From the NCBI GenBank assembly GCA_017305715.1, contig JAFKKG010000016.1, positions 62,001-126,000 of the forward strand: a stretch of DNA of 64,000 nucleotides, read 5' to 3'. The DNA comes from Hyphomicrobiales bacterium (GTDB lineage Bacteria; Pseudomonadota; Alphaproteobacteria; Rhizobiales; Xanthobacteraceae). The notes under the pieces were generated by a model that had not been told where the DNA came from, did no database searches, and worked only from the letters and a program-made list of their open reading frames with translations. The stretch's first letter is position 1, and every line of letters starts with the position of its first letter. A program made the translations under genes and the position numbers. This document shows, piece after piece, positions 1 through 64,000 of this stretch.

Positions 1-1
1 C

Positions 2-682
2 GAGGCCGCGCGGACACGCGGCGCGGAGCGGATCATCTGCCTCGGCGACATCGTCGGCTATGGCGCCGATCCGGAATGGGCGGTCGACACCGTGATGGGT
101 CTGGTGGACGACGGCGCCATCGCGCTGCGCGGCAACCATGACAACGCCATCGGCACGCCGTCGGAAAGCATGAATGCCGAGGCGACCGCCGCGATCGAAT
201 GGACCCGCGGCCGGCTCAGCGCGCCGCAGCGGCGGTTCCTCGCCGAACTGCCGCTGACGCAACGGGAAGACGATCGCCTCTACGTGCATGCCGACGCCAG
301 CAGCCCGGCGCGCTGGCGCTATATCAGGGACACGCCGGACGCCGCCCGCAGCATCGAGGCGACCGACGCGCACGTCACCTTCTGCGGCCACATTCACCGG
401 CCCGCGCTCTATTCGATGTCGTCGGCGGCGAAGATGACGAGTTTCATTCCGACCACGGATGTCCCGGTGCAATTGCTCGGGGGCCGGCGCTGGCTCGCCG
501 TGATCGGCTCCGTCGGCCAGCCGCGCGACGGCAATCCGGCGGCGGCGTTCGCGATGCTGGATACGGCCTCGCGCGAAATCACCTATTGCCGCGTGCCGTA
601 CGATGTCGAGACCGCGGCGGAGCGGATTCGCGCCAACGGCCTGCCGCATTGGCTGGCCGATCGCCTGCTCGGGGGAAGGTGA
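2..682 (+). CDS. Metallophosphoesterase (calcineurin-like), 5'-truncated
   Basis: The reading frame is open from base 2, so the N-terminus lies outside the window. Visible motifs are GDIVGYGADP near the edge, GNHD (about 45 residues in), VHADAS and GHIHRP. These are the metal-binding blocks of calcineurin-like phosphoesterases of the diadenosine-tetraphosphatase / protein-phosphatase type. It is a cytoplasmic hydrolase of phosphomono- or diesters; the substrate cannot be read from the sequence. It stops 3 bp before the ATG of a Ser/Thr kinase, so the two are probably cotranscribed and may form an opposing phosphatase-kinase pair (inference). Confidence 0.85.
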   Translation, partial: EAARTRGAERIICLGDIVGYGADPEWAVDTVMGLVDDGAIALRGNHDNAIGTPSESMNAEATAAIEWTRGRLSAPQRRFLAELPLTQREDDRLYVHADASSPARWRYIRDTPDAARSIEATDAHVTFCGHIHRPALYSMSSAAKMTSFIPTTDVPVQLLGGRRWLAVIGSVGQPRDGNPAAAFAMLDTASREITYCRVPYDVETAAERIRANGLPHWLADRLLGGR

Positions 683-685
683 GCG

Positions 686-2140
686 ATGGCCAGACCCGCC
701 ATTGAGCCGGGCGCGCAGCTCGACGGTTTCACGATCGGCGCGCGCGTCCATCAGGGCGGCATGGCGACGCTGTGGAGCGTGACCCATCCCGGCATCAATG
801 TGCCGCTGCTGATGAAGGTGCCAAAGGTTTCCGAAGGCGAGGATCCGGCCGCGATCGTCTCTTTCGAGATGGAGCAGATGATCGTGCCGCGGCTCGCCGG
901 CCCGCACGTTCCCCTCTGTTTCGGCTCGGGCGATTTCGACCGGCAGCCTTATGTCGTGATCGAGCGCATTCCCGGCAAGACGCTCTATGCCCGGCTCGGC
1001 GATCTGCCGCTATCTTACGAAGAAGCGCGGGGGATCGCCGGCAAGATCGCCACCGCACTGGCCGATCTGCACCGGCAGAACGTGATCCATCACGACATCA
1101 AACCGAGCAGCATCATGTTTCGCGACAGCGGCGAGGCAGTACTGATCGATTTCGGGCTGTCGCATCACAATCAACTGCCCGATCTATTGCAGGAGGAATT
1201 CCGCCTGCCCTATGGCACCGCGCCCTACATGGCGCCGGAGCGCCTGCTCGGCGTGCGCGACGATCCGCGCAGCGATCTGTTTTCGCTGGGCGTTCTGCTG
1301 TATTTCTTCACCACCGGCGTGCGGCCGTTCGGCGAGTCCGAGACCCTGCGCGGCATGAAACGGCGGCTGTGGCGCGATCCCACGCCGCCGCGCCAGCTCA
1401 AGGGCGATTATCCGCCTTGGCTTCAGGAAATCGTGCTGCGGTGCCTGGAGATCGAACCGGTCTGGCGGCACCCGACGGCGTCGCAACTGGCGTTTGAACT
1501 GGCGCATCCCGATCAGGTCAAACTCACCGCGCGGTCGGAGCGCTTGCGGCGCGATCCGATCACCACGGTGTGGCGCCGCCGCTTCAATCGCGGGCTGACC
1601 CTGCCAAAACCGAAATCGGATGTGGCGGCGCAACTGGCGTCGGGACCGATCGTGGCGGTCGCGCTCGATACCGAGGAAGGTTCGGGACCGCTCCATGAAT
1701 GCCTGCGCGCGACCGCCGAACAATTGCTGTCGACGTTGCCGTCCGCGCGGCTCGCCTGCATCAATGTCCTCAAACTCGGCCGCATCACCATCGACCGGAC
1801 GCTGGATGAGGAGGGCAACAACAAGCATATCGACCGCCTGGTCGCCTTGCGGCACTGGGCGTCGCCACTGAAGCTCGATGAAAGCAGGCTCACCGTGCAT
1901 GTGCTGGAAGCGGTCGATCCCGCATCCGCCATTCTGGAATTCACTCGGATAAATCAGGTCGACCATATCGTGATCGGCGCGCGGCAGAATTCGATGTTGC
2001 GCGCATTTTTGGGCAGCGTCTCGGCCAGGGTCGCCGCCGAAGCGGTCTGCACGGTGACGGTGGTGCGGCCGCCGCGCTCGGCGATGGCGCAGGAAGGCAA
2101 AGCACGCGCAAGCCCCTCAAGTCAGGCGGCGCGAACCTGA
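686..2140 (+). CDS. Serine/threonine protein kinase fused to a universal stress protein domain
   Basis: 484 residues. The kinase fold spans about residues 11-275: glycine-rich strand near GARVHQGGMATLW, ATP-anchoring Lys44, catalytic loop at 135-142, DFG at 155-157 and an APE motif (MAPERLL). The C-terminal part (about 315-465) resembles a UspA domain, with the late motif HIVIGARQNSMLRAFLGSVS close to the Usp nucleotide-binding loop. There is no membrane segment, so it should be cytosolic. Two catalytic-loop departures are visible: HRD is HHD, and the Mg-binding Asn (HRDxKxxN) is Ser142. Lys44, Asp137 and Asp155 are present, so activity is possible but not assured. It follows the metallophosphoesterase by 3 bp. 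Confidence 0.88.
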   Translation: MARPAIEPGAQLDGFTIGARVHQGGMATLWSVTHPGINVPLLMKVPKVSEGEDPAAIVSFEMEQMIVPRLAGPHVPLCFGSGDFDRQPYVVIERIPGKTLYARLGDLPLSYEEARGIAGKIATALADLHRQNVIHHDIKPSSIMFRDSGEAVLIDFGLSHHNQLPDLLQEEFRLPYGTAPYMAPERLLGVRDDPRSDLFSLGVLLYFFTTGVRPFGESETLRGMKRRLWRDPTPPRQLKGDYPPWLQEIVLRCLEIEPVWRHPTASQLAFELAHPDQVKLTARSERLRRDPITTVWRRRFNRGLTLPKPKSDVAAQLASGPIVAVALDTEEGSGPLHECLRATAEQLLSTLPSARLACINVLKLGRITIDRTLDEEGNNKHIDRLVALRHWASPLKLDESRLTVHVLEAVDPASAILEFTRINQVDHIVIGARQNSMLRAFLGSVSARVAAEAVCTVTVVRPPRSAMAQEGKARASPSSQAART

Positions 2141-2295
2141 TCGATCGGGCGCTTCCCATCGCCTGGTGTGCTGTCGCGATCCCGCCAGACGTCGAAGAAC
2201 TGGATGATTTCGCGGCAGGGTTCGCAACGGAACATGTTGTGCGCCGATGCCGTCTTCGACATCTCGTTCAAGCAACTTGGGCAAGGCGGATTCAT
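2122..2295 (-). CDS. Small zinc-ribbon protein
   Basis: 57 residues from the ATG at 2295. An upstream in-frame start at 2385 would add 30 residues without any feature, so I prefer the internal Met directly before the cysteine motif. Two CxxC pairs (CPSC and CEPC, about 20 residues apart) form a typical zinc-ribbon knuckle. The tail is charged and probably disordered. It overlaps the 3' end of the kinase gene on the opposite strand by 19 bp. Function unknown; such proteins are often nucleic-acid or protein adaptors. Confidence 0.55.
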   Translation of the reverse strand: MNPPCPSCLNEMSKTASAHNMFRCEPCREIIQFFDVWRDRDSTPGDGKRPIDQVRAA

Positions 2296-2400
2296 GGCGG
2301 TTCTCAAATTGGATGCTGTAATATTCTGCGGTAAGCGAACGGTTCCCACGCACGGCGCAAAAAAATGCAAACGAGCCGGCTTCAATTCGGGGAACGGTAT

Positions 2401-2589
2401 TTAACGGCGATCCTGTAGCCGTGTCCGGGTTTCCAAATCGTAAAGATCGGACCGGGAATTGGCGTCGGCCAGGCCTATTCCGGGCCGATGCCGCTCGTAA
2501 CGGTTAAAGAAGAACTCGAGGTCGAGGCGCCGGCGCCGCGCGATCAGGCGCCTGCGTCTCGTCGATCGTTTTGCGATCGCATGCCGCAT
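2401..2589 (-). CDS. Small arginine-rich hypothetical protein
   Basis: 62 codons from an ATG at 2589, starting 3 bp after the stop of the small membrane protein upstream on the same strand. The first 20 residues are strongly Arg-rich. The rest (FFFNRYERHRPGIGLADANS and a DLYDLETRTRLQ tail) looks more protein-like than a shadow frame. No good Shine-Dalgarno is visible and no family is recognised, so it could be a non-coding open frame. Confidence 0.3.
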   Translation of the reverse strand: MRHAIAKRSTRRRRLIARRRRLDLEFFFNRYERHRPGIGLADANSRSDLYDLETRTRLQDRR

Positions 2590-2592
2590 GGC

Positions 2593-2724
2593 TCAGATCG
2601 AGTCGGGGCCGCGATAGGGCGCATGCGTCACGGTGCCGGGCTGCGCCACCAACAGGCAGGCGGCCACGATCGCATTCAGGGCAAGCCACAACGCCACGCC
2701 ACTCCAGACCAGTGTCATCGTCAT
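2593..2724 (-). CDS. Small single-pass membrane protein
   Basis: 43 residues from the ATG at 2724; an ATG at 2718 is the alternative. GGAG lies about 10 bp upstream of 2724. It consists of a short N-terminus, one hydrophobic helix of about 22 residues (LVWSGVALWLALNAIVAACL) and a polar tail. It is probably an inner-membrane micropeptide of unknown role. A longer frame starts at 2838, but the added residues are polar and lack a credible start. Confidence 0.45.
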   Translation of the reverse strand: MTMTLVWSGVALWLALNAIVAACLLVAQPGTVTHAPYRGPDSI

Positions 2725-2913
2725 GATGCCGCACTCCGCGAATTCATAAAACGCGTTGTGCCGTGATTTGCTTGAGTCCGTGAAGACCGGAGTTCTACGG
2801 GAGGCCGCCCGAAGTTTGAGCATGTGGCGGCGCAGCACGAATTGTTGGGGATGCGGCCTGAAACCTGCGTGACGACATCATTCGCGCGCCATCGGATGGC
2901 CGAGGTGACGAAC

Positions 2914-3351
2914 TCATTCGAGTGTCTGCACCGGCGGTGGTGTCGTCGCCGGAGGCGGTGGCGCCGCAGCCACGGACGCCGCTGCCGGCGCGCCCGGCGC
3001 GGCGTTGTTTGCTTCGCGCCGGGAAGCCGCGGCGCGCGCATCCTTTTCGGCGCGTGCGGCGCCGGGCCTGGTTGCAGTGCCGCCAACGGCTTCAGCTCTG
3101 GCGCCACGCACGCGCTCTCTCGAAGCATGTCGGCGCTGTCGCGCCGATCCCGACCGGTCGATTCCCCAGGAGCGTGCAATCGCAGGTCCTGCCGAATATC
3201 CGATGAAGGCGCCGGCGACCGCGCCGACTGGTCCAAGCACCACGGCGCCCGAGACCGCGCCCAGCGCGGCGTCACCGGCCCGGTGCTGCGCAAGGGCCGC
3301 GGAGGGAGCGAGCAACAGGAGCACGGTAGCTGCGGCGAGGGCTTTGGTCAT
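2914..3351 (-). CDS. Secreted glycine-zipper protein
   Basis: 145 residues. A clear Sec signal peptide ends at ALAQ (about residue 22). It is followed by an Ala/Gly-rich stretch with GxxxG spacing (residues 30-60, two short hydrophobic helices), the pattern of glycine-zipper envelope proteins. The C-terminus is charged, then Pro/Ala-rich and probably disordered. It likely sits in the periplasm or inserts in the outer membrane; function unknown. The overlapping plus-strand frame lacks a signal peptide and is rejected. Confidence 0.6.
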   Translation of the reverse strand: MTKALAAATVLLLLAPSAALAQHRAGDAALGAVSGAVVLGPVGAVAGAFIGYSAGPAIARSWGIDRSGSARQRRHASRERVRGARAEAVGGTATRPGAARAEKDARAAASRREANNAAPGAPAAASVAAAPPPPATTPPPVQTLE

Positions 3352-3519
3352 GATGTCGGTCCATCGAATGTGAGGGTCCGACGGTGTTCCGGCTTTATGG
3401 CCAGACCATGAAGCTTCATGGCCAAGACGGTGACGCTGCGGGTTCCATCAATGGCGCGATGGCAGGAGAGGGCGTAAGATGGGGCGTGGGGCTTCTGCTA
3501 GCTGCGAAGGAGAACTTCC

Positions 3520-3813
3520 ATGTACGCCGCCATTCGTCAGGGCAAGGCAAAGACCGGCATGGCCGAAGAGCTGACACGCAGAATCAAGGAAGGCGCCATA
3601 CCGATCATCAGCGATGTCGAGGGTTTCATGGCCTACTACGTGGTCTATGCGCCGGACGACACGGTGACGGCGATCAGCATTTTCAACAACCATGCCGGCG
3701 CGGAAGAGTCGAACCGGCGCGGGGTCGCGTGGATCGAGCAGAATCTGACGCCGCTGCTCACCGGGCCGGCAACCGCCGTAGCAGGACCGGTCATCGTTCA
3801 TACGCTGGCCTAG
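3520..3813 (+). CDS. ABM-fold (antibiotic biosynthesis monooxygenase-like) small protein
   Basis: 97 residues with a strong ribosome-binding site (GAAGGAGAA, 5-6 bp before the ATG). The pattern MYAAIRQGKAKTG, a central VEGFMAYYVVYAPDD and SIFNNHAGAEESNRR matches dimeric alpha+beta barrel (ABM) proteins with a ferredoxin-like fold. The catalytic role is unknown; relatives range from monooxygenases to quality-control proteins. It stands alone, followed immediately by palindromic repeats that may terminate it. Confidence 0.65.
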   Translation: MYAAIRQGKAKTGMAEELTRRIKEGAIPIISDVEGFMAYYVVYAPDDTVTAISIFNNHAGAEESNRRGVAWIEQNLTPLLTGPATAVAGPVIVHTLA

Positions 3814-3868
3814 AGCATGATCCGGAAACGTGTGAAACGGTTTTCCGAAATGATCACGCTCAAACAAA
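3814..3868. repeat. Intergenic palindromic repeat, family A copy 1
   Basis: An imperfect palindrome beginning AGCATGATCCGGAAA and ending TTTTCCGAAATGATCACGCT, directly after the stop codon of the ABM-like gene. A second copy is at 50440-50484, also directly after a stop codon, and both are followed by CAAACAAA-like sequence. Such elements can fold in RNA and may stabilise or terminate transcripts. Confidence 0.75.
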
Positions 3869-3870
3869 GC

Positions 3871-3918
3871 GCTAAAGCGCGATGATGATAATTCGTCTCA
3901 ATCTCATCGCGCTTTAGC
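3871..3918. terminator. Perfect 15-bp inverted repeat, possible terminator
   Basis: GCTAAAGCGCGATGA (3871-3885) is the exact reverse complement of 3904-3918, with an 18-base AT-rich loop. It follows repeat A downstream of the ABM-like gene. No U-tract follows, so it may be another repetitive palindrome rather than a true intrinsic terminator. Confidence 0.45.
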
Positions 3919-4098
3919 CGAGCCATCGCAGGTAGAGTAAAGCCGCCGGGTCGCGCGAAGGCGCGTCCGATGACAGGCACTGCGCGTCCCTGTTGCCAAA
4001 AGAATTTTTAGCTGCTTCGCTCCTTGCAGCATTTGACGCGTTTTCTTGACGCGAACCGGTATCCACTTCGCAAAAAAAAACGCTCCAGGGAGAAGAAC

Positions 4099-5712
4099 GT
4101 GACGAACAAGGGCATGGTGGTAACGCCGCAACCCGAGGCCACAGAAGCGGGCAGGGACATTCTCGCCGCCGGCGGCAATGCGATCGACGCCGCCATCGCC
4201 GCAGCGCTGGTGCAGACAGTCGTTGACCCCATGATGTGTGGAATTGCCGGCTTCGGAAGTCTGGCCGCCTATTTTCCATCGAAGAACGTGCATACCTACT
4301 ACGATTTCCACGCTCCCGCACCGGCCGCCGTACGGCCTGACATGTGGCAAGACCTGATCGAGAGCGAAGCGCGTGACGGATACGGCTTTATTCTCAAAGG
4401 CAACGTCAACGATATCGGCTATCAATCGATCTGCGTGCCTTCGTCGCTCAGGGCCTTTGCCGACGCGCACCGCGATCTCGGCAAATTGCCCTGGGCAGAG
4501 TTGTTTGGTCCGGCGATTGATTACGCCGAAAGCGGCTGGAACGTTCGGCCGCATGTCTACACCTGGTGGTCGGACGAGGGAACGATGGGACGGGTGGGTA
4601 ATGCCCATCGGATTTCGTTCGTCCCGTCGGCCAAGGCGCTCTATTGCAGGCCGGATGGGTCGCCGAAGCGTGTCGGAGACCGCGTCGTCAATCGGGACTA
4701 TGGAAATGTGCTGCGACTTATCGCCAAGGACGGACCCGACGCCTTCTTTCGCGGCGAGATCGCCGATGCCATCGACGCAGACATGCGGGCTCACGGCGGT
4801 CTGTTGCGCCGCTCCGATCTCGAGAAGCTGCGGACCGTGAGGAACAAGCCGCTCTCCGCCACCTATCGGAACGCGCAGGTTACGACAAATCAGGCGCCGG
4901 GCGGCGGCATCATGCTGCTGGAGATGCTTGGCACGCTCGAGAATTTCGATCTGGGGTCGATAGGTCACAACAGTGTCGAATATATTCGCGTCGTTGCAGA
5001 AGCCATGAAGGCCGCAACGCGCGACAAGGATCTGTTCATCGGCGATCCCGCCTTTGTCGACGTTCCGACCGATCGCCTGATCTCGAAGGAATATGGCGCC
5101 GGGCTCGCGGAAGGCATCAGACGTGGTGACAAGGTCAGCGTCGCCAGGCTCAATGCCGGCCTGCCGAGCAAGGATACGACGCAGGTCTCGATTTGCGATG
5201 CCGACGGCAACTGCATCTCGATGACCCATTCGCTGGGGATGCCGTCCGGCGTGATCACCAGCGGATTGGGCTTCATGTACAACGGATGCATGGGGGTTTT
5301 TGATCCGCGGCCCGGGCGTGCCGGCTCGCTGGCGCCTGGAAAAGCCCGATTCTCTTCCATCTGTCCGTCGATCGTCTTCAGGGATGACAAGCCCGTCCTG
5401 GTGATCGGAGCCCCCGGCGCGACCCAGATTGCCATGGGGGTGCTCCAGGTATCGTTGAACGTTCTCGACTTCGACATGTCGATGCTGGAGGCGGTCTCGG
5501 CGCCTCGCTTTTCCGCGACCAGCGATGTCATCGATCTGTCGAACCGGATCCCGCGCGCCGCCGAGCGCGCGTTGAATGCGCTCGGATATCAGACGGTACG
5601 ATCTCCCCTCAGCCATACATTCGGCTGGGTGCACGGCATCAGGATTTCTTCCCGGGGAATGGAAGGTGGTGCAGATCCGGCGACCGACGGTCTGGCTCTG
5701 GCCGTTTCCTGA
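4099..5712 (+). CDS. Gamma-glutamyltransferase family Ntn-hydrolase
   Basis: 537 residues from a GTG at 4099, preceded by AGGGAG. An upstream start at 4024 would add 25 basic residues with no better signal. The N-terminal block (VTPQPEATEAGRDILAAGGN) and the processing site TTQVSICDADGN are typical. Thr360 would be the nucleophile freed by autocleavage between Asp359 and Thr360. No signal peptide is seen, unlike periplasmic GGTs, so a cytosolic role is likely, either gamma-glutamyl amide hydrolysis or an oxamate-amidohydrolase-like activity; the substrate is uncertain. It stands alone and converges on the hydrolase gene that follows. Confidence 0.85.
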   Translation: MTNKGMVVTPQPEATEAGRDILAAGGNAIDAAIAAALVQTVVDPMMCGIAGFGSLAAYFPSKNVHTYYDFHAPAPAAVRPDMWQDLIESEARDGYGFILKGNVNDIGYQSICVPSSLRAFADAHRDLGKLPWAELFGPAIDYAESGWNVRPHVYTWWSDEGTMGRVGNAHRISFVPSAKALYCRPDGSPKRVGDRVVNRDYGNVLRLIAKDGPDAFFRGEIADAIDADMRAHGGLLRRSDLEKLRTVRNKPLSATYRNAQVTTNQAPGGGIMLLEMLGTLENFDLGSIGHNSVEYIRVVAEAMKAATRDKDLFIGDPAFVDVPTDRLISKEYGAGLAEGIRRGDKVSVARLNAGLPSKDTTQVSICDADGNCISMTHSLGMPSGVITSGLGFMYNGCMGVFDPRPGRAGSLAPGKARFSSICPSIVFRDDKPVLVIGAPGATQIAMGVLQVSLNVLDFDMSMLEAVSAPRFSATSDVIDLSNRIPRAAERALNALGYQTVRSPLSHTFGWVHGIRISSRGMEGGADPATDGLALAVS

Positions 5713-5759
5713 ACGTCAACGCCCTGTTCGATAGGCGATCGGCCGCTACCGACGCCGCA

Positions 5760-6782
5760 TCATTCAGAAGCCGTCCGGGAGGCTTCACGCGCCTCGTCCT
5801 GTCGGCGCTGGTTGATCTCGGCTTTTTTGCGGACGACCTTGTCTATTGCCTGCGCGATCTCGTCGTCGGATTTCTGGCGCACGCAGCCGCCCATCGCAAC
5901 CGGTCCATAGGCGCGGAGCGCCCCGTGACGCTTCGGGTCGGTGGTTTCGACGGAGAGGTGCAGCACCGCGTGGCCTTCTTGCCGCAGCCGGTCCACCATG
6001 GGGGTCTGCCTTGTGGCGGCCGGCACCTGCCGGTCCTCCGGGTCGCTGAGCACGATGATGCGCAGGTCGCGGTTCTGTGCGAGAAATCGCACGTTGCCGG
6101 TGATGTCGAAATACGTCTTGCCGGGATCGTCGGTCCGTGACCTCGTTGCCCGGGTCACGATGCCGCCCGAGGTGGAAACCAGGCAGCCGACGTCGCGCCG
6201 CATTTCGGCGAGGCCGAACACGAGCCGGCCGCCGCCGGACTGGCCAACGAGATGAAAACCTCCGAACTGGTAACGCTGCCGGAGTGCGTCCAGCACCATA
6301 TCCATCAGGTTCACCTCGACGAGGGTCTTGCGCGACAGATGGGAGCCCGACGTGCCGTCGACGCCGATCCGCCCGATATAGATCGCGGTGGTCCTGGCCC
6401 ATTTCGAGAAACTGTCGGCGAGACCGACCAGCTTGTCGGTGTCGGTGTCCTTGACGCCGGACGGATCTTTCCACTCCCAACGCTTGCCATCGATCGGGCC
6501 GTTGGCGTCGCCGTTCAGGATGATGACCGGGCGGGAGCCTTCGCCGCCGGCGGTGGAGAGATAGTAGCGGACGCAGAAGTCCTGGTCGTAGACGTTGACC
6601 CACAAGGTCTGCGGTTTGGCGGCGCACTCTTCGCGCGTCATCGTGATCCCGCGCAGCTTGTCTTCCCTGGAGATGATCTCCGCGCCGGCAGGGTCGGCCG
6701 CCATCCCGGCAACGGCGAGCAGCATCGCTGCGAACGCACCGCGCACCACACCCGGCCAGCCCGCGTGCATGGAGAAAGTCAT
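5760..6782 (-). CDS. Secreted alpha/beta-hydrolase-fold protein
   Basis: 340 residues if started at the ATG at 6782; ATGs at 6770 and a start at 6836 are alternatives. An N-terminal hydrophobic segment ending near PAGAE suggests a Sec signal, so the protein is probably periplasmic. The nucleophile elbow GQSGGG gives a candidate Ser182, with a preceding VILNGDANG strand as expected for the fold and a late Asp in VLSDPEDRQV. The C-terminus is a charged helix. Substrate unknown. It is convergent with the GGT gene and divergent from the PH-domain gene. Confidence 0.65.
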   Translation of the reverse strand: MTFSMHAGWPGVVRGAFAAMLLAVAGMAADPAGAEIISREDKLRGITMTREECAAKPQTLWVNVYDQDFCVRYYLSTAGGEGSRPVIILNGDANGPIDGKRWEWKDPSGVKDTDTDKLVGLADSFSKWARTTAIYIGRIGVDGTSGSHLSRKTLVEVNLMDMVLDALRQRYQFGGFHLVGQSGGGRLVFGLAEMRRDVGCLVSTSGGIVTRATRSRTDDPGKTYFDITGNVRFLAQNRDLRIIVLSDPEDRQVPAATRQTPMVDRLRQEGHAVLHLSVETTDPKRHGALRAYGPVAMGGCVRQKSDDEIAQAIDKVVRKKAEINQRRQDEAREASRTASE

Positions 6783-6993
6783 GGACCCGTCACCCCGTTC
6801 CCGGTCTTTTCGGGGTGAAGCTTGCCGCGCAACCAAGCGCGGGTGCCGTGACGTATGTCACAATCCGGCGTTTCGCGGGCCCGAACCAGGCATTTGGCTG
6901 CGGGCGCGCCCGCCACATCGGGCCGACCACCGGCTGGAAGTTTGCTCTGCCATTTGACATGATCCGGCATTCGATCGATCTCAAAAGGGTCCA

Positions 6994-7548
6994 ATGAATA
7001 TTCCAACTGAGGCTATTCGAAAGGAACTCGCACCGGGGGAACGTCTGCTGTGGAGCGGATCACCCGTGCGGGGGCTGCGCTTTGAAAACGCGGACCTGTC
7101 AAAATCGGGGTTCGGACTGATCTTCTTCAGTTTTGCCGCATTCTGGATTCATGGAGTCTGGAGCCAATCGTCCGCCGCCAATTCGGCTCAGAGTCCGCTG
7201 TTTGCCTTGTTTGGTGTCCCGTTCGTACTGATCGGATTCTATCTGCTCGTCGGACATTTTTTCTGGAGCGCGCTTTGCCGGAAGCGCACCGAATACGCGG
7301 TCACCAACCAACGCGTCATCGTGCGTTCTGGTATCTTCAGCACGACGACCAAATCGATTGAGTATCGAAAGATCCCGACGCTCACGTTGACGGAAAAGTC
7401 CGACGCCAGCGGGACGATCCAGTTTGGCGAAACCAAAGCCGACCATTCCGGGGACGCGGTGAGTTACGCGGCTTCCAAAATGGAGGCGGTGCCCGACGTG
7501 CGGGTAGTGCACCACATCATCCGGAAGGCGTCCGCGACGCCGGCCTGA
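6994..7548 (+). CDS. PH-domain (bPH/YdbS-like) membrane protein
   Basis: 184 residues with RBS AAAAGGGT five bases before the ATG. The N-terminal motif LAPGERLLWSGSPVRG is typical of bacterial PH-domain proteins. Two membrane helices follow (about residues 45-60 and 75-97). A cytoplasmic beta-rich domain then begins at YAVTNQRVIVRSGIF, the hallmark strand of the bPH2 domain. The role is unknown; related proteins act at the envelope. Its stop is 5 bp from the convergent rpe stop. Confidence 0.75.
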   Translation: MNIPTEAIRKELAPGERLLWSGSPVRGLRFENADLSKSGFGLIFFSFAAFWIHGVWSQSSAANSAQSPLFALFGVPFVLIGFYLLVGHFFWSALCRKRTEYAVTNQRVIVRSGIFSTTTKSIEYRKIPTLTLTEKSDASGTIQFGETKADHSGDAVSYAASKMEAVPDVRVVHHIIRKASATPA

Positions 7549-7553
7549 CGGAC

Positions 7554-8255
7554 TTACACGGCTTCGCCGCGCGCCAATGCCGCCGCGTTGCGGATCGCTG
7601 ATATGTTGGTCTTGTAGGCTTCCAGCGTGCCGCCCTTGAACACCGCGGAGCCCGCGACCAGTGCGTTGGCGCCGGCGGCGGCAAGTTCGCCCGCCACATC
7701 AGGACCGACGCCGCCATCGACCTCGATATCGATCGGACGTCCCGCCGTCATCGCCCTGATATCGCGGACCTTGCCCAGCGCCGAGCGGATGAAGGCCTGG
7801 CCGCCGAAGCCGGGATTGACCGACATCACGAGCACGAGATCGATCAGGTCGATCACATATTCGATCGCGCTTACCGGCGTGGCCGGATTGAGCGAGACGC
7901 CGGCCTTCTTGCCGAGCGCGCGGATCGCCTGCAGCGAGCGATGCAGATGCGGACCGGCCTCGGCATGGACGGTGATGTGATCGCAGCCGGCTTTTGCAAA
8001 CGCCTCGAGATAGGGATCGCAGGGCGCGATCATCAAATGCGCGTCGAAGATCTTCTTGGTATGCGGGCGGATCGCCTTGATGACGTCGGGGCCGTAGGAA
8101 ATGTTCGGCACGAAATGCCCGTCCATCACGTCGAGATGGATCCAGTCGGCGCCGGCCTGGTCCACGTTGCGGACTTCCTCGCCGAGCTTGGCGAAATCCG
8201 AGGCCAGGATCGACGGTGCAATGACGAGCGGACGCGACGCAAAGTGTTGGGACAT
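7554..8255 (-). CDS. rpe: Ribulose-phosphate 3-epimerase
   Basis: 233 residues. It interconverts ribulose-5-phosphate and xylulose-5-phosphate in the pentose phosphate and Calvin cycles (TIM barrel, cytosol). Diagnostic motifs are [28 protein letters not shown], the [10 protein letters not shown] loop and EVDGGV, supplying the metal-binding His/Asp residues and catalytic aspartates. The start at 8255 has GGGAG about 6 bp upstream; an upstream in-frame extension to 8333 is not protein-like. Monocistronic as far as can be seen. Confidence 0.95.
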
Positions 8256-8516
8256 GTGCGCTCCCGATGCGCTTCCAGGGGGTAGATCGGCTCCGCGTAA
8301 CATGCAGTGCGGCCGGGGGCAATGCAGCGGCAAACGACTTCTGTGGGCGGAAAAATCTGCCGCGGCGGGCAGCTATTGCCGGTCATGTTCCGGTTCCAGC
8401 AGCACGGGTGCGATCAGGAAAACCGCGGTTTTATTGGGCTTTTTGTCGTGGCACGGCGCTTGCTGAGCCATCGGCGTGAACAAGGCCGCATGGCGCGGCG
8501 TTGGTGGGGTTCTGTC

Positions 8517-9263
8517 ATGTTGCTTGCTCTTGGCGCCGCGTCATCGGCGATCGATGCCCTGAAGTCGCTGACTTCCTCGAAGTCGTCTTCCTCGCAATCC
8601 AATGCGACCAGCCTGTTCGACTCCTTTTCGAGCTCCCAGGCTTCGGCCAGCACCAATACGGGCGGAGGCGGCGGCGGGTCGCAGATCTCGCCGGCAACCA
8701 TGAGCGCGCTGCTGGCGGCGCAAAGCCAGTCCTCGACCGGCACGACGGCCACGACGGCGACCAGCCGTTCCGACGCGCTCAAGGACCTGTTTTCGCAGAT
8801 CGACGGCAACGGCGACGGCAAGATCACCAAATCGGAATTTGAAGATGCGCTCGGCGCCGGTGGCACCAATTTGAAGAATGCCGACGACGTCTTCGCGAAG
8901 CTCGACAAGGACGGCGACGGCTCGGTCAGCCTCAACGAACTGGCCTCGGCGCTGAAGGGCGGAAAGGGCAAGGGGCGTCACAGCCATCACATGGCCAGCG
9001 GCTCCGGCGAGAACGGATCGAGCGCCGATCCCTTGATGCAGGCGCTGCAGGGCGCCTCCAGCACCTCCACGACCAACAGCGATGGTTCGGTGACGACATC
9101 GCTGACCTATGCCGACGGATCGAAGGTCACGATGACGTCGGCCGCCTCGGGCAGTTCTTCGAGCGCCGCCACCTCGTCGTATAATTTCATCGAGCAGATG
9201 ATCCAGCGCCAGGCCCAGGCGATTTCGGCCTCTGCCACCGCCTCGCTCTCGGTCAGCGCCTGA
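8517..9263 (+). CDS. EF-hand calcium-binding protein
   Basis: 248 residues from the ATG at 8517; an ATG at 8490 is possible and would give a more signal-like N-terminus. Two canonical EF-hand loops are visible: residues 96-107 (DGNGDGKITKSE) and 130-141 (DKDGDGSVSLNE), so Ca2+ binding is likely. The flanks are low-complexity Ser/Thr/Gly-rich, with a Gly run around residue 47 and a Ser-rich C-terminus, suggesting flexible linkers. Location and partner are unknown; it may be secreted or a cytosolic Ca sensor. Confidence 0.75.
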   Translation: MLLALGAASSAIDALKSLTSSKSSSSQSNATSLFDSFSSSQASASTNTGGGGGGSQISPATMSALLAAQSQSSTGTTATTATSRSDALKDLFSQIDGNGDGKITKSEFEDALGAGGTNLKNADDVFAKLDKDGDGSVSLNELASALKGGKGKGRHSHHMASGSGENGSSADPLMQALQGASSTSTTNSDGSVTTSLTYADGSKVTMTSAASGSSSSAATSSYNFIEQMIQRQAQAISASATASLSVSA

Positions 9264-9355
9264 GCAACACGCTTTGAAGAGACCAGGCGAGGCTTCGGCA
9301 GTCAGGACGTAGAGCGTGATGAAACTTAGCTGAGTCGTTTGCTCCAGGCTCGGTT

Positions 9356-9480
9356 CACCTCTCCCCGGCGGGGAGAGGTCGATTTGCGCGAGCAAATCGG
9401 GTGAGGGGGCGCTGTTCTAGCGAGAGACCGTAACCCCTCACCCGCGCCTTCGGCGCGACCTCTCCCGATGGGAGAGGTGG
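9356..9480. repeat. Intergenic palindromic repeat, family D
   Basis: Starts CACCTCTCCCCGGCGGGGAG and ends CTCTCCCGATGGGAGAGGTG, with an inner pair of GTGAGGGG / CCCCTCAC. It is a long imperfect palindrome made of nested hairpins, a style common in Bradyrhizobium-type intergenic spacers. It lies between the EF-hand gene and the convergent peptidase gene, where it could act as a bidirectional terminator. Confidence 0.75.
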
Positions 9481-9519
9481 AATTCTCGACGCCGTTCCAA
9501 CCAACCTAATCTCCACGCG

Positions 9520-10515
9520 CTAGCCGAAGCGATCCTTCCACGCCGGGAGCGTGCCCGGAAAGGGCAGCGCGGCCGCCTCGTGGACGCCGCGCGCAATCGC
9601 GCGGGCAACCACATTGGCCGCCACCATTCCAAGTTCAGTGAGGCCGTATCGCGGTTCGACCGGCTTCTGGCCGGTCGCCGCCGCAAACACCACGTCACCA
9701 TCGGTCGGCGCATGGACGGGGTAGATGGCGCGGGCCATGCCGGTTTGCGCGATCATCGCAAGGCGCTTGGCCTGCGGTTTCGTCAGCACGGCGTCGGTGA
9801 CGACGACGGCGAGCGTGGTGTTTTCGCCGGAGGTCGGCTCCGGGCCGCCCTTGAGGCGGGCTTTCAACATGCCCGGTGTGAACGAAGACGGCAGTCCGCG
9901 TCCGCCATATTCATGGCCGACCTCAAATGGCGCCGCCCAGAACCACGGCCCATCGCCGACCGTGACGCTGCCGACGGCATTGACCACCGCGAGCGCCGCG
10001 ACCATGACGCCGCTTTCGGTCCGTGCGGAGGCCGAGCCGAGGCCGCCCTTGAAATTGGCGGTGGTGGCGCCAAGCCCGGCGCCGACGCTGCCGAGCGCAA
10101 AATCGGTGCCCGCGGCACGGGCCGCGGCATAGGCGAGATCGCGATAGGGTGGAAACCGTCCCCAGGCCTTGTTGCCGCCGTTGAGGAGATCGAAGCAGAT
10201 CGCGCCGGGCACGATCGGTATCACCGCTTCGCGGATGCGCAGGCCGCGCCCCTGTTCGGCGAGCCAGGCCTGCACGCCGCCGGCGGCATCGAGCCCGAGC
10301 GCCGAGCCGCCGGAGAGCGCAATCGCGTCGACCGCCTCGACGGTCGCTTCAGGCTCGAGCAGGGCGTTCTCGCGCAGACCGGGGCCGCCGCCGCGGACGT
10401 CGACCGACGCCATCGCGGGCTGGTCGAAAATGATCGCAGTGACGCCGGACGCCACCCCGGCGTCATCGGCGTGGCCGACGCGGACGCCGGGGATGTCGGT
10501 GAGAAGGTTTTTCAA
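9520..10515 (-). CDS. P1-family (S58/NylC-like) self-processing peptidase
   Basis: 331 residues. The N-terminus LTDIPGVRVGHADD and the blocks RGGGPGLRE, ALSGGSALGLDAA and GSVGAGLGATT match the DmpA / NylC family of Ntn-like hydrolases, which release N-terminal amino acids or cleave unusual amides. The processing site is GENTTL; cleavage Asn232/Thr233 would leave Thr233 as N-terminal nucleophile, as in NylC rather than the Gly-Ser site of DmpA (known family facts). The only credible start is TTG at 10515: the frame is closed upstream by the stop of the sensor-kinase gene. Probably cytosolic. It lies 78 bp downstream of the kinase on the same strand. Confidence 0.85.
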   Translation of the reverse strand: MKNLLTDIPGVRVGHADDAGVASGVTAIIFDQPAMASVDVRGGGPGLRENALLEPEATVEAVDAIALSGGSALGLDAAGGVQAWLAEQGRGLRIREAVIPIVPGAICFDLLNGGNKAWGRFPPYRDLAYAAARAAGTDFALGSVGAGLGATTANFKGGLGSASARTESGVMVAALAVVNAVGSVTVGDGPWFWAAPFEVGHEYGGRGLPSSFTPGMLKARLKGGPEPTSGENTTLAVVVTDAVLTKPQAKRLAMIAQTGMARAIYPVHAPTDGDVVFAAATGQKPVEPRYGLTELGMVAANVVARAIARGVHEAAALPFPGTLPAWKDRFG

Positions 10516-10593
10516 GATGACGGTCCGTCCAAGTCCGCGCAGATTGCGGCCATCGAGGTTATCCTCGCCGGGATATCCGACGTCAAGAAGGCC

Positions 10594-13374
10594 TCAACCG
10601 CCGAGCGCCAGCCGCAGCATCCTGGCCAGTTCGGATTTGCGATAGGGTTTTGCCAGCAGCAGCACGCCGGAATCGAGGCGGCCGTGATGAACGATGGCGT
10701 TCTCGGTATATCCCGACGTGTACAGGGTTTTCAGCGACGGGCGCCGCTTCAGCGCCTCGTCGACCAGTTGGCGACCGTTCATTTCGCCGGGCATGATGAC
10801 GTCGGTGAACAGCAGATCGAGGGTGGGCGCGCCATCGATGATCTGCAGCGCCTCGCGGGCATTGGCGGCCTCGAAGGTGGTGTAGCCGAGGCTTTCGATC
10901 TGCGTCATCACGTAGCGGCGCACCAGCGCGTCGTCTTCCACGACGAGAACGGTCTCGGTGCCACCTTCGACATTGGCCGAGATCGCCGCTTCGGCGGCGG
11001 TCTGGTTCAATCCGGTGGCGCGCGGCAGGTACATCTTGACGGACGTGCCGTGGCCTTCCTCGCTGTAGATCTTGATATGTCCGCCTGATTGCTTGACGAA
11101 GCCGAACACCATGCTGAGCCCGAGGCCGGTGCCCTTGCCGACCTCCTTGGTGGTGAAGAAGGGATCGAACACCCGCTCGATGAGCGCGGCGGGGATGCCA
11201 GTGCCGGTGTCGCTGACGGCCACCATCACGTAATGGCCCGGCGTGACCTCGCTGTGCATGCTGGCGTAGTTTTCGTCGAGATAGATGTTGCCGCTCTCGA
11301 GCGCGAGCTTGCCGCCATTGGGCATGGCATCCCGCGCGTTGAGGGCCAGGTTGAGAACCGCTGTCGCGAGCTGGTTCGGGTCGACCAGGGCCGTCCATGC
11401 GTCTTCCGCCAGCAGCGGCGTGATCTCGACGTTTTCGCCGAGCGTCGGATGCAGCAGTTTGGCTGCCTCCAGCACCAGCGCATTGACGTCGACTTCACGG
11501 GGCTGCAACGGCTGCTTGCGGGCAAAGGCCAGCAAATGCCGGGTCAGATTGGCGCCGCGCTCGGCGGCCTCGTCGATCAACCGCGTGATGGCGACGAGCT
11601 CGGGCTTGTCGGCCACCGATTCCTCCAGGATGCCAATGGTCCCGGTGATCACCGTCAGGATGTTGTTGAAGTCGTGCGCGACGCCGCCGGTCAACTGGCC
11701 GATCGCGTCCATCTTCTGGATATGCCGCAACTGGGCTTCCGCCGCCTGCTTCTCGGTGAGGTCGCGGCCGATGAAGAAATGCCGCCGCACCGGCTCCGAC
11801 CAGGTGCCGGTCCAGTTCAGCGTGACCGACTGTCCGTCCTTGTGGATGTAGCGGGTCTCGAAGTTGCGCAATTGCTTGCCGCGCCGCGCGGCGCGCATTT
11901 CGTTGCGGGTGCTTTCGAGGTCGTCCGGATGAATGAATTCGACGGCGCTGTGGCCGATCATGTCGGCGGGATCGTACCCGAGGATGATCCTGGCGCTCGG
12001 GCTGACCTGCATGAAATTCCCGGCAGTGTCGGTCACGAAGATGAGGTCGTGCGAGGTTTCGAAGATGCGTTGCCGCTCCTCGATCTCCTGATTGAGCGCC
12101 TTCTGCGTTCTCTTGTCGTCGGTGATGTCGCGCGCGATTTTCGATGCGCCGACGATCTCGCCGGAAGCCGAGCGGATCGGGGAGATGGTCAGCCGGACGT
12201 CGACCGATCGCCCGTCCTTGTTCATCCGCACGGTCTCGTAATCCCCGATCCGCTCGCCACGGCCAACCTGTTCGAGGATATTGCGGGCCTCATCGCGGCG
12301 GTCCGGCGGGACGATGATCTCGATGGACCTGCCCACCGCCTCGAGCGAAACAAAGCCGAACAGGCGCTCGGCGGCGCGATTCCAGGCGGTGATGGTGCCG
12401 TCGAGCGATTTGGTGATGATGGCGTCGTTGGACGATTCCACGACCGCGCTGAACAGGCGTTCCCGCTCGGTGTGAAGGCTGCGCTCGGAGGCGGCCTGGC
12501 GGCGCAGGGTCCGGAGCAGGCGGGCCAGTTGGGCCTGCAGGCTGACATTGTCGATCAGCAGCACCGCGAGCACGAAACTCGCGGCGCAGAGCCCATAGAT
12601 GCGTCCGAGGTAGAAGCCGAGATCGTATCTGGCGACATTCAGGATGGCGGACGACGCGATATCGAACAGCCAGGAACACAGAACGACCATCAGCCAGACG
12701 TCGAGGACGGAGTAAGGCTTGCGAAACCACAGCACCGCGAGCGCGCCGAGGCTGAGGCACCACACCGTCGACACCACGCCGAGCATGACCGGCGTATAGT
12801 GACCTCCACTGAGCAATACCGGCAGCAGATGATGCTGCGCCGTGACCACCCAGGTGAACAGGGCGATCGCGCCGGCCACCGCCATGATGCTCGCAAGCAC
12901 TGCGCTTGCGGTCGAACCCTTTAGCTTGGAGCCGTTATCCCCGGCCTTGAGCAGCGCATAGCCCAGCACCAGCAGCGGAAAGACGCCGTGCCAGACCATA
13001 TAGAGCCAGACCGTGGTCTGCGAACCTGCGCCGAGCCATCCATTCGGCGCAAACAGGCCAGGGAAGGTGAGGGCGTGGACGATGGCGGCGGCGGCCGTGA
13101 ACAGATATCCGCTCGCGAGCAGCAGCAATGCCCGCGAGCGCGACACCGCAAACTGCGAGAACAGCAGAATCGCGGTGATGATATCGTTGATGGCAAGCGC
13201 GGATTGATAGCTCGCGACGAATGCCGGCAGCGGTGCAAGCGGAATGCCGACAAAGGGAACGGCGCAGGCAAACAGAACCGAAGAGATTCCGACGATGGTG
13301 AGCGCCCATGCGCGATCGCGGCTGGTCGCCGGCAGGGTCGACAGGAAGATGTTGCGCTCGTCAGCCGTCTGCAT
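10594..13374 (-). CDS. MASE4-PAS-PAS hybrid sensor histidine kinase/response regulator
   Basis: 926 residues from the ATG at 13374 (RBS GGGAACGA); a TTG five codons upstream is the alternative. In order: seven or eight membrane helices forming a MASE4-like sensor (about 15-265), PAS (310-420), second PAS (430-545), HisKA with phospho-accepting His567 in GGVAHDFNN, HATPase (about 660-785), and a receiver with Asp858 in FTDVIMPGEMNG. It is an inner-membrane kinase that probably senses membrane or redox state. The receiver at the C-terminus suggests onward phosphotransfer or feedback. It is divergent from the lone receiver at 13725. Confidence 0.93.
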   Translation of the reverse strand: MQTADERNIFLSTLPATSRDRAWALTIVGISSVLFACAVPFVGIPLAPLPAFVASYQSALAINDIITAILLFSQFAVSRSRALLLLASGYLFTAAAAIVHALTFPGLFAPNGWLGAGSQTTVWLYMVWHGVFPLLVLGYALLKAGDNGSKLKGSTASAVLASIMAVAGAIALFTWVVTAQHHLLPVLLSGGHYTPVMLGVVSTVWCLSLGALAVLWFRKPYSVLDVWLMVVLCSWLFDIASSAILNVARYDLGFYLGRIYGLCAASFVLAVLLIDNVSLQAQLARLLRTLRRQAASERSLHTERERLFSAVVESSNDAIITKSLDGTITAWNRAAERLFGFVSLEAVGRSIEIIVPPDRRDEARNILEQVGRGERIGDYETVRMNKDGRSVDVRLTISPIRSASGEIVGASKIARDITDDKRTQKALNQEIEERQRIFETSHDLIFVTDTAGNFMQVSPSARIILGYDPADMIGHSAVEFIHPDDLESTRNEMRAARRGKQLRNFETRYIHKDGQSVTLNWTGTWSEPVRRHFFIGRDLTEKQAAEAQLRHIQKMDAIGQLTGGVAHDFNNILTVITGTIGILEESVADKPELVAITRLIDEAAERGANLTRHLLAFARKQPLQPREVDVNALVLEAAKLLHPTLGENVEITPLLAEDAWTALVDPNQLATAVLNLALNARDAMPNGGKLALESGNIYLDENYASMHSEVTPGHYVMVAVSDTGTGIPAALIERVFDPFFTTKEVGKGTGLGLSMVFGFVKQSGGHIKIYSEEGHGTSVKMYLPRATGLNQTAAEAAISANVEGGTETVLVVEDDALVRRYVMTQIESLGYTTFEAANAREALQIIDGAPTLDLLFTDVIMPGEMNGRQLVDEALKRRPSLKTLYTSGYTENAIVHHGRLDSGVLLLAKPYRKSELARMLRLALGG

Positions 13375-13389
13375 TGTCGTTCCCGGCAA

Positions 13390-13724
13390 ACTGGCATCGA
13401 ACGCGCCATCGGACCAGTACCAAATATGCGAATATTATCCCATCCACTGGTGTGGTGTATTGAGCCGAGATCGGGATATCGATCGCGCGGCTGACGAACT
13501 GAAGCACGCCACAGGACGCGGAGCCGCAAGAATGCGGTGCGGTGCGGCAAATCGACCGTCGGACCCGGCCGAATCAACCCAAGGTTACATGCTACCTGTT
13601 CGGGCCCCCGTCTGGCCGTTCGGGTAACCGTCCCTTTACCGAAAGCTCGAATAATGTCCGCGGCGTTGCCTTGACCGGGCATATTCATCATAGGCTGTCG
13701 CGCGACCAGTTCGGGATTTCATTC
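13390..13724. other. Intergenic region between divergent signalling genes
   Basis: About 335 bp with no convincing gene. It must hold promoters for the MASE4 kinase (minus) and the receiver protein (plus). A TTGACC at 13671-13676 is a possible -35 for the receiver, but no -10 at standard spacing is clear. GGTTAC and GTAACC form a loose inverted pair around 13585-13630. Confidence 0.5.
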
Positions 13725-14123
13725 ATGCCCCGTGTTCTTGTGATTGACGACCAATCCGACGTGCGCACGATGATCTCGATCGTGCTGCGGATCAACCAAT
13801 TCGAAATCGTCGAGGCCGCCAGCGCCGAAGCGGGATTGCAGGCGTTCGAAGAAGGTGGTTTTGACCTCGCGATCGTCGATATCTTCCTTCAGGATTCCAA
13901 CGGTTCCGATCTGATTGCGACGATGCGCGAGCGGGTGCCGGATCTGCCCGTGATCGCGATCTCCGGCATGACGGCGCTCGATTTCCTGTCGAAATCGCCG
14001 GAACTGGCCGATGTCGTCTGCCTTCAAAAGCCGTTTCGTCCAAACGACCTGACCCGTGCGATCGCCGCAGCGCGGCAGGCGACGCGCCCCCCGGTAAACG
14101 CGGTTGCCGGCGCGGCGTCGTAA
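13725..14123 (+). CDS. Single-domain response regulator (CheY-like receiver)
   Basis: 132 residues. The start at MPRVLVIDDQSD (13725) gives a complete receiver; the in-frame extension to 13542 is not protein-like. The acidic pocket is VIDDQSD, the phospho-acceptor Asp52 is in VDIFLQDSNG, and the switch Lys is in LQKPF. No output domain is present, so it probably acts as a phosphotransfer intermediate or protein switch for one of the neighbouring kinases (inference). It is convergent with the HWE kinase, whose stop lies 13 bp away. Confidence 0.9.
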   Translation: MPRVLVIDDQSDVRTMISIVLRINQFEIVEAASAEAGLQAFEEGGFDLAIVDIFLQDSNGSDLIATMRERVPDLPVIAISGMTALDFLSKSPELADVVCLQKPFRPNDLTRAIAAARQATRPPVNAVAGAAS

Positions 14124-14136
14124 TCGGGCGCTGCCG

Positions 14137-15651
14137 TCAAGGCCGCGCCAATTGTCCAATGCGCCGGCTTCCATTCTCTTCCGTCACGGCATCGCGTGCG
14201 GGGGCCGGATCGGACGCGACCTGGCGCGGCGAAAGCGGGACCGAGAGGCGGCAAACGAGACCTTCGGGGCGCCAGTCGAAATCGGCTTTGCCGCCGAGTT
14301 GCGACTCGATGCTGGCGATGACGCTCCTGGTCCCAAAGCCCCGCGATATCGGCTTTTCGACCACGGGCCCGCCGGCCTCGGCCCACACGATGTCGAGGAC
14401 GTCCGACTTGATCTCCCAGTTCACCGATAGCCGGCCTGTCAGCACCGACAGCGCGCCATACTTGGCCGAATTGGTGACGAGTTCATGCAGCGCCAGAGCC
14501 ACCGTCTGCGCGGTTGCCGGCTGCAATTGCACCTCGGCGCCGCGCAATTCGATCTGCTCGCCGGTCGAGTAGGGCGCCAGCTCCTCGTCGATCAGCTTGG
14601 CTATTTCAGCGCCCTGCCAGCTCGACAGCGACAATACGGTGTGAACCCGCGCCAGCGCGGTGATCCGGCCTTCGACGGAGCGGATGTAGCTCTTGACGTT
14701 TTCGCCGCGCGTCAATCGCACGATGGATTGCGCCAGCGCCAATGCGTTCTTGGCGCGGTGATCGACTTCCCGGGCCAGCAGGTTTTGGCGTTCTTCGGCC
14801 TGCTTGCGTTCGGTGATATCGACCGTCACGCCGCTGACGCGGACGACGCGGCCATCCTTGTCGGTGCTCGTTGCAGCCGTCCCGGCGCACCAGCGCACCT
14901 CCCCATCGGGGCGGAGGATTCGAAACTCCGCCTCATAGGAAGTGATGCCTTTGGTGAACTCCGCCATCGCCTTGCGTAATTCGTCGATATCATCCGGATG
15001 GAGCAAGGCCTGAACGCTGGCCGGCGTCACCACAAAGGATTTCGGATCAAGGCCGAAGATCTGGTACTGGCCGTCGTCCCACATCCAGTCGCCGCTGATC
15101 CAATCCCAGTCCCAGGATCCCATTTTGCCGGCGGCGATCGCCAGACTGCGGCGCTGCTCGCTTTCCAGCAGTCTTGTATGGGACTCTTCCAGCTCGGCGG
15201 TGCGGGCGCGAACCCGGTCCTCGAGTTCGACGTTGAGCCGTTCCAGTTGGCGGGTCTTGCGATAAAGCTCGGCGAACACCTTGATCTTGGCGCGCAGGAC
15301 TTCCGGCACCACCGGCACGGGCACGTAATCCACCGCGCCCATCTCGTAACCGCGCAGGCGATCGAGGTCGCTGACCTGGATCGCCGAGATGAAGATCATC
15401 GCCGTCTTCTGGAAGCGGGGATGTTCGCGGATCATCGCGGCCAGCTCGAAGCCGTCGAGTTCCGGCATGCACACGTCGACCAGGATGATGGCGACGTCGT
15501 TCTTGAGCAGGAATTCGAGCGCTTCACGCCCCGACGACGCCATGATCAGATTTTCGCCAAGCTCCTTCAGGATCACTTCGTAGGCGAGCAGCTTCGCGGG
15601 CTGATCGTCCACCAGGAGGATATTGACTTGTTCGTGGTCCATCATCTGCAT
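14137..15651 (-). CDS. Receiver-PAS-HWE family histidine kinase
   Basis: 504 residues, no membrane helix. An N-terminal receiver (about 8-125) has Asp59 in VDVCMPELDG. Then come a coiled coil (135-170), a PAS with PAC (about 180-285), and an HWE-type kinase core: His298 in the motif DHRAKNALALAQSI and the N-box LALHELVTNSAKYGALS. HWE kinases are typical of alphaproteobacterial light, stress and general-stress (PhyR) signalling. The gene begins 7 bp after the stop of the poly-HAMP kinase and is very likely cotranscribed with it; its receiver is a natural phosphorylation target of that kinase (inference). Confidence 0.93.
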   Translation of the reverse strand: MQMMDHEQVNILLVDDQPAKLLAYEVILKELGENLIMASSGREALEFLLKNDVAIILVDVCMPELDGFELAAMIREHPRFQKTAMIFISAIQVSDLDRLRGYEMGAVDYVPVPVVPEVLRAKIKVFAELYRKTRQLERLNVELEDRVRARTAELEESHTRLLESEQRRSLAIAAGKMGSWDWDWISGDWMWDDGQYQIFGLDPKSFVVTPASVQALLHPDDIDELRKAMAEFTKGITSYEAEFRILRPDGEVRWCAGTAATSTDKDGRVVRVSGVTVDITERKQAEERQNLLAREVDHRAKNALALAQSIVRLTRGENVKSYIRSVEGRITALARVHTVLSLSSWQGAEIAKLIDEELAPYSTGEQIELRGAEVQLQPATAQTVALALHELVTNSAKYGALSVLTGRLSVNWEIKSDVLDIVWAEAGGPVVEKPISRGFGTRSVIASIESQLGGKADFDWRPEGLVCRLSVPLSPRQVASDPAPARDAVTEENGSRRIGQLARP

Positions 15652-15658
15652 TCGCCGA

Positions 15659-21958
<6,300 letters not shown>

Positions 21959-22212
21959 GGTGTCTCCTCAAGAGGACCCCGCGCGAATCCGAATGCGGGT
22001 TCGCGATCTTGCGTCATAAGACGAGCCGTCCCGTCGCGGATCAAGGTGGAACAGCAGGTGATGCAGCAAAATCAAATAGATGGAACTCAGCCTGAACTGG
22101 TTCAAAACCGTCGATGCGATTTGGTTCCATCGATTCCGGAAAAAAGTTCCGCGGCCCGCGCGGCCGTTAACCTTTGCGGCGCGCCGACTCACATGTCCGG
22201 AATGCCGCCCAA
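21959..22212. other. Promoter/leader region of the poly-HAMP kinase operon
   Basis: About 250 bp with no gene, between the livK terminator and the kinase start. On the minus strand it ends in a strong Shine-Dalgarno (TTGAGGAGACACC before the ATG). Two GGAAC words occur on the minus strand, recalling the -35 of EcfG general-stress promoters, but no CGTT at the right spacing follows. I therefore do not call a promoter. Confidence 0.4.
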
Positions 22213-22239
22213 CAAAAACGCCCCGGCAAGCCGGGGCGC
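22213..22239 (-). terminator. Rho-independent terminator of the liv operon
   Basis: On the minus strand: CGCCCCGG, four-base loop CTTG, CCGGGGCG, then TTTTTG. The stem is a perfect 8 bp of GC pairs, located 28 bases after the livK stop. Confidence 0.9.
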
Positions 22240-22266
22240 TCACAGGTGACGTGAAGCGGCGAGGGG

Positions 22267-23385
22267 TTATGACCCCTTCGGATTGATTTCGGCGTAGTTG
22301 CCCTTGGCGTCCCACTTGTAGACGACGTAGTCGAGCTGCTTGATGTCGCCCTTGGCGTCAAAGCTCATCTTGCCGAGCACGGTGTCCCATTCGCCGGCCT
22401 TGATGGCTTCCATCACCTTCTTCGGATCGGTCGCGCCGACCTTCGCCACCGCCTGCGACCAGACCTGCATCGCCGCGTAGGTGTAGAGGGTGTAGCCTTC
22501 GGGGTCGATGTTCTTGGCCTTGAACTTCTCGACGATCGCCTTCGCGGTCGCCTTGTTGCGCGGGTCGGGACCGAAGGTGAACAGGGTGCCTTCCGCCGCC
22601 GGACCGGTGATGGAGGCGAATTCCTTGTCGTTCATGGCGTCGCCCGCCATCAGCACCGTCTTGAGGCCCTGGTCGCGCATCTGGCGCAGGATCAGGCCTG
22701 CTTCCTGATGGTAGCCGCCGACATAGACGAGATCGATGTTGTCGCGCTTCAGGCGCGACACGATGGCGTTAAAATCCTTGTCGCCCTTGTTGTAGGATTC
22801 GAACATCTTCTCGGTGAAGCCGGCCTTGTTGAGCGCCTTCTTGGTCTCGTCCGCGAGGCCCTTGCCGTAGGTGGTCTTGTCGTTGAGGATGGCGACGTTT
22901 TTGCCCTTGTAGTTCTTCGTGATGTAGTCCGCGGCAACCAGGCCCTGCTGGTCGTCACGGCCGCAGACGCGCGCCACGTTCCAGAGCTTGCGCTCGGTGA
23001 ACAGCGGGTTGGTCGAAGCAGGCGTAATCTGCAGCACGTTGCCGTCGGCGTAGGCTTCCGAAGCAGGGATCGACGACGACGAGCAGAAATGGCCGGCGAC
23101 GAACGGGATCTTTGCGCCGGCGAACTTTTCCGCCACCGAGCGTGCCTGCTTGGGATCGCAGGCATCGTCACCGACCTGCAGCGCCAGCTTCTTGCCGAGG
23201 ACGCCGCCGGCGGCGTTGAGGTCCGCGACCGCCTGTTCGGCGCCGTTCTTCATCTGCCGGCCGAAAGCGGATTCGGAGCCCGTCATCGGGCCCGCAACTG
23301 CAATGTTGATGTCCTGCGCAAGCGCTGCCGTCGAGAGCGCGAACGATGCGCCCAATGCCAGGCCGATGAGTTTCAGTGATTTCAT
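22267..23385 (-). CDS. livK: Branched-chain amino acid ABC transporter, periplasmic binding protein
   Basis: 372 residues. The Sec signal peptide MKSLKLIGLALGASFALS ends at ALAQ (about residue 23). The mature part starts DINIAVAGPMTGSESAFG, the standard opening of Leu/Ile/Val-binding proteins, with later DDACDPKQA and GGYHQEAG blocks (type I periplasmic binding fold). GAGGAC precedes the ATG at 23385; the much longer open frame upstream is a shadow. It is the last gene of livHMGFK and is followed by an intrinsic terminator. The ligand is likely a branched-chain or related amino acid; exact specificity cannot be read. Confidence 0.93.
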   Translation of the reverse strand: MKSLKLIGLALGASFALSTAALAQDINIAVAGPMTGSESAFGRQMKNGAEQAVADLNAAGGVLGKKLALQVGDDACDPKQARSVAEKFAGAKIPFVAGHFCSSSSIPASEAYADGNVLQITPASTNPLFTERKLWNVARVCGRDDQQGLVAADYITKNYKGKNVAILNDKTTYGKGLADETKKALNKAGFTEKMFESYNKGDKDFNAIVSRLKRDNIDLVYVGGYHQEAGLILRQMRDQGLKTVLMAGDAMNDKEFASITGPAAEGTLFTFGPDPRNKATAKAIVEKFKAKNIDPEGYTLYTYAAMQVWSQAVAKVGATDPKKVMEAIKAGEWDTVLGKMSFDAKGDIKQLDYVVYKWDAKGNYAEINPKGS

Positions 23386-23558
23386 GAGTGTCCTCGCGGG
23401 ATAGTCGCTACGGGACGCACCCGGCGGGCCGGGTGCGCAAACCGGGGTCATTGTCGGCTGATTTTGCCGCGAAGTCATCGGCAAATTTCGGGCAAATCCG
23501 CGGCCCGTTCGCCGCATCTTGACGCAGCGCCGGCCGTCGCGGCCGACCGCCGGCTGCG

Positions 23559-24301
<743 letters not shown>

Positions 24302-24305
<4 letters not shown>

Positions 24306-25135
24306 GTTCCGCTCTCCATCACGGCGATCGCTTCCTCCTCGTCGGCGCCGAGATAGGCGGCGATCACCTTCGGATCGTCGCGCACATGTTGCGGCGTGCC
24401 TTCGGCGATCTTGACGCCGTAATCCATCACGACGACGTGGTCGGAGATTTCCATCACCACCGACATGTCGTGTTCGATCAAGAGGATCGAGGTGCCTTGT
24501 TCGGCGCGGATCGAGAGCAACAATTCGCTCAAGCTGGCACTTTCCCGCGCGTTCAGCCCGGCGGCCGGCTCGTCGAGGCAGAGCAGCGCCGGCTCCGTGC
24601 ACATCGCGCGCGCGATTTCGAGGCGGCGCTGATCGCCATACGGCAGATTGCCGGCGGCATCGTCGGCGCGGTCGAGCAGGTCGACGCGCTCCAGCCAGGT
24701 CCGGGCCAGATCGATCGCGTTTTTCTCCGCGGCGCGCCACGACGGCGCGCCGATCAATCCGAGCAGCGTGAGGCCGGAAGCGCGCATCAGCGCATTGTGC
24801 TGCGCCACCATCAAATTCTCCAGCGCCGTCATGCCGGGGAACAGCCGGATGTTCTGGAAGGTGCGGGCGACTTTCGCCTGCTTGGAGATCCGGAAATCGT
24901 TGAGCGATCCGAGCTGGATCGTGTGGCCGTCATCATGCGTCAGCCGCATTGCGCCTGACGTCGGCTTGTAGAAGCCGGTGATGCAGTTGAACACGGTGGT
25001 CTTGCCGGCGCCGTTCGGTCCGATCAGCGCGGTGATCTTGCGCCGCTCGGCGCCAAAGGAAAGTTCGTTGACCGCAACGATGCCGCCGAAGCGCATCGAC
25101 AGATGGTCGACGAACAGGATGTGGTCGCTGCTCAC
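24302..25135 (-). CDS. livG: Branched-chain amino acid ABC transporter ATPase LivG
   Basis: 277 residues from a GTG at 25135 that overlaps the livM stop by 4 bp. Walker A is GPNGAGKTT, with the LivG-type insert ARTFQNIRLFPGMTALENL, the degenerate signature NLPYGDQRRLEIARA and Walker B LLCLDEPAAGLN followed by LIEHDMSVVM. Partner of LivF on the cytoplasmic face. Confidence 0.95.
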
Positions 25136-26454
25136 CCGTGTCCCTCCTTGACGAGGTCGGACGAGATCGCCTGGTTGCGTTCCAGGAACACGGTCGGCGC
25201 GCGATGGCCGATCAGCCCGCGCGGGCGCCAGATCATCAGAAGCACCATCGCCATGCCGAACACCAGCATGCGGAATTGATCCAGCCCGCGGAACAGCTCG
25301 AAGCCGCCGATCATGGCGAGCGCGGCGAGCGCCACGCCGAGCTGCGAGCCCATGCCGCCGAGCACCACGATCGCCAGCACCAGCGCCGATTCCTGGAAGG
25401 TGAAGGATTCCGGACTGATGAAGCCTTGCCGCGTGGCAAAGAAGGCGCCGGCGAAGCCGCCGAACATCGCGCCGGTCGCGAACGCCGTCAGTTTTGTCGT
25501 GGTGGTGTTGATGCCGAGCGCGCGGCAGGCGACTTCATCCTCGCGCAGCGCTTCCCAGGCGCGGCCGATGGGCAGGCGGCGCAGCCGGATCGTCACCCAG
25601 TTGGTGAGCAGCGCCAGCGCCAGGATCAGGTAGAACAAAAAGACGATGCGGTGGGTCGGCGAGAATTCGATGCGGAGCAGGGCGGCAAGGCCGTTATCGC
25701 TATTATCGAGCGGGATGCCGAACAGGGTCGGACGCGGGATGCCGGACACGCCGTTGGGCCCACCGGTCAGGCTCTGCCAGTTGATGATGACGAGGCGGAT
25801 GATCTCACCGAAAGCCAGCGTCACGATCGCGAGATAGTCGCCGCGCAGCCGCAGCACCGGGAAGCCGAGCAGCACGCCCCAGAAGGCGGCGAGGATGCCG
25901 GCGAGCGGCAGGCAAACCCAGAACGACAATCCGAAATTGGTGGCGAGCAGCGCGTAGGAATAGGCGCCGACGGCGTAGAACGCGACATAGCCGAGGTCGA
26001 GCAGGCCGGCGAGACCGACCACCACGTTCAGCCCCCATCCGAGCATCACATAGGTCAGTACGAGGATGCCGAGGTCGAGGATATAGCGCTGATCGTAAAA
26101 GATCACAGGCACGAGGAAGGTGAAGACCAGCAGCACCGGTGCTACCCAGCGGCCTGCGACCGCCAGCGTCGATGTGACCTGTGGCGGCACGACCCTGATG
26201 GTGCCGACCGGCCCCCACCATTGCCGCAGCAATTCGACGACGATGCTGCCGCCGAACACGGCCGCGACCATGGCGGCCAGATCGCCGAATCGCGTTTCAT
26301 AGACCAGCAGCCCCTGCGGTCCGGCTTCGGTACGCACGCCGATCATCAGCGAAAACAGCACCAACGCGACCAGCGCGCTGATCAGGGCTTTCTTGAAGAT
26401 GAAGGCGATGCCGGGAGCGCGCGAGGCTTGCATGGCGGCGGGGGGCGCGTTCAC
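25132..26454 (-). CDS. livM: Branched-chain amino acid ABC transporter permease LivM
   Basis: 440 residues from a GTG at 26454. It has an N-terminal extension with about four extra hydrophobic segments before the conserved LivM core (YILDLGILVLTYVMLGWGLN, GLAGLLDLGYVAFYAVGAY and the EAA-type loop RLPIGRAWEALREDEVA). The C-terminus is hydrophilic. It forms the membrane channel with LivH. 11 bp separate it from livH. Confidence 0.95.
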   Translation of the reverse strand: MNAPPAAMQASRAPGIAFIFKKALISALVALVLFSLMIGVRTEAGPQGLLVYETRFGDLAAMVAAVFGGSIVVELLRQWWGPVGTIRVVPPQVTSTLAVAGRWVAPVLLVFTFLVPVIFYDQRYILDLGILVLTYVMLGWGLNVVVGLAGLLDLGYVAFYAVGAYSYALLATNFGLSFWVCLPLAGILAAFWGVLLGFPVLRLRGDYLAIVTLAFGEIIRLVIINWQSLTGGPNGVSGIPRPTLFGIPLDNSDNGLAALLRIEFSPTHRIVFLFYLILALALLTNWVTIRLRRLPIGRAWEALREDEVACRALGINTTTTKLTAFATGAMFGGFAGAFFATRQGFISPESFTFQESALVLAIVVLGGMGSQLGVALAALAMIGGFELFRGLDQFRMLVFGMAMVLLMIWRPRGLIGHRAPTVFLERNQAISSDLVKEGHG

Positions 26455-26465
26455 GCGGGGGCCCG

Positions 26466-27383
26466 TCAGACTTTTTCGACTTCGGGCCGGCCGAGCAGGC
26501 CGGTCGGAAGGAAGATCAGCACGACGATGAGGATCGAGAACGCCGCGACATCCTTGTATTCGACCGAGAAGTAGGCCGACCAGAACGTCTCGATCAGGCC
26601 GATCGCAAGCCCGCCCAGCATGGCGCCGGGCAACGAGCCGATGCCGCCGAGCACGGCTGCGGTGAACGCCTTGATACCGGCGACAAAACCCATGAAGAAA
26701 TCGACCAGGCCGTAATAGAGCAGATACATCATGCCGGCGACGGCCGCGAGGGCGGCACCGATCACGAAGGTCATCGAGATGGTGCGGTCGACGTCGACGC
26801 CGAGCAGGGCCGCCATGGTCTGGTCCTGCTCGCAGGCACGCATGTCGCGGCCGAGCCGCGTGCTCGACACCAGCCAGGTGAACAGGGCGAGCAGCACCAC
26901 GGTCGTGATCACGACGATGATCTGGATGTTGGACAATTGCACCACGAAGCCCCCGGCGCCCTCATGCAGCGTATAGCCGCCGGTGATGATCGGCGGCACC
27001 GGCTTGACCCGCGCGCCTTGGGCGACCTGGGAGTAATTGGTCAGCACGAATGACATACCGATCGCCGAGAGCATCGGGGCGAGGCGAAACGAATGCCGCA
27101 GCGGCCGGTAGGCGATGCGCTCCACCGTCCAGCCATAGAGGGCGGTGATCGCCATCGAGACCAGCAGCACGACCAGCAGGATCAGGGGGATAGCGGTCAG
27201 TCCGAACGAGACCAGGATCAGGAACGTGATCAGCGCGATGAAGCCGCCGATCATGAAAATATCGCCATGGGCGAAGTTGATCATGCCGACGATGCCATAG
27301 ACCATGGTGTAGCCGATGGCGATCAGGCCGTAGATCGAGCCGAGCACGAGGCCGTTGATCAGTTGCTGGGCGAAATAATCCAT
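26466..27383 (-). CDS. livH: Branched-chain amino acid ABC transporter permease LivH
   Basis: 305 residues, about eight membrane helices. The N-terminus has QQLINGLVLGSIYGLIAIG followed by MVYGIVGMINFAHGDIFMIG, highly characteristic of LivH; the EAA-like loop includes DMRACEQDQTMAALLGV. First gene of the operon (order H-M-G-F-K on the minus strand). The promoter should lie in 27384-27670, but no convincing box was found there. Confidence 0.95.
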   Translation of the reverse strand: MDYFAQQLINGLVLGSIYGLIAIGYTMVYGIVGMINFAHGDIFMIGGFIALITFLILVSFGLTAIPLILLVVLLVSMAITALYGWTVERIAYRPLRHSFRLAPMLSAIGMSFVLTNYSQVAQGARVKPVPPIITGGYTLHEGAGGFVVQLSNIQIIVVITTVVLLALFTWLVSSTRLGRDMRACEQDQTMAALLGVDVDRTISMTFVIGAALAAVAGMMYLLYYGLVDFFMGFVAGIKAFTAAVLGGIGSLPGAMLGGLAIGLIETFWSAYFSVEYKDVAAFSILIVVLIFLPTGLLGRPEVEKV

Positions 27384-27671
27384 GCGCTGCCGTGTTTAGA
27401 GACAGACGCGGCGAGGGCCCCCGGCAGCCTTGTCCGACGCGTCGTATCGTTTTCTTACAGTTTGGAACCGGGGGCGGCAACAGCGCTGCCTGCGGCTTGA
27501 AGGGCTTGTGCAGAGGTCATTTTGACGCCGGTTCCCCAAGGCGGTTCCGACGTTCACAATGCCAACACGGCTTTGCCGCGCAATCATCCCGCCGGAACCG
27601 GTGTTCCCTGGCAACCAAAACCGGGTCCCTCCGTTGACCCCCCGTTACGTCTCAACAAGGGAGATCCCCGA

Positions 27672-27830
27672 ATGAGTAACCAGAATCAGAGGCCCGGCCA
27701 GCAGAACCAGAACCCGGGTCAGAAGCCCGGCCAGCAGCAGGGCGGTGGCCAGAAGCCCGGTCAGCAGCAGCAGGATCCGAGCCGGCGTCAGGACGAGAAA
27801 CCAGGCCACAACCCCAATATGGACCGCTAG
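27672..27830 (+). CDS. Gln/Gly/Pro-rich low-complexity small protein
   Basis: 52 residues from the ATG at 27672, with GGGAGA about 8 bp upstream. The sequence is built from QNQ, GQKPGQQQ and GGGQKPGQQQQ-type repeats with no hydrophobic core, so it should be disordered in the cytosol. A good terminator follows 26 bp after the stop, which supports a real transcript. Function unknown; comparable short Q/G-rich proteins are frequent in Bradyrhizobium-like genomes. Confidence 0.6.
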   Translation: MSNQNQRPGQQNQNPGQKPGQQQGGGQKPGQQQQDPSRRQDEKPGHNPNMDR

Positions 27831-27856
27831 TTCGAACATACAGTCAGAGGAGGGAT

Positions 27857-27886
27857 GGCCCTGCCGAAAGGCGGGGCCTCTTGTTT
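27857..27886 (+). terminator. Rho-independent terminator after the Q-rich gene
   Basis: GGCCCTGCC, loop GAAA, GGCGGGGCC, then TCTTGTTT. The stem is 9 bp with one T-G wobble. Confidence 0.8.
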
Positions 27887-28065
27887 GTGACACCCGGATG
27901 CCCGGGCGGGCGGTTAAGGTTTAAATTGCCGCCTCTGGTTTAACGGCGGTCCGTCGGCCAACCGGCGCGCTCCCGGGCGTCGCGGGACCGAACGGCACGG
28001 AAATCGTGCTGCTGGTCGAACCACCGGCGCAGGAGTGGGCGGATGCCACCGCCCGCGCAAACGGG

Positions 28066-28458
28066 CTATCCCTTCAGCAGACCCAGTTCGGCGACGATCG
28101 CGCCGGCTTCCTTGACGGCGTGGTTGGCCGCGGGCACGCCGCAATAGATCGCCTGCTGCAGGATGATCTCCTTGATGTCGTCGGGCGTAAAACCACCCTC
28201 GCTGAGCGCTGCGCGCACGTGCAGGCGGAATTCATCCCATTGGCCGAGCGCCACCATGGTGCCGATCACCAGCACGCGGCGGGTGCGGTGGTCGAAATGC
28301 GGCCGGGTCCAGATATCGCCCCAGGCGTAGCGGGTGATCAGGTCCTGGAAATCGGTGTTGAACGCGTTGCGGTTCTTGATCGATTTGTCGACCCATTCAT
28401 TGCCGAGCACTTTTCGGCGCTGGGTCATGCCGTCGTCGCGGCGCTTGTCGTCGTCCAT
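28066..28458 (-). CDS. pcaC: 4-carboxymuconolactone decarboxylase
   Basis: 130 residues from the ATG at 28458 (RBS GGAGGAGA). It converts gamma-carboxymuconolactone to beta-ketoadipate enol-lactone in the protocatechuate branch (cytosolic, helical CMD fold). Diagnostic pieces are RRKVLGNEWVDKS, FQDLITRYAWGDIW, RTRRVLVIGTMVALGQWDEF and the IYCGVPAANHA motif. Last gene of pcaBDC, separated from pcaD by a palindromic repeat. Confidence 0.94.
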   Translation of the reverse strand: MDDDKRRDDGMTQRRKVLGNEWVDKSIKNRNAFNTDFQDLITRYAWGDIWTRPHFDHRTRRVLVIGTMVALGQWDEFRLHVRAALSEGGFTPDDIKEIILQQAIYCGVPAANHAVKEAGAIVAELGLLKG

Positions 28459-28476
28459 GGTCTCTCCTCCGGAGTC

Positions 28477-28556
28477 GTCATTCCGAGGCGCCTCGAAGAG
28501 GCGAACCCGGAATCTCGAGATTCCGGGTTCGATGCTTTGCATCGCCCCGGAATGAC
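28477..28556. repeat. Intergenic palindromic repeat, family B copy 1 (pcaC/pcaD junction)
   Basis: Begins GTCATTCCGAGGCG and ends CGCCCCGGAATGAC, with an inner perfect palindrome CCCGGAATCTCGAGATTCCG and a GATGCTTTGCATC hairpin. Closely related copies lie at 34030-34095 and 49044-49121. Confidence 0.85.
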
Positions 28557-28564
28557 GACGATGG

Positions 28565-29347
28565 TTAGCGTTGCGTCAGGAAACCGACCACCGCATCAGT
28601 GAAGGCATGCGGCTGTTCGATATTGGAAATATGCGCGGCATCCAGAATCGTCATGCTGGCGCCGGGAATCTGGCTGCGGATCAATTCGCCGGCTGCCACC
28701 GGCGTCGACATGTCGTGGCGCCCGGCGATCACCAGCGTCGGGCTTGTGATCTTTGGCAGCAGCGCGCGGTTATCGAGCGTCGACAGCGCTTCGCAGCAGG
28801 CGATGTAGCCCTCGACCGGCGTCGTCAGCATCATCGCCTTCAGGTTCGCGGTGATCTGCGGCTCGCGCTCGCGAAAATCCGCTGTCAGCCAGTTCGCCAT
28901 TACGGCGTCGGCGACCGAGGCGATGCCGCCTTCCTTCACCGCCTTGATGCGATTGTGCCAGTTGGTGGGGTCCGGGTAGTGGCAAGCCGTGTTGGCGAGG
29001 ATGATCTTGCCGAATCTGTCGGGCGCGTTGGCGCCGAGCCATTGCCCGACCATGCCGCCCATCGACAGCCCGCACCAATGCGTCTTGGCGATGTTGAGGT
29101 CGTCGAGGATTGCCAATACGTCGCGCCCAAAACGCTCCATCGAATAGGGGCCGGGCGGCACGCTGGATTTGCCGTGGCCGCGGCGGTCGTAGCGGATGAC
29201 GCGAAACACCTGCGTCAGCGCCTTCATCTGCGGCTCCCACATCTGCATGGTCGAGCCGAGCGAATTCGACAGCATCAGCGTCGGGCCGCCGTCGCGGCCT
29301 TCGACCGATACGTTGAGCAGGCACCCGTCGGCGTCGATCATCGGCAT
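28565..29347 (-). CDS. pcaD: 3-oxoadipate enol-lactonase
   Basis: 260 residues from the ATG at 29347, with AAGGAA about 8 bp upstream; a start six codons earlier at 29365 is less likely. Alpha/beta hydrolase hydrolysing beta-ketoadipate enol-lactone to beta-ketoadipate. The triad is Ser95 (GLSMGG), Asp212 (GRHDMSTP) and His239 (AAHISN). The N-terminus NSLGSTMQMWEPQM is typical of PcaD. Middle gene of the pca operon, 123 bp downstream of pcaB. Confidence 0.93.
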   Translation of the reverse strand: MPMIDADGCLLNVSVEGRDGGPTLMLSNSLGSTMQMWEPQMKALTQVFRVIRYDRRGHGKSSVPPGPYSMERFGRDVLAILDDLNIAKTHWCGLSMGGMVGQWLGANAPDRFGKIILANTACHYPDPTNWHNRIKAVKEGGIASVADAVMANWLTADFREREPQITANLKAMMLTTPVEGYIACCEALSTLDNRALLPKITSPTLVIAGRHDMSTPVAAGELIRSQIPGASMTILDAAHISNIEQPHAFTDAVVGFLTQR

Positions 29348-29470
29348 GGTTTGTTCCTTTGTCATGCGTGGGCAAAAGCGCAACGCGCGTCTTTGCCCTG
29401 GTGACCCGCGCATCCGTCAAAGAAGTCTATTCAAGAAGATGGATTGCCGGGTCAAGCCCGGCAACGACAT

Positions 29471-30823
29471 CTACCTATCCAGCGAAGCGAGCAGGCGGTC
29501 GATCAGGGCTTGCGAGGCGCCCTGATAGGCCATCGGCTCGAACAGTTTTTCAATTTCCCCGGCGCTGAGTTGCGCGGTGACCTTTGCGTCAGCCATCAGC
29601 ACGTCGCGCAGATGTTGCTTGCCGGCAACCGCTTTCTTGCTGGCCGCCTCGATCAGATGATGCGCGTCGCCCTTGCCGATCTTTTCGGCCAGCGCGAACG
29701 TCACAGCTTCCGCCATGATCAGCCCGCCGGTGGCGTCGAGATTGGTGCGCATCCTGCTCACATCGACTTCCAGGCCTTCGGCGATGTCGACGATGGCGGC
29801 CAGCGCCCCCGACGTGACCAGCAGCAGCGTCGGCAAGGTCGGCCATTCCGCATGCCAGGGACCGGCGCTGCGTTCGTGTTCCTGCACCTGTGCGGCAAAA
29901 ATCGTCGCCGCGAGATTGGGCGCCATGGTGGCGGCGGCCAGCGCGGTCGCGGCGGCCACGGGGTTGCGCTTGTGCGGCATGGTGGAGGAGCCGCCGCGGC
30001 CCTCGCCCGAGGGCTCGAAGGCCTCGCCGACATCGGTCTGCATCATCAGCGAAACGTCGCGGGCGATCTTGCCGCAACTGCCGGCGAGAATGGCGAGGGC
30101 GGAGGCGGCCTCCGCGATACGGTCGCGATGGGTGTGCCAGGGCGCCTCGGGCAGCGGCAGATTCAGTTCTTGCGCCAGCCGTTCTGCGACCGCCAATCCC
30201 TTGTCGCCGAGGGCGGCGAGCGTGCCGGCCGCGCCGCCGAACTGCAGCGCCAGCGTCTCGCTGCGCAGCCGCCGCAGCCGCGCCTGCGAGCGATGCAATG
30301 CAGCGGCATATTCGGCGAGCTTGAGCCCGAACGGCATCGGCAGCGCATGCTGCAGCCAGGTGCGGCCGACCACCGCGGTGTTGCGGTGCTGGCGCGCCAG
30401 TTTGGTAAAGCCCGCGATCGCCCGGCCGGTATCGGCGAGCAGCGCATCGATGCCGGCGCGCAGGCCGAGCATCGCGCCGGTATCGATGACGTCCTGGCTG
30501 GTCGCACCCCAATGCACATAGCGCGCGGCATCGGCATCAGCCTTGGCGACGTTTGCGGTCAGGGCCTTGACAAGGGGGATCGCAAGATTGCCGGAGCGGG
30601 TCGCGGCCTCGGCCAGTGCTGCGAGGTCGAATGATTCGGCCCGGCAGGCGCTGCCGATCGGACCCGCCGCGCTGGCCGGAATGACGCCGGTCGCGGCCTC
30701 GGCGCGGGCCAGCGCTGCCTCGAAATCCAGCATGTTCTGCAGGCATGCGACATCGTCGCATACGGCGCGCATCGCCGCACTCGACAGCATCGGGGCAAGC
30801 AGGGGGGACAGGGACGTGCTCAT
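29471..30823 (-). CDS. pcaB: 3-carboxy-cis,cis-muconate cycloisomerase
   Basis: 450 residues from the ATG at 30823; the in-frame extension to 30964 is not protein-like. Fumarase/aspartase superfamily (tetrameric, cytosolic), converting beta-carboxymuconate to gamma-carboxymuconolactone. The superfamily signature is GGSSTMPHKRNP, with HWGATSQDVIDT and TWLQHALPMPFG as further conserved blocks. First gene of pcaB-D-C; pcaHG, pcaQ and the later beta-ketoadipate genes are not in the window. A perfect hairpin lies 20 bp upstream. Confidence 0.94.
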   Translation of the reverse strand: MSTSLSPLLAPMLSSAAMRAVCDDVACLQNMLDFEAALARAEAATGVIPASAAGPIGSACRAESFDLAALAEAATRSGNLAIPLVKALTANVAKADADAARYVHWGATSQDVIDTGAMLGLRAGIDALLADTGRAIAGFTKLARQHRNTAVVGRTWLQHALPMPFGLKLAEYAAALHRSQARLRRLRSETLALQFGGAAGTLAALGDKGLAVAERLAQELNLPLPEAPWHTHRDRIAEAASALAILAGSCGKIARDVSLMMQTDVGEAFEPSGEGRGGSSTMPHKRNPVAAATALAAATMAPNLAATIFAAQVQEHERSAGPWHAEWPTLPTLLLVTSGALAAIVDIAEGLEVDVSRMRTNLDATGGLIMAEAVTFALAEKIGKGDAHHLIEAASKKAVAGKQHLRDVLMADAKVTAQLSAGEIEKLFEPMAYQGASQALIDRLLASLDR

Positions 30824-30843
30824 TTGTGCGGGACCTAACCATC

Positions 30844-30866
30844 CCGGGTTGGCGTTGCCAACCCGG
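30844..30866. promoter_or_regulatory. Perfect 10-bp inverted repeat upstream of pcaB
   Basis: CCGGGTTGGC - GTT - GCCAACCCGG. It lies 20 bp before the pcaB start codon, in the region shared with the divergent coxG gene. It could be a regulator binding site (core TTGGC-N3-GCCAA) or a hairpin in the pcaB leader that would overlap its ribosome-binding region. Confidence 0.5.
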
Positions 30867-31042
30867 CAATGCCCCCGACGATGTATCCCGGTCACAAAAC
30901 CGGGAGCCGGAATTGCGGCACTGCGGCGATGACCGTTGTGGATTTGCGAATATGCATCGCTCATCCTCCCAAGGTGGCCTTTCCTTATGGGCGGCCGTGC
31001 ATTACTTGGGGAGCACAGTTTGAAGCGTTACAGGAGGCACTC

Positions 31043-31489
31043 ATGGCCATGACGATGACCGGCGAAGTCCAGCTTGCGGCGCCGCGCGAGGCCGTGTGGG
31101 CCAAATTGAACGACCCGGCCGTGCTCAAGGCCTGCATCCCCGGCTGCGAGGAACTGGAAAAGACCGACGAGCATGGCTTCCGCGCCACCGCCAAAATGAA
31201 GGTCGGACCGGTCTCCGCCCGCTTCAAGGGCAAGGTCACGCTGAGCGATCTCGACCCGCCGAACGGCTACAAGATCTCGGGCGAGGGCGAGGGCGGGGTG
31301 GCCGGCTTCGCCAAGGGCGGCGCCACGGTCGGGCTGGCCGAGAAGGACGGCGGCACCTTGCTGAGCTACAATGTCGAGGCGCAGATCGGCGGCAAACTGG
31401 CGCAGCTCGGACAGCGCCTGATCAACGGCTCGGCCAAGAAACTGGCCGACGAATTCTTCGCCAATTTCGCCAAGGCGGTGCAAGGGTAA
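31043..31489 (+). CDS. coxG: CoxG-like SRPBCC carbon monoxide dehydrogenase accessory protein
   Basis: 148 residues with an ideal RBS (AGGAGG, 5 bp before the ATG at 31043). The pattern MTGEVQLAAPREAVWAKLND, LKACIPGCEEL and FKGKVTLSDLDPP is the CoxG / SRPBCC fold. Known CoxG proteins recruit CO dehydrogenase to the membrane, often through a C-terminal helix. This protein ends right after the fold, so it lacks an obvious anchor. First gene of the molybdenum-hydroxylase locus. Confidence 0.88.
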   Translation: MAMTMTGEVQLAAPREAVWAKLNDPAVLKACIPGCEELEKTDEHGFRATAKMKVGPVSARFKGKVTLSDLDPPNGYKISGEGEGGVAGFAKGGATVGLAEKDGGTLLSYNVEAQIGGKLAQLGQRLINGSAKKLADEFFANFAKAVQG

Positions 31490-31725
31490 GATTTAAGGAT
31501 AGGATCGGGGCTCACCGCGGGCAGGGCCCCCGGGACGGCCCGAGATTCCCGCCCTGAGTCCGGACCGAACTGCACGTCGAGAGTCCCGCCAAGCCACGTC
31601 TGGCCATGCCGGAAGTGAGTGACTGCCAAGGTTGCTCATTGCCGGGATGGCCCATATTATGGCCTTGGAACGATTTTAAACGCCTGCGCAGCCGATATGC
31701 GGCGGTGCAGCTCAAGAGAGTGCTG

Positions 31726-32211
31726 ATGGCCAAGATTTCCCTGATCGTGAACGGCAATCCCGTCAAAGAAAACGTCGACCCCCGTACCCTCCTGGTCCAG
31801 TTTCTCCGCGAAAATCTGCGGCTGACGGGCACCCATGTCGGTTGCGATACTTCGCAGTGTGGGGCCTGCGTGGTCCATCTCGACGGCAAGGCGGTGAAAT
31901 CCTGCACCACGCTGGCGGTCATGGCCGACGGCCACGAGGTGCGGACCATCGAGGGTCTCGCCGCCGACGGCGCGCCGCTGCATCCGATGCAGGAAGCTTT
32001 TCGGGAGCACCACGGCCTGCAATGCGGCTTCTGCACCCCCGGCATGATCATGACCGCGGTCGATCTGGTGCACCGCAAGGGACACGACCTCTCGGACCAC
32101 GTCATTCGCGAAGAGCTCGAAGGCAATCTGTGCCGCTGCACCGGTTATCAGAACATCGTGGCCTCGATCGCCGCCGGCGCCAAGGCGATGGCCAAGTCTG
32201 ACCTCGCTTAA
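31726..32211 (+). CDS. coxS: Molybdenum hydroxylase small subunit (2Fe-2S), CoxS-like
   Basis: 161 residues. An N-terminal plant-type [2Fe-2S] domain has Cys40, Cys45, Cys48 and Cys60. The C-terminal helical [2Fe-2S] domain has Cys100, Cys103, Cys136 and Cys138 (GFCTPGM and [10 protein letters not shown]). It passes electrons from the Mo centre to FAD in xanthine-oxidase family enzymes. Whether the enzyme oxidises CO or another substrate cannot be decided from this subunit. The start is at 31726; the upstream frame to 31606 contains Trp/Pro-rich non-protein-like sequence. 66 bp separate it from coxM. Confidence 0.92.
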
Positions 32212-32277
32212 CGTCTGACCTAGCGTAAGTCCGCCTCGCATCATCGAATTCATCGCGACCGCGATCAGGAAGTTCTC

Positions 32278-33081
32278 ATGTACGAATTCAAATACCATCG
32301 CCCGGCGACCGTGCGTCAGGCCGCCAATCTGCTGGTGAAGAACGAAGACGCCAAGGTGATCGCCGGCGGCCACACGCTGGTGCCGGTCATGAAGCAGCGG
32401 CTGGCGAGCCCGCCGCATCTGGTCGATCTCTCCCATATCGAAGGCCTCGACGAAATCGAGATGAAGGGCCGCTCGCTGGTGATCGGCGCGACCGCCAAGC
32501 ATGCCGCGGTCGCGACTTCGGCGATCGTCGGTGAAGCCATTCCGGCGCTCGCCGAACTCGCAAGCCAGATAGGCGATCCCGCGGTGCGCCACAAGGGTAC
32601 CATCGGCGGTTCGCTCGCCAACAACGATCCGACCGCGGATTATCCGGCGGCCGTTTTGGCGCTCGGCGCCACCATCGTCACCAACAAGCGCCGCCTCAAG
32701 CCTGAAGAGTTTTTTCAAGGCCTGTTCACGACCGCGCTCGAGAGCGACGAGATCATCACGAAGGTGATGTTCCCGCTGCCGAAGAAGGCCGCTTATATCA
32801 AGTTTCGCAACCAGGCTTCGCGCTACGCGCTGGTCGGGGTGTTCGTCGCCAAGCGGCCGTCGGACGTGCGGGTTGCCGTCACCGGCGCCGGCTCGGACGG
32901 TGTGTTCCGCGCCGAGCCGTTCGAAGAAGCGTTGAAGAAGCGCTTCTCACACAAGGTGCTCGATGGCGTGTCGGTGCCGGCCGAAGGCCTGAACAGCGAC
33001 CTGCACGGCAGCGCCGAATATCGCGCGCATCTGATCGGCGTGCTGACCCGCCGCGCCGTCGAAGCGGCGACGGCGAAGTAA
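32278..33081 (+). CDS. coxM: Molybdenum hydroxylase medium subunit (FAD-binding), CoxM-like
   Basis: 267 residues. FAD-binding motifs AGGHTLVP (29-36) and TIGGSLANNDP (108-118) are intact, and a C-terminal CO_deh_flav_C domain follows (RNQASRYALVGVFVA). It transfers electrons from the FeS subunit to the acceptor. It is directly downstream of coxS with no large subunit between, and is followed by coxD after 37 bp. Confidence 0.92.
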   Translation: MYEFKYHRPATVRQAANLLVKNEDAKVIAGGHTLVPVMKQRLASPPHLVDLSHIEGLDEIEMKGRSLVIGATAKHAAVATSAIVGEAIPALAELASQIGDPAVRHKGTIGGSLANNDPTADYPAAVLALGATIVTNKRRLKPEEFFQGLFTTALESDEIITKVMFPLPKKAAYIKFRNQASRYALVGVFVAKRPSDVRVAVTGAGSDGVFRAEPFEEALKKRFSHKVLDGVSVPAEGLNSDLHGSAEYRAHLIGVLTRRAVEAATAK

Positions 33082-33118
33082 GTTTGCCGTTTCCCGGCTC
33101 AGTTGGATTGGCTTTGTC

Positions 33119-34027
33119 ATGAGTGCATCGGCGCTACCCAAATCCGTCGATGCGATGCAGGAAACCTTGACATCGCGCGGCTATCTCGCCGAGCGGTCGC
33201 TGGCGACGGTGACCTATCTGTCGCTGCGCATGGGCCGGCCGCTGTTCCTCGAAGGCGAGGCTGGCGTCGGCAAGACCGAAATCGCAAAAGTGCTGTCGGC
33301 CGCCCTCGGGCGCAAGCTGATCCGGCTGCAATGCTATGAAGGCCTCGATGTCGCCTCGGCCGTCTATGAGTGGAACAGCGCGGCGCAGATGATCGCGATC
33401 CGGCTTGCGGAAGCCGGCGGCGATACCGACCGCGATCAGCTTGCCAGCGATATCTTTGCCGAGCGCTTCCTGATCAAGCGGCCGTTGTTGCAGGCATTGG
33501 AGCCGGATGTGGGCGGCGCGCCCGTGCTCTTGATCGACGAACTCGACCGCGCCGATGAAGCGTTCGAGGCCTATCTTCTCGAAATCCTCTCGGATTTCCA
33601 GGTCACGATTCCCGAATTCGGCACCGTGAAGGCGCCGCAGCCGCCGATCGTGATCATCACCTCGAATCGCACCCGCGAAATCCACGACGCGCTGAAGCGC
33701 CGCTGCCTCTATCACTGGGTGGATTATCCCAACGCCGAGCGCGAGCTTGCGATCGTGAAGTCGCGCGTGCCGGATATTTCCGCCAAACTCTCGCAGCAGG
33801 TCGTGCGCTTCGTGCAGGCGCTGCGCGATCAGGATTTCTACAAGTCGCCGGGTGTCGCCGAGACCATTGACTGGGCCACCGCGCTGACCGAACTCGACGC
33901 CCGCTCGCTGACGCCGCAAGTGGTTGGCGACACGCTGGGCGCGCTGCTGAAATACCAGGACGACATCGCGCGGATGCAGGGCGACGCGCTGCAAAAGGTC
34001 TTGAAGGAAGCGACGAGCGATAGTTGA
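33119..34027 (+). CDS. coxD: MoxR-family AAA+ ATPase, CoxD-like
   Basis: 302 residues. Walker A is GEAGVGKT (46-53), Walker B LLIDELDRADEAFEAYLLE, sensor-1 IITSNRTREIHDALKRRC. CoxD-type MoxR ATPases assist maturation of the Mo-Cu active site of CO dehydrogenase in the cytosol, working with the VWA protein CoxE. Its stop is followed by a family B repeat that separates it from coxE. Confidence 0.92.
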   Translation: MSASALPKSVDAMQETLTSRGYLAERSLATVTYLSLRMGRPLFLEGEAGVGKTEIAKVLSAALGRKLIRLQCYEGLDVASAVYEWNSAAQMIAIRLAEAGGDTDRDQLASDIFAERFLIKRPLLQALEPDVGGAPVLLIDELDRADEAFEAYLLEILSDFQVTIPEFGTVKAPQPPIVIITSNRTREIHDALKRRCLYHWVDYPNAERELAIVKSRVPDISAKLSQQVVRFVQALRDQDFYKSPGVAETIDWATALTELDARSLTPQVVGDTLGALLKYQDDIARMQGDALQKVLKEATSDS

Positions 34028-34029
34028 TC

Positions 34030-34095
34030 GTCATTCCGGAATGGTCCGCCCGGAATCTCGAGATTCCGGGTTCGATGCTTCGCATCGCCCCGACG
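34030..34095. repeat. Intergenic palindromic repeat, family B copy 2 (coxD/coxE junction)
   Basis: Begins GTCATTCCGGAATGG and contains CCCGGAATCTCGAGATTCCG and GATGCTTCGCATCGCCCCG, as in the copy at 28477-28556, but is shortened and lacks the final GGAATGAC. Confidence 0.8.
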
Positions 34096-34110
34096 AAACT
34101 GGACAGTCCA

Positions 34111-35313
34111 ATGGCCATCGATCATCTCAACCCGCCCACCGGCCAAATGGCCGACAACGTCATCGGCTTTGCCCGCGCGTTGCGCGCCGCCGGCATTCCG
34201 GTAGGGCCGGGTGCGGTGATCGATGCCCTGAACGCACTGCAGGTGATCGAGATCGGCAACCGCGCCGATGTCTACGCCACGCTGGAGGCGATCTTCGTCA
34301 AGCGGCATGAGCATGCGCTGATCTTCGCCCAGGCTTTCGACCTGTTCTTCCGCGCCGCCGAAGAATGGAAGTCGATGCTGGATTCGGTGCCGTTGCCGGA
34401 CCACGCCAGGAAAAAGCCGCCGCCGGCCTCGCGCCGGGTGCAGGAAGCGCTGGCGCAGCCCTCGATGCGCGAGGAAGTTCCGCAGGCCCAGGAGCAGGAA
34501 TTGCGGCTCTCCGTCTCCGACAAGGAGATCCTGCAGAAGAAGGATTTTGCGCAGATGAGCGCGGCCGAGATCGCCGAAGTGACGCGCGCGATCGCCGACA
34601 TGCGCTTGCCGCAGGCCGAGTTGCGCACCCGTCGCTATCAGCCGGACGCGCGCGGGCTCAAGCTCGACATGCGCCGCACGCTGCGCGGTTCGCTCCGTAC
34701 CGGCGGCGAGATCATCGATATCCGAAAACTCGGACGGATCGACAAGCCGGCGCCGATCGTGGCGCTGCTCGACATCTCGGGCTCGATGAGCGAATATACC
34801 CGCCTGTTCCTGCATTTCCTCCATGCCATCACCGATGCCCGCAAGCGCGTATCCGTGTTTCTGTTCGGCACAAGGCTGACCAATGTGACGCGCAGTCTGC
34901 GGGCGCGCGATCCCGACGAGGCGCTGGCGAGGTGCTCGTCCTCGGTGGAGGATTGGGCCGGCGGCACCCGGATCGCGACCTCGCTGCACTCATTCAACAA
35001 ATTGTGGGGCCGCCGCGTGCTCGGGCAGGGCGCCATCGTGCTCTTGATCTCCGACGGGCTGGAACGCGAGGCCGACGACAAGCTGGCGTTCGAGATGGAC
35101 CGGTTGCACCGGTCTTGCCGCCGCCTGATCTGGCTCAACCCGCTGCTGCGCTATAGCGGCTTTGAAGCCAAGGCGCAGGGCATCAAAATGATGCTGCCGC
35201 ACGTTGACGAATTCCGTCCGGTGCATAATTTGAGTTCCATGGAAGGGCTGATCGAGGCGCTTTCGGCGCCGCCTCCGGCCCATCATCGCAGCGTGATCCG
35301 ATCAGCAGCTTGA
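34111..35313 (+). CDS. coxE: VWA-domain protein, CoxE-like
   Basis: 400 residues from the ATG at 34111. The C-terminal von Willebrand A domain has the MIDAS motif at Asp221 (DISGSMS), a Thr in AGGTRIATS and Asp in LISDGLE. The N-terminal half is helical and carries the RRYQPDARG / DMRRTLRGSLRTGGE region shared by CoxE proteins. Partner of CoxD in metal-centre maturation (known for the family). Confidence 0.92.
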   Translation: MAIDHLNPPTGQMADNVIGFARALRAAGIPVGPGAVIDALNALQVIEIGNRADVYATLEAIFVKRHEHALIFAQAFDLFFRAAEEWKSMLDSVPLPDHARKKPPPASRRVQEALAQPSMREEVPQAQEQELRLSVSDKEILQKKDFAQMSAAEIAEVTRAIADMRLPQAELRTRRYQPDARGLKLDMRRTLRGSLRTGGEIIDIRKLGRIDKPAPIVALLDISGSMSEYTRLFLHFLHAITDARKRVSVFLFGTRLTNVTRSLRARDPDEALARCSSSVEDWAGGTRIATSLHSFNKLWGRRVLGQGAIVLLISDGLEREADDKLAFEMDRLHRSCRRLIWLNPLLRYSGFEAKAQGIKMMLPHVDEFRPVHNLSSMEGLIEALSAPPPAHHRSVIRSAA

Positions 35314-35327
35314 AAAAGAGGCCCGCT

Positions 35328-35657
35328 ATGCTCAATCGCGACGAAGACATTCTGCAAGCCGCCGAGGCCTGGCAAAAGGCCGGTCACGGGGTCGCCTTGG
35401 CGACTGTGGTCGAAACCTGGGGTTCGGCGCCGCGCCCGGCGGGCTCCAGCCTCGTCATCAATGACGATGGCACGTTCCTGGGCTCGGTCTCCGGCGGCTG
35501 CGTCGAAGGCGCGGTCGTAACCGAGGCACTCGACGTGATCGCCAGCGGCCAGCCCAAAATGCTCGAATTCGGCGTGGCCGATGAGACCGCCTGGAATGTG
35601 GGCTTGAGCTGCGGCGGCACTATCCGCGTCTTCGTCGAGAAGGTGGCCAAGTCGTGA
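35328..35657 (+). CDS. XdhC/CoxI family protein, N-terminal half
   Basis: 109 residues from the ATG at 35328 (AGAGG upstream); a TTG at 35310 overlapping the coxE stop is an alternative. Motifs ATVVETWGSAPRPAGSSLVI, GSVSGGCVEGAVV and GLSCGGTIRVFVE define the XdhC_CoxI domain, which binds sulfurated molybdenum cofactor and delivers it to the apoenzyme. The partner Rossmann half is a separate gene that overlaps its stop by 4 bp. Confidence 0.88.
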   Translation: MLNRDEDILQAAEAWQKAGHGVALATVVETWGSAPRPAGSSLVINDDGTFLGSVSGGCVEGAVVTEALDVIASGQPKMLEFGVADETAWNVGLSCGGTIRVFVEKVAKS

Positions 35658-36354
35658 AACTCCAGACGCTTTCCGAAGTGAACATCGAGCGCGCCGCGCG
35701 GCGGCCGGTGATCGTGATCACCGATACCGCCAATGGCGACCAGCGGCTCGTCAAGGCGAAAGACATCGCGACCGATCCGCTGCGCGCGGAGCTGTCAAAG
35801 CAGTTGCGCATGGGCAAGAGCGGCATGATCGAGGTTTCAGGCAAAAAACTGTTCCTCAATGTCTACGCGCCGACCGCGCGTCTCGTGATTGTCGGCGCGG
35901 TCCATATCAGCCAGGCGCTGGCGCCGCTGGCGCGCTCGCTGGACTATGACGTCACGGTAGTGGATCCGCGCACCGCGTTTGCCAGCCCCGAGCGTTTTCC
36001 GGATGTGCCGCTGATCGCCGAATGGCCTGATGTCGCGCTGCCGCCGCTCAATGTCGATCATTACACCGCGTTCGTTGCGGTCACGCATGATCCCAAGATC
36101 GACGACCCGGCGCTGCTGCATGCGTTCGCGCGCGACTGCTTCTATATCGGTGCGCTCGGCTCGCGAAAGACCCATGCCAAGCGTGCCGAACGCCTGAAGG
36201 CGCAGGGCGCCACCGATGCCGACATCGCGCGCATTCATGCGCCGATCGGGCTGAACATCGGCGCGGTGTCGCCGTCGGAAATCGCGGTCTCGATCATGGC
36301 CGAAATCACCGCCGAACTGCGGCTGCCAAAAGAAAATGCGAAAGAACAAGCGGC

Positions 36355-36358
<4 letters not shown>
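35654..36358 (+). CDS. XdhC family protein, Rossmann (C-terminal) half
   Basis: 234 residues from a GTG in a GTGA overlap with the preceding gene. The Rossmann-like segment ARLVIVGAVHISQALAPLA and the HDPKIDDPALLHAFARDCFY / IGALGSRKTHAKR motifs are those of XdhC_C. Together with the upstream half it reconstitutes a full XdhC/CoxF-like Mo-cofactor insertion protein. The RxxAERLKAQGATDADIARI and HAPIGLNIGA blocks are complete, so it does not look like a decayed gene. Confidence 0.88.
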
Positions 36359-37959
<1,601 letters not shown>

Positions 37960-38059
37960 CCGCGTTAAGGCATCGTTGACAGCTTTTTTCAACCCTCCGT
38001 TCACCAAGTCTCAACTCCCTCGCGGCTAGATTCCGCCCGCTGTCTTGGGGGATGGGGTT

Positions 38060-38467
38060 TTGATCGTTTCGACCGCTGCCGCGCAACGCCGCGCGCTGTT
38101 CATTCTTGCGTTCACTTTGGCGATCGGCGCGTCGCGCTTCGTGACCGAGAGTTTTGTGACCAAGACCTGGGCGGCCGGCGCGCTCGCGGTCGGCAAATGC
38201 GGCGCCTATGGCCAGGCCTATGACTATCCCGCCGAAGCCTCCGCGCGTGCGGCTGCGCTCAAGCAATGCAAGGGCGACTGCACCACGGTCACCATGAAAC
38301 GCGCCTGCGCCGCGTTCGCGGTCGACATGGCAAAACCCTGCGGCGCGCACGGCTACGCCGTCAAGCCGAAGATTTCGAGCTCGCTCAATGCCGCGACGAA
38401 AAAATGCTACGAATTCGGCGGCAAGGAATGCGTGATCCGCGCCTGGGCCTGCGATGCCAAGGGGTGA
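38060..38467 (+). CDS. Secreted DUF4189-like Cys-rich protein
   Basis: 135 residues if started at the TTG at 38060; a TTG at 38045 is an alternative, and no ATG is in frame near the N-terminus. A hydrophobic N-terminal segment (RRALFILAFTLAIGAS) suggests a signal peptide or anchor. The rest has regularly spaced cysteines (KCGAYG, LKQCKGDC, KRACAAFA, KKCYEFGGKEC, RAWACD) with the CGAYG...YP.EASARAAALK..C pattern of DUF4189. Likely periplasmic with disulfides; function unknown. Confidence 0.65.
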   Translation: MIVSTAAAQRRALFILAFTLAIGASRFVTESFVTKTWAAGALAVGKCGAYGQAYDYPAEASARAAALKQCKGDCTTVTMKRACAAFAVDMAKPCGAHGYAVKPKISSSLNAATKKCYEFGGKECVIRAWACDAKG

Positions 38468-38498
38468 TGCGCCGAACCCGATCCTGATACACTGACGC

Positions 38499-38590
38499 CA
38501 TCCTGAGGAGCGCGCCGTTGCGCGCGTCTCGAAGGATGGACGCGGGCTCCCATGGTTCGAGACGGCGCTACGCGCCTCCTCACCATGAGG
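38499..38590. repeat. Intergenic palindromic repeat, family C
   Basis: Contains CATCCTGAGGAGCGCGCC, GCGTCTCGAAGGATGG and CATGGTTCGAGACGGCGC, ending CGCCTCCTCACCATGAGG. These are nested inverted repeats of a well-known Rhizobiales intergenic type, between the DUF4189 and DUF2000 genes. Confidence 0.8.
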
Positions 38591-38627
38591 GATTGAGTTC
38601 TCGGGAATTCCTGGAGTGAAGTTTTCA

Positions 38628-39038
38628 ATGCAATTCGACACCAAAATCGCGGTCGTGATCCGGACCGATCTCGAACCGTGGCAGAAGCTCAATGTGGCGT
38701 CGTTTCTGGCCGGCGGCATTGCCGCTTCGTTTCCCGAATGTATCGGGGAGCCCTATGGCGACGGCTCCGGTACCACATATCTGGCGCTGATCGGCCAGCC
38801 GATCCTGATCTACGGCGCCGATCGCGCCGCCCTGTCGCGCGCGCTCGAACGCGCGCTGGCGCGCAGCGTGACGCCGGCGGTCTATACCGAAGACATGTTC
38901 AAGACCACGCATGACGCCGCCAACCGCGAGGTGGTGAAAGCGGTGATCCGCGCCGAACTCAATCTGGTGGGAATTGCCGTGCGCGCCGAGCGCAAGGTGA
39001 TCGACAAGATCGTCGACGGGCTGAAGTTTCACAGTTGA
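38628..39038 (+). CDS. DUF2000 family protein
   Basis: 136 residues from the ATG at 38628 (GGAG about 11 bp upstream); a GTG at 38616 would add four residues. The pattern FDTKIAVVIRTDLEPWQKLN, FLAGGIAASFPE and PILIYGADRAAL matches DUF2000, a small alpha/beta fold related to peptidyl-tRNA hydrolase 2. It is cytosolic and uncharacterised. Convergent with the leader-peptide gene. Confidence 0.75.
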   Translation: MQFDTKIAVVIRTDLEPWQKLNVASFLAGGIAASFPECIGEPYGDGSGTTYLALIGQPILIYGADRAALSRALERALARSVTPAVYTEDMFKTTHDAANREVVKAVIRAELNLVGIAVRAERKVIDKIVDGLKFHS

Positions 39039-39073
39039 GACGATGCCGCAGCACGCGGTCGCCCGCGAAGCAA

Positions 39074-39108
39074 GCGGTGGCCGGGTCGGTAACGACCGCG
39101 GCCACCGC
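39074..39108. terminator. Hairpin between convergent genes
   Basis: GCGGTGGCC (39074-39082) pairs with GGCCACCGC (39100-39108), with an inner GGTCG/CGACC stem. It lies between the DUF2000 stop and the convergent peptide stop and could serve both; no clear U-tract. Confidence 0.5.
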
Positions 39109-39122
39109 CATTCATCGTCGCT

Positions 39123-39329
39123 TTAGCTGCAATATGCCCGGCCGATCGCCGTGCCGATCGCGCCGAGAACACCACCGATGAAGGGAATGCTGTTCAGGGA
39201 ATCCACGATTCCGCCGATCCGGTTGTGCTGATTCACCGAACAGTTCATGCCGAAGAAGGGCATGCCGCCCGACACGGTGTCCAGATCCTCGATGTGCAGT
39301 TCGCTGGCACCATTGTTCAATTTGGTCAT
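39123..39329 (-). CDS. Double-glycine leader peptide, bacteriocin-like precursor
   Basis: 68 residues from the ATG at 39329 (AGG about 9 bp upstream); an ATG two codons earlier (39335) is possible. The first 22 residues form a classic double-glycine leader: ELHIEDLDTVSGG, with conserved Glu, Leu/Ile and Leu before the Gly-Gly cleavage site. The predicted 46-residue core begins MPFFGMNC and ends AYCS, holding two Cys (predicted core positions 8 and 45) and a Gly-rich hydrophobic segment with GxxxG spacing (IGGVLGAIGTAIG). This is the design of class II bacteriocins and microcins exported by C39-peptidase ABC transporters. No such transporter or immunity gene is seen nearby. A dioxygenase gene lies 167 bp upstream on the same strand. 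Confidence 0.7.
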   Translation of the reverse strand: MTKLNNGASELHIEDLDTVSGGMPFFGMNCSVNQHNRIGGIVDSLNSIPFIGGVLGAIGTAIGRAYCS

Positions 39330-39496
39330 CTTCATTCGCCTATTTGGTTTTCGGTGAGGACAATCCCTCAACTCGCGCGGTGAGGAATAGGTCAATCCGA
39401 ACAAGCCGACTGTGGTCGATGTCACGTCATTGCGGACAAGCGTAACGTGATCATCAATCACATACGACCAAGTGCCGGCGTTGCGCCTGGACCTGC

Positions 39497-40450
39497 TCAG
39501 GTCGTTGTGCCGGCATAGGTTGGCTCGAGCCGCGAGCGAAGGAATTCGGCGCCGGTGATCGGCGCATATTTGGCCGGGCGATCTCGGTTGATGCAGGTCG
39601 GCAGGCACGCGACCATCGCGTCCGGATTGGGGTCAAGAAAGAACGCGACCGAATAGCGATCTGCGCCCAATGGATTGACCACTTTGTGCGGCGTCGAGAC
39701 ATACACGTCGTTCGACCATCGCATCAGGCAATCGCCGATATTGCAGACAAACGCGCCGGGGATGACCGGCGCATCGAGCCAGCGGCCGGACCGATCCTTC
39801 ACCATCAGGCCGCCGACCGCGTCCGTCGCGAGCAACGTGACATTGCCGTAATCGGTATGGACGCCCGCACCAAGCTGTCCGTCGGGAGGAGGGCTCGTGA
39901 CCGGCGGATAGTGGAGCAGGCGGAGTGTGGCAATCGGCTTGTCGAGTTTGCTCTCGAAGAATTCCGGCTCGAGTCCAAGGTCGAGCGCGAAGCCGCGATG
40001 CAGATCGCGCCCCAGCCGCCAGACACGATCGAAATAGTCGAGCATGGTGTCGCGAAACCCCGGCATGTCCGGCCATAGATTGGGGGCTCGAAACGGCGCG
40101 CGTGCGAGCAGTTGGGGATCGTCAGGCGCAAGCTCGAGGCCGATGTTGAAGGCTTCCTTGAAGTCGGCGGGCTTGCCCGGATCGAGCGTCTCGCCACCGA
40201 GCCTGATGTAGCCGCGATTATCGCCGGGACCGCTGAACGACGTCGCCTCGCGAAGTGAGGCCGGGCCGGCAAAGAAGGCCGCCGACATTTCGAACACCCG
40301 CGCGACCAGGGCCGGCGGGATCATGTGGCCCGTCACATAGAAGAAACCGACATCGCGGCAGGCACTCCCCAAGGCATCAGCCACCGCGCGGGTTTGCTCA
40401 GGCGAGCCGTTCACGAGCGGAGCAATATCGATGATGGGAATGGCGGTCAT
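39497..40450 (-). CDS. Isopenicillin-N-synthase-like Fe(II)/2-oxoglutarate dioxygenase
   Basis: 317 residues from the ATG at 40450. The N-terminus IPIIDIAPLVNG and GFFYVTGHMIP are the DIOX_N pattern. The catalytic domain carries the iron triad HTDYG ... STPHKVV and the co-substrate Arg in RYSVAFF. Cytosolic. Relatives include plant-type oxidases, 2OG-dependent hydroxylases and ethylene-forming enzymes; the substrate is unknown. It is the only biosynthetic-type enzyme near the leader-peptide gene. Confidence 0.88.
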   Translation of the reverse strand: MTAIPIIDIAPLVNGSPEQTRAVADALGSACRDVGFFYVTGHMIPPALVARVFEMSAAFFAGPASLREATSFSGPGDNRGYIRLGGETLDPGKPADFKEAFNIGLELAPDDPQLLARAPFRAPNLWPDMPGFRDTMLDYFDRVWRLGRDLHRGFALDLGLEPEFFESKLDKPIATLRLLHYPPVTSPPPDGQLGAGVHTDYGNVTLLATDAVGGLMVKDRSGRWLDAPVIPGAFVCNIGDCLMRWSNDVYVSTPHKVVNPLGADRYSVAFFLDPNPDAMVACLPTCINRDRPAKYAPITGAEFLRSRLEPTYAGTTT

Positions 40451-40744
40451 GGCGGCCCCCGAGGTCAGCTTGCCGTGAAGCAATATTCGTGCCCGGAAAC
40501 CGGAGCGGCTGCGCTCTCGGTTGCAAGATCCGCGACCCGCTCAACCTGGCGGGGCCATCCGCCGCCGTCATCGCGCGAACCAACCGCGATCGCCGGAATT
40601 TGGGACACAACCAACCGCAACTGCTAATGATGCGACGCGACAGGCCGATGCGACGCCGTGTCCTTGTCGCCGGCGTCGGACGAAAAGTTGGCCTCGGAAA
40701 AGCAGCGCGGGAAAAGCCGTGCGATGCGCAAAAGGGAGGCTTCC

Positions 40745-41992
40745 ATGCATAGAACGGCCGCCGGAATCGTCTTCACCATGGGCTTGGGAGTTGCTGCGTT
40801 GACCGGAAATGCAAGTGCACAAAATTCACAGGGCAGTTCAGCGCTCGACGCAAGCCTGCGCGGTGCGATTGAGCGCAAGGACGTACCCGGCGTGGTGGCG
40901 CTGGTCACCAATCGCGAGCGCGTGCTGTACCAGGGGGCCTTCGGCGTCGCCGATGTCGCAACCAACCGACCGCTCACAAAAGACGCGCTGTTTCGCATCG
41001 CCTCGATGACCAAGCCGGTGACATCGGTGGCGTTGATGCAACTGGTCGAGCAGGGCCGGCTCGGTCTCGATGACCCCGCCGAAAAATATCTGCCGGAGCT
41101 CGTGGGGGTGAAGGTCATCGAATCCTTCGACGCTGCGACCGGTGCCTATGTGCTTCGCCCGGCGGCGCGGCCGCCGACCGTCAGGCAGTTTTTGACGCAC
41201 ACGTCCGGACTGGCCTATGCCTTCACCAGCCCGATCTGGCGCGATTTCAAGCCGCGCGCCGGCGAGACCTATCCGTTCGGCGGGCCGCTGCTGTTCGATC
41301 CCGGCGAGCGCTGGCACTACAGCACCTCCACCGACGTGGTCGGCAGGCTGGTTGAAGTGGTGTCCGGCCAGAAGCTGGAGGATTATTTCCGCCAGCACAT
41401 CTTTGCCCCGCTCAAGATGGATGACACGTCCTACAACGTGCCGGAAGCCAAGGGACCGCGTCTGGTCGCGCAGCAACAGCGCGGCGGCGAGCGCATGGAC
41501 GGCGCCGTCGAACTGCAGAAGCCGCAGCTCGGGCTCACCATCGCGGCGCCGATCGGTGGCGGTGGCCTGGCCTCGACCGCGGAGGATTATGGGCGCTTCG
41601 TGCGCATGCTGCTCAACGGCGGCGCGCTGGACGGCGCGCAGGTGCTGAAAGCCGAGACGGTGGCGCTGATGGGCCAGAACCATATCGGCGTGGTCTCGGT
41701 GCCGGCGCTCAAAAGTGCGCTGCCGCGCAGCGCCGACTTCACCTTCATCGATGACGGCAAGGACAAATGGGGGCTCGGCTTCCTGATTACGGCCAATCAG
41801 GTGCCCGGCAAGCGCTCGCCCGGCAGCCTGAGCTGGGGCGGCATCAACAACACCTACTTCTGGGTCGATCCCGTCAGAGGCGTCGCCGGCGTGATCATGA
41901 TGCAGTATCTGCCGTTCGCGGACGCCAAGGCGCTGGCCGTCTACGACGCGTTCGAACGCGGCGCCTATCAGCTCGTGGGCGCCGGGCATTAG
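40745..41992 (+). CDS. Secreted serine hydrolase, beta-lactamase/esterase (class C-like) family
   Basis: 415 residues from the ATG at 40745 (RBS GGGAGG). The Sec signal ends at ASAQ (about residue 26). SxxK is Ser87-Met-Thr-Lys90, the second motif Tyr192 (HYSTS) corresponds to YxN-type, and a late GG (SWGGINNTYF) stands for the third motif. This is the EstB/DD-peptidase-like branch, so esterase or peptidase activity in the periplasm is likelier than antibiotic resistance. Single gene. Confidence 0.85.
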   Translation: MHRTAAGIVFTMGLGVAALTGNASAQNSQGSSALDASLRGAIERKDVPGVVALVTNRERVLYQGAFGVADVATNRPLTKDALFRIASMTKPVTSVALMQLVEQGRLGLDDPAEKYLPELVGVKVIESFDAATGAYVLRPAARPPTVRQFLTHTSGLAYAFTSPIWRDFKPRAGETYPFGGPLLFDPGERWHYSTSTDVVGRLVEVVSGQKLEDYFRQHIFAPLKMDDTSYNVPEAKGPRLVAQQQRGGERMDGAVELQKPQLGLTIAAPIGGGGLASTAEDYGRFVRMLLNGGALDGAQVLKAETVALMGQNHIGVVSVPALKSALPRSADFTFIDDGKDKWGLGFLITANQVPGKRSPGSLSWGGINNTYFWVDPVRGVAGVIMMQYLPFADAKALAVYDAFERGAYQLVGAGH

Positions 41993-42059
41993 AGGGTGGT
42001 GTCAGGCCGGGAGGCCGGAGGACTGGACGCAAACACCTCGTCCCCGAGAGCCGGTATCG

Positions 42060-42398
42060 TCAGGCCACGGCCTCGATCGCCTTGCCGTTGACGCGGGTCT
42101 CTTCTTTCAGATTGTCGACCGTTACGTGGGTGTCGTACCAGGTGAGGCGCGGGCGGACGCCGAAGCGCTGCGTCAACTCCGCGATGCGCTCCTCGGTGTA
42201 CCAGGCCTCGGCCGATGCACGGCTATCCCAGAGATAAACGCCGCCGGTGCCGGTTTCGCCATTCAGGTAATCCTTGCGGATCAGGCCTTTCCTGGCGAGG
42301 CCGCGATAGATCGGCGCGCTCGACGTGCCGCCCTTGATCGCCTGTTCCTCTGATCGTTTCGGCAGATCGAACTGAACGACGACGATGCAATTGGCCAT
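42060..42398 (-). CDS. Small YdhR/ABM-like putative monooxygenase
   Basis: 112 residues, RBS GAGGAA before the ATG. MANCIVVVQFDLPKRSEEQA, then the central GLIRKDYLNGETGTGGVYLW and DSRASAEAWYTEERIAEL match YdhR-type dimeric alpha+beta barrel proteins. Cytosolic; substrate unknown. Confidence 0.7.
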   Translation of the reverse strand: MANCIVVVQFDLPKRSEEQAIKGGTSSAPIYRGLARKGLIRKDYLNGETGTGGVYLWDSRASAEAWYTEERIAELTQRFGVRPRLTWYDTHVTVDNLKEETRVNGKAIEAVA

Positions 42399-42766
42399 GG
42401 GAATTCCTCGGGGTTGAGGGGAGGGATTTGGTTATGAGACGTGGTTCATCTACCTTCAGGTTACACTAGGACCATGCACCTGAAAAACGGGCCGCGTGAT
42501 GCAACGCAGACGATGTCCGCTTTGCTCCTTTAGAGACCAAGTTTGTGCGGCGGCGCAATATGTCGCGATGGGCCAACGCCGAACATAGGCCTTCACATGC
42601 GCAAGCGCTCAGACTGGGCTACCTATCGGAAGCATGTCTGCGATTAGGCAAGGCCAAAGGCGAAAACAATTAGAACCTGTTGCAACTCGGCCACTGTCCA
42701 AGGATGCCGTAGTCTGTAAGGTGTGGCGAATTGGCGCAGATGCATTTTCTAGCACTTGGGGTTGCC
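42399..42766. other. Gene-free region upstream of the double-barrel porin
   Basis: About 370 bp, visibly richer in A+T than its surroundings. No open frame, repeat or promoter box is convincing. Together with the less GC-biased porin gene it may mark a more recently acquired segment, but no mobile-element end is visible. Confidence 0.45.
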
Positions 42767-44263
42767 GTGAAAACGATTACTTTGGCCGTGTTGCTGCTCT
42801 CTTTTGGAGCCGTCAACGTTAGGGCGGCAGACTTGCCGGTCAAGGCAAAGGCACCGATAGCCTCCGTCGAGAGCTGGACAGGCTTTTACGCCGGCGTGAA
42901 TGTGGGTTACGGGCTGGGCCGTGATCCGAGCACATTCTCCCTTCAGCGCAACGACGTTCCCACCACCTTTTATGATAGGGAGAACTTCATTCAGTCCCCG
43001 GCCGGAGTGATCGGCGGCGCGCAACTTGGCTACAACGTCCAACTGAATCCCGCCATCGTGGTGGGTTTGGAGGCGGATTTCCAGGGCAGCGGGCAGCGGG
43101 ACAGCTACACCTGCACGCTGTGGTGCGGGATTGCAGGATTCCCGGGCACCGGAGCCCAAATCGATCAGAAGCTCGAGTGGTTTGGCACCGTGCGTGGACG
43201 CGCTGGTTATACTAACGGATCGAGCCTCTTCTACCTCACCGGTGGCTTCGCATACGGCCACGTCAATACGAATGTGAACGCGCTTGCAGCCTTCTTTCGA
43301 GGCATTCCCGCAACTACGTTCTCAAGCGCTCAAACGCTCGCGGGTTGGACGATCGGTGCTGGCGCGGAAACACGGTTGTTCGGAAACTGGACGGGCAAAA
43401 TCGAATACCTGTACATGGATCTGGGCCATGCCGACGCCTTTACGGCGTATCCAGCTACAGTGCCCTGTTGCACCACCGGCGTAGCCTCGGAAATCCGGAA
43501 TCACGTGATTCGCGTCGGAGCGAACTATCATTTGGGAGGCCCGGTGGCAGCGGCAGTTCCAACGACGACAGTCGCGAACTGGACGGGTTTCTACATTGGT
43601 GCCAACGTTGGGTATGGTGTCGTGCGTGATGAGAGCCGATACCAGAGCATCAACAACTTCGGTTTCACGACATTCAATGAGACGTTCCGTTTGTCACCTG
43701 CTGGCGTGCTCGGCGGCGGTCAACTTGGCTACAATTGGCAAGTCGCACCGACTTGGGCCGTTGGCGTTGAAGTTGACTTTCAAGGGGTCGATCAGCACCA
43801 AAGCGGCGATTGCATAGCGATGTGCAACAACACTTTCTTTGCGCCGCCCAATTTTGCGAGCATCGGCCAGCGGATTTCGTGGTTGAACACCTATCGGGGC
43901 CGGGTGGGATGGACGAACGGCCCCTCCATGGTCTACGGCACCGCCGGCTTCGCCCAAGCAAGGGTCGCTACCTCAGTCACAGAGGAATTCAACGGCCTGC
44001 TTGGTGGCACGCAGCAAACGCACAATTTTTCCCACGTGATTGGAGGGTGGACCCTCGGTGGGGGCATAGAGACGATGATTGCGTCGAACTGGTCCGTGAA
44101 AGCCGAGTATCTTTTCGTTGACCTCAAGGGAATTTCCGACACCTACATCTATGCAACCCCCTTCGGGGGCAGCACGAACACGATCAGTTCAGATGTCCGC
44201 GAACACATTTTCAGAGCAGGTCTCAACTACCATCTGGGCGGCCCTGTCGTCGCAAAGTACTAG
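42767..44263 (+). CDS. Outer-membrane protein with two tandem beta-barrel domains (Omp25/Opa-like)
   Basis: 498 residues from a GTG at 42767, which gives an ideal signal peptide (KTITLAVLLLSFGAVNVRAA) before ADLPVKAKAP, the usual start of Rhizobiales porin-like proteins. An ATG at 42740 is the alternative. Two halves repeat the same plan: WTGFYAGVNVGYG ... NYHLGGPV (about 35-255) and WTGFYIGANVGYG ... NYHLGGPV (about 265-498), each one Omp25-type 8-strand barrel. Each half has a Cys pair near its middle. Codon third positions are less GC-rich than in neighbouring genes. Single gene, convergent with the following Bug gene. Confidence 0.85.
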   Translation: MKTITLAVLLLSFGAVNVRAADLPVKAKAPIASVESWTGFYAGVNVGYGLGRDPSTFSLQRNDVPTTFYDRENFIQSPAGVIGGAQLGYNVQLNPAIVVGLEADFQGSGQRDSYTCTLWCGIAGFPGTGAQIDQKLEWFGTVRGRAGYTNGSSLFYLTGGFAYGHVNTNVNALAAFFRGIPATTFSSAQTLAGWTIGAGAETRLFGNWTGKIEYLYMDLGHADAFTAYPATVPCCTTGVASEIRNHVIRVGANYHLGGPVAAAVPTTTVANWTGFYIGANVGYGVVRDESRYQSINNFGFTTFNETFRLSPAGVLGGGQLGYNWQVAPTWAVGVEVDFQGVDQHQSGDCIAMCNNTFFAPPNFASIGQRISWLNTYRGRVGWTNGPSMVYGTAGFAQARVATSVTEEFNGLLGGTQQTHNFSHVIGGWTLGGGIETMIASNWSVKAEYLFVDLKGISDTYIYATPFGGSTNTISSDVREHIFRAGLNYHLGGPVVAKY

Positions 44264-45234
44264 TTGCCGAGCTTGATGCCGGCGTCCTTGATCACTTTTG
44301 CCCATTCGGGAGTTTCCTTCCTGATCACGGCCGCAAACTCGGCCGGCGTATTGCCCACCGGTTCAAGCCCGAGTTCGTCGAACTTCCTGCGCACCTCCGC
44401 CAGCGCCAGCGTCTTGACGGTTTCGCCATGCAATTTGTCGATGACGTCCTTTGGCGTGCCGGCCGGCGCGGCAAGGCCGAACCACGGCACGGCCTCGAAG
44501 CCGGGAAATCCGGATTCCGCCATCGTCGGCAAGTCGGGCGCCAGGGCAGAGCGCTTGATCGAGGTGATGGCCAGCGCGCGCAATTTGCCTTCCTTCGCCA
44601 GCGGCAGCACGTTGACGATATTGGCGAACGACATCGCGATGCGTCCTGCGAGCAAATCGGGCATCAACGCCGTGGTGCCGCGATAGGGCACCGACGCGAT
44701 CTCGACATGCGCCATGTATTTGAACAATTCGGCGCCGAGATGCTGCGAGGTGCCGACGCCGGCATGGCCGTAGGAGAGCTTGCCGGGCTGCGCCTTGGCG
44801 AGATCAACCAGTTCCGCCACGGACTTCACCGGCACTTCGGGCGGAACGGCTAGCACGTTGGCCGCGATGAACACCTGCGAGATCGGCGCAAAATCCTTGA
44901 TCGGGTCGAACGGCAGGACGTCATACAGGCTGGGATTGATGACGAGCGCCGAATTGCCGCCCATCAGCAGCGTGTAGCCGTCGGCAGCCGACTTGGCGAC
45001 GCGATCGGTGGCGATGTTGCTGCCGGCGCCTTGCAGGTTCTCGACCACGAACGGCGTGCCCCATACTTCGGCAAACCGGTCGGCCAGAATGCGCGCCGCC
45101 AGATCCGGCGCCGTGCCCGGCGTGAAGCCGACCAGGATTTTCACCGGCCGGTTCGGATAATGGGATTGCGCCGATGCCGTCTGCGCCGTGAGCAGCACGA
45201 GCAGGGATGCGAACAGGTTCGCGACGAACTTCAT
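44260..45234 (-). CDS. Bug-family (tripartite tricarboxylate transporter) periplasmic binding protein
   Basis: 324 residues from the ATG at 45234 (GAGGAAACG). The signal peptide ends at ASAQ, followed by SHYPNRPVKILVGFTPG, the Bug opening; further AGVGTSQHL and SVPYRG...LLAGRI. It binds an unknown carboxylate or aromatic acid. No TctA/TctB membrane genes are in the window, so it is an orphan. It is divergent from the TetR regulator; stop codons of this gene and the porin overlap by 4 bp on opposite strands. Confidence 0.9.
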   Translation of the reverse strand: MKFVANLFASLLVLLTAQTASAQSHYPNRPVKILVGFTPGTAPDLAARILADRFAEVWGTPFVVENLQGAGSNIATDRVAKSAADGYTLLMGGNSALVINPSLYDVLPFDPIKDFAPISQVFIAANVLAVPPEVPVKSVAELVDLAKAQPGKLSYGHAGVGTSQHLGAELFKYMAHVEIASVPYRGTTALMPDLLAGRIAMSFANIVNVLPLAKEGKLRALAITSIKRSALAPDLPTMAESGFPGFEAVPWFGLAAPAGTPKDVIDKLHGETVKTLALAEVRRKFDELGLEPVGNTPAEFAAVIRKETPEWAKVIKDAGIKLGN

Positions 45235-45385
45235 CGTTTCCTCGATTGTCCAGCGCGCCGGTTTGCGCGGTCGTTGCCGCGGGACTTGCGGGAAGTGTGG
45301 CAGCAGCAGGCGTCGCCCGCAATGACAGGCACCCGACCCCACCGGTCACCGCGATGTGAAAACGATGACCTCACGTCATATTGAC

Positions 45386-45407
45386 AATGACTGACCAGTC
45401 AGTCATT
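45386..45407. promoter_or_regulatory. 22-bp perfect palindrome, probable TetR operator
   Basis: AATGACTGAC-CA-GTCAGTCATT, a perfect palindrome of 10-bp arms, 8 bp before the TetR start. A TTGACA at 45381-45386 overlaps its left edge and could be the -35 box. This is the expected layout for autorepression of the exporter operon and possibly control of the divergent Bug gene. Confidence 0.8.
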
Positions 45408-45415
45408 TATGGATT

Positions 45416-46141
45416 ATGAGCAAGAGACGCATAAGCACCCTATCCAGACCGGCCAAGACCCGCGTTGTGCGCAGGGCTGCCGCCGCCAGGACGCCAAAAA
45501 TGGTCTCGGCCAAGGTCGAGCCCGCAAGACCCGCCTCGAACCGGGCCGAACGCGCGGCCGAGCGGCGCGAGGCCATCATTGCGGCGGCGATGGATGAATT
45601 CATCGCGCAAGGGTTTGCCGCGACCCGGCTCGACGACGTCGCCAAGCGGGCAGGCGTCGCGAAGGGCACGATCTATCTGCACTTCAAGGACAAGGAAGCG
45701 CTGTTCGAGGAACTGATCCGGATGGCGATTGTGCCCCTGGTCAACCGCCTGAGCTCAGGGCCGCCGCCGTCAGGCACGTCGGTGCGCGATGTGGTCGAGG
45801 GCTTTGCCCGCACCTTCATCAACGAGGTGACGACGACGCAGCGCGGCGACATCGTGCGCCTGATTGTTGCGGAAGGCCCGCGCTTTCCTGCCGTTGCGGA
45901 CTTCTGCTATCGCGAGGTGGTCTCAAAGGGGCTCGCCGGCATGCGCGCGGCGATCCAGCTCGGCATCGCGCGTGGCGAAATCCAGAACAAGGAGCTCGCG
46001 CAGTTTCCGCAAATCCTGATCGCGCCGGCGATGATCGCGGTGATCTGGCAAAGCCTGTTCGCACGGCACGCGCCACTGGACGCCAACGAGATGTTTCGCG
46101 TCCACCTGGATCTGATTTTTGGCGAACGGAGGGCGACATGA
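45416..46141 (+). CDS. TetR/AcrR family transcriptional regulator
   Basis: 241 residues from the ATG at 45416. An ATG at 45500 (MVSAKVEP) has a better Shine-Dalgarno (CAGGA) and would remove a basic 28-residue tail. The HTH lies in ATRLDDVAKRAGVAKGTIYLHFKDKEALFEEL. The C-terminal ligand domain ends IVLIFGERRA-like (HLDLIFGERRAT). It probably represses its own operon (regulator-HlyD-ABC-permease) through the palindrome just upstream. Its stop overlaps the next ATG (ATGA). Confidence 0.9.
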   Translation: MSKRRISTLSRPAKTRVVRRAAAARTPKMVSAKVEPARPASNRAERAAERREAIIAAAMDEFIAQGFAATRLDDVAKRAGVAKGTIYLHFKDKEALFEELIRMAIVPLVNRLSSGPPPSGTSVRDVVEGFARTFINEVTTTQRGDIVRLIVAEGPRFPAVADFCYREVVSKGLAGMRAAIQLGIARGEIQNKELAQFPQILIAPAMIAVIWQSLFARHAPLDANEMFRVHLDLIFGERRAT

Positions 46142-46923
46142 TGGTGTCGCGCATGACGACCGTTTTCACAGCGCTCGTGCTGGCCGGCATGCTCGCGGGC
46201 TGCAAGGAACGCAGGGATCCCGGCTTCCAGGGCTGGGTCGAAGCCGACATGATCTTCGTCAGCCCCGACGAATCCGGGCGCGTGACCAAGCTCAACGTGC
46301 GCGAGGGCGACGAAGTGAAGCCCGGCGCGCAACTCTATTCGGTCGATGACGATCTGCAGAAGGCCGATCTCAACCAGAACAATGCGACGCTGGCCAATGC
46401 GCAGCAGACCTATGATCGCGCGGCGTCGCTGTCCAAGACCGGCTCGGGCACGCAGGCCAATCTGGATTCCGCGGTCTCGGCGCTGCGGGTGGCGGAAGCG
46501 CGCGTCAACACCTCGCAGACGCGACTGGCGCGGCGCAGCGGCTTTGCGCCGCTCGCGGGCACCATCCAGCAGATCTATTTCCGCGAAGGCGAGATGGTGC
46601 CGGCGCAGCGGCCGGTGCTGTCGATCATGCCGCCCGGCAACATGAAGCTGCGGTTCTTCGTGCCGGAGACCGAATTGCCGAAGCTGGCGATCGGCGATGA
46701 AGTGAAGGTGACCTGCGATAATTGCGCGCCCGACCTCACCGCGAAGATCTACTTCATCGCGACGACGGCGGAATATACCCCGCCGGTCATCTACAGCCTC
46801 GATGAACGCAACAAGCTCGTCTATCTGATCCAGGCGCGGCCGAACAAGCCGGACAGCCTGCGCGTCGGTCAGCCGATCAGCGTGTTCGTCAATGCGCCGA
46901 TACCGGTGGCGGACAAGCGATGA
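46138..46923 (+). CDS. HlyD-family membrane fusion lipoprotein
   Basis: 261 residues. The lipobox LAGC near residue 21 predicts a lipoprotein anchored in the inner membrane. An N-terminal biotinyl-like strand (VEADMIFVSPDESGRVTKL and REGDEVKPGAQLYSVDD), a short coiled coil (about 75-125) and a second half-motif (ARRSGFAPLAGTIQQIYFRE) follow. Periplasmic adaptor of the exporter encoded by the next two genes, comparable to YbhG. Overlaps both neighbours by 4 bp. Confidence 0.9.
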   Translation: MMVSRMTTVFTALVLAGMLAGCKERRDPGFQGWVEADMIFVSPDESGRVTKLNVREGDEVKPGAQLYSVDDDLQKADLNQNNATLANAQQTYDRAASLSKTGSGTQANLDSAVSALRVAEARVNTSQTRLARRSGFAPLAGTIQQIYFREGEMVPAQRPVLSIMPPGNMKLRFFVPETELPKLAIGDEVKVTCDNCAPDLTAKIYFIATTAEYTPPVIYSLDERNKLVYLIQARPNKPDSLRVGQPISVFVNAPIPVADKR

Positions 46924-47864
46924 GTTCGGCATCGCCAGTCGCATCCGACATTGCGATCAATGTCGAGGGTCTGTCGAAATCGTTCGGCGGCCGCAAGGTC
47001 GTTCAGGACCTCTCGATGCAGGTCAAGCGCGGCTCGATCTATGGTTTCCTCGGCCCCAACGGTTCCGGCAAGACGACAACCATCCGCATGCTGTGCGGCC
47101 TGCTGACGCCGGACGCGGGCGAGGGCACCTGCCTCGGCTACGACATTCGCCGCGACGCCGACAAGATCAAGCGCCAGGTCGGCTACATGACGCAGCGCTT
47201 CAGCCTGTACCAGGATCTGTCGGTCCGAGAGAACCTGGAATTCGTGGCGCGGCTTTACGGCGTGCGCAATGCGCAAGCTGCGGCGCGCGACATGATCCAG
47301 CGCATCGGGCTGAGCGGCCGCGAGGAGCAGCTTGCGGGCGAACTCTCCGGCGGCTGGAAACAGCGGCTGGCGCTCGGCGCCTGCACGTTGCCCAATCCGC
47401 AATTGCTGCTGCTGGACGAGCCGACCGCCGGCGTCGATCCCAAGGCGCGGCGCGACTTCTGGAACGAGATCCATGCGCTGGCGGCCGACGGCCTCACCGT
47501 GCTGGTCTCCACCCACTACATGGACGAAGCCGAGCGCTGTCACGAGATCGCCTATATCGCCTATGGCAATCTGTTGGCGCATGGCACCGTCGATGAGGTG
47601 ATTGCGCAATCGGCTTTGTCGACCTACACGGTCACCGGCGACGATCTCAATGGCCTTGCCGCCGAACTCACCGGCAAGCCCGGCATCGACATGGTGGCGC
47701 CGTTCGGTACCAGCCTGCATGTTTCCGGCCGCGACAAGGCCGCGCTCGAAGCCAGCGTTGCACCCTATCGAGACGGCCGGGGATGGCACTGGCAGCACGG
47801 CGAGCCGTCGCTGGAAGACGTGTTCATCGACCTGATGAGCCGCTCAAAGGACAATTTCCAATGA
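46920..47864 (+). CDS. ABC transporter ATP-binding protein (YbhF/CcmA-like exporter)
   Basis: 314 residues. Walker A is GPNGSGKTT, the signature LSGGWKQRLALG and Walker B LLLLDEPTAGVDPKARRDFW, with HYMDEAERCHEI. It has one ATPase domain, unlike the two-domain YbhF of E. coli, and a C-terminal DUF4162-like regulatory tail (about 230-310). Drives the ABC-2 permease encoded next. Confidence 0.93.
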   Translation: MSSASPVASDIAINVEGLSKSFGGRKVVQDLSMQVKRGSIYGFLGPNGSGKTTTIRMLCGLLTPDAGEGTCLGYDIRRDADKIKRQVGYMTQRFSLYQDLSVRENLEFVARLYGVRNAQAAARDMIQRIGLSGREEQLAGELSGGWKQRLALGACTLPNPQLLLLDEPTAGVDPKARRDFWNEIHALAADGLTVLVSTHYMDEAERCHEIAYIAYGNLLAHGTVDEVIAQSALSTYTVTGDDLNGLAAELTGKPGIDMVAPFGTSLHVSGRDKAALEASVAPYRDGRGWHWQHGEPSLEDVFIDLMSRSKDNFQ

Positions 47865-49027
47865 GTGCGGCCGACGCCAATGGCGAGCGCCGCACTGTCC
47901 GGGAGCCGCCGTTCGGCTTCTGGTGGCGCAGTTATGCGATGCTGGTCAAGGAGTTCATCCAGCTCCGCCGCGACCGCGTCTCGTTCGCGATGATCGTGAT
48001 GCTGCCGGTGATGCAGCTGATCCTGTTCGGCTTTGCCATCAACACCACGCCGCGTAACCTGCCGACGGCGGTGCTGCTGCAGGAGGACAGCGATCTCGGG
48101 CGTTCGATCCTCAAAGCGATGGAAAACACCGCCTATTTCCGCTTCACCCACGAAGTCCACACCGTCGCCGAATTCGACGACCTTCTGCAGTCGGGCAAGG
48201 TGCTGTTCGGCGTCGAAATCCCCCGCGGCTTCGAGCGCGCGGTGCGGCGCGGCGATCGCCCGGCGCTGCTGGTCGCAGCCGATGCCACCGATCCGACGGC
48301 GGCCGGCTCCGCGCTCGGCACGCTGGGCGGCATCGTGCAGACCGCCTTGGCGCACGATCTGCAGGCCGGCGATCCACCGTCGATGCCGTTCGAGATCCGC
48401 GCCCATGCGCGCTACAATCCGGCGGCGTCCTCGCGGCTCAACATCGTGCCGGGCCTGGTCGGCACCATCCTGACCATGACCATGCTGATCTTCACGGCGC
48501 TTTCGGTGACGCGCGAGATCGAGCGCGGCACCATGGAAAGCCTGCTGTCGATGCCGATCAAGCCGGTCGAGATCATGTTCGGCAAGATCATTCCCTATGT
48601 GATCGTCGGTTTCGTTCAAGCGAGTCTGATCATCGGCATCGGCGTGTTGCTGTTCGGCGTTCCCATTCTCGGCAGCCTGCTCACGCTCGCGCTGCTGACG
48701 ACGCTGTTCATCACCACCAATCTGGCGATCGGCTACACCTTCTCGACCGTCGTGCAGAACCAGTTGCAGGCGATGCAGCTCTCGATGATGTTCTTCCTGC
48801 CGAGCATCCTGTTGTCCGGATTCATGTTTCCGTTCGCGGGCATGCCCAGATGGGCGCAGTATATCGGCGAGGGCCTGCCGCTGACGCATTTCGTCCGCAT
48901 CGTCCGCGCCATCATGCTGAAGGGCGCGACCATCCAGAACCTGCAATACGACGCGATTGCCCTCATTGCACTGATGCTTTTGGCGATGACGATCGCCGTG
49001 ACGCGCTTCCGTCGCACGCTCGATTGA
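47861..49027 (+). CDS. ABC-2 type permease (YbhS/YhhJ-like)
   Basis: 388 residues from the ATG at 47861 in an ATGA overlap. Six membrane helices with a large periplasmic loop (about 60-190) after the first, then SVTREIERGTMESLLSMPIK and PYVIVGFVQASLIIG, the ABC-2 core. Together with the ATPase and the HlyD adaptor it forms a drug or lipid exporter; only one permease gene is present, so it would act as a homodimer. Last gene of the operon. Confidence 0.92.
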   Translation: MSAADANGERRTVREPPFGFWWRSYAMLVKEFIQLRRDRVSFAMIVMLPVMQLILFGFAINTTPRNLPTAVLLQEDSDLGRSILKAMENTAYFRFTHEVHTVAEFDDLLQSGKVLFGVEIPRGFERAVRRGDRPALLVAADATDPTAAGSALGTLGGIVQTALAHDLQAGDPPSMPFEIRAHARYNPAASSRLNIVPGLVGTILTMTMLIFTALSVTREIERGTMESLLSMPIKPVEIMFGKIIPYVIVGFVQASLIIGIGVLLFGVPILGSLLTLALLTTLFITTNLAIGYTFSTVVQNQLQAMQLSMMFFLPSILLSGFMFPFAGMPRWAQYIGEGLPLTHFVRIVRAIMLKGATIQNLQYDAIALIALMLLAMTIAVTRFRRTLD

Positions 49028-49043
49028 TGCAATATAGGTTGCA

Positions 49044-49121
49044 GTCATTCCGGGATGGTGCGCCAGCACCAGACCCGGAATCTCGGGATTCCGGGCTCAC
49101 GCTCGCGCGCCCCGGAATGAC
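49044..49121. repeat. Intergenic palindromic repeat, family B copy 3
   Basis: Begins GTCATTCCGGGATGGTGCG and ends GCGCGCCCCGGAATGAC, with the inner ACCCGGAATCTCGGGATTCC. It separates the exporter operon from the cyclase gene and stops 10 bp before the cyclase ATG. Confidence 0.85.
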
Positions 49122-49131
49122 AGGGGCGGGA

Positions 49132-50439
49132 ATGATCGGGCTATGGGGCAATAAAAGCGAACGGCCGGTGGTATCGGCGGATTTCCAGCGCGCGCTGACG
49201 CAACAGGTGCTGCGCACGGAGTTGATCCGGATCAAGGCCTTGATCGGGACGACTGCTCTGTTTGCGTTCCTGATCCTCATCATCCATTTCGTCGACCCCG
49301 GCGCGGCACAGCACCTCTGGCACGGCAAGCTCAATCCGGGCGATCTCTTCACGATCCTGATTCCGTTCATTCTCTACGAGGTCTGGGTTCATGCCGTCGT
49401 GACCCGGCATCTCGGCAAGGATCGGGACCTGCCGGTGATCCGGCGCTACATCAGCGCGCTGGTCGAAACCTCGATACCGACGCTGACCTTGGCGATGCAT
49501 ATCGACAGCATGGGCCATGCAGAGGCACTCGGGTTTGCGGTGCCGCTCACCTATTTCGTCTTCGTCATTCTGTCGACGCTGCGGCTGGATTTCTGGCTCT
49601 CGACCTTCACGGGATTCGTTGCCGCAGCCGAGCTGTTCGGCATGGCGATGTTCTATCATCGCACCGGGAGTACCGAGCCGCCGCCCGATCTCTATTATCA
49701 CGCCGTGCGCAGCGTCATCATTCTGGTCTGCGGCATGCTGGCGGGCGCGGTCGGCGTGCAGTTGCGGCGGCAATTCGAGGCCAGCATCCTGGCTGCGACC
49801 GCGCGCGACCGCGTCACCAATCTGTTCGGCCAGCACGTCTCGCCGCAGGTGGTCGAGCGGCTGATGGCGGAGGGGACCGCGACCAACAGCGAAGTCAGGC
49901 GTGTCGCGGTGATGTTCGTCGATTTCCGCAGTTTTACCGCGGGCGCCAGCACCCGCACGCCGCAGGAGGTGGTGGACCGCCTCGACGGCGCGTTCGCGGT
50001 GCTCGTCGATATCCTCGATCGCCATGGCGGTATCGTGAACAAGTTTCTCGGCGACGGATTCCTCGCGCTGTTCGGTGCGCCCTTCGAAACCGGCAACGCC
50101 GCCCACCACGCGGTGGCAGCAGCCCGCGAGATGCTGGAGGCGAATGAGCGTTTGAACGAGGGCTCGAGCTGGCCGTTGCGGATGGGGATCGGCATTCATG
50201 TCGGCGACGTCGTTGCCGGCAATATCGGCTCGCCGCGGCGCAAGGAATACACCGTGATCGGCGACACCGTGAATTTCGCCAGCCGGCTCGAGGCGCTCAA
50301 CAAGGATTTCAACTCGCAATTCCTGATCTCGGCGGCGGTTCGCGACGCGCTCGGAGAGGAATGCCGCGATGCCGTGGCGCTCGCTGAGGTCCCGGTCAGG
50401 GGCTATGACCGGCCGGTGACGGTGTGGAAGATAGCCTAG
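49132..50439 (+). CDS. Membrane-bound class III adenylate/guanylate cyclase
   Basis: 435 residues from the ATG at 49132 (AGGGGCGGG upstream). The open frame continues far upstream through the repeat, but only this start gives a protein-like N-terminus. Residues about 35-220 hold six hydrophobic helices. The catalytic domain starts at ATARDRVTNLFGQHVSPQVV. Metal-binding Asp264 (FVDFRSFT) and Asp308 (FLGDGFLALFG) are present, plus the IGDTVNFASRLEAL block with the transition-state Asn. The purine-specifying positions were not assigned, so cAMP is likely but not certain. Confidence 0.92.
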   Translation: MIGLWGNKSERPVVSADFQRALTQQVLRTELIRIKALIGTTALFAFLILIIHFVDPGAAQHLWHGKLNPGDLFTILIPFILYEVWVHAVVTRHLGKDRDLPVIRRYISALVETSIPTLTLAMHIDSMGHAEALGFAVPLTYFVFVILSTLRLDFWLSTFTGFVAAAELFGMAMFYHRTGSTEPPPDLYYHAVRSVIILVCGMLAGAVGVQLRRQFEASILAATARDRVTNLFGQHVSPQVVERLMAEGTATNSEVRRVAVMFVDFRSFTAGASTRTPQEVVDRLDGAFAVLVDILDRHGGIVNKFLGDGFLALFGAPFETGNAAHHAVAAAREMLEANERLNEGSSWPLRMGIGIHVGDVVAGNIGSPRRKEYTVIGDTVNFASRLEALNKDFNSQFLISAAVRDALGEECRDAVALAEVPVRGYDRPVTVWKIA

Positions 50440-50484
50440 GCATGATCCGGAAAAGCGGGAGCCGGTTTTCCGAACAGATCATGC
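50440..50484. repeat. Intergenic palindromic repeat, family A copy 2
   Basis: GCATGATCCGGAAAAGCGGG to GGTTTTCCGAACAGATCATGC, an imperfect palindrome placed directly after the cyclase stop and followed by CCAAACAAAA. Same family as 3814-3868. Confidence 0.8.
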
Positions 50485-50506
50485 CCAAACAAAAGTGAGA
50501 GTTCCG

Positions 50507-51421
50507 ATGCAGCGGCGTTACATCACGGTCGACGTTTTCACCAATCAGGCCTTTGGCGGCAATCCGCTCGCGGTGGTGCTCGATGCCGGCGGGCTTTCGA
50601 CGGCGCAGATGCAGGCGATCGCCACCGAGTTCAATTATTCCGAGACCACCTTCGTGCTGCCGCCGCAGGATCCCGCGCACGACGCGCAGGTTCGCATCTT
50701 CACCGTGAACCGCGAGCTTCCGTTTGCCGGCCATCCCAATGTCGGCACCGCCTACGTCTTGGCGACGCAGGCCGCAAAGCCGCCGGCCCGGCTCCTGTTC
50801 GAGGAGGGAGCCGGCCTCGTCCCCGTCGAGATTGCGACCGAGCAGGGCAGGGTGGTCAGCACCGAATTCACGGCGCCGCAGCCGCTGAAGCGCTTGTCGC
50901 ATCTTGGCGCCGAACAGGCGGCATCCTGTCTGTCGCTGTCGGCGAGCGACATCAAACTCGACCGGCACCCGCCGCAGATCATCTCGGTCGGGCTGTCATT
51001 CCTGGCCGTCGAACTCACCTCGCGCGAAGCGTTGCGTCGCGCCAGGCCGGATGCCGGAGGCTTTGCCAGGATATTCCCGTGCGACGGCAGCGATGCGGTC
51101 TATTTCTATACGCGCGACGTGCCATCGGGCGAACAGCCTTGCGAGCTGCAGGCGCGGATGTTCCATCCCGGTGCCAGCGGGTTGTCCGAAGACCCCGCCA
51201 CCGGCAGTGCCACCGCCGCTTGCGCGGCGCTGCTCGCCGATCTCGATCCCCTGAAGGACGGCGAACTGAAACTGACGATCGGCCAGGGCGTCGACATGGG
51301 CCGCCCCAGCCTGCTGCTGACGCGCGTCCGCAAGCAGGGTGGCGCGGTTTCGTCGATTCATGTGGGCGGCGCCAGCGTGCAGATGATGGAAGGCACGTTC
51401 AGGTTGGCGGGGGTGGGGTAA
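50507..51421 (+). CDS. PhzF-family isomerase/epimerase
   Basis: 304 residues from the ATG at 50507. Motifs are RYITVDVFTNQAFGGNPLAV, catalytic Glu46 in FNYSETTFV, LPFAGHPNVGTAY and the second-half signature DPATGSATAACAAL. Members isomerise small molecules by a diaxial epimerase-like double fold; the substrate here is unknown and no phenazine genes are nearby. Cytosolic, single gene. Confidence 0.92.
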   Translation: MQRRYITVDVFTNQAFGGNPLAVVLDAGGLSTAQMQAIATEFNYSETTFVLPPQDPAHDAQVRIFTVNRELPFAGHPNVGTAYVLATQAAKPPARLLFEEGAGLVPVEIATEQGRVVSTEFTAPQPLKRLSHLGAEQAASCLSLSASDIKLDRHPPQIISVGLSFLAVELTSREALRRARPDAGGFARIFPCDGSDAVYFYTRDVPSGEQPCELQARMFHPGASGLSEDPATGSATAACAALLADLDPLKDGELKLTIGQGVDMGRPSLLLTRVRKQGGAVSSIHVGGASVQMMEGTFRLAGVG

Positions 51422-51428
51422 TCATGTC

Positions 51429-51505
51429 GTAGCCCGGATGAGCGAAGCGACATCCGGGGCCCGTGTTCGAATCGTCCCGGATATCGCTGCGCTCATCCTG
51501 GCTAC
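51429..51505. repeat. Intergenic palindromic repeat, family E
   Basis: GTAGCCCGGATGAGCGAAGC at one end and CGCTGCGCTCATCCTGGCTAC at the other, with CGACATCCGGG / CCCGGATATCG inside. It lies between the convergent phzF-like and DUF488 genes. Confidence 0.85.
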
Positions 51506-51509
51506 GTCT

Positions 51510-51974
51510 TTACACCTGCTTCGCCGCCAAATTCTCGGTCTTCACACCATCGCGGTCCTCGATGATCTCGGCGATCCACTGCCGGTGGCAATGCTGGTGG
51601 TCGCGCTCGTAGCAGAGAATGCAGACCGGGCCATATTTTTTCACCAGCGCCGACAATTCGGCGAGTTCTTCCCTGGCCTGTGCGGTCTTCAGATGCGCCG
51701 AATAGATCTTGTGCAGCAGATCGAATTTGCCGCTGCGCGCCGCCTCGCGGCCGGCCTTCGGCGTACCGAGGCCCCTCAGATGCAGATAGGAAATGCCGCG
51801 CTCGTCGAGGCCGGCGGCGAGCTGGCTTTTGGAAAAGCCGGGCCGCCGCGACGAGGCCACCGCACGCACGTCCACCAGCAGTTTGACGCCGGCGTTCTCC
51901 AGCTCATCGAGCACGGCTTTGGCCGGGGTCTGCTCATAGCCGATGGTGAAGAGGCGCTTGGTCTTGCGTGCCAT
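51510..51974 (-). CDS. DUF488 family protein
   Basis: 154 residues from the ATG at 51974. The pattern LFTIGYEQTPAKAVLDEL, LLVDVRAVASSRRPGFSKSQ and CILCYERDHQHCHR is diagnostic for DUF488, whose Cys/His cluster may bind metal or nucleic acid. Function unknown; cytosolic. It is divergent from the second Bug gene. Confidence 0.85.
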   Translation of the reverse strand: MARKTKRLFTIGYEQTPAKAVLDELENAGVKLLVDVRAVASSRRPGFSKSQLAAGLDERGISYLHLRGLGTPKAGREAARSGKFDLLHKIYSAHLKTAQAREELAELSALVKKYGPVCILCYERDHQHCHRQWIAEIIEDRDGVKTENLAAKQV

Positions 51975-52156
51975 GTCGCGATCCCGGCATTCGTTGGTTC
52001 GTTGCGCTGAGGCTAAGGCAGCCGGCGGCGGATTTCCACAGCCGCGTAGCTTATGCCGCGCGAACCGGCGCAGCAGATGCGTTGCTGCCGAGGGTGGCAT
52101 GTCGCATAGTCAGGCAAAGAGCCTGTCGATGGCCGGTCTTGCCCGGGGGAAACACG

Positions 52157-53131
52157 ATGCACGGATATTGGCGATCGCTGGCCCCGGTGGCGGCACTCGC
52201 ACTGATTGGGCTCGGCGCCACGGCGCAGGCGCAGACGATTTACCCGGATCGCCCGGTCAAAATCATTGTCCCGATCGGTCCCGGTGGCAGCTACGACCTG
52301 GTCGGGCGGCATCTGGCCGACGTGCTTGCCAAGCGCATGGGACAGGGCTTTGTGGTCGAGAACAAGCCCGGCGCCGGCACCGTCGTCGGAACGCAAGCCG
52401 CCAGCCAGAGCGAGCCGGATGGCTATACGTTGATGGTTGGCGGCCTCTCCAACATGGCGTTCAATTCGGCGCTGTATTCAAAACTCGGCTACGATCCGCT
52501 GAGGGATTTCGTGCCGGTGGCGCTGGTCTATAAATTCGGCTACGTGATGGTCGGCCGCAAGGATCTGCCGCAAGCCAAACTCGCAGACATCGTCGCGTCG
52601 GCGAAGGCCAATCCGGGTTCGATCTCGGTGGCGACCGCCGGCGTCGGTACCGGCCAGCAATTGGTCGCAGCGGCGTTCATGAAGGCGGCCAGCGTCAAGC
52701 TACTCGAAGTGCCCTACAAGGGCTCGCCGCCGGCCTTCATCGACCTGTTGGCGGGCCGCATCGATCTGTTTTTCGATTCGATCGCGGCCGGTTTGCCTTA
52801 CGTACAGTCAGGACAAGTGAGGGGAATCGCGGTGCTGTCGTCCAAACGGAGCCCGTTGGCGCCCGACGTGCCGACGATGTCGGAAGCCGGCGTTCCCGGT
52901 CTCGACGTCGACTCCTGGCTCGGGATTTTTGCGCCGGCGAAAACGCCGCCGGAAGTGCTTGCAAAACTGCGCCGGGAAATCCGCGCCGCGCTGCCCGACC
53001 TCAAGGAGCGGTTTGAAAAAAGCGGCGGCGAAGTCTGGGATTTTCCCGACGACAAGCTCACGGCCTTTGTCGCGTCCGAACACGAGACCTGGACCAAGCT
53101 GATCCGCGAAGCCGGCATCAAGCTGGATTGA
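52157..53131 (+). CDS. Bug-family periplasmic binding protein, second copy
   Basis: 324 residues from the ATG at 52157 (GGGGGAAA upstream); the frame is open to 51968, but without a signal peptide there. The Sec signal ends at AQAQ, then TIYPDRPVKIIVPIGPGGSYD, AGVGTGQQLV and VPYKGSPPAFIDLLAGRID. Same family and length as the one at 44260 but clearly divergent. Orphan, with no permease genes; ligand unknown. Confidence 0.9.
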   Translation: MHGYWRSLAPVAALALIGLGATAQAQTIYPDRPVKIIVPIGPGGSYDLVGRHLADVLAKRMGQGFVVENKPGAGTVVGTQAASQSEPDGYTLMVGGLSNMAFNSALYSKLGYDPLRDFVPVALVYKFGYVMVGRKDLPQAKLADIVASAKANPGSISVATAGVGTGQQLVAAAFMKAASVKLLEVPYKGSPPAFIDLLAGRIDLFFDSIAAGLPYVQSGQVRGIAVLSSKRSPLAPDVPTMSEAGVPGLDVDSWLGIFAPAKTPPEVLAKLRREIRAALPDLKERFEKSGGEVWDFPDDKLTAFVASEHETWTKLIREAGIKLD

Positions 53132-53140
53132 CGAGGAGGT

Positions 53141-53965
53141 CTATTTGACCCGCTCGATCAATTCCATCGCACCTGCTGGCGCCCGCACTTTGCCCTCGTG
53201 GATCACGTAGGCGAAGACGTCGCGCGGCGCCTTCTTCGGCTTGGTCGCATCGACGCGCGGCAGGTCGTCCGGCTCGTCGCCCGACGCCCAGGCCTGAAAG
53301 CGTTTCGCCCAGGCGTCGAGTTGCTTTGGCGGGTAGCAGGTCTTGAGCTCGTCGTTGCCCTTCTGCAATCGTGCATAGACGAAATCGCTTGCGATATCGG
53401 CAATCGCGGGATACTTGCCGTGCTCGGCGAACACCACGGGCGTTTCGAATTTTCGCAGCAGCGCGATGAAATCGGGCACGCAGAAACTGTCATGCCGCAC
53501 CTCGACCACATGGCGCAGCGCGCGGCCTTCGAGCGTGCGCGGCAGCAGTTCGAGGAATTTTCCGAAATCGGCCTCGTCGAATTTCTTGGTCGGCGCGAAC
53601 TGCCAGAGCACGGGGCCCAGGCGGTCGCCGAGCTCCAGCACGCCGGAATCATAAAACCGCTTCACGGAATCGCCGGCCTCCGCCAGCACGCGCCGGTTGG
53701 TGGCGAAGCGCGGTCCCTTCAACGAAAACACGAAACCGTCGGGCACTTCGCGCGCCCATTTGCGAAAACTCTCCGGCTTCTGCGAGCCGTAATAGGTGCC
53801 GTTGATCTCGATCGAGGTCAGTTTCGACGCGGCATAGGACAGTTCCTTCGCCTGCGCCAGCTTCTCCGGATAGAACACACCGCGCCACGGCTCGAAGGTC
53901 CAGCCGCCGATGCCGATAAAGATGTTGCCGCTGTTCTTGGCGGATGATTTTGCAGCTTTGCTCAC
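53141..53965 (-). CDS. DUF72 (YecE-like) TIM-barrel protein
   Basis: 274 residues from a GTG at 53965. Motifs are IGIGGWTFEPWRGVFYP, LTSIEINGTYYGSQKPESFR, GFVFSLKGPRFATNRR and VLWQFAPTKKFDEADF with VVEVRHDSF, all DUF72/YecE features. Function unresolved in the family. Convergent with the Bug gene (9 bp between stops). The frame extends upstream to 54163 without protein-like content. Confidence 0.85.
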   Translation of the reverse strand: MSKAAKSSAKNSGNIFIGIGGWTFEPWRGVFYPEKLAQAKELSYAASKLTSIEINGTYYGSQKPESFRKWAREVPDGFVFSLKGPRFATNRRVLAEAGDSVKRFYDSGVLELGDRLGPVLWQFAPTKKFDEADFGKFLELLPRTLEGRALRHVVEVRHDSFCVPDFIALLRKFETPVVFAEHGKYPAIADIASDFVYARLQKGNDELKTCYPPKQLDAWAKRFQAWASGDEPDDLPRVDATKPKKAPRDVFAYVIHEGKVRAPAGAMELIERVK

Positions 53966-54236
53966 CGGGGGCTCGTTACAATGGAGGGATGATGTCGGGC
54001 GATCATAATCCAGATCGGGTCTGATTGGCCAGATTGCCGCAGGTACGGTACTTCCCAGGAAGCACGGTGTGGCAGCATGTGTCACCGCCATCATATGGAC
54101 AGCGACACGGCTTGAGCCGACAATGGGCTTCAAACTTGGCGCGCCGATTGCAGGTCTTTGCAACGCGGCAGGCCGTGTGCCCGGACTTTTCCGTTCCTAT
54201 CGACGCAGCGGTTCGGGTTTGGCTACGAGCGGAGAT

Positions 54237-55034
54237 ATGACAGGCAAGCATCCATCGTCGCAGCGAGCGGCCAGGACCGGTGGGCAGGCCCAGTTCGGGG
54301 CCCTGCTGATGACCGATGGTGGAACGCAGCGGAGCGGCCCGCCGTCGCTGTTCCATGGCCTGACCGAGTCCGAAATTGGGCAGGTCCTGGGTTCCGGCAA
54401 ACGCAAGGTGCTCTACCGCGGCGCCCAGCTGTTCAGCCAAGGCAGTCCGCAGGACGGCATCTTCCTGATCGAGAGCGGTCGCATCAAAGTGTTCTACATC
54501 GCACCTTCGGGTCGCGAGATCACGCTGGCCTACTGGCACTCCGGCAACTTCGTCGGCGGCCCCGAAGTTTTCAAGCAGGGGCTGCACATCTGGTCGGGGG
54601 TGGCCGCCGTCAACTCCACCGTGCTGCATTTGCCGGGCGATACCTTGCGCAGGATGGTGCTGACGATTCCCGCGCTCGCGATCGGCATCATCGAAGGCCT
54701 GACGTTCAAGGGCCAATGCTATTCGGCGCTGGCCCAGATGCTCGGGACGCGGTCGCCCACCGAAAGGCTGGCGCAGCTCTTGCTGCATCTCATGAACCTC
54801 TACGGCGTCGAAGAGCGCGACGGCAACCTGATTGCCGCCTCGTTCACCCACGCCGATCTCGCGCATATGACCGGCGTGACGCGCCAGTCCGTCACGGTGA
54901 GCTTGAAGCGATTTACCGAGCTTGGAATCCTGCATGCGCGCGGCTCCAACCTCGTGATCACCAACGCGGACATGCTGGGCGATATTCGCGATGGCAAGCA
55001 TGCCAAGGCTGCCGCTTCCGACGATATCGCGTGA
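54237..55034 (+). CDS. Crp/Fnr family transcriptional regulator
   Basis: 265 residues from the ATG at 54237; starts at 54069 or 54309 are possible. A cyclic-nucleotide-binding fold (about 35-150; GAQLFSQGSPQDGIFLIESG and YWHSGNFVGGPEVF) precedes a dimer helix and a Crp-type winged HTH (SFTHADLAHMTGVTRQSVTVSLKRF, with TRQSVT as recognition helix). The Gly-Glu...Arg-Thr/Ser cAMP pocket is not evident and there are no Fnr N-terminal cysteines, so the signal is unknown. It is the nearest regulator to the organosulfur operon 520 bp downstream and may control it (inference). Confidence 0.88.
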   Translation: MTGKHPSSQRAARTGGQAQFGALLMTDGGTQRSGPPSLFHGLTESEIGQVLGSGKRKVLYRGAQLFSQGSPQDGIFLIESGRIKVFYIAPSGREITLAYWHSGNFVGGPEVFKQGLHIWSGVAAVNSTVLHLPGDTLRRMVLTIPALAIGIIEGLTFKGQCYSALAQMLGTRSPTERLAQLLLHLMNLYGVEERDGNLIAASFTHADLAHMTGVTRQSVTVSLKRFTELGILHARGSNLVITNADMLGDIRDGKHAKAAASDDIA

Positions 55035-55553
55035 GGCCCTGGGATCGCGGAGTCCCGCGACAAACCGTCGCCAGCGCTCGTTTCAGCCGTTTTGGATGTT
55101 CGCGGGTCGATTCTCATCGACCCGTTGTGACTATTTCATAGCCACCGAGCCTGCCGGGTAGCCAAATAGGCCTCGAATTCTGTCCATTAATTGAGCATCC
55201 GCAAATTTCTTAGCAATAGGTTGCTGGCCCGAAGCGTTCGTCGTTTCGGATTCTGAGGAGGCCGTTCAGAACTTGTTCACCGGACGCCACGGCGTCCCGA
55301 TGGAAGCAAGCGAGTTCACGGCAATGACGCCACTCCCTTCATCAGCGACGCCCTTCGCGAACCGGGCCTTCGCGAACCGGAAGCCGTCCCCCGTCAGAGT
55401 CTGTCTGATGGCATGTCGTTTGCACCCTCAACAGCATCACGCCAGTCAGTCTGCTCAGCGCCGAGTAACCCTGCCGCTCTTCGCCGCGACCGGGGGATTT
55501 CGCATGGGCATTGCAAGTCAAACCGCACAGTTTGGTTCGAAAGGATTTGTTCC
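55035..55553. other. Leader region before the organosulfur operon
   Basis: About 520 bp without a convincing gene. It contains a hairpin just after the Crp gene, an AT-rich stretch around 55180-55215, a GGACGC-CACG-GCGTCC hairpin near 55285, and a 15-bp tandem duplication (CCTTCGCGAACCGGG) at 55352-55380. The last 9 bp carry the RBS (AAGGA) of the binding-protein gene. Confidence 0.5.
55103..55130 (+). terminator. Hairpin after the Crp/Fnr gene
   Basis: CGGGTCGA - TTCTCA - TCGACCCG, a perfect 8-bp stem, then TTGTGACTATTT. Possible intrinsic terminator about 70 bp after the stop. Confidence 0.45.
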
Positions 55554-56990
55554 ATGAGCATCGGCCCGGCCTCCAAATTCCCTGGCTTCTTTCCCTTGAT
55601 CGCGGCAGCCGCCATCGCATTGGCGTCGGGGCAGGCGAGTGCGGAGACGCTCGAGATCGGGATCGGTACACAGAATACGACGACCAACACCGTGACCGGC
55701 GGCGTCGTGCTGAAGGAGTTGGGTCTGCTGGAGAAGCACCTCCCGAAGACCGGCAAGTACAAGGACATTCAGTACAAGCTGAGCTGGCAGAATGCGACGT
55801 CCGGCCCGCCGATCACCAACGGCATGATGGCCAACAACATCCAGATCGGTATGATGGGCGATTACCCGCTGATGGTGAATGGCGCCACCGGGCAGGCGAC
55901 CAAGAACGAAACGCAGCTCGTCGCGATCATCGCCTACAACGCCGTCGGCGGCGGCAACGGCATCGTCGTCCACAAGGACTCGCCGTTCTACGAACTCGCC
56001 GATCTCAAGGGCAAGAACGTATCGGTGCCGTTCGGCTCCGCCGCGCATGGCATGATGCTCACCTCGCTGCAGAAGCGCGGCCTGCCGCCGGATTTCTGGA
56101 ACCTGGTGTCGCAATCGCCGGAAGTCGGCAGCACCAATCTGCAGGAAAAACGCATCGACGCGCATGGCGACTTCGTGCCGTTCGCCGAATTGCTGCCGTT
56201 CAAGGGCTTTGCCCGTAAGATCTATGACGGCGCCGAGACCAAGACACCGACCTTCCACGGCGTCGTGGTGCGCAAGGATTTCGGCGAGAAATATCCGGAA
56301 ATCGTGGTCGCCTACATCAAGGCGCTGATGGAAGCGAACGACTGGATGCGCAAGAACCCGAAATTCGCGGCCGAGAAGATCGAGGAGTGGACCAAGATCA
56401 ACAAGGAAGTGATCTACATCTTCTTAGGTCCCGGCGGCGTGCATACGCTCGATGCGACCATCAAGCCGAAATGGGTGGAATCCATCGGCGCGAACTACGC
56501 GATCCTGCAGAAACTCAACATGATCAAGGAACTGAACATCGGCGCCTGGGTCAACGACAGCTATGTGCGAACGGCCTACAAGGAGCTTGGGCTCGACTAC
56601 GACAAGCAGCTTGCGTCGTATGACAGCTATAATGTCACCGGCACCGATCCGGTCTGCAACGCACCGGTCAACGATCCCCTGCAAACCGGCGAGATCTGGA
56701 TCCAGGGCGGCGACATCGTGCCGTTCAGCTCACCGGTCTGCACGCTGCTCGGCGTGAAGAAATACGGCTCCGAGGGCAAGAAGTTCAACGCCGTCTATCT
56801 GGTCGATCATCAACTCGGCATCAAGGTGTTCGCCGATGCCGCGTTCTATTCGATTGGCGGTCAGGATCTGAAAAAGCCGGAAGTCGTTCCGTTCCTGCTC
56901 AAGAAGGATGCGGAAGCCTATGCGGCCATGAATGGCGGCAAGCTTGCGACCTATGCCGAAGTCCTCGGCGCCATCAATCTCGGGCAATAG
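55554..56990 (+). CDS. SsuA/TauA-like ABC transporter binding protein with NosL-like C-terminal extension
   Basis: 478 residues from the ATG at 55554 (AAGGA upstream). The Sec signal ends at ASAE (about 30). Residues 31-355 are a NMT1/SsuA-type periplasmic binding fold (IGIGTQNTTTNTVTGG, MMANNIQIGMMGDYPLMVNG, FYELADLKGKNVSVPFGSAAH). Such proteins usually end near 330-350. Here about 110 more residues follow, with two Cys (VCNAPVN, SPVCTLLG) and a stretch LKKPEVVPFLLKKDAEAYAA MNGGK that resembles the NosL/MerB-like metal-chaperone fold (similarity by eye, not proven). First gene of the ABC-sulfatase-FGE-SulP operon. Confidence 0.85.
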   Translation: MSIGPASKFPGFFPLIAAAAIALASGQASAETLEIGIGTQNTTTNTVTGGVVLKELGLLEKHLPKTGKYKDIQYKLSWQNATSGPPITNGMMANNIQIGMMGDYPLMVNGATGQATKNETQLVAIIAYNAVGGGNGIVVHKDSPFYELADLKGKNVSVPFGSAAHGMMLTSLQKRGLPPDFWNLVSQSPEVGSTNLQEKRIDAHGDFVPFAELLPFKGFARKIYDGAETKTPTFHGVVVRKDFGEKYPEIVVAYIKALMEANDWMRKNPKFAAEKIEEWTKINKEVIYIFLGPGGVHTLDATIKPKWVESIGANYAILQKLNMIKELNIGAWVNDSYVRTAYKELGLDYDKQLASYDSYNVTGTDPVCNAPVNDPLQTGEIWIQGGDIVPFSSPVCTLLGVKKYGSEGKKFNAVYLVDHQLGIKVFADAAFYSIGGQDLKKPEVVPFLLKKDAEAYAAMNGGKLATYAEVLGAINLGQ

Positions 56991-56999
56991 GGGAATCCG

Positions 57000-57992
57000 A
57001 TGGGCAGCACGGCAACAGCCAAGATCGTGGCGCTTCCGATGGTCGACAAGCAGGCCGATCCTGTGCCGGCGGCTGTGGAGACCAAGGCTTCCGCAGCGCA
57101 GGTGTCCGCAACCGGACCGGCCGCAACGCAAATGCCGATACCCGAACCGGAGCATATCCCCACGGTCTCCCTGACCAGGGTGTTCGTGAACCTGTGGGGA
57201 TACGTCACCCGCGAGCGGATCATCACGGCGTCGCTGGCCTGCATCTCGATCGGGGCGCTGTTCCTGTTCTGGTATCTCGGCACCAAGTACCGGCTCGAAT
57301 TCTACATCCGCTTCAAGAACGTTCCGACGCCCTATGAGGTGTATCAGCAACTGACGCAGGTCGGGCTGTCGAACAAATATCTCGTCAACATCGCCATCAG
57401 CGTACGCCGCATCCTGCTTGGCTTCATGATCGCGACCGCGATCGGCGTGCCGCTGGGACTGGTGATCGGCAAATACCAGCGCGTGCGCGACTTCTTCATG
57501 CCGGTCGTCGAGATCATGCGGCCGATTCCCGCGATCGCCTGGGTGCCGATGTCGATCATGCTGTGGCCGAACAACGAGGCCAGCATCGTCTTCATCACCT
57601 TTATCGGCGCGTTCTTTCCGATCCTGCTCAACACCATTCACGGCGTTCATTCGCTGGATGGCGTGCTGGTGCGGGCGGCGCGCTGCCTCGGCGCCAGCGA
57701 AATCCGCCTGTTCCTGAACGTGATCCTGCCGGGGTCGCTGCCGCACATCTTCACCGGCCTTGCCGTTGGCATGGGCGTGGCCTGGGTCTCGCTGATCGCC
57801 GCCGAGATGATCTCCGGCCAGTTCGGCGTCGGCTACTTCACCTGGGAAGCCTACTCGCTGGTGGACTATCCCGCGATCGTGCTCGGCATGATCACGATCG
57901 GTGTCCTTGGACTGGCATGCAGCGGCATTATCCGGATGGTCGGTATTCTCCTGATGCCCTGGCTCGCATTCGCACCCGGAGGTCGACGATGA
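57000..57992 (+). CDS. SsuC/TauC-like ABC transporter permease
   Basis: 330 residues. A long Ala/Pro-rich cytoplasmic N-terminus (about 75 residues) precedes six membrane helices. Motifs VRRILLGFMIATAIGVPLGL, EIMRPIPAIAWVPMSIMLWP and RCLGASEIRLFLNVILPGSLP (EAA loop) place it with the sulfonate/taurine/nitrate permeases. 9 bp after the binding protein; its stop overlaps the ATPase start. Confidence 0.93.
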   Translation: MGSTATAKIVALPMVDKQADPVPAAVETKASAAQVSATGPAATQMPIPEPEHIPTVSLTRVFVNLWGYVTRERIITASLACISIGALFLFWYLGTKYRLEFYIRFKNVPTPYEVYQQLTQVGLSNKYLVNIAISVRRILLGFMIATAIGVPLGLVIGKYQRVRDFFMPVVEIMRPIPAIAWVPMSIMLWPNNEASIVFITFIGAFFPILLNTIHGVHSLDGVLVRAARCLGASEIRLFLNVILPGSLPHIFTGLAVGMGVAWVSLIAAEMISGQFGVGYFTWEAYSLVDYPAIVLGMITIGVLGLACSGIIRMVGILLMPWLAFAPGGRR

Positions 57993-58867
57993 CGATGGCC
58001 ATGACGGAAGCCGAAACCCACAAGGGCTTCATCGATGTTCGCGAGATGGGCGTGACGTTCGGCGCCAACGACAACAAGGTCGTCGCCGTCGACAATGTCT
58101 CGCTCAACGTCCAGCCGGGCGAGTTCGTATCGCTGATCGGGCCTTCGGGTTGCGGCAAGTCGACCTTGCTCAGCATCGTCGCCGGCTTCGTGAAGCCGAC
58201 GCGCGGCGAGGCCCTGCTCGACGGCAAGGCGATCACCAAGCCGGGTTCGGACCGCGGCGTCGTGTTCCAGCAATACTCGCTGTTTCCGTGGCTGTCGGTT
58301 CGCAAGAATGTCGAGTTCGGCCTCAAGATGGCCGGTGTCGAGCAAAGCAAGCGCAACACCACGGCGCGGGCGCTGCTCGATCTCGCGGGCCTTCTGTCGT
58401 TCGAAAACCATTATCCGGATCAGCTCTCCGGCGGCATGAAGCAGCGCATCGGTATCGTTCGCGCGCTGGCGACCAGTCCGCAGGTTCTCTTGATGGACGA
58501 GCCGTTCGGCGCGCTGGATACGCAGACGCGCGTCGTGATGCAGGAGATCCTCACCAACATCTGGCAGCAGTTCCGCATCTCGGTGCTGTTCATCACGCAC
58601 GATATCGAGGAATCGATTTTCCTCTCCGACCGCATCTACGTGATGACCGCCCGTCCGGGCCGTATCAAGGCCGAGATCAAGGTGCCGTTGCCGCGCCCGC
58701 GTACGGCCGAGATGACCGACACGCCGGAGTTCATGAATCTGGTGCAGGAGCTCAAGGGCCTGATCCGGGAAGAGTCGCTCGCGGCCATGGCGCCGGAGAT
58801 CAGGGATCGAGGCCTATCTGGCTTTGGCATGAAAGTAGGACCGAAAGGAGTAGGCGAAATCTTCTGA
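57989..58867 (+). CDS. SsuB/TauB-like ABC transporter ATPase
   Basis: 292 residues from the ATG at 57989 in an ATGA overlap (GGAGG upstream). Walker A is GPSGCGKST, the Q-loop GVVFQQYSLFPWLSV, the signature LSGGMKQRIGI, Walker B LLMDEPFGALD and FITHDIEESIFLSDRI. The tail of about 40 residues is longer than in SsuB. It energises the importer. 128 bp separate it from the sulfatase gene. Confidence 0.94.
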   Translation: MTMAMTEAETHKGFIDVREMGVTFGANDNKVVAVDNVSLNVQPGEFVSLIGPSGCGKSTLLSIVAGFVKPTRGEALLDGKAITKPGSDRGVVFQQYSLFPWLSVRKNVEFGLKMAGVEQSKRNTTARALLDLAGLLSFENHYPDQLSGGMKQRIGIVRALATSPQVLLMDEPFGALDTQTRVVMQEILTNIWQQFRISVLFITHDIEESIFLSDRIYVMTARPGRIKAEIKVPLPRPRTAEMTDTPEFMNLVQELKGLIREESLAAMAPEIRDRGLSGFGMKVGPKGVGEIF

Positions 58868-58995
58868 CCTAACGTCGAACGTCGCGGCCTGACAGGCGCG
58901 AACCGGAAATCAATCACAGCAATCAAGCACGGACGCGAACAGGCGTGCGCGTCAACGATGACTCGCGCCTTGCGTCCATCACTTCGGAGCATTCA

Positions 58996-60363
58996 ATGGC
59001 AAAGAAACCCAACATTCTGTTTTTCCATGTCGACAATCTGGGCATGGGCGAACTCGGTTGCTACGGCGGCGGCATTCTGCGCGGCGCTGATACCAGGCGC
59101 ATGGATAATTTCGCAAAGGAAGGCGCCAAACTGACGCACTACGTCGTCGAGCCGCAATGCACGCCGACCCGTTCGGCGCTGATGACCGGACGCTTTCCGA
59201 TCCGCTCCGGCAACCATACCATTGCACTGGGTGGTAATGGCGGCGGCATCGTCACCTGGGAGCGCACCATCGGCACCATTCTGTCGGACGCCGGCTATGC
59301 GACCTCGATCTACGGCAAATGGCACATCGGCGCCGAGGACGGCCGCTTCCCCACCGATCACGGCTTTGACGAATGGTACGGCCCCTTGCGCACCTACGAC
59401 GAATGCATGTGGCTGACCGATCCGCACTACGTTCCGGAGCGCGACGGCTTCTCGCACATGCATGAAGGGGTCAAGGGCAAGGGTGCCTGGCCGCTGCTCG
59501 ACGAGCAGCTCACCATGGAAACCAAGAAGACCTGCGACCTCGAATATCAGAAGCGCGCCATCAAGTTCATGGAGAAGTCCGTCAAGGCGGACAAGCCGTT
59601 CTACTGCTACTTTAACCATTCGCTGATGCACTTCCCGATGAGCCCGCGCGACGAATTCGTCGGCAAGAGCGACAATGGCGAGTGGGGCGATTGCCTCCTG
59701 ATGCTGGACCACGATTTCGGCGTGCTGCTCGACAAGCTCGACGAACTCGGCGTTCGCGACAACACCATCGTCGTGATGTGCGGTGACAACGGCGCCGAGG
59801 ACCATCTCGCCGGCCGCGGTACTGGCGGCTTCTTCGACGGCTCGTATTTCAGTTCGGCCGAAGGCGGCATCCGTACGCCGCTCCTGATCCGCTGGCCGGG
59901 CCACATCAAGCCGGGTACCGAAAGCAACGAGATGGTTCATGTCACCGACATGTTCACGACGCTGCTGTCCATGACCGGCTGCGAGGCGCCCAAGGATCGT
60001 CTGATCGACGGCGTCGACCAGAGCGACTTCTTCCTCGGCAAGAAGGAAACCTCCAACCGCGAGTCCTGCATCGTCTGGCTCAAGGACGAACTGCATGCGG
60101 TGAAGTGGAAGGACTTCAAGATCAACTTCAAGCGGCAGCAGCATTTTCATGATCCGGAATTGCCGCTCGGCTTCGCCCGCATCACGCATCTGAAGGAGGA
60201 TCCGAAGGAGCGCGAGGCGGTCAACCAGCGGTATGTGCGCTGGTGGGTGATGCAGCACGCCCAGCGCATCATCCGGGATTTCGAGGAGAGCGCCAAGAAG
60301 GAGGAACTGATTCCGCCGGGCGCGCCGCTCGATTTCGTGCCGAAGCAGCGCAAGAGAGCGTGA
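58996..60363 (+). CDS. Type I sulfatase (formylglycine-dependent), cytoplasmic
   Basis: 455 residues from the ATG at 58996 (GGAGC upstream). No signal peptide. The metal site begins FHVDNLGMGELGCYGG. The sulfatase signature is CTPTRSALMTGRFPIRSG with Cys55 the residue converted to formylglycine, then GKWHIG and GDNGAED for further metal and sulfate contacts. It hydrolyses a sulfate ester; the substrate is not predictable, but the import system upstream implies a small organic sulfate. The FGE gene follows 5 bp after its stop. Confidence 0.95.
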   Translation: MAKKPNILFFHVDNLGMGELGCYGGGILRGADTRRMDNFAKEGAKLTHYVVEPQCTPTRSALMTGRFPIRSGNHTIALGGNGGGIVTWERTIGTILSDAGYATSIYGKWHIGAEDGRFPTDHGFDEWYGPLRTYDECMWLTDPHYVPERDGFSHMHEGVKGKGAWPLLDEQLTMETKKTCDLEYQKRAIKFMEKSVKADKPFYCYFNHSLMHFPMSPRDEFVGKSDNGEWGDCLLMLDHDFGVLLDKLDELGVRDNTIVVMCGDNGAEDHLAGRGTGGFFDGSYFSSAEGGIRTPLLIRWPGHIKPGTESNEMVHVTDMFTTLLSMTGCEAPKDRLIDGVDQSDFFLGKKETSNRESCIVWLKDELHAVKWKDFKINFKRQQHFHDPELPLGFARITHLKEDPKEREAVNQRYVRWWVMQHAQRIIRDFEESAKKEELIPPGAPLDFVPKQRKRA

Positions 60364-60368
60364 GTACG

Positions 60369-61388
60369 ATGTCTGCACCGACGATAGCGGCGCCAGCCGC
60401 ACCGGGTGCAGCCGGCGGTCGCCGGGGAGCGGGCTGCTGCTCGCTCTCCGGTCATGCAACAACCGGCGTGATATCGGATGCGGCCGTCCGGGGCGCCATG
60501 ATCTGGCTCCCCGGCGGCAATTTTCTGATGGGCTCCAACAGCTTCTATCGCGAGGAACGCCCGGTCCGCCCCGCCCATGTCGACGGTTTCTGGATCGATA
60601 CCTATCCCGTCACCAACGCCGAGTTCCGCAAATTCGTCGAGGCGACCGGATACGTCACCTATTCCGAACGCCAGCCCGATCCTTCGATGTATCCTGACGC
60701 CGACCCTGGCATGCTGGTGCCGGGCTCGCTGGTGTTCAGGAAGCCCGATCGTCCGGTCAACCTGCGCAACAACCTCGCCTGGTGGGAATACAGGCCGGGC
60801 GCCGACTGGCGGCATCCGCTAGGGCCGGAGAGTTCGATTCTGGGGCGCGAGGATCATCCGGTCGTCCATGTCACCTATGAGGACGCGCTCGCCTATGCGG
60901 CGTGGGCAGGCAAGGAGTTGCCGACCGAAGCGGAATGGGAATTTGCCGCGCGCGGCGGCCTGGAAGGCAAGGCCTATCCATGGGGCGATGCCTCCAACCC
61001 GGATGGCCGGTTCATGGCCAACACCTGGCAGGGCCATTTCCCGTACCAGAATTCGGCCGACGACGGTTACGAGGGGACGTCGCCGGTCGATGCGTTTCCA
61101 CCCAACGGCTATGGCCTGTTCGACATGGTCGGCAACACCTGGGAATGGACGTCGAGCCCCTTTGACGCCGTTGCGATCCAACAGGACGCCGCGCAGCCGC
61201 AATCCTGCTGCCATACCAGCGCCGGCAATGACCGCGCCGTGCGCGTGACGGTGAAGGGTGGCTCGCATCTGTGCGCCCCCAATTACTGCCTGCGCTATCG
61301 GCCCTCGGCCCGTCAGGGCGAGACCGTCGATTCTTCCACATGCCATATCGGCTTTCGCTGTGTCGTGCGTCAGCCGCCCGGCAAATGA
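60369..61388 (+). CDS. Formylglycine-generating enzyme (SUMF1/FGE family)
   Basis: 339 residues. It oxidises the sulfatase Cys55 to formylglycine (aerobic, copper-dependent in characterised FGEs). The fold is evident from MIWLPGGNFLMGS, DGFWIDTYPVTNAEFRKFVE, LPTEAEWEFAARGG, MVGNTWEWTSSPF and VKGGSHLCAPNYCLRYRPSA. Cys302 and Cys307 occupy the two active-site positions with the same 5-residue spacing as human FGE Cys336/Cys341. It therefore looks catalytically complete. The N-terminal 40 residues are Ala/Gly-rich with a CC pair. No signal peptide, in line with a cytosolic client. Confidence 0.95.
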   Translation: MSAPTIAAPAAPGAAGGRRGAGCCSLSGHATTGVISDAAVRGAMIWLPGGNFLMGSNSFYREERPVRPAHVDGFWIDTYPVTNAEFRKFVEATGYVTYSERQPDPSMYPDADPGMLVPGSLVFRKPDRPVNLRNNLAWWEYRPGADWRHPLGPESSILGREDHPVVHVTYEDALAYAAWAGKELPTEAEWEFAARGGLEGKAYPWGDASNPDGRFMANTWQGHFPYQNSADDGYEGTSPVDAFPPNGYGLFDMVGNTWEWTSSPFDAVAIQQDAAQPQSCCHTSAGNDRAVRVTVKGGSHLCAPNYCLRYRPSARQGETVDSSTCHIGFRCVVRQPPGK

Positions 61389-61409
61389 ATAGTTTTTGGA
61401 AATTCTCTC

Positions 61410-62921
61410 ATGCAAGTCGCCAGCACCACCACTAACGCGCAAGTTCAATTCGAAGATTCGCCGTCGATCATAACCGTGCTGCGTGCACCGAACCTGTTCG
61501 TGCGGGAGTCGCTGGCCGGAATCGTCACCGCGCTGGCGCTGATCCCGGAGGTGATCTCGTTCTCGTTCGTGTCCGGTGTCGATCCCAAGGTGGCACTGGT
61601 TTCCTCGATCGTGCTGTGCCTCGTGATGTCGGCGCTCGGCGGCCGGCCGGCGATGGTTACGGCGGCGGCGGGATCGATCGCGCTGGTGATCGGGCCGATG
61701 GTGAAGCTTCATGGCGTCGGCTATATCCTGCCTACCATCATTTTGGCCGGCATCATCCAAATCGGGTTCGGCGTTGCCGGGCTGGCGCGGGTGATGCGCT
61801 TCGTTCCGCGTTCGGTGATGATCGGTTTTGTCAATGCGCTCGGCATTTTGATCTTTGCGGCACAGGTGCCGCACATTTTCAACGTGCCGTGGCTGGTTTA
61901 TCCGCTGTTCGCGCTCACGATCGCCGTCGTCCTGGTGATGCCGCGCATCACCACCGCGGTGCCGGCGCCGCTGGTCGCCATCATCGTCGTGACCGCGATC
62001 GTAATGACCGGTCATCTGACGGTGCCCAATGTCGGCGGCGAGGGCGCGATGGCGCCGGGGCTGCCGGGCTTGACGGCGTTTGCCGTCCCGCTCAGCCTTG
62101 AAACGCTCCGCATCATCTGGCCGACCGCGCTCAGCGTCGCCTTTGTCGGCTTGCTTGAGACGCTGCTGACGGCCAAGCTGGTCGACGATCTCACCGATAC
62201 GCGCTCGCACAAGGGCAGGGAGTCCTGGGCGCTCGGCGTCGCCAATATCGCCGCCGGCTTCTATGGCGGCATCGGCGGATGCGCGATGATCGCCCAGACC
62301 GTGGTCAATGTGAAGATCGGGCAGGGCCGCACCAGGATATCGACGGCGGTTGCCGCGATCGTGCTGCTGGTGCTGGTGACCGCCCTCAGCGATCTGATGG
62401 CGCAAATTCCGATGCTGGCGCTTGCCGCCGTCATGATGATCGCCGCTCTCAAGACCATCGACTGGCACAGTATCGCGCCCTCGACGCTGAAGCGCATGCC
62501 GATCCCGGAAACGCTTGTCATGGTCCTGACCGTTGCCGTTACCGTTGCCACCGGCAATCTCGCCATCGGCATCGCCGTCGGGGTGTTGCTGGCGATGGTG
62601 TTGTTCGCGCGCCGGGTTGCGCACGTCATCCGCGCGGAGCGCGCGGTCAGCGACGACGGCCTTTCGGTCCGTTACCACGTTCACGGGCCGCTGTTCTTCG
62701 GCAGCAGCAACGACCTCGTCGAGCGCTTCTCCTACGGCGTCGACCCGAAGCGCGTTCTGATCGATCTCACTCATTCGCAGATCTGGGACGCTTCGAGCGT
62801 CGCGGCGCTGGATTCGATCCAGACCAAGTACCGCGACCATGGCGCCACGGTCACGTTCGTCGGGCTCGACCAGCGCAGCTCGTCGTTCCACCAGCGGCTG
62901 ACCGGCCAGCTCGGCGCCTAG
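61410..62921 (+). CDS. SulP-family anion permease with STAS domain
   Basis: 503 residues. About 11-12 membrane helices (AGIVTALALIPEVISFSFVS, VDPKVALVSSIVLCLVMSAL, MIGFVNALGILIFAAQVPH) and a C-terminal STAS domain (about 415-500; VLIDLTHSQIWDASSVAALD). SulP proteins move sulfate, bicarbonate or related anions. Its position after the sulfatase and FGE suggests handling of the sulfate released (inference). A weak RBS (TTGGAA) precedes the ATG. Confidence 0.93.
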   Translation: MQVASTTTNAQVQFEDSPSIITVLRAPNLFVRESLAGIVTALALIPEVISFSFVSGVDPKVALVSSIVLCLVMSALGGRPAMVTAAAGSIALVIGPMVKLHGVGYILPTIILAGIIQIGFGVAGLARVMRFVPRSVMIGFVNALGILIFAAQVPHIFNVPWLVYPLFALTIAVVLVMPRITTAVPAPLVAIIVVTAIVMTGHLTVPNVGGEGAMAPGLPGLTAFAVPLSLETLRIIWPTALSVAFVGLLETLLTAKLVDDLTDTRSHKGRESWALGVANIAAGFYGGIGGCAMIAQTVVNVKIGQGRTRISTAVAAIVLLVLVTALSDLMAQIPMLALAAVMMIAALKTIDWHSIAPSTLKRMPIPETLVMVLTVAVTVATGNLAIGIAVGVLLAMVLFARRVAHVIRAERAVSDDGLSVRYHVHGPLFFGSSNDLVERFSYGVDPKRVLIDLTHSQIWDASSVAALDSIQTKYRDHGATVTFVGLDQRSSSFHQRLTGQLGA

Positions 62922-62939
62922 AGATAGAAGGAGCTTCCG

Positions 62940-63080
62940 ATGGCAATCATCCAATGGCTGTCGACATTCGCCCGCCGCATCATGCGGGTCTGGGCCGGTC
63001 GCTACCGGCCGGAGCGGCATTACATGCGCGGGGCAGGGCCGGCGGCGAAGCGAAGCGCGAGCCGGAGTGTCGGTTCGTAG
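62940..63080 (+). CDS. Small cationic ORF after SulP
   Basis: 46 codons, ATG at 62940, with an excellent RBS (AAGGAG, 6 bp upstream) and only 18 bp after the SulP stop. The product starts MAIIQWLSTFARRIMRVWAG and continues Arg/Lys/Ser-rich; the first 20 residues could form an amphipathic, membrane-active helix. No family recognised. It is the last candidate gene of the organosulfur operon; RBS and spacing are the only strong evidence. Confidence 0.5.
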   Translation: MAIIQWLSTFARRIMRVWAGRYRPERHYMRGAGPAAKRSASRSVGS

Positions 63081-63187
63081 ACTTGGTTCCTCCTTTTTCA
63101 ATTGTGATTGGCCAATCCGCCGAAACCGTGCTGTGCACATTTGGCTTGATCGGGTTCGGGCAACACAAGAAGAAAATGGAGACGAGG

Positions 63188-63544
63188 ATGCGCATCCTGA
63201 TGGCCGCGCTGGCCGTGATGATAACTTGTCCTGTTCTCGCCGATGAGGCCGATGATGCCCGCCGTTTGGCGGTTTCGGGGCGTGACGCCTATTGGAACTG
63301 CCTGGCCCGCGAGTATCCGCGCGAAAGCAACCGGAACATGCCGGAACAGGAATTTGGCGCGTTGATCGCCGCCGCGTGCGCGTCGGAGCGACAGAACTTC
63401 CGGGTGGCGCTGGTCGGCTATCTCGGAATCCAGTTCCCGGACAAGGATACGGACGCGAATCTGACGACGGCGAACAATGCCATCGCCTTCGCCCAGAAGG
63501 ACATCGTGACGGCGTTTGCAAGGCGCAAGGCCGTATCGAAGTAG
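63188..63544 (+). CDS. Secreted hypothetical protein
   Basis: 118 residues from the ATG at 63188, with GGAG 6 bp upstream; an ATG at 63176 adds four residues. The Sec signal (RILMAALAVMITCPVLADE) is cleaved after LAD or VLA. The mature part is mostly helical and polar, with two Cys (WNCLARE, AACASER) that could form a disulfide. Probably periplasmic; function unknown. Confidence 0.65.
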   Translation: MRILMAALAVMITCPVLADEADDARRLAVSGRDAYWNCLAREYPRESNRNMPEQEFGALIAAACASERQNFRVALVGYLGIQFPDKDTDANLTTANNAIAFAQKDIVTAFARRKAVSK

Positions 63545-63625
63545 CCTGGCACGGTCTTCGCCGATCTATTCCACCATTCCGGCCTTCCGTGATATTATTC
63601 CCGATCGGACGGGAGATTGTCGGGT

Positions 63626-63817
63626 ATGGATTCTGAGTCAGTAGCCGGTATTTTGGGTGGCATCGTCGCCGCGATCGTGCTGGTGGTCGCGATCGCCTAT
63701 GGGCCGATCGGGCAGTTTGGCAAGCCGCCGCCCAAGCCGGCCGTTGTTCAGCAGGTCCCGGCCGCGCCGGCGGCGCCTGCGCCGAGGGGGCCGGTGATTC
63801 GGGAAGTGCCCAATTAA
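63626..63817 (+). CDS. Small single-pass membrane protein with Pro/Ala-rich tail
   Basis: 63 residues from the ATG at 63626 (GGGAGA about 10 bp upstream). One strongly hydrophobic helix (AGILGGIVAAIVLVVAIAYG) is followed by a tail rich in Pro, Ala and Val (KPPPKPAVVQQVPAAPAAPA). The orientation is unknown. Similar tails occur in envelope-spanning small proteins; function unknown. Confidence 0.6.
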   Translation: MDSESVAGILGGIVAAIVLVVAIAYGPIGQFGKPPPKPAVVQQVPAAPAAPAPRGPVIREVPN

Positions 63818-63925
63818 GGAATGCGGGGCCGGCGACAGGCCGCCCCTTGCGGATCGCCAAGGGCATCCCCATATGGCCTTAACGGCGACGTTGATGCTTA
63901 AGAAGCTCCGGCGCTGGGACGACCA

Positions 63926-64000
63926 TGAATAGCTTGGCAGCGCCGGATGTACGCGCGCCCTCTGTTCGTGGTCGTTGGCATTTTGGGGCCGTTTTTGGCC
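63926..64000 (+). CDS. Start of an unidentified gene, cut by the right edge
   Basis: ATG at 63926 with GGGA about 6 bp upstream; the frame stays open to the end of the window. The 25 visible codons (MNSLAAPDVRAPSVRGRWHF and on) look like a short polar N-terminus leading to a hydrophobic segment, perhaps a membrane protein. Too little is present to name it. Confidence 0.4.

What the first reader, a model, noticed from the sequence alone, without database searches (positions are those of the whole stretch)
39123..40450. Double-glycine leader peptide next to a 2OG-type dioxygenase: possible unrecognised peptide natural product
The 68-residue precursor has a textbook GG leader (ELHIEDLDTVSGG) and a hydrophobic, GxxxG-containing core with two widely spaced cysteines. 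No C39-peptidase transporter or immunity gene lies in the window, so export must be in trans or the peptide has another fate. A dioxygenase on the same strand 167 bp upstream is the only enzyme nearby that could tailor it. The pairing is inference.
Basis: partly seen in the sequence, partly recalled or inferred. Interest (0 to 1): 0.75.

Follow-up and report, generated by a model that had tools for sequence, protein, structure and literature searches.

The report
Scattered secreted peptides sharing one exporter
A soil bacterium carries a small export-tagged peptide gene that looks like one of a large set of scattered, fast-varying peptide genes with a common type of promoter and, in this genus, probably one export machine; the enzyme gene beside it is most likely a bystander.

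Summary
In detail: a 68-aa ORF (window 39123-39329, minus strand) has a GG leader and a 46-aa core with two cysteines. The dioxygenase pairing is not supported: a related genome has the same neighbourhood with the dioxygenase but no peptide, and the peptide's one close relative (50% identity) has no dioxygenase near. Export in trans is supported: the one C39 peptidase found in the genome belongs to a complete NHLM-type exporter on another contig. A leader profile gives 8 matches in this genome and up to 26 in relatives. In 142 genomes of the genus, 30 of 36 leader genomes have that exporter against 11 of 106 others; 27 of 125 leader places lie within 10 kb of it, 0.37 expected. I catalogued 117 distinct precursors in 57 core groups. 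Their upstream regions share a CRP-like box (55 of 71; 3-6% in controls), a -10 at class II spacing and often a 5'-UTR hairpin; the window peptide has all three. Outside the genus the exporter link is weak. Best reading: one member of a dispersed, co-regulated, hypervariable family of secreted, class-II-bacteriocin-like peptides. Activity is untested.

The parts
39123..39329 (-). GG-leader precursor gene, 68 aa (alternative start at 39335 gives 70 aa)
   Evidence: the G012 relative starts at the corresponding M-T
39264..39329 (-). double-glycine leader, 22 aa (MTKLNNGASELHIEDLDTVSGG)
   Evidence: profile A2 match E 6.4e-12 in own genome (this leader is one of the nine rows of A2)
39126..39263 (-). 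core peptide, 46 aa, Cys 8 and Cys 45
   Evidence: direct reading; both Cys and 23 of 46 core residues kept in the G012 relative
39355..39370 (-). predicted 5'-UTR hairpin TGAGGG(ATTG)TCCTCA (one G-U pair)
   Evidence: hairpins with stem of 5 or more and loop AT[GCT][GA] in 24 of 71 upstreams against 4 and 4 of 71 in two control zones
39384..39389 (-). -10-like element TATTCC, 37 nt from the start of the box
   Evidence: T 0.56, A 0.85 and T 0.54 at offsets 37, 38 and 42 over 52 upstreams (the window's has C at offset 42)
39411..39426 (-). CRP-like box CGTGACATCGACCACA (2 mismatches to TGTGAN6TCACA)
   Evidence: such a box (at most 2 mismatches) in 55 of 71 non-redundant upstreams, 3-6% in three controls

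Best explanation
The peptide is one of about eight dispersed precursors found by profile in this Bradyrhizobium genome that share a short GG leader (consensus MTxLNxExRELxIEELDxVSGG) but carry different cores. It is its own transcription unit with a class-II-type promoter for a CRP-family regulator (box centred at -41.5), followed by a 5'-UTR hairpin. The leader takes the precursor to the genome's NHLM-type exporter (C39 peptidase/ABC, HlyD adaptor, second ABC), encoded on another contig, which cuts after GG and exports the core. The mature 46-mer probably carries one disulfide between its ends and no enzymatic tailoring. It most likely acts outside the cell as a class-II-bacteriocin-like competition peptide, with the repertoire differing from strain to strain. 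Shown by computation: the leader family, its co-occurrence and linkage with the exporter within the genus, the shared promoter elements and hairpin, the lack of dioxygenase linkage. Inferred: cleavage and export in trans, the regulator, the disulfide, the activity. The confidence is for the family, export and regulon part; for the bacteriocin-like role alone it is about 0.45.
For: One C39 domain found in the genome, in an NHLM exporter with three subunits over the curated cut-offs (ABC1 1060 against 853, HlyD 293 against 156, ABC2 861 against 709 bits). Leader profile: 36 of 142 genomes of the genus, 8 places in own genome. NHLM_ABC1 over cut-off in 41 of 142; both 30, leader only 6, exporter only 11, neither 95, Fisher p 6e-16, and 2e-14 without the three genomes of the set that supplied leaders to the profile. 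Of 141 leader places, 125 are in exporter genomes and 27 of these lie within 10 kb of ABC1, 0.37 expected, in 17 genomes. Three GG peptides around the exporter in G054, one in the own cluster. CRP-like box in 55 of 71, -10 at the spacing that puts the box at -41.5, hairpin with variable stems; the window peptide has all three. LanC-like proteins not found in own, G012, G085, G004; G085, with 22 leader places, also shows no YcaO.
Against: Outside the genus the exporter link is weak: of 6 other-genus genomes with leader matches at E<=0.01 only 1 has NHLM_ABC1 over cut-off; four of the other five have another C39 domain, one shows none. 11 exporter genomes show no leader match. C39 domains as such are common: 18 of 20 genus members without leader and NHLM match have one, 5 of them at E<1e-30. 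Four of the eight own-genome leader matches are weak (E 0.018-0.075), though each has a box with 1-2 mismatches. Three exporter operons examined have no such box. The window box has 2 mismatches. No neighbouring frame is shared with the relative, so no immunity gene is seen. The own genome has one YcaO on another contig. Co-occurrence may partly reflect ancestry. No structure model was obtained (job unfinished).
Confidence: 0.72

Rival explanations
1. Same export route, but the peptides are signals or plant/host-facing effectors rather than bacteriocins.
For: No frame next to the peptide is shared with its relative, so no immunity gene is seen; 82 of 117 cores have no cysteine; regulon-like promoters.
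Against: Several core groups are hydrophobic and glycine-rich as in class II bacteriocins, and 7 of 17 members scanned match PF10439 at E<=0.1 (best 3.6e-6). No link to symbiosis genes was looked for.
Confidence: 0.3
2. One reading: the 2OG dioxygenase hydroxylates or otherwise tailors this peptide.
For: Same strand, 167 nt apart.
Against: Dioxygenase kept without the peptide in G032 (same neighbourhood) and G048; the G012 relative has no dioxygenase near; promoter-like elements in the gap.
Confidence: 0.04
3. The peptide leaves by another route or is not exported; the leader class is not tied to the NHLM exporter.
For: Genomes with leader matches but without the NHLM exporter exist, above all in other genera.
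Against: One C39 domain found in this genome; strong co-occurrence and physical linkage within the genus.
Confidence: 0.12
4. The cores are modified by an unlinked enzyme such as the YcaO on contig C35.
For: One YcaO each in own genome, G012 and G054.
Against: G085 (22 leader places) and G004 show neither YcaO nor LanC. The four genes of the own exporter cluster that were scanned include no modification enzyme; its flanks were not scanned.
Confidence: 0.08
5. Chance ORF with a GG-like stretch.
For: Only one close relative among 145 other genomes.
Against: Synonymous changes under conserved residues, conserved cysteines, family leader, box and hairpin.
Confidence: 0.01

Closest known systems
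NHLP/N11P precursors with the NHLM three-gene exporter (Haft, Basu and Mitchell 2010, PMC2887384; passages seen, one of them from the abstract)
   Same: Same exporter families TIGR03794, TIGR03796 and TIGR03797; shared leader ending in GG, hypervariable core, several precursors per genome.
   Different: Here the leader is about 22 aa with no match to nitrile hydratase or Nif11 models; no modification enzyme among the four cluster genes scanned; most genes lie away from the exporter, with promoter-like elements of their own. A passage of that paper says the exporter occurs more widely than NHLP and may lead to further families.
Cyanobacterial double-glycine bacteriocin clusters (Wang, Fewer and Sivonen 2011, PMC3140520; passages seen)
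   Same: Many diverse GG precursors with C39 exporters; some with the three-gene cassette.
   Different: That survey takes precursors from regions surrounding the transporter genes; here 98 of 125 leader places in exporter genomes are more than 10 kb from ABC1 or on another contig.
Class II GG-leader bacteriocins, Pfam PF10439
   Same: Leader type, size, hydrophobic core with GxxxG, C39 exporter in the genome.
   Different: Window peptide below the gathering score (13 against 27 bits); no immunity gene seen; exporter not in the same locus.
Prochlorosins (listing and start of the abstract of PMC10783134 seen; rest recalled)
   Same: Many hypervariable precursors served by one central machinery.
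   Different: Prochlorosins are Nif11-family lanthipeptides modified by a ProcM-type enzyme; no LanC-like protein was found in this genome.

Membership tests
Class II GG-leader bacteriocin | GG leader of about 15-30 aa matching the GG consensus | tested here: met
Class II GG-leader bacteriocin | C39-type exporter in the genome | tested here: met
   (in trans, another contig)
Class II GG-leader bacteriocin | Score over the curated family cut-off | tested here: not met
   window peptide: PF10439 13.1-13.6 bits against 27.1, no NCBIfam model over cut-off. Two further members scanned singly also fall short (20.2 and 15 bits); for the member with E 3.6e-6 no bits were shown.
Class II GG-leader bacteriocin | Immunity gene beside the precursor | tested here: inconclusive
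   of 108 frames of 30 aa or more within 3 kb, those with a match in the relative's locus L004 overlap the peptide itself; an immunity gene could be unrecognisable or elsewhere
Class II GG-leader bacteriocin | Antibacterial activity | not testable with these tools
   none
NHLP/N11P precursor | Nitrile-hydratase-like or Nif11-like leader domain | tested here: not met
   no such match for the window peptide or the 17 members scanned
NHLP/N11P precursor | Genome has the NHLM three-gene exporter | tested here: met
2OG-dioxygenase-tailored RiPP | Precursor and enzyme genes stay together across genomes | tested here: not met
CRP-dependent class II promoter (consensus and -41.5 geometry recalled) | TGTGAN6TCACA-like box with the -10 placed so that the box centre is at -41.5 | tested here: met
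   family; window peptide: 2 mismatches, TATTCC at offset 37
CRP-dependent class II promoter (consensus and -41.5 geometry recalled) | A CRP-family regulator that binds it | not tested
   no regulator was sought

The most novel reading that the evidence does not exclude
Promoter box, 5'-UTR hairpin and leader form a module that is joined to ever different cores, so that a CRP-family regulator switches on a strain-specific set of scattered secreted peptides, all leaving through one NHLM exporter; fixed chromosomal slots, such as the one behind the DUF2000 gene, hold different cores in different strains. The hairpin with its recurring AUGR-type loop could be an RNA control element common to much of the set.
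Probability: 0.35. Interest if true: 0.85.

Novelty: new variant of a known kind. Interest (0 to 1): 0.68.

Why it matters
Bradyrhizobium is a common soil and root-nodule genus whose strain competition is an old practical problem (recalled). A large, apparently co-regulated set of secreted peptides, which curated models match weakly at best among the members scanned, would be a concrete candidate for how strains compete or signal. It also gives NHLM exporters without an NHLP precursor a likely substrate class, which the 2010 description of the exporter left open. Box, hairpin and leader together give a simple rule for finding more members, and one deletion (ABC1) should remove the whole set from the medium, so the idea is directly testable.

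Tried and rejected
Dioxygenase pairing: rejected by synteny. Phage, plasmid or viral relatives of this peptide: none convincing in phages or plasmids (best E 0.7), none in viral contigs. Both scans rest on short back-translated patterns and can miss relatives. With A1 in 296 family genomes only the window's own match was full-length; matches in 10 other genomes were partial, some real leaders, others in unrelated frames. Lanthipeptide or thiazole products: LanC-like found in 1 of 5 genomes looked at, YcaO in 3 of 5. The box in front of the exporter operon: not found in three operons (best 3-4 mismatches within 400 nt). A fixed 12-mer GGGAATGGTCCC as second element was too narrow: 17 of 71 with at most 2 mismatches (0-2% in controls); plain stems of 5 or more in that zone, any loop, are less telling, 26 of 71 against 14 of 71 in a far zone and 13% in shuffles; the loop-defined hairpin replaced both, and its loop class was chosen after looking at the sequences. 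Homology of the core with the peptide in the same slot of G012: none by BLASTP, although DNA scores of promoter, leader and core-plus-3' stretches exceed shuffles (z 4.7-7.6), so diverged orthology is not excluded. Three leader-only genomes (G023, G065, G116) rest on E 0.01-0.03 and may be chance: E-values are per genome, so over 142 genomes at E<=0.1 up to about 14 false matches are expected, at E<=0.01 about 1.4.

Full report
OBSERVATION. The ORF is real and as described. On the minus strand, 39329 down to 39123 encodes 68 aa: leader MTKLNNGASELHIEDLDTVSGG and a 46-aa core with cysteines at positions 8 and 45. An in-frame ATG two codons upstream (39335) would give 70 aa; the close relative begins at the corresponding M-T. 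The 2OG dioxygenase (39497-40450) ends 167 nt upstream. Curated families do not name the peptide: best Pfam match PF10439 at 13 bits against a cut-off of 27, no NCBIfam model over cut-off. The genus is taken to be Bradyrhizobium from the title of the record that corresponds to G012, a genome of the same genus as the window's.

THE DIOXYGENASE IS A BYSTANDER. A dioxygenase 84-85% identical occurs in 2 of 59 other genomes of the genus searched, G032 and G048; a more distant one (42%) in G037. In G032 it stands in the same neighbourhood (xdhC-type gene, molybdopterin gene, DUF4189, DUF2000), with a 446-aa gene and no peptide between DUF2000 and it; in G048 it stands elsewhere, again without the peptide (no leader-profile match at E<=1 in either stretch). 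Neither genome is among the 41 with the exporter or the 36 with leader matches. The only close relative of the peptide found (G012, 50% identity) lies where none of the other eight window proteins tested has a match within 16 kb. 34 of 68 aligned codons encode the same residue, 15 of them with different codons; both cysteines and the stretch CSVNQxNxIG are kept. Of 108 frames of 30 aa or more within 3 kb of the peptide, the ones with a match in the relative's locus overlap the peptide itself, so no immunity gene or other partner is shared.

THE EXPORTER. One C39 peptidase domain was found in the genome, on contig C40; the window is on C44. It belongs to an NHLM-type set: ABC1 with C39, HlyD adaptor and ABC2, each over its NCBIfam cut-off, followed by a gene with cNMP-binding and patatin-like similarity below cut-off. 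The C39 part reads EAVECGAAAL, HFVVLEG and INDPAVG, the places where catalytic Cys, His and Asp are expected (sequence; assignment recalled). A 54-aa GG peptide is encoded inside this cluster (L005:5516-5680), a similar one in G012, and three GG peptides stand around the exporter of G054.

THE FAMILY. Nine leaders (the window's, one from G012, and seven from the family-level search, read) gave a 22-column profile. In 142 genomes of the genus it matches 36 at E<=0.1: 26 places in G012, 22 in G085, 10 in G090, 8 in the own genome on 7 contigs. Four of the own eight are strong (E<=8e-4), four weak (0.018-0.075). Against NHLM_ABC1 over cut-off (41 of 142): both 30, leader only 6, exporter only 11, neither 95 (Fisher p 6e-16; 2e-14 without the three genomes of the set that supplied leaders). 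At E<=0.01 the leader-only genomes are three: two (G090, G101) have an incomplete ABC1 match near a contig end by the contig lengths, and the third (G009) another C39 domain about 2 kb from its leader gene. Related genomes are not independent, so I rely more on linkage: of 141 leader places 125 are in exporter genomes, and 27 of these lie within 10 kb of ABC1 against 0.37 expected, in 17 genomes. From 122 loci and the window I catalogued 117 distinct precursors at a permissive threshold (E<=0.5), some cut off or weak; their cores fall into 57 groups, 29 of them single; 82 cores have no cysteine, 22 one, 13 two. Of 17 members scanned, 8 match the NCBIfam CTB family (best 4e-4), 6 CCRG-2 (best 1e-3) and 7 PF10439 (best 3.6e-6) at E<=0.1.

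LIMITS OF THE EXPORTER LINK. In 296 genomes of the family, NHLM_ABC1 is over cut-off in 17 and the leader matches 10 at E<=0.01, both in 4, three of them in the window's genus. Of the five other-genus genomes with leader but without NHLM_ABC1 over cut-off, four have another C39 domain and one none found. So the leader class is probably served by other C39 exporters there. C39 domains alone are common: 18 of 20 genus members without leader and NHLM matches have one, 5 of them at E<1e-30.

A SHARED PROMOTER AND HAIRPIN. Loci were chosen by leader only, the promoter was found afterwards. Among 71 non-redundant upstream regions, 55 have TGTGAN6TCACA with at most 2 mismatches, against 5.9% in shuffles, 4.9% of 1420 random places in the same loci and 3.1% of 64 upstreams of other long ORFs. 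In 52 the box starts 70-105 nt before the start codon; aligned on the box, offsets 37-42 read TANNCT (T 0.56, A 0.85, C 0.52, T 0.54). This places the box centre at -41.5, the class II geometry of CRP (recalled). Between -62 and -15, hairpins with loop AT[GCT][GA] occur in 24 of 71 with stem of 5 or more, against 4 and 4 of 71 in two control zones (30 against 6 and 12 for stem of 4, 43 against 19 and 17 for stem of 3; G-U pairs allowed); the 43 have 27 distinct innermost stem ends of 3-4 nt, while loops recur. The loop class was chosen after looking, so this part is weaker than the box. Of the own genome's eight profile members, seven have a box with at most 2 mismatches, the eighth (L054) 3. 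The window peptide has box 39411-39426 (2 mismatches), TATTCC 39384-39389 and hairpin 39355-39370. Boxes with at most 2 mismatches occur 12 times in the 64-kb window, so one falling by chance in a given 35-nt zone has a probability of about 0.7%. Three exporter operons examined show no such box, nor does the dioxygenase upstream (4 mismatches).

SAME SLOT, DIFFERENT CORE. The peptide ends 84 nt from the convergent DUF2000 gene. DUF2000 is present in 89 of 98 genomes. Of 30 such loci scanned, two have a leader match there: the window's and G012, where the core is different; G357 has the G012-type peptide in the same place. DNA identity of the flank ends at the DUF2000 gene. In G012 the window-type core sits on another contig. 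Either cores diverge fast or they are exchanged; not resolved.

MODIFICATION. LanC-like proteins: none found in own, G012, G085, G004, one in G054. YcaO: one each in own, G012 and G054, none found in G085 and G004. With 22 leader places and neither family in G085, these enzymes are not generally needed. Other modification families were not searched for. A disulfide in the window peptide is inference.

NOVELTY. The exporter, GG leaders and hypervariable cores are known (PMC2887384 and PMC3140520, passages seen). I saw no report of this family in the listings of ten paper searches; these cover open papers only, listings were capped, and Dirix et al. 2004, a survey of GG peptides in Gram-negatives, was seen only as a citation. 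I call it a new variant of a known kind: short non-NHLP leader, scattered single genes, common CRP-like promoter and 5' hairpin, exporter in trans.

Noticed in passing
L005:5516-5680 (minus), own genome C40: 54-aa GG peptide with glycine-rich core inside the NHLM exporter cluster, similar in G012 (L022:15133-15309); its leader (DLLNDEQLSIVNGG) differs from the scattered class.
   Followed up: partly
L188, L193, L196, L197, L198 (and L192 by protein match), downstream of the DUF2000 gene: Stretches of the 3' end of the DUF2000 gene recur about 0.7-1.4 kb downstream in 6 of 30 loci (short in L197), as if DNA is inserted or exchanged at that gene end; the window peptide sits just behind this gene.
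   Followed up: partly
G009 (L120), G124 (L121): A GG peptide (leader ELADKELDAVCGG) lies about 2 kb from an ABC exporter that scores below the NHLM cut-off (C39 domain confirmed for G009 only): a possible separate peptide-exporter pair.
   Followed up: no
G000:C35:283890-284837: YcaO protein in the own genome, on the same contig as two of the scattered GG peptides but some 175 kb away.
   Followed up: no
window 38045-39038: DUF4189 and DUF2000 genes follow the molybdopterin/xanthine dehydrogenase accessory genes; DUF2000 matches in 89 of 98 genomes of the genus.
   Followed up: partly
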